In this document: positions 1 to 32,327 of the stretch, one piece after another
Position numbering within the stretch: position 1 is the stretch's first letter
Layout: every line of letters starts with the position of its first letter
Source of the DNA: Methylococcales bacterium
Lineage (GTDB): Bacteria; Pseudomonadota; Gammaproteobacteria; Methylococcales; Methylomonadaceae
DNA length: 32,327 nucleotides
NCBI GenBank assembly: GCA_003584895.1
Contig: QVQF01000072.1
Span: 1-32,327 of the forward strand
Reading direction: 5' to 3'
Notes under the pieces: model-generated
The model's input: the letters and a program-made list of their open reading frames with translations, nothing else
What the model was told of the DNA's origin: nothing
Databases searched by the model: none
Position numbers and translations under genes: made by a program

Positions 1-740
1 AAATGGAGCTTCGTGAGTTACTGGATATGTATGAATTTCCAGGTGACGATACGCCAATTATCAGAGGTTCTGCTTTGCTTGCCTTACAAGGTGACGAAAG
101 TGAAATCGGTATGCCAGCAGTTATTAAATTAGTTGAAGCGCTAGATACTTATATTCCATTGCCAGAGCGTGCTGTTGATGGCGCATTTTTAATGCCTGTT
201 GAAGATGTATTTTCAATTTCAGGTCGTGGTACTGTAGTAACGGGTCGTATTGAGCGCGGCATTATCAAAGTAGGTCAAGAAGTTGAAATTGTTGGCATTA
301 GAGCAACTGTTGTCACAACAGTTACTGGTGTTGAAATGTTTAGAAAGTTGCTTGATCAAGGTGAAGCTGGTGACAACGTAGGTTTGTTACTTAGAGGAAC
401 TAAGCGTGATGATGTTGAGCGTGGTCAAGTATTGGCTCACAAAGGTACTATTAAGCCTCACGCATTCTTTAATGCAGAGATTTATGTTTTATCTAAAGAT
501 GAAGGTGGTCGTCATACGCCATTCTTTAACGGCTATCGTCCACAGTTCTATTTCAGAACGACTGACGTAACTGGTGCAGTTGATTTACCAGAAGGCGTAG
601 AAATGGTTATGCCTGGTGATAATATTTCTGTAAAAGTTAAATTAATATCTCCGATTGCAATGGAAGATGGATTGCGCTTTGCAATTCGTGAAGGTGGTCG
701 TACAGTAGGTGCGGGTGTTGTTGCATCAATAATTGAGTAA
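1..740 (+). CDS. tuf: Elongation factor Tu, 3' part
   Basis: EF-Tu delivers aminoacyl-tRNA to the ribosome A site in a GTP-dependent way. The reading frame is open at the left window edge, so the true start lies outside; the first visible ATG (position 3) is internal. About 245 C-terminal residues are seen. They hold the end of domain 1 with the G5 motif GSAL, then domain 2 ([20 protein letters not shown]) and domain 3 ending in [10 protein letters not shown]. Compared with the roughly 394-residue family length, the P-loop and NKxD motifs are missing only because of the window edge. rpsJ starts 5 bases after the stop, so tuf leads straight into the S10 operon. Confidence 0.97.
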
Positions 741-745
741 AAATT

Positions 746-1057
746 ATGTCTAATCAAACTATCAGAATCCGATTGAAATCTTTTGATCATAAATTAATTG
801 ATCAATCGGCTGGTGAGATTGTAGAAACAGCAAGAAGAACTGGAGCTCAAGTAAAAGGTCCTATTCCATTGCCTACAAAAAAAGAACGCTTTACAATTTT
901 GATTTCGCCTCATGTAAATAAAGATGCTAGAGATCAATATGAGTTAAGAACGTATAAAAGATTGCTGGATATCGTTGAGCCAACTGAAAAAACCGTAGAT
1001 GCATTAATGAAGTTGGATCTTGCAGCTGGTGTTGATGTCCAAATAAAATTGAATTGA
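746..1057 (+). CDS. rpsJ: 30S ribosomal protein S10 (NusE)
   Basis: S10 is a small-subunit head protein. It is also the NusE partner of NusB in transcription antitermination. The 103-residue length is the family norm, and the sequence carries the typical start ([16 protein letters not shown]) and the [20 protein letters not shown] core. The ATG follows the tuf stop by 5 bases with only a weak GAG upstream, overlapping the tuf stop region. Translation is therefore probably coupled to tuf. It is the first gene of the S10 cluster here. Confidence 0.98.
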
Positions 1058-1074
1058 AGTAGAGGAATTGGCAG

Positions 1075-1725
1075 ATGTCAATAGGTCTTATAGGTCGTAA
1101 ATGTGGTATGACCAGAGTATTTTGTGAGGATGGAACTTCTGTTCCAGTAACTGTTCTCCAGATTGACTCAAACAGAATTAGCCAAGTTAAAAGTATTGAG
1201 ATTGATGGTTATAGATCAATACAAGTAACTGCTGGAGAAAAAAAGTCTTCTAGAGTCAATAAAGCAATGGCTGGACATTATGCCGCTGCTAGTCTTACTG
1301 CCGGAAGAGGTTTGTGGGAGTTTAGGCTTGAAGAAGGTGAGGGTGAGGATTTATCTACAGGTGCTTTTTTGCCTATTGATATTTTCTCTGCCGGTCAAGT
1401 TGTTGATGTTCAAGGTACAAGTATTGGTAAAGGTTTTGCTGGCGGTATTAAGCGACATCACTTTAGTATGCAGGATGCTACCCATGGTAACTCTCGTTCT
1501 CACAGGGTGCTAGGTTCTATCGGTATGTGCCAAACTCCTGGGCGTGTATTCAAGGGTAAAAAAATGGAAGGTCATCTTGGTGCTGTAAAGCGAACCATTC
1601 AAAACCTTACTATTCATGCTATTGATGCGGAAAGAAATTTAATTTTAGTAAAGGGATCTGTTCCTGGTGCTAAGGGCGGGGATGTAATAATTACACCTGC
1701 TATGAAAATGCGAAATAAAGGTTAA
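1075..1725 (+). CDS. rplC: 50S ribosomal protein L3
   Basis: L3 is one of the first proteins to bind 23S rRNA, and its long loop reaches toward the peptidyl transferase centre. The protein has 216 residues, close to the usual 209. It shows [13 protein letters not shown] at the N-terminus, [14 protein letters not shown] near residues 114-126 and [18 protein letters not shown] near 147-164. Q153 aligns with the E. coli glutamine methylated by PrmB; the two residues before it are M and C rather than the E. coli Q and N. A GAGG sequence 10 bases upstream supports the start. Confidence 0.98.
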
Positions 1726-1728
1726 GCC

Positions 1729-2349
1729 ATGGGTTTGCAAATACCTGCTTTAAATGAAAAAGACTCTTCCGGTAAAGTTGAAGTTAATGAGGCTGTTTTT
1801 GGTCAGCCATTTAATGAAACATTAGTTCATCAATTAGTAACTCGCTATTTGGCTGGTGCTCGCGCAGGTACAAAAGCGCAAAAAACCCGGTCTGATGTAA
1901 GTGGTGGTGGATCTAAGCCTTGGAGACAAAAAGGTACTGGTCGAGCAAGATCAGGAACAACAAGAAGTCCGATATGGCGTACTGGTGGTGTTGCTTTTGC
2001 TGCACGACCAAGATCTTACGACCAGAAGTTAAATAAAAAAATGTTTAGAGTTGGTATTCGTTCAATTCTATCAGAGCTTCTAAGGCAAGATCGATTAGTT
2101 GTAAGTAATGATATAATTCCTACTACAGCTAAAACTAAAGATCTAAATGTATTTATAAAAAATATTGATGCTAAGCGAATACTTATTGTAGTTGACATTG
2201 TTGATGCAAATCTTGCTTTAGCATCAAGAAACATACCTTATGTTGAAATTGTAGAGGCTGTGAATTTAAACCCAGTGCTATTAGTTTCTGCTGACAAAGT
2301 AATTGCTACGCCAGCTGCTTTAAAACAATTAGAGGAGCGTTTAGCATGA
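1729..2349 (+). CDS. rplD: 50S ribosomal protein L4
   Basis: L4 binds domain I of 23S rRNA, and its extended loop lines the exit tunnel. In E. coli it also represses the S10 operon. The 206-residue protein contains the loop signature GGGSKPWRQKGTGRARSGTT near residues 60-80. Its ATG lies 3 bases after the rplC stop, and its end overlaps the rplW start by 4 bases (ATGA), which indicates translational coupling. No E. coli-like S10 leader is visible upstream of rpsJ, so the L4 feedback loop may not work the same way here. Confidence 0.98.
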   Translation: MGLQIPALNEKDSSGKVEVNEAVFGQPFNETLVHQLVTRYLAGARAGTKAQKTRSDVSGGGSKPWRQKGTGRARSGTTRSPIWRTGGVAFAARPRSYDQKLNKKMFRVGIRSILSELLRQDRLVVSNDIIPTTAKTKDLNVFIKNIDAKRILIVVDIVDANLALASRNIPYVEIVEAVNLNPVLLVSADKVIATPAALKQLEERLA

Positions 2350-2645
2350 ATATGATGCAATATCAATTAGCTGGAGTAATCGAATCTCCTATTATTTCTG
2401 AAAAAAGTAACCTTGCGGCTGAGAAATTTAAGCAGTTCGTATTTAAAGTGCAAAAACAAGCAACTAAAAAGCAAGTTAAAGGTGCTGTAGAAATGATGTT
2501 TGGCGTAGAAGTTGATTCTGTGCATGTTTTAAACGTAAAAGGCAAACAGAAAAAATTTGGTCGTTCGTTAGGCCAAAGATCTGACTGGAAAAAAGCTTAT
2601 GTTAAGCTAAAACCAGGGCATGATATAGACTTTTCTGCTGCTTAA
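2346..2645 (+). CDS. rplW: 50S ribosomal protein L23
   Basis: L23 sits at the polypeptide exit site and is the docking point for signal recognition particle and trigger factor. The 99-residue protein has the family core SPIISEKS near residues 14-21 and the basic stretch KGKQKKFGRSLGQRSDWKKAYV near the C-terminus. The start overlaps the end of rplD in an ATGA arrangement. A second ATG two codons later (MNMMQY) could also serve, so the exact N-terminus is uncertain by a few residues. Confidence 0.97.
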   Translation: MNMMQYQLAGVIESPIISEKSNLAAEKFKQFVFKVQKQATKKQVKGAVEMMFGVEVDSVHVLNVKGKQKKFGRSLGQRSDWKKAYVKLKPGHDIDFSAA

Positions 2646-2679
2646 TTTAAGTAATGATCAATAGGAAACGGTAGAAACA

Positions 2680-3507
2680 ATGGCGATTGTAAAATCAAAA
2701 CCTACATCACCGGGTTCGCGGTTTGTAGTACGAGTCAAAAATGATGAGTTGCACAAAGGCAAACCATTTGCTCCTTTACTATGTAAAAAGAGCAAAACAG
2801 GTGGGCGAAATAATAATGGACGAATTACAACTCGTCATATCGGAGGTGGCCATAAACAGCACTACCGTATTATTGATTTTAAAAGAAATAAATTTGATAT
2901 TCCAGCGGTTGTTGAGCGTATCGAATACGATCCAAATAGAACTGCAAATATAGCATTAATTTTATTTAAGGATGGTGAGCGTCGATATATTATCGCTCCA
3001 AAAGGTATCGTAGTTGGTCAAGAGATCTTATCAGCTGAGTCTGTTCCAGTTAAAGCTGGTAATTGTATGCCTTTAAGAAATATACCAATGGGAACTACAG
3101 TCCATTGTGTTGAATTAAAGCCTGGTAAAGGTGCTCAAGTTGCACGAAGTGCAGGAACTTCAGTGCAATTAGTTGCAAGAGATGGCGCTCATGCAACAAT
3201 TAGAATGCGTTCTGGTGAAATGCGTAAAGTATTTGCTGAATGTAGAGCTGTAATAGGTGAGGTTTCAAATTCTGAGCATAGCTTGGCCTCTCTAGGTAAA
3301 GCAGGTGCTTCAAGATGGCGGGGTATTCGTCCAACTGTTAGAGGTGTCGTAATGAACCCAGTAGATCATCCACATGGTGGTGGTGAAGGTCGTACTTCTG
3401 GTGGTAGACATCCGGTTTCTCCATGGGGTATGCCTACTAAGGGATACAAAACTAGAAAAAACAAACGTACTGATAATATGATTATTAGACGTCGTAAGCA
3501 GAAATAG
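2680..3507 (+). CDS. rplB: 50S ribosomal protein L2
   Basis: L2 is a primary 23S rRNA-binding protein needed for subunit association and peptidyl transferase activity. The 275-residue length is typical. Visible signatures are [17 protein letters not shown] in the N-terminal half and the C-terminal [20 protein letters not shown] segment. That segment contains the conserved histidine near the peptidyl transferase centre. An AGGAAACGG stretch ahead of the ATG serves as ribosome binding site. The gene lies 34 bases after rplW. Confidence 0.98.
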
Positions 3508-3519
3508 AGAGGAATCAGC

Positions 3520-3792
3520 GTGCCGCGTTCAATTAAAAAAGGTCCTTTTATTGATCATCATCTTTTAAAAAAAATAGAAGATGCCGTAAGTAGCAATAAT
3601 CGGAAACCGATTAAAACATGGTCGAGAAGATCAATGATAATTCCAGATATGCTGGGTTTAACAATTGCAATCCATAATGGTCGATTACATATTCCTGTTC
3701 TTATTTCTGAGAATATGGTTGGTCATAAATTAGGTGAGTTTTCTCCGACAAGAACATATAAAGGCCATGTGGCTGATAAGAAGTCAAGGTAG
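3520..3792 (+). CDS. rpsS: 30S ribosomal protein S19
   Basis: S19 forms a complex with S13 in the head of the small subunit and contacts A-site tRNA. The 90 residues show the family pattern [19 protein letters not shown] at the start and [16 protein letters not shown] near the end. Translation begins at a GTG codon preceded by AGAGAGGA at good spacing; no in-frame ATG gives a complete N-terminus. It sits between rplB and rplV as in other S10 operons. Confidence 0.97.
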
Positions 3793-3800
3793 ATAATGTG

Positions 3801-4136
3801 ATGGAAATTTCAGCTATATTAAAAAACGCCCCATTATCTGCTCAAAAAGCTAGATTGGTCGGTGACCAAATTCGTGGAATGCCCGTTGATAAGGCCCTTA
3901 ATTTATTAAAGTTTAGCTCAAAAAAAGCGGCGACAATAATTAAGAAAGTTCTTGAGTCTGCAATTGCTAATGCTGAGCATAATGAGAGTGCAGATATTGA
4001 TGACTTAAGGGTTTCTACCGTTTATGTAAATGAAGGGGCAACCATGAAAAGATTTAAGGCAAGAGCTAAAGGAAATGCTAATCATATCCTTAAAAGAAGC
4101 TGCCATATCACAATTAAAGTCGCAGAATCCGAGTAG
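3801..4136 (+). CDS. rplV: 50S ribosomal protein L22
   Basis: L22 spans the 50S subunit, and its hairpin lines the exit tunnel near the macrolide site. With the chosen ATG the protein has 111 residues, matching the usual 110. The core [20 protein letters not shown] and the C-terminal hairpin region [18 protein letters not shown] are clear. An in-frame GTG one codon earlier (3798) is better spaced from the AAGGT ribosome binding site, so the start could be there. The product would differ by one residue. Confidence 0.96.
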
Positions 4137-4145
4137 GGGTAGATT

Positions 4146-4817
4146 ATGGGTCAGAAAGTACATCCAATTGGAATACGCCTTGGAATTGTAAAGGATTGGA
4201 ATTCAAGATGGTATGCAAGTAGTCAGGATTACCCAGTTTTCCTGCATCAAGATTTAACAGTACGTGCTTTTATTAAGAAAAAATTAGCACATGCTTCAGT
4301 AAGTCATATACAAATTAATCGTCCAGCAAACAATGCTCATATTACTATTCATACTGCTCGTCCGGGTATTGTAATTGGTAAAAAAGGCGAGGATATTGAT
4401 TTATTAAGGCAAGAAATCTCTAATATGATTGGTGTTCCAGTCCAACTTAATGTTGAAGAGATTAGAAAGCCTGAGTTAGATGCACAATTAGTAGCTGAAG
4501 GGGTTGCTCAGCAACTTGAAAAAAGGATTATGTATCGCAGAGCAATGAAGAGAGCGGTAACTAATACTATGCGCTTAGGTGCTGAAGGTATAAAAATAAA
4601 CCTTGGTGGTCGTTTGAATGGAGCAGAAATTGCTAGAAGCGAATGGTATAGGGAAGGGCGTGTTCCTTTGCATACTTTAAGAGCTGATATTGATTATGCG
4701 ACAGCTGAGGCACATACAACCTATGGAATTATCGGCATTAAAGTCTGGATTTTCAAAGGTGAAGTTTTCGATATAGATGCACATAAAGCTTCTATTAATT
4801 CAGATTCCAAGAAATAG
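4146..4817 (+). CDS. rpsC: 30S ribosomal protein S3
   Basis: S3 lies at the mRNA entry channel of the small subunit and contributes to helicase activity. The 223-residue protein is slightly shorter than E. coli S3 (233). It starts with [20 protein letters not shown] and has a KH domain with the GKKG loop in [14 protein letters not shown]. The C-terminal domain contains [28 protein letters not shown] element precedes the ATG. The C-terminal tail is the part that varies between species. Confidence 0.98.
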
Positions 4818-4833
4818 TTGAAGGAATAATGAC

Positions 4834-5247
4834 ATGCTTCAACCTAAAAGAACAAAATTCCGTAAGCAACATAAAGGCAGAAATAACGGAACTGCTGTCC
4901 GTGGATCATCAGTAAGTTTTGGTGAGTTTGGTCTTAAAGCTATCACACGTGGTAGATTAACTGCAAGACAGATAGAATCTGCAAGACGAACTATTACCAG
5001 ACACGTTAAACGTGGCGGTAAAATTTGGATTAGAATCTTCCCTGATAAGCCTATTACTAAAAAACCATTAGAAGTTCGTATGGGAAAAGGAAAAGGTAGT
5101 GTAGAATACTGGGTTGCTCAGGTAAGACCTGGGACAATGTTGTATGAAATTCAAGGTGTTTCTGAAGAGCTAGCAAGAGAAGCCTTTACATTGGCTGCTG
5201 CTAAGCTTCCTCTGAAAACAATGTTTACTGCGCGGACAATAATGTAA
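4834..5247 (+). CDS. rplP: 50S ribosomal protein L16
   Basis: L16 organises the A-site tRNA binding region and the base of the central protuberance. The protein has 137 residues, one more than in E. coli, with [14 protein letters not shown] at the N-terminus and [17 protein letters not shown] near residues 79-95. R82 corresponds to the E. coli arginine 81 that is hydroxylated by RoxA (YcfD), so the modification site is kept. Its stop overlaps the rpmC start by one base (TAATG). Confidence 0.98.
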
Positions 5248-5438
5248 TGAAAGCAACAGAACTACGCGAAAAATCAAAAGAAGAATTAAGTATTTTATTG
5301 CTCGATTTAGCTAGAGAGCGATTTAACCTTAAAATGCAAAAAGGAACTGGTCAGTTGTCAAAACCTGACCAAGTGAAAAAAGTTAGGCGCGATGTGGCAC
5401 GTATTCATACCATATTAAATCAAATGGCGAGTGCATAA
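5247..5438 (+). CDS. rpmC: 50S ribosomal protein L29
   Basis: L29 is a small helical protein next to L23 at the exit tunnel rim. The 63 residues match the E. coli length, with the characteristic [20 protein letters not shown] opening and the [17 protein letters not shown] helix. The start codon overlaps the rplP stop, which indicates coupled translation. It is followed by rpsQ after two bases. Confidence 0.97.
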
Positions 5439-5440
5439 TC

Positions 5441-5704
5441 ATGAGTGAAAATATCACAAAGTTAAGAACAATCACAGGTAAGGTTGTTAGTAACAAAATG
5501 GATAAAACCATTACAGTTTTAGTTGAGCGTGTTGTAAAGCATCCTGTATATGGAAAATACATCAAACGTTCGTCTAAAATGATGGCTCATGATGAAGAAA
5601 ATGTATGCCAAGAAGGTGATGTGGTTGCAATAACATCTTGTAGGCCTTTATCTAAAAATAAAACTTTCAAGTTGGTTCAAATCTTAGAAAGTGCTAAGAG
5701 ATAG
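5441..5704 (+). CDS. rpsQ: 30S ribosomal protein S17
   Basis: S17 is an OB-fold primary binding protein of 16S rRNA. The 87-residue product has the family blocks [18 protein letters not shown] and [15 protein letters not shown], and the acidic turn [22 protein letters not shown]. It closes the S10 group of genes. A 37-base spacer to rplN follows, which is where E. coli starts its spc operon. I see no convincing separate promoter in that spacer. Confidence 0.97.
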
Positions 5705-5741
5705 AATTAAATTTTTTATATACAGAGTATAGGAATAAATC

Positions 5742-6110
5742 ATGATTCAGATGCAAACTAACCTTGACGTCGCCGATAATAGCGGTGCAAAAAGGGTCAT
5801 GTGTATCAAAGTATTGGGTGGGTCGCATCGTCGATATGCTGGAATTGGTGACATCATCAAAGTCAGTATTAAGGATGCAATTCCTCGTGGTAGAGTTAAA
5901 AAGGGAGAGGTTTATAACGCCCTTGTAGTCAGAACACGAAAAGGTGTGCGTAGACCTGATGGGTCTGTCATTCGTTTCGATGGTAATTCTGCTGTTATTT
6001 TAAATAACAATTTGCAGCCATTAGGTACCCGTATTTTTGGCCCTGTAACGCGTGAGTTAAGAGGAGAAAAATTTATGAAAATTATCTCTCTTGCTCCTGA
6101 AGTTTTATAA
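5742..6110 (+). CDS. rplN: 50S ribosomal protein L14
   Basis: L14 forms an intersubunit bridge with 16S rRNA and is the binding site of the silencing factor RsfS. The 122-residue length and the opening [20 protein letters not shown] are standard, as is [20 protein letters not shown] in the second half. AGGAATAAATC precedes the ATG. It begins the spc-type group that runs to secY and rpmJ. Confidence 0.98.
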
Positions 6111-6123
6111 GGTAAGGTATAAG

Positions 6124-6441
6124 ATGGCTAAAATTAAAAAAGGTGATGATATTATCGTTCGTACCGGTAAGGATAAAGGTAAGAGTGGTAGGGTAACCCA
6201 GATTTTAAAAGGCGATAAGGTTTTGGTTGAAGGAATTAACCAGGTTAAGAAGAACCAAAAACCAAATCCAAACGCAGGAATCTCTGGCGGGATTATTGTA
6301 AAGGATATGCCGATTAATATTTCCAATATAGGATTATATAATCCTGAAACCAAAAAAGCAGATAGAGTAGGCTATAGGTTTCTTGAAGATGGAAAGAAAG
6401 TCAGATATTTTAAATCAACAAATGAAGTTGTTGATGTCTAA
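6124..6441 (+). CDS. rplX: 50S ribosomal protein L24
   Basis: L24 initiates 50S assembly by binding the 5' end of 23S rRNA. A longer reading frame opens at 6091 inside rplN. The family start [20 protein letters not shown] begins at the ATG at 6124, which also has AAGG upstream, so I place the start there (105 residues, E. coli 104). The KOW motif is the [17 protein letters not shown] region, followed by [15 protein letters not shown]. Confidence 0.96.
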
Positions 6442-6455
6442 GGTGCAGATGAATC

Positions 6456-6995
6456 ATGGCTAGATTAGAAACCGTATATAAAGAAACAATTCTTCCTGCA
6501 TTAGTTGAGCAATTTGCTTATAAATCTATCATGCAGGCCCCTCGCATCACAAAAATCACGCTTAATATGGGTGTAGGTGGTGCAGTAGCAGACAAAAAAG
6601 TATTACAATCAGCGCTTTCTGATATGGAAAAAATTTCCGGACAAAAGCCAGTTGTAACACTTGCAAGAAAATCTATCGCAGGATTTAAAATTCGTGATGA
6701 TATGCCTATTGGTTGCAAAGTTACTTTGCGCAGCGATAGAATGTACGAATTTCTTGATAGATTAATTAGTATATCTATTCCAAGAATACGTGATTTTAGA
6801 GGCTTGAGTCCTAAAAGCTTTGATGGTCGTGGTAATTATTCAATGGGCGTAAAAGAACAAATCATATTTCCAGAAATTGATTATGATAAAATTGATACTT
6901 TACGTGGAATGGATATTACTATTACTACTACAGCTGAAACCAATGAAGAAGGTTTAGCTCTGTTAAAGTTGTTTAATTTTCCATTTAAGAGTTAA
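6456..6995 (+). CDS. rplE: 50S ribosomal protein L5
   Basis: L5 binds 5S rRNA and contacts P-site tRNA in the central protuberance. The 179 residues match E. coli. Clear blocks are [13 protein letters not shown] near residues 29-41, [19 protein letters not shown] in the middle and the C-terminal [19 protein letters not shown]. The gene follows rplX by 14 bases and precedes rpsN. Confidence 0.98.
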
Positions 6996-7009
6996 GAGGC
7001 AGTTTTAAC

Positions 7010-7315
7010 ATGGCAAAAAAATCAATGATTGCGCGTGAAGATAAGCGTAAAAAATTAGTTAAAAAGTATGAAGTTAAGCGTAAGGCTTTGAAGGAAACTA
7101 TCAGAGATCCAAATGCTTCATATGAAGACAAAGAATCTGCTCATTTACAACTTCAAAAATTACCAAGGGATTCTAGTGTTTCTAGGGTTCGTAACCGTTG
7201 TAATTTAACTGGACGTCCGCATGGGTATTACCGTAAGTTTGGTCTTAGTAGAAATAAATTAAGAGAAGCTACTATGCGCGGTGATGTTCCTGGCGTTGTC
7301 AAAGCAAGTTGGTAA
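7010..7315 (+). CDS. rpsN: 30S ribosomal protein S14, zinc-independent form
   Basis: S14 is a late assembly protein of the 30S head. The 101-residue length and the absence of a CxxC...CxxC zinc ribbon identify the long zinc-independent form, typical of many Proteobacteria. The C-terminal signature [20 protein letters not shown] is present near residues 63-82. TTAAGAGGCAG before the ATG provides the ribosome binding site. Confidence 0.98.
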
Positions 7316-7346
7316 GATCTGTTAGATCTAAGTTGGAGATAAAAAA

Positions 7347-7742
7347 ATGAGTATGACAGACCCAGTAGCAGATATGCTGACTCGTATTAGAAACGGTCAA
7401 TCTGCTGGTAAAAAAAATATTAAACAACCTTCCTCTAAATTGAAGGTATCTATTGCTAAGGTACTGAAAGAAGAAGGTTATATTGTAGGCTTTAGTACTG
7501 AAACAAGTGGTAGCCATACCGAAATGACAGTAGAATTGAAGTACTATAAAGGAGCTCCTGTAATAGAAGCTATTAAAAGAATTAGTAGGCCTGGTTTACG
7601 TATTTATAAGTCTAAAGACGAATTGCCAAAAGTTCTTGGCGGCTTAGGGATTGCTATTGTATCAACATCAAATGGTGTTATGACTGATAGAGCTGCGCGT
7701 GCCATTGGCCATGGCGGTGAAGTTATTTGCACTGTTTGCTAA
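7347..7742 (+). CDS. rpsH: 30S ribosomal protein S8
   Basis: S8 is a central-domain 16S rRNA-binding protein and, in E. coli, the repressor of the spc operon. The 131-residue protein starts [18 protein letters not shown] and ends with the conserved [19 protein letters not shown] region. The ATG follows GGAGATAAAAAA. I did not recognise an S8-binding mimic near rplE, but did not fold the region. Confidence 0.98.
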
Positions 7743-7754
7743 TGTAGGTGTGTT

Positions 7755-8288
7755 ATGTCAAGAATTGCTAAAGCTCCTATTTCTATTCCAAGCGGAGTAG
7801 AAGTAAAGTTAGATGGAAATACAATAACTGTAAAAGGAAGTAATGGGTTGCTAACTCATGTTCTTAATTCTGTAGTTTCTGTTAATCTCGAAAATAACAT
7901 AATTGAAATGTTATGGGATAAAGATAATAAAATTGCTACTGCTCAAGCTGGTACTGCAAGAGCTGTATTAAATAATATGGTTACTGGAGTTTCTCAGGGT
8001 TTTGAAAAAAAACTAACACTTATTGGTGTTGGTTACAGAGCTCAAGCTAAAGAAAGTATATTAAGTTTATCTTTAGGATTTTCACATCCAGTTGAATTTC
8101 AAGTTCCGGCTGGAATTCAAGTCGAAACACCTACTCAAACTGAAATACTTGTTAAAGGAAGTAACAAGCAGTTGGTTGGCGAGGTTGCTGCTAAAATTAG
8201 AGCATATAGGCCGCCAGAACCTTATAAAGGTAAAGGTGTTAGATACGCTGATGAGCATGTTGTCAGAAAAGAAGCTAAGAAGAAGTAA
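7755..8288 (+). CDS. rplF: 50S ribosomal protein L6
   Basis: L6 lies near the sarcin-ricin loop and the factor-binding site. The 177 residues equal the E. coli length, with the opening [16 protein letters not shown] and the C-terminal signature [20 protein letters not shown]. The protein is a tandem of two similar alpha/beta domains, as expected from its length. It lies 12 bases after rpsH and 9 before rplR. Confidence 0.98.
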
Positions 8289-8297
8289 GGTATTGTA

Positions 8298-8651
8298 ATG
8301 GATAAGAAACAGTCTCGAATGAAGCGCGCATTAAAATTGCGTTCAAAAATTAAGAAAGTAGGTGCAACTCGTTTATCGATTCATAAAACTTCACATCATA
8401 TTTATGCTCAGGTAATCAGTGAAGATGGAAGTACAACTTTAGCAAGTGCTTCTACTGTACAGTCTGATATCAAATTAGCTTTAAAATATACTGGCAATAT
8501 TCAAGCCGCAGCTGTTGTAGGAAAGTACATAGCTGAGAAAGCATTGGCTGCTGGAGTTACTGAAGTTGCATTTGATCGTTCAGGATTCAAATACCATGGC
8601 CGAGTTAAGGCATTGGCTGACGCTGCGCGTGAAGCCGGCTTGAAATTTTAG
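8298..8651 (+). CDS. rplR: 50S ribosomal protein L18
   Basis: L18 binds 5S rRNA together with L5 and anchors it to 23S rRNA. The 117-residue product shows the basic N-terminus [19 protein letters not shown], the [18 protein letters not shown] strand region and [20 protein letters not shown] at the end. Length and gene position (between rplF and rpsE) are standard. Confidence 0.98.
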
Positions 8652-8660
8652 GAGAATAAA

Positions 8661-9167
8661 ATGGCTACAGCACCGGCTCAAGGTAGTGCAGATGGTTTGC
8701 AAGAAAAATTAGTTAATGTTCGTCGAGTTGCAAAAGTTGTTAAAGGTGGTAGAGTTTTTGGTTTTACTGCTTTAACTGTTGTTGGAGATGGAGAAGGAAG
8801 GGTTGGTTACGGAGTTAGTAAGGCTCGTGAAGTACCAATTGCTATTCAAAAATCTTTAGAGCAAGCAAGAAAAAATATGCGTAAAGTATCGTTGAAAGGT
8901 GATACTTTACAATACGCAATTATGAACACAACTGGAGCTGCAAAAGTTTATATGCAGCCTGCCTCTGAAGGTACTGGCATAATTGCTGGTGGCGCAATGA
9001 GAGCTGTTTTTGAAGTTGTTGGCGTACACAATGTATTAGCAAAATGTATTGGAACTAGTAATCCTATTAATGTTGTAAGAGCAACTATTAATGGTTTAAC
9101 AGGTATGCAAAATGCTGGACAGATAGCTGCTAAACGTGGTTTGTCTGTAGAGCAAATTACTGGATAG
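8661..9167 (+). CDS. rpsE: 30S ribosomal protein S5
   Basis: S5 helps form the mRNA entrance and affects decoding fidelity. The 168-residue protein contains the N-terminal dsRNA-binding-like domain with [20 protein letters not shown], followed by [20 protein letters not shown]. The C-terminal domain contains [36 protein letters not shown] stretch before the ATG gives a strong ribosome binding site. Confidence 0.98.
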
Positions 9168-9171
9168 TATT

Positions 9172-9357
9172 ATGACTATAAATAAGTTACATGTAACAAT
9201 GACAAAAAGTAGGTTTGGACGTTTGCCTCGTCATCAAGCATGCTTAAAAGGATTGGGTTTAAGTAAAATTAATCAAACGGTTATCTTACTTAATACTCCA
9301 GAGATTAGAGGTATGATAAATAAGGTGTCATACATGCTTAAAGTCGAGGAAGTTTAA
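9172..9357 (+). CDS. rpmD: 50S ribosomal protein L30
   Basis: L30 is a small non-essential protein of the large subunit. The 61 residues show the family pattern [23 protein letters not shown] followed by the helix-strand [15 protein letters not shown]. The start is 4 bases after rpsE, and the last base of the stop codon is the first base of the rplO ATG (TAATG). The gene sits in the usual rpsE-rpmD-rplO order. Confidence 0.97.
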
Positions 9358-9791
9358 TGTATTTAAATACTATCCAGCCAAGTGAAGGTTCAAGAAAAAA
9401 GTCTAAACGTGTAGGCCGAGGTATTGGTTGTACATTAGGTAAGACTTGTGGAAGAGGTCATAAAGGACAAAAGTCTCGTAGTGGTGGTTTTCATAAAGTT
9501 GGTTTTGAAGGCGGACAGATGCCTTTACAAAGAAGGTTACCTAAAGTTGGCTTTAAGTCTCTAAAAAGTAAGTATTCAGCTGAAGTTAGGCTTAATGAAT
9601 TAAATTCATTAACTGCTGATATTATTGATCTAAAGGTTTTGATTGCTTCAAATATTGTTCCTGAGTTTACTAAAACCGCTAAAATTATTAAGTCTGGTGA
9701 ATTAATTAAGGCTATAAATCTTAAAGGTATTAAGGTAACAGTTGGCGCACGAATTTCTATTGAAGCTCTTGGTGGCAAAGTAGAGGTTTAA
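9357..9791 (+). CDS. rplO: 50S ribosomal protein L15
   Basis: L15 is a late-assembling protein with a long glycine-rich basic N-terminal extension inside the subunit. The 144 residues match E. coli. The extension runs from [16 protein letters not shown] through [15 protein letters not shown], and a globular domain ends in [12 protein letters not shown]. secY begins directly after its stop. Confidence 0.98.
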
Positions 9792-11114
9792 GTGAGTAAA
9801 GCTAAAGAGTCTGCAAGCAATATGTCTAATAGTCATTCTGAATTAAAAGCTAGATTGCTTTTTGTTCTAGGTGCTCTTATCGTATATAGAATTGGATCTC
9901 ACATACCTGTTCCTGGTATTGATCCTAAAGCATTAACAATTATGTTTGAACAGCAAAGCGGATCAATATTGGACATGTTCAATATGTTTTCTGGTGGAGC
10001 ATTAATGAGGCTAAGTCTATTTGCGCTTGGAATCATGCCTTACATATCTGCATCTATTATTATGCAGTTAATGACAGTTGTTATTCCTTCTATGGAACAA
10101 TTAAAGAAGGAAGGTGAGTCAGGTAGAAAAAAGATTTCTCAGTTTACTCGTTATGGGACTGTCTTTTTAGCTACATTTCAAGCTATCGGTATTTCTATTG
10201 CCTTGCAGAATCAAACGGCAGGTGGTTTATCTGTAGTGCTTGTGCCTGGATTTAATTTTATTGCTATTACTACAATAACACTAGTTACTGGAACAGTTTT
10301 CCTAATGTGGCTTGGTGAGCAAGTAACCGAGCGTGGTATTGGTAATGGTATATCACTTATAATTTTCGCAGGTATAGTTTCTGGCTTGCCGAAAGCAATA
10401 GGTGGTACTTTAGAATTAGCCCGTACTGGTGAAATGAATGGTGGTTTTATAATTCTTTTGTTTTTATTGTCTCTTGCAGTTACAGCTTTGGTTGTATTTG
10501 TTGAGCGTGGACAGAGAAGAATTTTAATTAATTATCCTAAAAGACAGCAAGGTAATAAGTTATATGCAGGTCAAAGTAGCTTTTTACCACTAAAATTAAA
10601 TATGGCTGGTGTTATACCGCCTATTTTTGCTTCAAGTATTATTCTTTTTCCTGCAACTATTGCTGGTTGGTTTAGTAACAGTGTAGGCTTTGAGTGGTTG
10701 CAGGATATTGCAACTATGTTATCTCCAGGTCAACCTGTTTATGTTTTGATATATGCAACAGCAATTATATTCTTTTGTTTTTTCTATACGGCTTTAGTAT
10801 TCAATTCAAAAGAAACTGCTGAGAATTTAAAGAAATCTGGTGCTTTTTTGCCTGGTATTAGACCTGGTATTCAGACGTCTATTTATATTGATAAAGTATT
10901 AACTAGATTGACTCTGATTGGAGCTTTTTATATAACTCTAGTTTGTTTATTGCCTGAGTTTTTGATTGTTTATTGGAATGTTCCATTTTACTTTGGTGGC
11001 ACTTCTTTATTGATCATTGTTGTTGTAGTAATGGATTTCATTTCTCAAATGCAAACTCACTTAATGTCTCAGCAATATGATGGCTTGATGAAAAAAGCTA
11101 ATCTCAAAAAATAA
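9792..11114 (+). CDS. secY: Protein translocase subunit SecY
   Basis: SecY is the channel of the inner-membrane Sec translocon and acts with SecE, SecG and SecA or ribosomes. The 440-residue protein has the expected ten hydrophobic segments. Signatures include [20 protein letters not shown] at the first segment and plug side, the cytosolic [14 protein letters not shown]-type loop ([12 protein letters not shown]) and [18 protein letters not shown]. Translation starts at GTG immediately after rplO; an ATG at residue 11 ([10 protein letters not shown]) is a possible alternative. Its position between rplO and rpmJ is typical. Confidence 0.97.
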
Positions 11115-11144
11115 TAATTAATATCTTAAAGGTTGGAATTAGCT

Positions 11145-11258
11145 ATGAAAGTTCGTGCTTCTGTTAAAGCAATTTGTAGAAATTGTAAGATTGTAAAAAG
11201 AAACGGTGTTGTTAGAGTTATTTGTGTTGATGGTAGACATAAGCAAAGACAAGGCTAA
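11145..11258 (+). CDS. rpmJ: 50S ribosomal protein L36, zinc-binding form
   Basis: L36 is the smallest large-subunit protein. The 37-residue product reads [20 protein letters not shown] and onward to GRHKQRQG. Cysteines at 11, 14 and 27 and a histidine at 32 form the zinc-ribbon set of the C-plus form, so zinc is probably bound. The gene falls in the classical place between secY and rpsM. An AAAGGTTGG stretch lies upstream of the ATG. Confidence 0.96.
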
Positions 11259-11266
11259 AAATTTTG

Positions 11267-11295
11267 TTGCGCTATAATTACTGCAATGCTATAAT
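11267..11295 (+). promoter_or_regulatory. Promoter of the alpha operon
   Basis: A perfect -10 box TATAAT at 11290-11295 is preceded by TGC, which makes an extended -10. A partial -35 box TTGCGC lies 17 bases upstream at 11267-11272. It is placed about 40 bases before the rpsM start. A second TATAAT at 11273-11278 has no good -35 partner. The site would give the rpsM-rpsK-rpsD-rpoA-rplQ genes their own transcript in addition to read-through from secY. Confidence 0.7.
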
Positions 11296-11336
11296 TTGGC
11301 GCTTAACTGTATAGAATTACTCAGGGGAGTATCTAG

Positions 11337-11693
11337 ATGGCACGTATTGCCGGGATAAATATACCAGATCATAAACACGCAGTTATTGCTTTAACTGCTA
11401 TTTATGGTGTAGGTCGTCAAACTTCAAGTGAAATTTGCGAAAAGGTCGGTATTTTACCAACCGTAAAAATTAAAGAGCTAACTGAAGAACAATTAGAAGC
11501 TATTCGTACTGTAGTTTCAAAGATGACAGTAGAAGGCGATTTGCGTCGTGAAGTTTCTATGAATATTAAGCGTTTGATGGACCTTGGTTGTTATCGTGGG
11601 ATTAGACATCGTAGAGGATTGCCATTAAGAGGTCAGCGTACCAAAACTAATGCAAGAACTCGAAAAGGTCCACGTAAACCCATTCGTAAATAA
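11337..11693 (+). CDS. rpsM: 30S ribosomal protein S13
   Basis: S13 contacts the P-site tRNA and the 50S subunit from the head of the 30S. The 118 residues match E. coli. It starts [20 protein letters not shown] and ends in the basic tail [28 protein letters not shown] before the ATG is a strong ribosome binding site. It is the first gene after a well-formed sigma70-type promoter. Confidence 0.98.
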
Positions 11694-11718
11694 GATATTC
11701 CTTTAGAGGTCCGTTGTA

Positions 11719-12105
11719 ATGGCTAGTCAAAATCGCTCAAGAAAACGTATTAAGAAAGAAGTTGCTGATGGTATTGTTCATGTTCATGCATCTTTTAATA
11801 ACACAATAATAACTATCACAGATAGAAAAGGTAACGCTTTGTCCTGGGCAACTTCAGGTGGCTCTGGTTTTAGAGGGTCTAGAAAAAGCACACCATTTGC
11901 AGCTCAAGTAGCAGCTGAAAAAGCTGGTATTGTAGCTCAAGAATTCGGCATGAAAAACGTTGATGTTATGATTAAGGGTCCTGGTCCTGGTCGTGAGTCT
12001 GCTGTTCGCTCATTGAATAATCTGGGATTTAAAATTAATAATATAGTAGACGTCACACCCATTCCTCATAATGGTTGCCGTCCACCTAAGAAACGCCGCG
12101 TATAA
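11719..12105 (+). CDS. rpsK: 30S ribosomal protein S11
   Basis: S11 sits in the platform of the small subunit near the E-site mRNA. The 128-residue protein has the core [20 protein letters not shown], then [15 protein letters not shown] and the C-terminal [29 protein letters not shown] stretch precedes the ATG. The gene order rpsM-rpsK-rpsD is the standard alpha operon. Confidence 0.98.
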
Positions 12106-12123
12106 GAATACTGGAGTAGTAAT

Positions 12124-12744
12124 ATGGCAAGATATCTTGGACCAACCTGTAAATTAAGTCGAAGAGAAGGAACTGATCTTTTTTTAAAGAGCAGAGGTAA
12201 GTCTTTAGAAAGTAAGTGTAAGTTAGATCAGAGACCTGGTCAGCATGGAACTAAACGTACTAGAAGTTCTGATTACGCATTACAATTACGTGCAAAACAA
12301 CGCTTAAGACGTATTTATGGCATTTTAGAGAAACAATTCCGTAATTACTATAAGTCTGCTGATATGAAAAAAGGCGCCACTGGCGAAAACCTTTTGAACT
12401 TATTAGAGTCCAGATTGGATAATGTTGTTTATCGTATGGGTTTTGCATGTACACGTGCTGAAGCTCGTCAATTGGTTTCACATAAGTCCATACAAGTAAA
12501 TGGATCTTTAATTAATGTTCCTTCATATCAGGTTTCTCCTGGTGATGTTTTAACTATTAGAGATAAAGCCAAAAAACAACAAAGAATAGTTGACGCATTA
12601 ACTGTTACTGAGCAATACGGCTTTCCTTCTTGGGTTGATGTTAATTCTAAGGAAATGATTGGTACTTTTAGTTCTCTGCCTGATCGTGTAGATTTAGGTA
12701 GTGATATAAATGAGCAACTTGTAGTTGAGCTTTACTCTAAATAA
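12124..12744 (+). CDS. rpsD: 30S ribosomal protein S4
   Basis: S4 nucleates 30S assembly, and in E. coli it represses the alpha operon. The 206-residue length is exact for the family. The N-terminus [20 protein letters not shown] and [13 protein letters not shown] are conserved. The S4 RNA-binding domain begins at [20 protein letters not shown]. Whether it represses this operon is unknown; the short rpsM leader does not obviously form the E. coli pseudoknot. Confidence 0.98.
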
Positions 12745-12769
12745 TTGAAGTTTTGAGGGATATAAATAA

Positions 12770-13786
12770 ATGCAGAATTCTATTTCTGGCTTATTAAAGC
12801 CTCGTTTAGTTGAGGTTGTAAGTAATTCTACTAATCATTCAAAAATCATTATTGAACCTTTTGAACGTGGTTTTGGACACTCTCTAGGGAATGCATTAAG
12901 ACGCGTTTTGTTGTCTACTATTTCTGGCTGTGCTGTTACAGATGTTGAAATTGAAGGTGTTCTTCATGAATACACAACAATAGATGGTGTTCAGGAAGAT
13001 GTGATTGATATTCTTTTGAATTTAAAAAAATTAGCAGTAATTTTACATTCTAAAGATGAAGTTGAGCTTACGTTAACTAAAAGTGGTGCTGGTTGTATTA
13101 CTGCCGCAGATTTTAAACTTCCTCATGATGTTGAAATTGTTAACCCAGATTTAATTATCGCCAATCTAACTCAGAATGGCGTTTTAAATATGAAAGTTAA
13201 AGTTCGAAGAGGTAGAGGATATGAGCCTGTTAGTCTTCGTAATTTAAATTCAGACGCTCCTAGTGCTGTAGGTGTATTACATATTGATGCTTCTTTTAGT
13301 CCTATTGTAAAAGTTGCTTATCAGGTCGAAAGTACAAGAGTTGAACAAAGAACAAACTTAGATAGACTTGTTATCGATCTTGAAACTAATGGTACGGTTG
13401 ATCCTGAGCAAACTATAAAACTTGCTGCAACTATTCTTCATGATCAATTATCTGTATTTGTTGATTTTGAAAAAGTAAGCCAAAAAGTAGTTGAAGAAGT
13501 AGTCATAGTTGAAGAAGAATGTGATCCTGTACTTTTACGTCCGGTTGATGATCTTGAGTTAACAGTGCGTTCAGCAAACTGTTTAAAAGCTGAAAATATT
13601 TTTTATATCGGAGATTTAATTCAAAGATCTGAAGTCGAGTTGTTAAAAACTCCAAATTTAGGAAAGAAATCCTTAACAGAAATTAAAGATATCTTAGCTT
13701 TGAAAGGTTTGTCTTTGGGTATGCGTTTAGAAAATTGGCCGCCTGAATCACTTGCGGGTCAATCACACATATTATCAACACATTAA
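12770..13786 (+). CDS. rpoA: RNA polymerase alpha subunit
   Basis: Alpha dimerises to start assembly of RNA polymerase, and its C-terminal domain binds UP elements and activators. The 338-residue protein is slightly longer than E. coli alpha (329). The N-terminal domain carries [21 protein letters not shown]. The C-terminal domain carries [20 protein letters not shown], with R267 and N270 aligning to the DNA-contacting R265 and N268 of E. coli. [14 protein letters not shown] and [10 protein letters not shown] follow. It lies between rpsD and rplQ. Confidence 0.98.
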
Positions 13787-13803
13787 CATTAGGTCTTCTA
13801 ATA

Positions 13804-14166
13804 ATGAGACATCGTAAGTCTGGTAGAAAATTAAATATGAATAGCAGCCATCGCAAGGCGCTATTCAGTAACATGGCTAATTCTCTGTTTAATCATGAAT
13901 TAATCAGAACAACATTACCTAAAGCAAAAGAATTAAGAAGCTTTGCTGAATCTTTAATTACTTTATCTAAAGTAGATACTGTTGCAAAAAGAAGATTAGC
14001 GTTTGCAAGACTCCGTGATAGAGATATTGTTACTAAGCTTTTTAACGAGCTTGGTCCACGTTATCAAAATCGTGCTGGTGGATATTTACGTATTATGAAA
14101 TGTGGCTTTAGAACCGGTGATGATGCGCCTATGGCTTATGTAGAGCTTGTAGATCGTCCTGAGTAA
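13804..14166 (+). CDS. rplQ: 50S ribosomal protein L17
   Basis: L17 is an early-binding protein of the large subunit, near the exit tunnel. The 120-residue product has the family start [20 protein letters not shown], the [13 protein letters not shown] helix and [20 protein letters not shown] at the end. It is the last gene of the ribosomal block and is followed by a long stem-loop. Confidence 0.98.
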
Positions 14167-14176
14167 TATTGTATTT

Positions 14177-14207
14177 AAATAAGGAAGCCAATTTGGTTTC
14201 CTTATTT
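14177..14207 (+). terminator. Stem-loop ending the ribosomal block
   Basis: Two 15-base arms (AAATAAGGAAGCCAA and TTGGTTTCCTTATTT) separated by one base pair along their whole length with a single G-U wobble. The innermost pairs would open to form the loop. It starts 11 bases after the rplQ stop and ends in a T-rich run. This is consistent with an intrinsic terminator for the alpha operon; being nearly symmetric, it could also act on transcripts from the right. Confidence 0.8.
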
Positions 14208-14492
14208 ACTCATTTAGTTTGAATTCCGCTACAACTTTGTTAATTTTATCTTCAAATCTTTAACTTACTGCTTTAAAAATCCTCTGCTTTAATTCTTCTA
14301 ATACTCAGAATTTAACTGATAACTCTTTGACTTAGTGAATCTTTGATCTTTTATGAAGGTAGCTAATGTATACTTTAAGTCTCGTTTCGTAGTTTATCTT
14401 TTAGTAAATATACCAAGCTAGTTGCTTCTGTTAACTTTAGTCAATAGCTCATATATCTTGTTCTGCTTTTAGCCTGTTTTTCGTAGCCACAA
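14208..14492. other. Gene-free T-rich spacer
   Basis: This stretch lies between the convergent rplQ and Rieske ferredoxin genes. The plus strand is markedly rich in T and pyrimidines, with loosely recurring CTTTAA/CTTTGA words. I see no credible start-codon reading frame, tRNA or strong hairpin in it. It is probably degenerate convergent spacer. Confidence 0.5.
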
Positions 14493-14807
14493 CTAACGAT
14501 TATCCTTAATCTGCACCATACCCTCAACGATTCTTATTGGATAGCTATGGATATCTTCGTAGGCAGGAGCTGATTTAACAACGCCGGTTTTAATACAAAA
14601 ACGCGCGCCATGACGAGGGCAGATGATTTCATCACCGTCTAGCATCCCACTGGCAATTTCTGTACCATCGTGTGAACACACATCTTCAATGGCAAAATAT
14701 TCATTGTTTATTTTAAAAATTGCAACATCAGTGCCATCCACATCAATAACACTATTTTGGCCATTCATCAGGGCATTTTCTTTAAAAACGTTAATCCACT
14801 CAGGCAT
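14493..14807 (-). CDS. Rieske [2Fe-2S] ferredoxin
   Basis: This is a small soluble Rieske-type electron carrier of the kind annotated as non-heme oxygenase ferredoxin subunit. The 104 residues contain both cluster ligand pairs: C44 and H46 in CSHDG, and C63 and H66 in CPRHGA. There is no signal peptide or membrane anchor, so it should be cytoplasmic. It is the last gene of the suf operon, 14 bases after rsmJ. No oxygenase component is nearby. Its partner is unknown; a role in supplying electrons to, or being a client of, SUF assembly is inference from position only. Confidence 0.9.
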   Translation of the reverse strand: MPEWINVFKENALMNGQNSVIDVDGTDVAIFKINNEYFAIEDVCSHDGTEIASGMLDGDEIICPRHGARFCIKTGVVKSAPAYEDIHSYPIRIVEGMVQIKDNR

Positions 14808-14821
14808 TATATATTCTCTAG

Positions 14822-15592
14822 TTATTTAAAATAAACATCATAACGCATTAGTTTTCCTTGAAAGCTTTCCGTAGGCTTACCGCCTAAGGGTTCAGCATAA
14901 TCAGGGCTTTTTACTACGACTCGTTTTCCGCAGGCAGCTAAAGCCGATGCAAATAACTGTTCTTTATCATGATCGTCACCTAATAAATCACGCAAAATAG
15001 TCATGGACTTTTTGGCTAAGGCTGACTTTTTGCGCTTGGGTGGAAACATAGGGTCCAGATAAATACAATCGGGCGGGTTTATATGGGTTGCCAATAATTC
15101 GATAGCATTACCGCTTAATAACTGGGGGGGCTGTAGATGTAGGTTTTGCATCCAGTCAACTTGCGCTAAGCGCTGGAAGCCATCGGTCAGCAATTCAGAC
15201 ATAATGGGTGAGCGCTCTATGCAGATGAGCTCATAGCCCATACGGAAAATGTGTAAGCTGTCTTGTCCCCAGCCTGTGGTAGCATCGACAACCGTTTTTG
15301 TTTTTCGTCCCAAGGCTTGCGCTAAAGCGCCTTGTTTGGGTGCCGGCCAAGAGCGTTGCTCACCATGGCGTGGTTCTATATCGACTAGCAAGCCACCTTT
15401 TTTAAGAAGCTCTTTATCGAGTAGCTTTAAGCAGCCATCACGCCAGCTTAAAAAAAAGTGTTCATGATGGTCAAAACCAACTGCAGATGAATCTCTAAGT
15501 GGGACACCCAAACGCTCTGCTAGTTGTTGATACGGTACGATATCGCCTTGTCCAGGGTAAAGTACCGCAAGTTTTCTGGTGTATGGTTGCAC
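14822..15592 (-). CDS. rsmJ: 16S rRNA (guanine1516-N2)-methyltransferase
   Basis: RsmJ methylates G1516 of 16S rRNA using S-adenosylmethionine. The 256-residue protein has the SAM-binding segment VVDATTGWGQDSLHIFRMGY near residues 97-116 and the family motif YLDPMFPPKRKKSALAKKSM, whose DPMFP resembles the DPPY/NPPY catalytic motif of N-methyltransferases. Translation starts at GTG, 14 bases after sufU. Its presence in a suf operon is probably genomic convenience rather than a functional link. Confidence 0.92.
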   Translation of the reverse strand: MQPYTRKLAVLYPGQGDIVPYQQLAERLGVPLRDSSAVGFDHHEHFFLSWRDGCLKLLDKELLKKGGLLVDIEPRHGEQRSWPAPKQGALAQALGRKTKTVVDATTGWGQDSLHIFRMGYELICIERSPIMSELLTDGFQRLAQVDWMQNLHLQPPQLLSGNAIELLATHINPPDCIYLDPMFPPKRKKSALAKKSMTILRDLLGDDHDKEQLFASALAACGKRVVVKSPDYAEPLGGKPTESFQGKLMRYDVYFK

Positions 15593-15606
15593 AGGCTTAC
15601 AGTTCT

Positions 15607-16059
15607 TTATTCGGTAGAGATGGATTGCTGTTCATTTTTTAAGGCTGCATCTAAGGTATGCCAGGCAAGTGTTGCACATTTAACGCGTGCTGGATATTCA
15701 CGTACACCGGCTAACACCGCAAGTTTACCGATGGCTTCCAGATTAAAATGTTCATCTTTACCAGTGGTCATTTCATGAAACTTTTTAAACAATTCTTCTG
15801 CTTCGGCTTCAGTTTTACCTTGAATAATTTCGGTCATTAAAGAAACCGAGGCGGTAGAAATTGCGCAGCCCGAGCCTTGAAAGCTAGCTTCTTCAATAAG
15901 GTTGCCTTTCATTTTCAAAAATAGGGTCAGTCGGTCGCCACACAAAGGATTAAAGCCTTCGACTTTGCGATCTGCATTGTCCATTACCCGAAAGTTACGT
16001 GGGTTACGGTTGTGGTCAAATATAACCTCTTGGTAGAGGTCTCGTAAATCATCAAACAT
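15607..16059 (-). CDS. sufU: SufU-type Fe-S assembly protein
   Basis: This is a member of the IscU/SufU family, which accepts sulfur from the cysteine desulfurase SufS or acts as a scaffold. The 150-residue protein keeps the three family cysteines, C40 in NPLCGD (with D42), C65 in GSGCAIS and C128 in VKCATLAW. The insertion between the second and third cysteines is typical of SufU rather than IscU. Its ATG overlaps the sufS stop by one base (TAATG), so the pair is translationally coupled. No SufE gene is seen in the window, which fits SufU as the SufS partner. Confidence 0.93.
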   Translation of the reverse strand: MFDDLRDLYQEVIFDHNRNPRNFRVMDNADRKVEGFNPLCGDRLTLFLKMKGNLIEEASFQGSGCAISTASVSLMTEIIQGKTEAEAEELFKKFHEMTTGKDEHFNLEAIGKLAVLAGVREYPARVKCATLAWHTLDAALKNEQQSISTE

Positions 16060-17282
16060 TAGCCAAATACCTCAATCAAAGATGTTATGCCGTTCATTAA
16101 TACATCAATTTCTGCTTTGGTATTATACATGGCAAATGATGCTCTGGCTGTTGCCGGTACTTGGTAAAAATCCATGACCGGCATGGCGCAATGATGTCCT
16201 GCGCGTATAGCGATACCTAAACTATCTAGCATCGTGCCTATATCGTGTGGATGAATTTTATCCAGCACAAAGGATAAGATGGCACCTTTATGCTCAGCCT
16301 CGCCGATAATGCGCAGACCTTTAATAGTTAGGGCTTTCTCTGTGGCATAGCAAAGTAGCTCGGCCTCATAAGCAGCAATATTATCCATGCCTATGGCGGT
16401 CAAATAATCAATTGCAGCTCCTAAGGCTATGACTCCAGCAATATCAGGCGTGCCAGCTTCAAATTTGTAGGGCAGGGTATTATATTCTGTTTCTGTAAAG
16501 GTAACTTTGCGGATCATATCACCGCCGCCTTGATAAGGCGGCATGGCTTCTAGTAGTGCTTGTTTGCCATAAAGTACACCGACACCGGTAGGGCCATAAA
16601 GCTTATGTCCTGAAAAAACATAAAAGTCACAATCCAGCTCTTGCACATCCACGGTCATGTGGGGAATCGCTTGAGCACCGTCTAGTAAGACAGGAATATT
16701 TCTAGCATGAGCTGCGGCAATAATTTGTTTAACCGGATTTATTGTGCCCAATGCATTAGACATATGTACAACAGAAACTAGCTTGGTTTTATCGTTTATT
16801 AGTTTCTCGAATTCATCATATATAAGTTCACCTTGCAGATTAATCGGTGCTACTTTTAAAATAGCGCCCGTTTGCTCACATAGCATCTGCCAAGGCACTA
16901 TATTAGAGTGATGCTCCATTGCCGTAATGATGATTTCATCACCATTATGGATGTTAGCTTTACCGTAGGTTTGTGCAACCAGATTAATTGCTTCGGTAGC
17001 GCCTTTTACAAAAATGATCTCTTTATCGCTGCGAGCGTTGATAAAGTCTTTTACTTTAGTGCGTGCACTTTCAAATAGATCGGTAGAACGCACGCTTAAT
17101 GTATGCACTCCACGATGCACATTGGCATAATCATGGCTGTACAAATGCACTATGCTGTCGATCACCGGTTGTGGTTTTTGACAAGTGGCGGCATTATCTA
17201 AATACACCAACGGCTTTTTACGTATTTGTTCAGCAAGTATAGGAAAGTCTTGCCGAATTTTATCTACATCAAATTCTGTCAT
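16059..17282 (-). CDS. sufS: Cysteine desulfurase SufS
   Basis: SufS is a PLP enzyme that removes sulfur from cysteine and passes it as persulfide to SufU. An upstream ATG at 17288 exists, but AAGGA touches it directly. The ATG at 17282 has AAGGA six bases away and overlaps the sufD stop as ATGA, so I choose it (407 residues). Numbered from there, K227 in SGHKLYGPTG holds PLP and C365 in RAGHHCAMP is the sulfur-carrying cysteine. EHHSN and LDGAQ are the cofactor-contact motifs. The protein is cytoplasmic. Confidence 0.95.
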   Translation of the reverse strand: MTEFDVDKIRQDFPILAEQIRKKPLVYLDNAATCQKPQPVIDSIVHLYSHDYANVHRGVHTLSVRSTDLFESARTKVKDFINARSDKEIIFVKGATEAINLVAQTYGKANIHNGDEIIITAMEHHSNIVPWQMLCEQTGAILKVAPINLQGELIYDEFEKLINDKTKLVSVVHMSNALGTINPVKQIIAAAHARNIPVLLDGAQAIPHMTVDVQELDCDFYVFSGHKLYGPTGVGVLYGKQALLEAMPPYQGGGDMIRKVTFTETEYNTLPYKFEAGTPDIAGVIALGAAIDYLTAIGMDNIAAYEAELLCYATEKALTIKGLRIIGEAEHKGAILSFVLDKIHPHDIGTMLDSLGIAIRAGHHCAMPVMDFYQVPATARASFAMYNTKAEIDVLMNGITSLIEVFG

Positions 17283-18604
17283 AACCATTCCTTATTGACG
17301 CCTTCTTGTGGAAAGCGAATTAATACTTGCTCTAGTGCTTGATCATGCACACTTTTGATCTTAATCTTGTCGACCATTTCATTCGCGAATGCAAAGGTCA
17401 GCATATTACGTGCAGTTTCTTCATCAATACAGCGTGATTGCAGATAAAAAATAGATTTCTCATCCAATTGCCCGACTGTAACGCCATGAGCACACTTAAC
17501 ATCATCAGCATAAATTTCCAGCTGTGGCTTGGTATCTGCTTCGGCATCGTTGGATAACAGCAAGTTGCGGTTATTCATTTGTGAATCTGTTTTTTGCGCA
17601 TCTTCAGCAACAATAACGCGGCCTTGAAATACACCTCTGGCTTTGTCATCCAGCACGCCTTTGTAAAGCTCTCGGCTGATGCCGTGAGGCTTTAAATGAT
17701 TGATACGGGTATGGTTGTCGATATGCTGACGGTTAACACCTAAATACAAGCCGTTTAATTCACACTCGGATGCTAAGTCTAAATCTGTATGGATATCACA
17801 GCGTGCCAGCAAACCGCCAAATGCGAAGTTATGATGAATAAATCGTGCATCTTTTGCTTGTTTTACGTAAATGCCACCGAAATGATAAGCTAGTGCAGAT
17901 TCACATTGCATTTTATACAAGGTGACATCTGCATTTACACCCACAAATACTTCAGTGACTGCTGCTGACAAGTAGGCGATATCCAAACCAATGAAAGTTT
18001 CTATGACTTTAATATCTGCCATCTCTTCAGCGATAATCACTGTACGCGTACTCGCCAGTGCATCACTTTGAGTATTCACATACAACACTTGTACAGGTTT
18101 TTCTAAAACCAGCGTAGAGGGGACATGGACAAATAAACCATCAGTAAACCATGCGGTATTAAACGCGACAAAGCTATGCTCATCGTTATTAACTGCTTTA
18201 TTAATATAAGTTTCTAATATTTCTGACTTTTTTATCAAGGCATTAGCCATGCTCATGACAGAAACTGTTTCTGGCATACCTTCTAAAGCCGAAAGCTCGG
18301 CACAAAAATGACCATCAATTAGTACAACTGACCACGCATCCGGTAATTGATACGATGCTAAGAGTTCTGTAGGAACAAGTTCTTGTACTTGTCCTATCAG
18401 TGAAGGAGAAAATAGTTTCTTTTCGATGGCCGAAATATTGGTATAGCGCCATTCTTCTTCACGTAGCGAAGGAAAACCTTGGGCTGAGAATTTCGCTAAG
18501 GCATCTTGCCTTAATGCTGTTAACCAAGGTAGGTTTTGCCCTGGCAATGTTGGGGCTATGTTTGAATATTCTGCCGTATATCGGCTTGCTGTGGCCGCTG
18601 TCAT
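17279..18604 (-). CDS. sufD: Fe-S assembly scaffold subunit SufD
   Basis: SufD forms the SufBCD scaffold with SufB and the ATPase SufC. The 441-residue protein shows GFPSLREEEWRYTNI near residues 39-53. A C-terminal core contains CAHGVTVGQLDEKSIFYLQS, which matches the SufD beta-helix end with its conserved cysteine and histidine. It overlaps sufC by one base at its start and sufS by four bases at its end. Together with sufB, sufC, sufS and sufU it makes a complete SUF machine. Confidence 0.95.
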   Translation of the reverse strand: MTAATASRYTAEYSNIAPTLPGQNLPWLTALRQDALAKFSAQGFPSLREEEWRYTNISAIEKKLFSPSLIGQVQELVPTELLASYQLPDAWSVVLIDGHFCAELSALEGMPETVSVMSMANALIKKSEILETYINKAVNNDEHSFVAFNTAWFTDGLFVHVPSTLVLEKPVQVLYVNTQSDALASTRTVIIAEEMADIKVIETFIGLDIAYLSAAVTEVFVGVNADVTLYKMQCESALAYHFGGIYVKQAKDARFIHHNFAFGGLLARCDIHTDLDLASECELNGLYLGVNRQHIDNHTRINHLKPHGISRELYKGVLDDKARGVFQGRVIVAEDAQKTDSQMNNRNLLLSNDAEADTKPQLEIYADDVKCAHGVTVGQLDEKSIFYLQSRCIDEETARNMLTFAFANEMVDKIKIKSVHDQALEQVLIRFPQEGVNKEWL

Positions 18605-19359
18605 TAAATTGCTGCCTTGCTATCTTCAAGCCAGCTGTAGCCTTTTTCTTCCAGTTCCAGAGCTAATTCTGCACCACCAGATTTAACAATTTGACCGTTC
18701 GCTAATACATGTACAAAATCAGGTTTAATATAATCTAGTAAGCGTTGGTAGTGAGTGACCATAACAAATGAACGGTCAGCCGCACGTAAGGAATTAACGC
18801 CTTCAGCTACTACTTTTAAGGCATCTATATCTAGGCCAGAATCGGTCTCATCTAAGATACATAATTTGGGTTCCAGTATAGCCATTTGAAGGATTTCATT
18901 ACGCTTCTTTTCGCCACCAGAAAAACCTTCATTGACGGCACGATATAAAAACTTCTCATCCATTTCCAGTAAGCGTACTTTGTCTTTTATCAGCGTTAAA
19001 AAGTCCATGGCATCGACTTCAGGCTGACTGTGATGTTTACGTATTGAGTTAAGCGCAGCCTTTAATAAATAAATATTGCTGACGCCAGGGATTTCTACTG
19101 GGTATTGAAACGCCAAAAACACACCTTCACGCGCTCTGATTTCCGGTGCCATTTCTAGTAAATCTTTACCTTGATAAGTTACTGATCCACCGGTTACAGT
19201 ATAGCCTGCTTTACCTGACAATATATGTGACAAGGTGCTTTTTCCAGAGCCATTAGGCCCCATAATGGCGTGAATTTCGCCCGGCTTAATCTCTAGGTTA
19301 ATGCCTTTAAGAATCTGTTTGTCATTGACGTTAACCGTTAAATTTTTAATACTTAGCAT
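18604..19359 (-). CDS. sufC: Fe-S assembly ATPase SufC
   Basis: SufC is a soluble ABC-type ATPase that drives conformational change of SufB-SufD. The 251 residues carry Walker A GPNGSGKST at 34-42, the Q-loop region FLAFQYPVEIPG, the signature FSGGEKKRNEILQM and Walker B LCILDETDSGLD. No membrane domain is encoded. It is separated from sufB by 273 bases that hold a tRNA gene on the other strand, which is unusual because sufB and sufC normally abut. Confidence 0.96.
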   Translation of the reverse strand: MLSIKNLTVNVNDKQILKGINLEIKPGEIHAIMGPNGSGKSTLSHILSGKAGYTVTGGSVTYQGKDLLEMAPEIRAREGVFLAFQYPVEIPGVSNIYLLKAALNSIRKHHSQPEVDAMDFLTLIKDKVRLLEMDEKFLYRAVNEGFSGGEKKRNEILQMAILEPKLCILDETDSGLDIDALKVVAEGVNSLRAADRSFVMVTHYQRLLDYIKPDFVHVLANGQIVKSGGAELALELEEKGYSWLEDSKAAI

Positions 19360-19534
19360 GTTTGTTCCAATTATTTTTAAGTAGATAGAGCCGTGTTAAT
19401 GCAATGTTGGATTGCCGTGATTAAATACTGTTTATATTAAGCATTAATCGCGGCGATCCTGATTTGTGATATTTATTTATAGTGTGATTTATGCTGTTAT
19501 ATGTTTATTTATAGTCAGAGTGTTTTCTAAATTC

Positions 19535-19610
19535 GCCGATGTAGCTCAGTTGGTAGAGCAACTGATTCGTAATTAGTAGGTCGTGGGTTCGACTCCCATC
19601 ATTGGCTCCA
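19535..19610 (+). tRNA. tRNA-Thr (anticodon CGU)
   Basis: A full cloverleaf can be drawn by eye. The acceptor arms GCCGATG and CATTGGC pair with one G-U. The D stem is GCTC/GAGC. The anticodon stem ACTGA/TTAGT encloses the loop TTCGTAA with anticodon CGT. The variable loop is AGGTC, and the T arm is GTGGG/CCCAT around TTCGACT. The CCA end is encoded (19608-19610), and the discriminator base is T. It reads ACG codons. It lies between sufB and sufC in the opposite direction to the suf operon. Confidence 0.96.
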
Positions 19611-19632
19611 CATTTCTGAACTTAATTGTGTC

Positions 19633-21081
19633 TTATCCGACAGATCCTTCTAAACTTAAGCCTAACAACGCCTGAGCTTCCACGGCGAATTCCATCGGCA
19701 ATTCCTTAAACACTTCTTTACAAAATCCATTGACGATCATTGATACGGCATCTTCGGCCGATAATCCGCGTTGTTGGCAGAAGAATAATTGATCTTCGCT
19801 AATCTTAGATGTGGTTGCTTCGTGTTCGACCTGAGCCGACGGTTGTTTGACTTCAATATAAGGAAAGGTATGCGCTCCGCATTGATCACCCACTAATAAA
19901 GAATCACACTGAGTATAATTACGCGCACCACTTGCGCTTTTTAAGACCTTGACCAAGCCTCTATAAGTATTTTGTGCATGACCTGCTGAGATACCTTTGG
20001 ATATGATAGTGCTGCGAGTATTTTTGCCAATATGGATCATCTTAGTGCCGGTGTCGGCTTGTTGATAATTATTGGTCAAAGCGACTGAATAAAATTCACC
20101 GATGGAATTGTCCCCTGTTAAAACGCAGCTAGGATATTTCCAAGTAATCGCTGAACCTGTTTCTACTTGAGTCCAAGATACTTTAGAGTTCTCACCACGG
20201 CAATCAGCGCGTTTAGTGACAAAGTTGTAAATGCCACCTAAACCATTCTTATCACCGGGGTACCAGTTCTGTACGGTGGAATATTTAATCGTGGCATCTT
20301 TCATAGCAACTAATTCAACGACGGCCGCATGTAGCTGATTCTCATCACGCATAGGCGCTGTGCAGCCTTCAAGATAAGATACATGACTGCCTTCATCGGC
20401 AATTATCAATGTTCGTTCAAATTGTCCGGTATTAGCAGCGTTGATCCTAAAGTAAGTCGATAACTCCATCGGGCAACGTACGCCTTTGGGGATATAAACA
20501 AATGAACCATCTGTAAAAACCGCAGCATTAAGCGCTGCAAAATAATTGTCAGTATGGGGTACGACTGTACCTAAATATTGTTTGATTAATTCAGGGTGTT
20601 CTCGCAGAGCTTCAGAAATAGGGCAGAAAATAACGCCGGCATCTTTAAGCTTGCCTTTAAAGGTCGTTGCTACCGACACGCTGTCAAAAACCGCATCCAC
20701 GGCGATGCCGGCTAAGCGTTCTTGTTCATCTAAAGGTATTCCTAGTTTTTTATAGGCTTCTAATACTTGCGGATCAATTTCATCTAGGCTCTTAGGGCCG
20801 TCTTCTTTACGTTTTGGTGCAGAATAATAACTGATGGCCTGATAGTCTATGGGATCAAATTTGACGAATGCCCACTCTGGAGACTTCATGGTTTGCCAGT
20901 GCCTAAAAGCTTTTAAGCGATATTCCAGCATAAACTCAGGTTCATTTTTAACTTTAGATAGTCTATGAATAACATCTTCATCTAGTCCAATAGGAAACGT
21001 ATCGGTTTCTAACTCAGTTACAAAGCCTTGTTTGTATTCCTGATTGATCAGGTTGTTTATTTCTTGCGTGCTTGCTGACAT
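19633..21081 (-). CDS. sufB: Fe-S assembly scaffold subunit SufB
   Basis: SufB is the main scaffold of the SUF pathway on which the nascent cluster is built. The 482-residue protein is close to the E. coli 495. It contains [20 protein letters not shown] in the middle and, near the end, [20 protein letters not shown] and the conserved [15 protein letters not shown]. These blocks correspond to the conserved cysteine and glutamate region of E. coli SufB. It is the first structural gene of the operon and begins 13 bases after the regulator stop. Confidence 0.96.
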
Positions 21082-21094
21082 AAAAACTCTCTAT

Positions 21095-21559
21095 CTAACG
21101 ATATAAACTGGCGACGGGAATCAGGATTTCTTGCTTCCAAGCGAGATCTTGAGAGCGAGTGGGGCGGATCATGTCTGCTAAAGTAACTGATTCTAGGGCA
21201 TTATGAATGGTCTGGTTAATTAAATTCCAGTTGCCTCGAATTTCACAACCGGAGGCTTGTTCACAGCCTTGTTGAGATATGCTACATTCGGTAAGTGCAA
21301 TAGGACCTTCTAAGGCGCTGATTATCGCAGCAATACTTATTTTGGCGGGTGCTCTAGCTAATTCATAGCCACCTTTGGCGCCCCGAGTTGAAATGAGTAT
21401 CTTTGCGTTGACCAGTAATTTTAGGATTTTACTCACTGTAGGTAAGGCAATGCCAGTAATTGAGGCTATTTCCATCGCTGCATGCATCTGATCATTATCT
21501 CTTGCCATAAAGCTTAAGATAACTGTTGCATAGTCCGTTAACTTGCTTAACCGTAACAT
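21095..21559 (-). CDS. Rrf2-family SUF operon regulator
   Basis: This is an IscR-like transcription factor, probably sensing Fe-S status and controlling the downstream suf genes. A winged-helix N-terminus (MLRLSKLTDYATVILSFMAR) is followed by the helix ALPTVSKILKLLVNAKI. Three cysteines in ECSISQQGCEQASGCE are spaced like the [2Fe-2S] ligands of IscR. I start at the ATG at 21559 because GGGAGAGG precedes it; a TTG four codons earlier would place the ribosome binding site inside the gene. The protein is 154 residues long. Autoregulation is suggested by an IscR-like motif over its promoter. Confidence 0.9.
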   Translation of the reverse strand: MLRLSKLTDYATVILSFMARDNDQMHAAMEIASITGIALPTVSKILKLLVNAKILISTRGAKGGYELARAPAKISIAAIISALEGPIALTECSISQQGCEQASGCEIRGNWNLINQTIHNALESVTLADMIRPTRSQDLAWKQEILIPVASLYR

Positions 21560-21580
21560 ACCCTCTCCCAAATCATTGAG

Positions 21581-21613
21581 GACTATTCTAGTACTATTTA
21601 AATCCAGAGTAAA
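21581..21613 (-). promoter_or_regulatory. suf operon promoter with IscR-like operator
   Basis: Read on the minus strand, a -35 box TTTACT (21608-21613) is separated by exactly 17 bases from a -10 box TAGAAT (21585-21590). The -10 lies inside ACT-AGAAT-AGTC. That sequence resembles the half-site core GACT-N5-AGTC of IscR type 1 sites with one mismatch in each of two positions. This layout would let a cluster-loaded Rrf2 regulator repress its own operon. The site lies just ahead of the regulator ribosome binding site. Confidence 0.6.
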
Positions 21614-21854
21614 GCTCTTGGTTATTATAAAGTGAAGGCTATTAACTTAAGGCAGCACATCCTATAATTCTGCTGGGTGGTGTTTTCGTGCCCGATAATG
21701 AGGATTAGTGAATGCAGTAGGTATTTCATTTACTGTAACTGATCAAAGCAGCACAATTTGTTTTGGGGTACACTTTCAAGCCAGCTAACCTAAGGTCTCT
21801 GATAGAGACAAAGATGCCATTATTTTATTTCAACACACAGCAGAGTTATTAACC

Positions 21855-22415
21855 ATGATCCATGACTACACTATGCTTAGGCATCCCAGTAATGAACCTG
21901 TTTCTGTAGATGGATTTTTGGTTAGATTTGAATTCATAGACGATTATTTACATTTACAGTATGAATTGACCGGTGAATTAAGCACATTGAACATACCGGC
22001 TGTGCAAGCACCTTGTGCTGTAGATGGCCTGTGGAAACATACTTGTTTTGAGGCGTTTATTGCCGTTAATGGTGAGGAAGGTTATTATGAACTGAATTTT
22101 TCACCTTCGAGTACTTGGGCAGCTTATGCTTTTAGCGGTTACAGAAGTCGCAGTGCTTGGACGATTAACAAAGCACCGATTATCAGATGCGCCCAAACTA
22201 AAGAGTCATTATTAATTGATGTATTGATTGCCGCTGTTGATTTGCCATTGAAGCAAATCGAGCAATCGTTTCAGCTTGGCCTAACAGCCGTTATTGAAAC
22301 GAATGAAGGTGAGCTTTCTTACTGGGCTTTACAACACTCTGATAGCGCGCCTGATTTTCATCAGCGTCAGCATTTTATTTTGTCATTTAATCCGAATAAT
22401 CCACAAGAACTATGA
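21855..22415 (+). CDS. DOMON-like domain protein
   Basis: A 186-residue protein resembling the bacterial DOMON-like family, beta-sandwich proteins that in eukaryotic relatives bind heme or sugar. Visible features are the beta-rich pattern, LWKHTCFEAFIAVNGEEGYYELNFSPSSTWAAYAFSGYR in the centre (about residues 59-97; I read WKHTCFEAFI and YYELNFSPSS as the family hallmarks) and an aromatic-rich C-terminus. There is no signal peptide. Its stop overlaps the next gene by four bases (ATGA), so both are co-translated. The ligand is unknown; a role with the downstream muramidase is inferred from the pairing. The ribosome binding site is weak. Confidence 0.75.
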   Translation: MIHDYTMLRHPSNEPVSVDGFLVRFEFIDDYLHLQYELTGELSTLNIPAVQAPCAVDGLWKHTCFEAFIAVNGEEGYYELNFSPSSTWAAYAFSGYRSRSAWTINKAPIIRCAQTKESLLIDVLIAAVDLPLKQIEQSFQLGLTAVIETNEGELSYWALQHSDSAPDFHQRQHFILSFNPNNPQEL

Positions 22416-23614
22416 AATTTGGTATAGATCGCTTACTTGAAGAGCCTGCTTTAAGAATGCCTTTGCAGGGACAGCGTGTAGCCCTGCTTGCTCATCCCGC
22501 TTCCGTAACACAGGATTTGACCCATAGCTTAGATGCTTTAGCGCGACTACCTGATATTAAGCTCACTGCTGCTTTTGGTCCACAGCACGGGCTACGCGGT
22601 GATAAGCAAGATAATATGATTGAATCTCCTGATTTTATTGATCCAGTTTTAGATATTCCTGTGTTTAGTCTCTACGGTGAGGTTCGTAGACCGACTGATA
22701 GTATGATGGAGTCATTTGATGTCCTATTGGTAGATTTACAAGATCTGGGTTGTCGTATCTATACCTTTATCACCACCTTGCGTTATGTGTTAGAAGCTGC
22801 CGCTAAGCATCAAAAAGCTGTATGGATATTGGATAGACCCAATCCCGCAGGGCGTCCAGTAGAAGGTTTGATGTTAAGGCATGGGTGGGAAAGTTTTGTA
22901 GGGGCAGGGGGGATGCCCATGCGACATGGATTAACTATGGGTGAATTAGCACGATGGTTTATCCATAAGCTGGCATTGGATGTTGATTGCCGAGTCATTG
23001 AAATGCAGGGCTGGAATCCTGAGTCAGCACCTGGTTACGGTTGGCCGCAAGCAGAGCGCGCTTGGATTAATCCTAGTCCTAATGCTCCAAATTTATCGAT
23101 GACTCGGTGTTATGCAGGCACCGTGCTTTTGGAAGGTACGACCTTATCTGAAGGTCGAGGTACCACACGCCCCTTAGAATTGTTTGGTGCTCCAGATATT
23201 AATGCGTCACTACTTATAAAAAATATGCACGACATAGCGCCAGAATGGCTCAGAGGCTGCCGTTTAAGAGAGTGTTGGTTTGAGCCTACTTTTCATAAGC
23301 ATGCCGAAAAACTATGTGCCGGCGTACAAATTCATGTAGAAGATTTTATTTATGATCATGCCGCTTTTAAACCTTGGCGTTTGCAAGCTCTGGCCTTTAA
23401 AGCCTTACGACTACAGCAGCCTGATTATCCTTTATGGCGTGATTTTCCTTATGAATATGAACTAGATAAATTAGCGATAGATGTTATTAATGGCTCTACG
23501 CTATTACGGGAGTGGGTGGATGATACGAATGCTGTCTCTGAGGACTTAGAGTTTTTAGCGAGAGCTGATGAGTTAACTTGGGAACAAGAACGATCAGCTT
23601 TTTTGTTGTATTGA
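22412..23614 (+). CDS. namZ: NamZ-type exo-N-acetylmuramidase (DUF1343)
   Basis: The DUF1343 family includes Bacillus subtilis NamZ, which releases N-acetylmuramic acid from the ends of peptidoglycan fragments. The 400-residue protein shows the family blocks FGPQHGLRGDKQDNM near residues 55-69, LLVDLQDLGCRIYTFITTLR near 106-125 and WILDRPNPAGRPVEGLML near 138-155. PSPNAPNLSMTRCYAGTVLL-like sequence follows. It lacks the signal peptide of secreted homologues, so it should act on cytoplasmic muropeptide fragments. It overlaps the DOMON-like gene by four bases. Substrate is inferred from the family. Confidence 0.85.
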   Translation: MKFGIDRLLEEPALRMPLQGQRVALLAHPASVTQDLTHSLDALARLPDIKLTAAFGPQHGLRGDKQDNMIESPDFIDPVLDIPVFSLYGEVRRPTDSMMESFDVLLVDLQDLGCRIYTFITTLRYVLEAAAKHQKAVWILDRPNPAGRPVEGLMLRHGWESFVGAGGMPMRHGLTMGELARWFIHKLALDVDCRVIEMQGWNPESAPGYGWPQAERAWINPSPNAPNLSMTRCYAGTVLLEGTTLSEGRGTTRPLELFGAPDINASLLIKNMHDIAPEWLRGCRLRECWFEPTFHKHAEKLCAGVQIHVEDFIYDHAAFKPWRLQALAFKALRLQQPDYPLWRDFPYEYELDKLAIDVINGSTLLREWVDDTNAVSEDLEFLARADELTWEQERSAFLLY

Positions 23615-23630
23615 ACTAGTGATACTAAGC

Positions 23631-23655
23631 GTAACGGGGTTTGTAACCCCGTTAC
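23631..23655. terminator. Stem-loop between convergent genes
   Basis: Perfect 11-base arms GTAACGGGGTT and AACCCCGTTAC flank a three-base loop. The hairpin starts 17 bases after the namZ stop, and the convergent dapB ends at 23750. The downstream T-run is short on either strand (GTTTTG on plus), so it may be a bidirectional but weak terminator or an mRNA 3' end stabiliser. Confidence 0.6.
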
Positions 23656-23749
23656 TAGCGTTTTGAAAGTTATATAAATATTCAAAAATTTCGATCGCGG
23701 TTATAAGCCCTGACCGGCATTCGGATTTTGAACAGATTATCTACCGGGC

Positions 23750-24559
<810 letters not shown>

Positions 24560-25705
24560 TTAGCCTGTTAGTTTATCAAAAAAGTTTTTGACGCCATCAA
24601 TCCAGGTGTGTTCTTGTGGGCTGTGCTGCTTACCACCACTGGATAATGATTCTCGTAGCTTTTCTATGAGGGCTTTTTGATCTTTAGTTAATTGCACTGG
24701 GGTTTCAACACGCACTTTGCATAGCAAATCGCCAATCGCACCACCTCTGACCTGTTTAACACCTTTGCCACGTAGACGAAATGATTTTCCGGTTTGTGTT
24801 TCAGGTGGGATCGTTAGCTTAACTTCACCATCTAACGTAGGTACTTGTATGGCATCACCTAAGCAAGCCGTAGCAAAACTGATCGGTAATTCACAGTATA
24901 AGTTTGCACCATCACGGGTAAAGATAGCGTGATCTTTTACTTGGATCTCAATATACAAATCACCGGATGGGCCGCCACGTTCTCCTGCTTCGCCTTCGCC
25001 GGCTAAGCGTATACGATCGCCGGTATCAACGCCTGCTGGTATTTTTGCAGACAGAGTTTTATTTTCTTGAACACGGCCTTGACCATGACATTCATTACAA
25101 GGATCTTTAATTTGCTTGCCAGTTCCTCGGCAAGTAGGGCAGGCCTGCTGTACAGAGAAGAAACCTTGTTGCATTCTGACTTGGCCGTGGCCATGACAGG
25201 TTGTACAAATGACAGGGCTAGAACCTTTTTTGGCTCCAGAACCTTTACATTCGCCGCAGCCAACTAGGACAGGTATACGTATTTTGGTTTCTGTTCCGGC
25301 AACTGCTTCTTCTAAAGATAATTCCAAGTTGTAGCGTAAATCAGAACCGCGTTGTACGTTGCTACGTTGTCTACCATTGCCGCCGCCACCGAATATATCA
25401 CCGAAGACATCGCCAAAAATATCGCTGAAGCCTTCGCCGCCACTAAAGCCGCCAGGTCTTCCGCCCATAGATTGATCAATGCCGGCATGACCGAATTGAT
25501 CATAGGCTGAGCGTTTTTTGGGGTCTGATAAAACTTCGTAAGCTTCTTTAATTTGTTTGAATTTAACTTCAGCAGCTTGGGGATTGTCAGCATTTCTATC
25601 GGGATGAAATTTCATCGCCAAACTACGATAGCTTTTCTTGATCTCTGCATCACTAGCGTTTCTATCGATGTTGAGCAGTTTATAAAAATCTTCTTTGGTT
25701 GCCAT
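24560..25705 (-). CDS. dnaJ: Chaperone protein DnaJ
   Basis: DnaJ delivers unfolded clients to DnaK and stimulates its ATPase. The 381-residue protein is of class I. It has a J domain with HPD at 34-36, a Gly/Phe-rich linker ([19 protein letters not shown] region) and four zinc-finger repeats [24 protein letters not shown] and [10 protein letters not shown]-terminal substrate domain follows. The ATG is preceded by AGGAG 11 bases away, buried in a hairpin. It is separated from dnaK by 234 bases full of stem-loops and runs directly into dapB. Confidence 0.97.
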
Positions 25706-25716
25706 TTTTCAATCCG

Positions 25717-25737
25717 CTCCTGAGGATTATTCAGGAG
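25717..25737 (-). promoter_or_regulatory. Hairpin covering the dnaJ ribosome binding site
   Basis: In the mRNA sense (minus strand) the sequence is CTCCTGA, a seven-base loop, then TCAGGAG, giving seven perfect base pairs. The 3' arm contains AGGAG, the only good Shine-Dalgarno sequence for dnaJ, ending 11 bases before the ATG. Folding would hide it from the ribosome. In a heat-shock gene this suggests a temperature-sensitive translational switch, but the function is inferred from the pairing alone. Confidence 0.55.
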
Positions 25738-25814
25738 ATAAAGCATTGCTGCGATGTTATAAAGATACCGCAACTTAGAAAGCGAGTGCGGGATGTTGTT
25801 GTATTCGTTCCTAG

Positions 25815-25923
25815 AGTCTTTCCGTAAAAAGACTAAAGCCGCACAGCAAATAGTGGTCTGATTAACCCTTATTTGCTGTGCAGCTTTAAATCCAGCATCC
25901 TTGAGAGTACTCAAGAATGCTGG
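25815..25923 (-). repeat. Three stem-loops in the dnaK-dnaJ gap
   Basis: Three inverted repeats lie in succession. The first is AGTCTTT/AAAGACT at 25815-25834 with a six-base loop. The second is TAAAGC plus GCACAGCAAATA at 25834-25852, pairing with TATTTGCTGTGC plus GCTTTA at 25870-25888, with one mismatch and a 17-base loop. The third is CCAGCAT and CTTGAG at 25892-25905, pairing with CTCAAG and ATGCTGG at 25910-25923, with one mismatch and the loop AGTA. None has a clear T-run in the mRNA sense. They follow the dnaK stop by 16 bases and may protect or trim the mRNA. Confidence 0.65.
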
Positions 25924-25939
25924 GCTATATTAAGCTAAC

Positions 25940-27874
25940 TTATTTTTTGTCGTCGTCTTTTATTTCTTCAAACTCAGCATCAACAATGCCATCATCGTCT
26001 GCATGTTGCGCAGATGAAGCACCTCCATGATGCTCTTCACTCGCTTCGGATCCTGATTTTTGTGCATAGACACGTTCAGCCAGTTTGCCTGATAATTCAG
26101 TTAAATCATTGGTTTTAGCTTCAATGGCTTCTTTATCATCACTTTTAATAGCTTCTTTTAACGCTTCAATCGCGCTTTCAATGCTGGTTTTTTCATCAGT
26201 GCCAACTTGGTCAGCTAATTCTTTTAAAGATTTTTCAGTGGCATGAATCATTCCGTCCGCATGATTGCGAGCATGGACTAATTCAGTCAATTTACGATCT
26301 TCATCAGCATGAGCTTCAGCATCTTTAATCATACGATCAACTTCATCATCAGATAAACCACTTGAGGCTTTAATAACAATAGATTGTTTTTTACCTGTAG
26401 CTTTATCTTTAGCCGATACGTTCAAAATACCATTAGCATCAATATCAAAAGACACTTCAATTTGTGGCACTCCTCGTGATGCAGGTGGAATGTCAGCTAA
26501 ATCAAAACGGCCCAATGATTTATTAGCGGCGGCTTTTTCACGTTCGCCTTGCAATACATGAATAGTAACAGCTGTTTGATTATCGTCTGCAGTAGAAAAT
26601 ACTTGAGAAGCATTCGTTGGAATCGTAGTATTTTTCTCGATTAACTTAGTTAAGATGCCACCCATTGTTTCAATACCTAGCGATAATGGAATGACGTCTA
26701 ATAACAAGACATCTTTAACATCGCCTGATAAAACACCCGCTTGAATCGCAGCACCTAAAGCAACCGCTTCGTCTGGGTTAACGTCTTTACGAGGATCTTG
26801 ACCAAAAATGCTCTTAACCATTTCTTGTACTTTCGGCATACGGGTTTGACCGCCTACCAAAATAACATCATTGATTTCAGAAGCTTTAAGGCCCGCATCT
26901 TTAAGCGCCATTTCACAAGGGCCTTTAGTGCGATTAATCAATTCTTCAACTAAAGACTCTAGTTTTGCCCGAGTCAATTTAACATTTAAATGCTTAGGGC
27001 CAGAGGCATCAGCAGTAATGTAAGGTAAGTTAACGTCAGTTTGTTGGCTAGATGATAATTCAATCTTAGCTTTTTCAGCCGCTTCTTTCAAACGTTGCAA
27101 TGCTAAAGGATCGTTATGAACATCTACGCCACTGTCTTTTTTAAATTCTGCAGCTAGAAATTCAATGACTCTTGAGTCAAAATCTTCACCACCTAAGAAA
27201 GTATCACCATTGGTTGATAATACTTCAAATTGATGTTCGCCATCAATTTCAGCGATTTCGATAATAGAAATATCAAAAGTACCGCCACCTAAATCATAAA
27301 CAGCAATTTTGGTGTCGCCTTTAGGCTTATCCATACCGAACGCCAATGCAGAGGCAGTAGGTTCGTTAATAATACGTCTTACTTCCAATCCAGCAATACG
27401 GCCTGCATCTTTAGTGGCTTGACGTTGTGAGTCATTAAAATAAGCAGGAACCGTAATAACCGCTTCAGTGACTTCTTCACCTAAATAAGCTTCTGCATCT
27501 TTTTTCAGCTTCATTAAAATACGTGCTGAAATTTCTGGTGAAGCCATTTTCTTGCCATGAACTTCTACCCAGGCATCACCGTTTTCTGCTTCGACGATCG
27601 CATAAGGCACCATTTTAATGTCTTTTTGTACCGCGTCATCTTTAAAACGACGGCCAATCAAACGCTTAATAGCGAACAGAGTGTTTTTTGGGTTGGTGAC
27701 AGCTTGACGTTTTGCTGATTGGCCTACTAAAACTTCATCATCACTGCTAAAGGCAATAATAGAAGGAGTCGTTCTTGCACCTTCACTGTTTTCAATTACT
27801 TTAGCGACACCGTTTTCTAATACAGCAACACATGAGTTTGTTGTTCCTAAATCTATACCAATTATTTTAGCCAT
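25940..27874 (-). CDS. dnaK: Chaperone protein DnaK (Hsp70)
   Basis: DnaK is the central ATP-dependent chaperone that binds exposed hydrophobic segments, with DnaJ and GrpE as co-factors. The 644 residues include the phosphate-binding start [28 protein letters not shown] and [12 protein letters not shown] in the ATPase domain. The interdomain linker [12 protein letters not shown] is near residue 390, and the acidic EEIKDDDKK tail is at the C-terminus. The ribosome binding site is GGAG before CATTCAATG. It is the third gene of the hrcA operon. Confidence 0.98.
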
Positions 27875-27944
27875 TGAATGCTCCAGACTTGAATTTGTTT
27901 AAGTTGTTAAAGTTATTGTGAATATGGGGACTGTTTTATATTGT

Positions 27945-28553
27945 TCAAGCCTGTTCATCTATTTCAGGTGATTTTTCTGCAGGTTTTGCAACCACTACCA
28001 TAGCGGGTCGTAATAAACGACCATTTAATAGATAACCTTTTTGAAAGACGTTAACGACAGTATTGGGTACTGCATTTTCTATAACCTGCATCATCATCGC
28101 TTGATGTTGTTCAGGGTTAAAAACTTCGCCCATTGGATCAACTGCTTCGATTTTAAACTTAGTAAACAGTGCTTCGAATTGTTTTATAGTCAGTTCACTG
28201 CCTTCACGAAATTTTTGTACCTCTTCGCTATCGCCTGTCGCTGCTTGCAAGCCTAATACTAAGCTATCGAACACGGGTATGATTTCTTTGGCAAAATTAG
28301 TTAAAGCAAACTTATGGGCATCTTCTAAGTCTTTTTGAGTTCTTCTTTTCAGATTTTCCATTTCAGCTTGGGTACGTATCGCTTTGTCCCAATTTTCATG
28401 TACTTTTTCCTGAGCTTTGATCAGCTCTACTTTAAGTTCTTCAAGTGTATATTCATGTTCAGCCACTTCAGTGTGCGGATGTTCATCATTAACTACACTG
28501 TTTTCAAATTCAGCGTCAATCTGCGACTCAGGTGTTTCCTGATCAATACTCAT
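27945..28553 (-). CDS. grpE: Nucleotide exchange factor GrpE
   Basis: GrpE releases ADP from DnaK and acts as a heat-sensitive thermosensor of the chaperone cycle. The 202-residue protein has an acidic, variable N-terminus, a long helix (EELKVELIKAQEKVHENWDKAIRTQAEMENLKRRTQKDLE), and the C-terminal beta-domain signature VFQKGYLLNGRLLRPAMVVV. AAGGA lies nine bases before the ATG. It lies between hrcA and dnaK, 59 and 70 bases away. Confidence 0.96.
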   Translation of the reverse strand: MSIDQETPESQIDAEFENSVVNDEHPHTEVAEHEYTLEELKVELIKAQEKVHENWDKAIRTQAEMENLKRRTQKDLEDAHKFALTNFAKEIIPVFDSLVLGLQAATGDSEEVQKFREGSELTIKQFEALFTKFKIEAVDPMGEVFNPEQHQAMMMQVIENAVPNTVVNVFQKGYLLNGRLLRPAMVVVAKPAEKSPEIDEQA

Positions 28554-28612
28554 TTTTATAATTCCTTAAATTAATTGTAAAGGTATAAACAAACCAAAAG
28601 AATAGCTACCTA

Positions 28613-29668
28613 TCATGGGGTCGTTGTTTTGGGATTCAAGGCTGCGCCTAATAATTTTGCGGTCACATCGACAAAGGGAATGATCTTTTCATAAGCCATT
28701 CTAGTGGGGCCAATGACGCCGAGCACGCCGACGATTTCGTTATTAACAGAATAGGAGGAGGTCACTAGACTGCATTGTTCAAAGACTTGATAGCCAGATT
28801 CTTCACCAATAAAAATCTGTACGCCATCGGCTTTCATAGATTGGTCTAATAAATGAATAATGTCTTGCTTCTGACTAAAAGCATCAAAGATTTGCTTTAA
28901 ATGATTTCTGCCTGATAGCTCAGAAAAGCCCATCAAGTTAGTTTCACCTGTTAGTACATAATCATCTTTGTTATCATTGCTTTCAAAAGCAAGTTGCGCC
29001 ATTTTTATAGCATCAAGCATGGCTTGATTCATGCGTTCTTGATCTACTTGTAGTTCTTTTAAAACTGCACTACGAACCGCATCCAAGCTTTGACCACAAT
29101 AAATTGAATTAAGGTAGGCACCCGCTTGTTGTAATTCGGAGGCGCTAAAATTTTTTTCAGAAGAAATAACTTTGTTATGAACTTCCTGTTCATTGGTCAC
29201 AAAAATAACCAGTACACGCTGATGAGATAAGGGTAAAAATTCAATATGGCGTAAGCAGGTTAATTCTCTTCGGGGCAGGGTAACAATTCCCGCCATCTGG
29301 GTTATTTCAGCCAGTAATCTTGAGGCAACACCAATCATTTGATTGTCATCATCCTTGGCGGATAAGTTTTGATGCAATCGTGATAGCTCTTGATTATCTA
29401 AAGGCTTAACGGTTAGCAAACTGTCGACAAACAAACGATAGCCACTGGAAGTCGGTATACGTCCGGCAGAAGTATGGGGTGAATGCACTAATCCTAAGTC
29501 TTCAAGATCAGCCATCACATTACGAATAGTGGCAGGGCTTAAATTTAAGGCAGAGTCTTTTGATAGCAGTCTAGAGCCAACAGGTTGGCCATCACTAATA
29601 TAGCGTTCGACCAGTGTTTTTAATAACTGTAACGACCGTTCATTTAAATCCAAAGTATTATTAGCCAC
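28613..29668 (-). CDS. hrcA: Heat-inducible repressor HrcA
   Basis: HrcA represses class I heat-shock genes by binding the CIRCE element, and its activity depends on GroEL. The frame is open to 29737, but the family start is VANNTLDLNERSLQLLKTLV, so I place it at the GTG at 29668, with GAGG five bases upstream. This gives 351 residues. The longer start would place the CIRCE and -10 inside the gene. The winged-helix half contains DGQPVGSRLLSKDSALNLSPATIRNVMADLEDLG and HTSAGRIPTSSGYRLFVD, as in the family; the C-terminal half is the dimerisation domain. Confidence 0.94.
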   Translation of the reverse strand: MANNTLDLNERSLQLLKTLVERYISDGQPVGSRLLSKDSALNLSPATIRNVMADLEDLGLVHSPHTSAGRIPTSSGYRLFVDSLLTVKPLDNQELSRLHQNLSAKDDDNQMIGVASRLLAEITQMAGIVTLPRRELTCLRHIEFLPLSHQRVLVIFVTNEQEVHNKVISSEKNFSASELQQAGAYLNSIYCGQSLDAVRSAVLKELQVDQERMNQAMLDAIKMAQLAFESNDNKDDYVLTGETNLMGFSELSGRNHLKQIFDAFSQKQDIIHLLDQSMKADGVQIFIGEESGYQVFEQCSLVTSSYSVNNEIVGVLGVIGPTRMAYEKIIPFVDVTAKLLGAALNPKTTTP

Positions 29669-29688
29669 GCATGCCTCTAAAAACAAAA

Positions 29689-29715
29689 TTAGCACTCTAC
29701 TTAATGGAGTGCTAG
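29689..29715 (-). promoter_or_regulatory. CIRCE operator
   Basis: TTAGCACTC, nine bases, then GAGTGCTAG. This matches the consensus CIRCE inverted repeat (TTAGCACTC-N9-GAGTGCTAA) at all but the final base. It lies between the promoter and the hrcA start codon, where bound HrcA would block transcription of hrcA-grpE-dnaK-dnaJ-dapB and so close an autoregulatory loop. Confidence 0.95.
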
Positions 29716-29723
29716 CAAGGCAA

Positions 29724-29751
29724 AGTATCAGACTCACTAGTATTTTGTCAA
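29724..29751 (-). promoter_or_regulatory. Promoter of the hrcA operon
   Basis: On the minus strand a perfect -35 box TTGACA (29746-29751) is followed after 16 bases by GATACT (29724-29729, four of six matches to TATAAT). The expected transcript start is just upstream of the CIRCE. The sequence looks sigma70-like rather than sigma32-like, which fits HrcA repression as the main control. Confidence 0.75.
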
Positions 29752-29802
29752 TATTCGTAATGTTTTTGGCTTTATTTTGGTGTGGTCGTCACTAATGGGA
29801 AC

Positions 29803-29917
29803 GCCAAGCCCCAGCTTGGCTAACTCGCCGAGAGTAGGGGCAGGACGCTTGTGTGCTTGGAGTAAAACAGCTTCAGCTGTTTTAAAACGCTGAGCTGACG
29901 CTCAGCACTCCACACAA
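29803..29917. repeat. Hairpin and three-way-junction inverted repeat element
   Basis: A small hairpin GCCAAG/CTTGGC (29803-29820) is followed by a nested structure. The outer arms TTGTGT plus GGAGT (29849-29863) pair with ACTCC plus ACACAA (29907-29917), with a four-base bulge. They enclose two perfect inner hairpins, AAAACAGCT/AGCTGTTTT (29864-29883) and GCTGAGC/GCTCAGC (29889-29906). This looks like a small non-autonomous mobile element. It lies upstream of the hrcA promoter and downstream of the 30005-30619 gene. Confidence 0.6.
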
Positions 29918-29968
29918 ACTATTTTCGCTTAACTGTGGGCAGTGATCAGTAAGCTGGATAAGCCAAGC

Positions 29969-29996
29969 GTAGGGACAGGTCGCGACCTGTCCCTAC
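29969..29996. repeat. 28-base perfect palindrome
   Basis: The 14-base arm GTAGGGACAGGTCG is followed without a gap by its exact reverse complement. It begins eight bases after the stop of the fibronectin-like gene in that gene's reading direction. Similar GTAGGG-type palindromes occur as dispersed repeats in many bacterial genomes. Here it may double as that gene's transcript end. Confidence 0.7.
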
Positions 29997-30004
29997 ATGG
30001 CTGA

Positions 30005-30619
30005 CTACTGCACTACTTTCATGACTGGCGCACAAAAGTCTTGTATGCCATCGGGTGTGACAGCTGCCACGCGAAAATAATAGATATTGGCGATAAGTAG
30101 ATTATTGATTTCAAAGCTTGTTTGGGTCGTTATACCTATTTGAATCCAATCACTGTCATTGTCTGGGAGCTTGCCTTTATACATTTGCCAAACATAAGTC
30201 ACGCCTCTATCGACCCTTAGTGTATCTAAGAGTACTGAGCCAGAATGGGAACCATCTTTAGCGACTAAGATTTCTTTGTTTCTGGGTGCCGGTTGTTTTG
30301 AAAAGTGAAAGCCACTACTTAAAATACTAGTTTCATCACCTAGGGCAATGCGCTCTACATAAGCGGCTAAAATACGAAACACTGCATCAGCTGATGCTAC
30401 CGCATCATTCAGGGCAGATATGGCGAGGTGGCCACCATCTGTGGCTGCCATAATAGCCTTATCTAAGGCATCGACGGCTTTTTGAGCATCAATTAGGCTC
30501 GCATCGGGCACTGGGAACAGTGGGTTATTGCTCATGTGATCAATAACAGAATGATAGTGGCTAGCCTTATTGACTGGCGCAAACCTCATAAAATCTAGGG
30601 TAACTTTCGGTTTTTTCAT
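30005..30619 (-). CDS. Fibronectin type III-like protein of unknown function
   Basis: A 204-residue protein with no signal peptide or membrane segment. The N-terminal half is helical and alanine-rich (LIDAQKAVDALDKAIMAATD, then LAAYVERIALGDETSILSSG). The C-terminal 90 residues look like a fibronectin type III fold, with WQMYKGKLPDNDSDWIQIG, TTQTSFEINNLLIANIYYFR and AAVTPDGIQDF. I recall a family of small proteins with this helical plus FN3 plan, known mainly from Bacteroidetes, but cannot confirm it. AGAGG sits eight bases before the ATG. It stands alone between repeat elements, which fits an accessory gene. Function is unknown. Confidence 0.75.
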   Translation of the reverse strand: MKKPKVTLDFMRFAPVNKASHYHSVIDHMSNNPLFPVPDASLIDAQKAVDALDKAIMAATDGGHLAISALNDAVASADAVFRILAAYVERIALGDETSILSSGFHFSKQPAPRNKEILVAKDGSHSGSVLLDTLRVDRGVTYVWQMYKGKLPDNDSDWIQIGITTQTSFEINNLLIANIYYFRVAAVTPDGIQDFCAPVMKVVQ

Positions 30620-30780
30620 TATAGAGCCTCTAAGTGGCAGGATAAATAAAAAGACTTAGCAAGGTTGCGCGGTCTTTTCTTCGGATACAAGCGACAAACG
30701 TCATCCATGATCTGCTAATAGCGGGCAGCGGTAAAAGTTGATTAGTAGTTTATTCCTGTTGGAATCGGTATCAGTCGGTT
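30620..30780. other. Spacer before the repeat array
   Basis: No gene is supported. A short dyad ATTCC-TGTT-GGAAT (30752-30765) may be an out-of-phase, decayed relative of the array that follows. A reading frame opening at 30738 runs into the array and is not considered coding. Confidence 0.4.
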
Positions 30781-31140
30781 ACATAAGCTTCCACTGGGTA
30801 TCTTGTGTTTTCACGCGAAAACGTGCGCTTACGCTGGGTTTCATGTGTTTTCAAGTGAGAACATGTGTTTCCACTGGGAATCATGTGTTTTCAAGTGAGA
30901 ACATGTGTTTCCACTGGGAATCATGTGTTTTCAAGTGAGAACATGTGTTTCCACTGGGCTTCATGTGTTTTCAAGTGAGAACATGTGTTTCCACTGGGCT
31001 TCATGTGTTTTCAAGTGAGAGCATCTGATTCCACTGGACTTCATGTGTTTTCAAGTGAGAACATGTGTTTCCATTGGGCATCTTATGTTTTCAATTGAAT
31101 ACGTGTGTTTACACTGAATATCTTATGTTTTTGCTGCACA
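30781..31140 (+). repeat. Array of 18 alternating 20-bp dyad repeats
   Basis: Two 20-base units alternate in exact phase without any insertion or deletion. Unit A is TCATGTGTTTTCAAGTGAGA and unit B is ACATGTGTTTCCACTGGGAA. The central units (30841-31020) are almost identical and the outer ones decayed, as expected for expansion by slippage or unequal exchange. Each unit holds a small dyad: TTTTCA with TGAGAA in A, and TTTCCA with TGGGAA in B. The fourth arm base changes in a compensated way (U-A to C-G). Period 40 is not a multiple of three, and stops occur in all frames, so it is not coding. No family is known to me. Confidence 0.9.
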
Positions 31141-31185
31141 TTCTACGTGTCGAATCAGCGTCTTGTTTAATGACAGTAATTGCGA

Positions 31186-31258
31186 CGAAACATAATGTAT
31201 ATAGTCAGTATGTTTCGGTAAAGTAGATAAAAAGGTTTTAAGTCGTACCTTTTATCTA
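31186..31258. repeat. Two adjacent inverted repeats
   Basis: CGAAACATA (31186-31194) pairs with TATGTTTCG (31209-31217) around a 14-base loop. Then TAGATAAAAAGGT (31224-31236) pairs with ACCTTTTATCTA (31247-31258) with one bulged A. They lie just downstream of the 20-bp array. No T-run follows. They may be part of a structured transcript or another palindromic element. Confidence 0.5.
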
Positions 31259-31407
31259 GGTTGTAAATTATGCTGACCAAGAGTATTGCATAGGCAAAAA
31301 CTGAAAGCAACTAATTTATTCGCTAGAGTTTGAATTATTTTCAAGATGGGTAAAATACTTCAGTAATATAGGGTATGTCTATGAAGGTGCTGCATCAAAC
31401 AAGACCC

Positions 31408-31470
31408 GTAGGCTGGATAAGCAACGCGCATCCGGCATCAATGTTGGGGTTCGTTATTTATCCAGCCTAC
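31408..31470. repeat. Palindromic element with 13-base arms
   Basis: GTAGGCTGGATAA at 31408-31420 is exactly repeated inverted at 31458-31470, enclosing 37 bases with a GCGCATCCGGC-type core. Its GCTGGATAAGC word (31412-31422) recurs at 29953-29963, next to the 28-base palindrome. This looks like a REP- or MITE-like element family. It abuts the transposase remnant at 31471. Confidence 0.65.
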
Positions 31471-31674
31471 TTAACTATACTTAGGAAAGGTATTTATATT
31501 CATTAAAGGTGGCCAAGCCTTTTCGCCGCGAGGACTGGAATGAAGCCCAATCAGTAAACTTTCAATTCTTGACCAGTCAATAAGCTCATGAACATCGTCT
31601 AGCTCTTTTAAAGCCTCAGGCTCAATCAGCATCGCATCAATCCATGTTGTTTGTTGTAAGTTTTTCCACGCCAT
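31471..31674 (-). pseudogene. IS5-family transposase, N-terminal remnant
   Basis: The first ~57 codons read like the N-terminus of an IS5-type transposase (MAWKNLQQTTWIDAMLIEPE, then ELDDVHELIDWSRIESLL and HSSPRGEKAWPPLM). After WPPLM the match ends and ten unrelated residues precede a stop, so the DDE catalytic domain is missing. A GAAGGTGCTG word at 31383 resembles IS5-type ends, but the partner end is not seen. The remnant starts 37 bases from the first CRISPR repeat and is not functional. Confidence 0.75.
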
Positions 31675-31711
31675 TGAAATTACAATGGATGATTATCTTG
31701 AGTTTAATAAA

Positions 31712-32099
31712 GTTCACTGCCGTACAGGCAGCTTAGAAAAGCAAGGCATAACAACTAACCCAGGCTTTGAGGTTCACTGCCGTACAGGCAGCTTAGAAAT
31801 TTACGTTCAAATGGCTGGGCGTGGTATGCGTGTTCACTGCCGTACAGGCAGCTTAGAAAAACTGGGCGATTCAACCGACTCCGGTACCTGAGTTCACTGC
31901 CGTACAGGCAGCTTAGAAAATAAGATTTGAGGCTATCATTTCGCCCGTTTCGTTCACTGCCGTACAGGCAGCTTAGAAATATTGAAAATATAACCAATGG
32001 ATTTAAGGTTCGTTCACTGCCGTACAGGCAGCTTAGAAAGCATCAAAGTCACGCCTAAACGCTAGATCCTGGTTCACTGCCGCACAGGCAGCTTAGAAA
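31712..32099 (+). CRISPR. Type I-F CRISPR array, 7 repeats and 6 spacers
   Basis: Seven 28-base repeats start at 31712, 31772, 31832, 31892, 31952, 32012 and 32072, with six spacers of exactly 32 bases. The repeat begins GTTCACTGCC, contains the CTGCC/GGCAG hairpin and ends CTTAGAAA, the I-F crRNA 5' handle. It therefore reads left to right in the crRNA sense. Six repeats are identical; the last has C for T in the loop, which marks the leader-distal end on the right. The leader should lie left of 31712, where an IS5 remnant is found. No cas genes are in the window. Confidence 0.98.
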
Positions 32100-32268
32100 T
32101 CATTAAAAGCGGCTCAGGAATTGAACCGATGGTGTCTTAAATGAGATAGTGAATGATTAATTGCGACAGCAATATAAACCCTAGTATTTACATTAGCTTG
32201 ATTAGCCACTATTTAATATTAGTGCTAAAGTGCCAATTTACCTAGTGATACAGATGTAGAGGTTTTTA

Positions 32269-32327
32269 ATGCAAAGATATGAAACTGATATCATTTCATG
32301 GGCGAATGAACAGGCGGCATTTATCCG
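32269..32327 (+). CDS. DUF29-like protein, 5' end only
   Basis: The window ends after 19 codons (MQRYETDIISWANEQAAFI). The pattern YETD-x3-SWANEQA resembles the N-terminus of DUF29 proteins, a family of unknown function common in phototrophs and accessory regions. TAGAGG lies six bases before the ATG. The call rests on very little sequence. Confidence 0.5.
   Translation, partial: MQRYETDIISWANEQAAFI

Follow-up and report, generated by a model that had tools for sequence, protein, structure and literature searches.

The locus and its partner gene P204

The window, i.e., the whole stretch of 32,327 nucleotides analysed here, represents contig C23 of a draft source genome of 2.6 Mb in 235 contigs. 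As read off the open reading frames, its other genes encode ribosomal proteins, Suf proteins and the dnaJ-dnaK-grpE-hrcA cluster. Close to one end, a phased repeat array precedes a gene termed P204:

30005-30619, minus strand: P204 gene, 204 amino acids, with a helical N-terminal domain (approx. residues 1-110) and an Fn3 domain (116-204); dN/dS approx. 0.24 relative to two orthologues
30620-30780, minus strand: leader/promoter interval from the array to the P204 start, in the window copy without a TATA(G/C/A)T box
30649-30678, minus strand: inverted repeat with 7-bp arms (AAAAGAC/GTCTTTT) followed by a T-run, approx. 30 nt before the start codon
30781-31140, no strand assigned: phased array of approx. 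18 units of 20 bp in A/B alternation (period 40 bp), with a Watson-Crick dyad per unit and decay of the units at the edges
31141-31348, no strand assigned: distal flank of the array, alignable to genome G024; its end is the downstream limit of the segment absent from the hrcA locus of genome G033

TRF detected the array at 30789-31116 with a period of 40, 8.2 copies, 88% matches, 0% indels and a score of 453, which bears out the 20-base A/B units without indels described in an earlier note on this DNA. The A and B units quoted there, as well as the edge dyads at 30807-30822, 31021-31040 and 31081-31100, were re-read as claimed. The tail (31080-31130) is decayed, showing a period of 20 and 9% indels. 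The array is located on the 5' side of P204, approx. 160 bp from its start codon; the earlier note had overlooked this partner gene.

A promoter-like site scoring 9/12 was found on the minus strand at 31169-31140, and the six such sites around the array correspond to chance (6.0 expected). Terminator-like sites in the same surroundings numbered six versus 2.2 in shuffled sequences, one of them being located inside the array on the plus strand. The inverted repeat with T-run upstream of P204 is also present in the orthologues L047 and L050; over the clade, terminator-like sites before P204 amounted to 15/92 versus 11 expected by shuffling, an enrichment that is not clear. Searching window positions 29000-32327 against Rfam up to an E-value of 1 returned CRISPR repeats only and no match over the array, and at gathering scores the 19 module loci yielded one tRNA and one retron msr, neither over an array. 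The msr match, just at the gathering score, lies at 3558-3632 of L055, a P204-carrying locus of genome G018. Furthermore, the window contains, at 31712-32099 and approx. 570 bp past the array, seven CRISPR repeats of a type I-F-like kind (CRISPR-DR4 in Rfam) that are separated by 32-bp spacers. An interspersed palindromic element at 31401-31479 has numerous matches scattered through the genus, located on either strand.

The AlphaFold2 model of P204 (mean pLDDT 89.5, pTM 0.55) comprises an N-terminal helical bundle and a C-terminal domain identified as Fn3 by comparison with 1qg3_B (Z 13.6, rmsd 1.6, 85 residues aligned). Modelled separately, the N-terminal domain is predicted as a helical bundle as well (pLDDT 92.2). 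Foldseek provided no confident relative of this domain (best E 0.83), although one may have been missed, and the best VIA match (talin R7R8, Z 9.3, rmsd 3.6, 96 aligned) is in the usual range for helical bundles. A relation to epimerases was dismissed, the best profile match to solved structures (E 0.0055) being taken as chance. Among 52 P204 members, Pfam assigned fn3 to 13, a DSCAM Fn3 model to two and two single weak others, and NCBIfam gave just two single weak matches. No transposase models were among the Pfam matches, and no toxin matches were obtained in Pfam or PADLOC (PADLOC 0/52 members). PHROGs matches, mostly tail proteins, concerned at most 6 of the 52 members, and the best one of the window protein P0001 spans residues 98-193, mainly the Fn3 part. 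The P204 gene is under constraint, as dN/dS values were 0.24-0.25 in three pairs of the window orthologue group and 0.07-0.38 in four other pairs (0.07-0.38 over all seven).

Distribution of P204 and of its arrays

A Methylobacter clade carries P204 in multiple copies, and further members are present in MAGs of Bacteroidota and Verrucomicrobiota. Nine matches were counted in the source genome (eight full-length copies and one fragment on C67) and at least 20 in genome G016. Within the family, 11 of 151 sampled genomes encode P204, all belonging to one of 29 genera, and among 398 sampled genomes of the phylum the source genome alone was positive. A protein search of named genomes retrieved 54 P204 loci, including seven from Bacteroidota and one from Verrucomicrobiota; named relatives are Methylobacter psychrophilus and many MAGs labelled Methylococcaceae, Methylococcales or Crenothrix, from which the source is presumed to be a methanotroph of the Methylobacter clade. 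Four genomes of Bacteroidota/Verrucomicrobiota searched as a whole contained 5, 7, 16 and 11 matches, partial ones included, and in two later draws of 198 and 194 genomes many matches were Fn3 parts of larger proteins. The locus L174, labelled Paludibacter sp. (MAG), encodes a P204 60% identical to that of M. psychrophilus downstream of an array with a 126-bp period; this record may represent a transfer or a mis-binned contig. A phage or plasmid origin of P204 was rejected: tblastn with P0001 (E 1e-3) matched none of 50,697 phage and 72,556 plasmid records, and no relatives were found in a scan of viral contigs.

In total, 85 of 115 P204 upstream regions carry a phased array of approx. 20-22 bp, as called by a comb autocorrelation exceeding the 98% level that 470 control blocks taken from these loci define. 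Array-positive regions comprise 56/79 in the Methylobacter clade and 29/36 in Bacteroidota/Verrucomicrobiota, the latter set including partial matches scored as misses (e.g., L252 with Fn3 only and the interrupted L280). The remaining 30/115 are without periodicity. When three loci picked through the array are dropped, 82/112 are positive. The 115 regions are 118 minus L221, L222 and L224 (identical in sequence to L231, L228 and L231, respectively); L227, L229 and L230 were also excluded as copies of L219, L225 and L226. The comb test needs at least 620 bp upstream, and the source-genome loci L089 and L094 were counted by TRF instead. Late-added members, all within the 115, passed in five of seven cases from newly drawn genomes and in both further copies from G573. 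In the source genome, all eight full-length copies are array-positive, and the fragment on C67 is negative.

The TRF survey covered 80 fetched P204 loci, the window and three loci found through the array; tblastn placed the gene in 82 of them, L161 and L164 being those with no gene. A TRF repeat (score ≥50) was present within 800 bp upstream in 38/82 loci, with periods of 20-22, 40-42, 61-63, 81-84, 121-126 or approx. 168. Among TRF arrays scoring at least 100 in 93 loci (680 kb), 30 are located upstream within 900 bp, five downstream and 13 elsewhere, seven of these 13 in loci picked for array similarity. All 30 upstream arrays (92 gene matches) have a period that is a multiple of 20-21.15, a test that 35% of integer periods would pass; four of the 30 loci had been picked through the array. 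In the unselected loci L089-L168, six arrays of the 20-21 type were found elsewhere, four of them (L133, L134, L140 and L151) 3', not 5', of a P204 gene. L103, where a contig end leaves just a gene fragment, is counted in the sets for TRF upstream arrays, curvature, longest stem, repeat-aware folding and G-T/A-C pairs, but not in the 115 regions or the 46 groups described below.

Over 68 arrays, the unit measures 20.80 bp (sd 0.37, range 20-22), and all 32 arrays with a period of at most 70 fall at 20-22, 40-42 or 60-63. The proposal that all dyads face one side of the DNA is more in keeping with the family mode of 21 bp than with the window array, the 20.0-bp unit of which drifts. The median array is 238 bp long and ends 212 bp (median; IQR 128-271) before the start codon. 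In 42 clade regions where no TRF array reaches a score of 100, mean autocorrelation peaks at lags 21, 42, 63 and 84 (0.334, 0.333, 0.313 and 0.308 versus a median of 0.27), and 36 Bacteroidota/Verrucomicrobiota regions peak at the same lags (0.383, 0.401, 0.368 and 0.383 versus 0.275). Sequences are unrelated between the arrays of most P204 paralogues, and no shared motif was recognized by eye. A TATA(G/C/A)T box within 80 nt before the start was observed in 25/72 clade members, 15 of the 25 at 39-45 nt, with TATAGT in 16 members versus approx. one expected; a generic sigma-70 scan around the arrays was at or below chance. Since the box sits between array and gene, the array of boxed members is located upstream of the likely promoter.

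Searching 35 genomes of the genus uncovered relatives of the window array in several. G024 retains gene, array and flanks (window 29962-31358, 83% over 1440 columns), and both length and copy number vary among orthologous arrays; many arrays are diverged and not recently expanded. Two contigs of G026, both starting inside the array, resemble its two sides, one having the P204 gene and the other (C390, L049) continuing from the homologous array into a putative cas1-like ORF. Given this ORF and the CRISPR array of the window, CRISPR-Cas may lie next to the phased array in two genomes. Array relatives without a P204 match in the available DNA were found on G008 C160, G024 C181, G033 C6, G032 C33 and G029 C86, contig ends limiting some. 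At the hrcA locus of G033 (C44, L058, approx. 1936-2016), the segment corresponding to window 29779-31348 is absent and replaced by 29 unaligned bases; no terminal repeats or target duplication were visible by eye. Moreover, positions 1-473 of source contig C101 (L015) are identical over 473 bp to window 30881-31353, i.e., array and distal flank, followed by a putative HsdR-like ORF. C101 may be a second copy, a strain variant or an assembly fork; because it begins inside the array, a fork or strain mixture is as likely as a second copy. Concerning neighbouring genes, 93 ORFs (of 208 picked) match 116 Pfam families, the commonest in 3/93. No recurrent neighbour suited as a regulator was among the matches listed, and no Rep or Par family among the best 25 of the 116.

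Dyad symmetry of the arrays

The earlier note, which knew of no described family, had named a multi-hairpin RNA, a protein-binding array and iterons as options for the window array, and had pointed to a U-G wobble kept in both units that pairs in a plus-strand RNA only. Arm gaps measure 2 nt in A and 1 nt in B, so that an RNA cannot form all six pairs. Folding of the plus strand gave -141.8 kcal/mol (z -9.7) and of the minus strand -83.4 kcal/mol (z -2.0) relative to plain shuffles. Plain shuffling, however, breaks up the repeats; with repeat-aware shuffles, the plus strand reached z -1.4 (p 0.08). The longest stem of the window consensus is within chance (p 0.80). Whole-unit Watson-Crick palindromy was significant in the window (p 0.025) and in the orthologous arrays L047 (p < 0.01) and L050 (p 0.008).

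For comparison of pairs, 34 unique 40-bp units from five homologous arrays were used, out of 45 matching the consensus at 18/40 positions or more. Over the 14 proposed pairs (476 cells), 302 cells were Watson-Crick, 77 G-U and 97 unpaired, as compared to 82-157 Watson-Crick and 230-353 unpaired for the same scheme in shifted registers. The loss of dyads in homologues, named in the earlier note as a refuting outcome, was thus not observed between arrays. A-unit pairs vary in both arms (two pairs from T-A to C-G and one from A-T to G-C), these changes coming essentially from one lineage, G026; the outer two B-unit pairs are mostly broken across homologous units. The wobble is kept in the window and G024 (T-G), G008 having T-T in its consensus and G026 having T-A. 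Covariation within arrays was not found: 47/65 arrays were positive when the centre was picked by the observed score, but only 25/65 with unbiased centres (mean -0.011), and within-array compensation is not supported.

Across the family, per-unit palindromy against a null in which positions were permuted identically in all sub-units had a mean z of 1.62 over 46 non-redundant groups (t-test p 4e-10), 21 groups exceeding 1.64; including L103, the mean is 1.60 over 47 groups. An individually significant dyad (p ≤ 0.05) was detected in 18/46 groups, the other 28 being without one. Examples are AAGTTGCAACTT/AAGTTCCAACTT in L276, GATCG-AAAAA-CGATC together with GATCA-GAAAT-TGATC in L278, and CTTTGAAGAT-N10-ATCTTCAAAG in L254. 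The longest-stem test was significant (p ≤ 0.05) in 14/63 arrays. With G-U permitted on the gene strand or on the opposite one, the mean z fell to 1.18 in either case, with the sense strand better in 24/46 groups (paired p 0.98), and folding energies of 50 arrays showed no strand bias (sense better in 26/50 locally and 19/50 in full). A strand-specific RNA was also rejected from mismatch counts, G-T being observed 22 times versus 19 expected and A-C 33 times versus 22.5, much of the latter from L121. The dyads are therefore a family trait, Watson-Crick and strand-symmetric. Dyads and near-two-turn spacing thus stand as family-wide features (mean z 1.62; 20.80 bp), and the plus-strand RNA reading is disfavoured. 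As G-U lowers z and folding shows no strand preference, the dyads are read as a symmetry of double-stranded DNA.

Two further candidates were tried and set aside. An open frame exists in some arrays, as heptad repeats would require, yet mismatches between repeats of 39 arrays are even over codon positions (356/337/320, p 0.38), and periods of 20, 40, 41 and 83 break the frame. Predicted curvature, which would be raised in a phased A-tract promoter element, had a mean z of 0.30 relative to unit-shuffled arrays over 51 arrays including L103, seven exceeding 1.64; for the window array it amounts to 6 degrees per 168 bp, as calculated from wedge angles.

A proposed cis-acting module and its relation to known systems

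Based on these results, we tentatively propose that the phased DNA array acts on P204 transcription and, together with the gene, forms a module in which it is the DNA element acting in cis, a reading that we consider possible and favour without regarding it as established. A DNA-level array is preferred over a multi-hairpin RNA because the dyads are strand-symmetric and Watson-Crick without a gain from G-U, and the arrays are non-coding. The array would work as double-stranded DNA, in which phased operator-like sites in a row might allow a predicted dimeric protein to assemble cooperatively; such an assembly would set transcription from a P204 promoter between array and gene, and the P204 level would be tuned as units are gained or lost. 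As every array has its own sequence, recognition would be module-specific, or by spacing and symmetry more than by bases. Evidence against this reading comprises the 30/115 negative regions, arrays without a P204 gene, the 28/46 groups without a significant dyad and the missing within-array compensation. The four arrays 3' of P204 genes, the 20.0-bp unit of the window array, the sigma-70 scan at or below chance, and the failure to see a shared motif by eye or a recurrent regulator among the neighbour matches listed also count against it. That the proteins of the P204 family each recognise a phased palindromic array of their own, forming a self-addressed protein-DNA module in three phyla, is a decidedly doubtful extension; if true, several to twenty distinct gene/array pairs per genome would each build a separate nucleoprotein structure.

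Among the alternatives, a contingency locus, in which repeat number rather than a specific protein alters spacing or topology upstream of the P204 promoter and 21-bp steps keep helical phase, is credible but rather unlikely. It agrees with the box, where present, lying between array and gene, and with the varying length and copy number of orthologous arrays; steps of 21 bp preserve phase. However, many arrays are diverged rather than freshly expanded, the model needs no dyads, and predicted intrinsic curvature is not above that of unit-shuffled arrays (mean z 0.30; 6 degrees in the window). It must be regarded as unlikely that the array is expressed as a repeat RNA with the P204 protein as its partner, similar to type III toxin-antitoxin systems. 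The minus strand of the window does present the promoter-like site (31169-31140), the array, the hairpin with T-run (30649-30678) and the ORF; moreover, the plus strand folds strongly, terminator-like sites exceed shuffles (6 versus 2.2), and repeats are paralogue-specific, as has been reported of ToxI clusters (PMC8860590). Yet the better-folding strand is antisense to the gene, neither a strand bias (50 arrays) nor a G-U gain (46 groups) was observed, promoter-like sites (6 versus 6.0) are at chance and terminator-like sites stand at 15/92 versus 11 expected, and the 52 P204 members lack toxin matches in Pfam or PADLOC.

Improbable to a similar degree as the self-addressed module is a neutral by-product, i.e., a duplication hot spot beside P204 genes that makes 21-bp tandem repeats. 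Tandem duplication requires no function, array edges decay, paralogue arrays are mostly unrelated in sequence, and within-array compensation is absent; equal unit length beside one gene family in three phyla, palindromy above chance and the rarity of such arrays elsewhere in the same loci argue against it. That the array belongs to a mobile or recombination element carrying P204 is highly improbable. P204 genes are multicopy and dispersed, the segment 29779-31348 is absent at the G033 hrcA locus, C101 repeats array and flank identically over 473 bp, and array relatives without P204 exist. On the other hand, the G033 site shows no terminal repeats or target duplication by eye, C101 starts within the array and may equally reflect a forked assembly or mixed strains, and P0001 is without a match in the 50,697 phage and 72,556 plasmid records, the viral-contig scan being negative as well.

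The pairing of gene and array appears to be new as an association, no description of it being among the open-licence papers listed. The same two-turn spacing, with unrelated sequences but beside a single protein family across Pseudomonadota, Bacteroidota and Verrucomicrobiota, suggests that spacing and symmetry are selected and not a fixed motif, which is unusual for a bacterial cis-element. Moreover, the arrays provide a first handle on the uncharacterised Fn3 protein family P204.

Type III toxin-antitoxin loci are defined by a promoter, a repeat array, a terminator hairpin and a toxin ORF (PMC8860590). Like ToxIN in that source, the P204 module consists of one protein gene preceded by a tandem array with repeats specific to each locus cluster. 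P204 differs from type III toxins in combining a helical bundle with Fn3 and in having no endoribonuclease match of the ToxN kinds (Pfam and PADLOC, 52 members); its arrays differ in their 20-22 bp unit with DNA-type dyads, and terminator and distal promoter are not clearly enriched. Thus, the window imitates the type III layout, the protein is not of the toxin type, and the other elements are near chance over the family. With REP palindromes and their RAYT genes (PMC3733652), the arrays share short palindromic repeats (20-40 bp) beside a gene; the P204 module differs by having no tyrosine transposase match, long tandem arrays and an own sequence per array. The likeness to CRISPR is confined to the neighbouring repeat array, as P204 units are arranged head-to-tail without unique spacers and are other repeats. 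Iteron arrays of plasmid origins and centromeres of the ParR/TubR type consist of direct repeats near two helical turns upstream of a possibly autoregulated gene. P204 arrays are unlike them in that no recurrent replication or partition partner occurs among the neighbour matches listed, and in being many per chromosome and unrelated in sequence; they resemble these systems in their direct repeats near two helical turns, located 5' of a gene.
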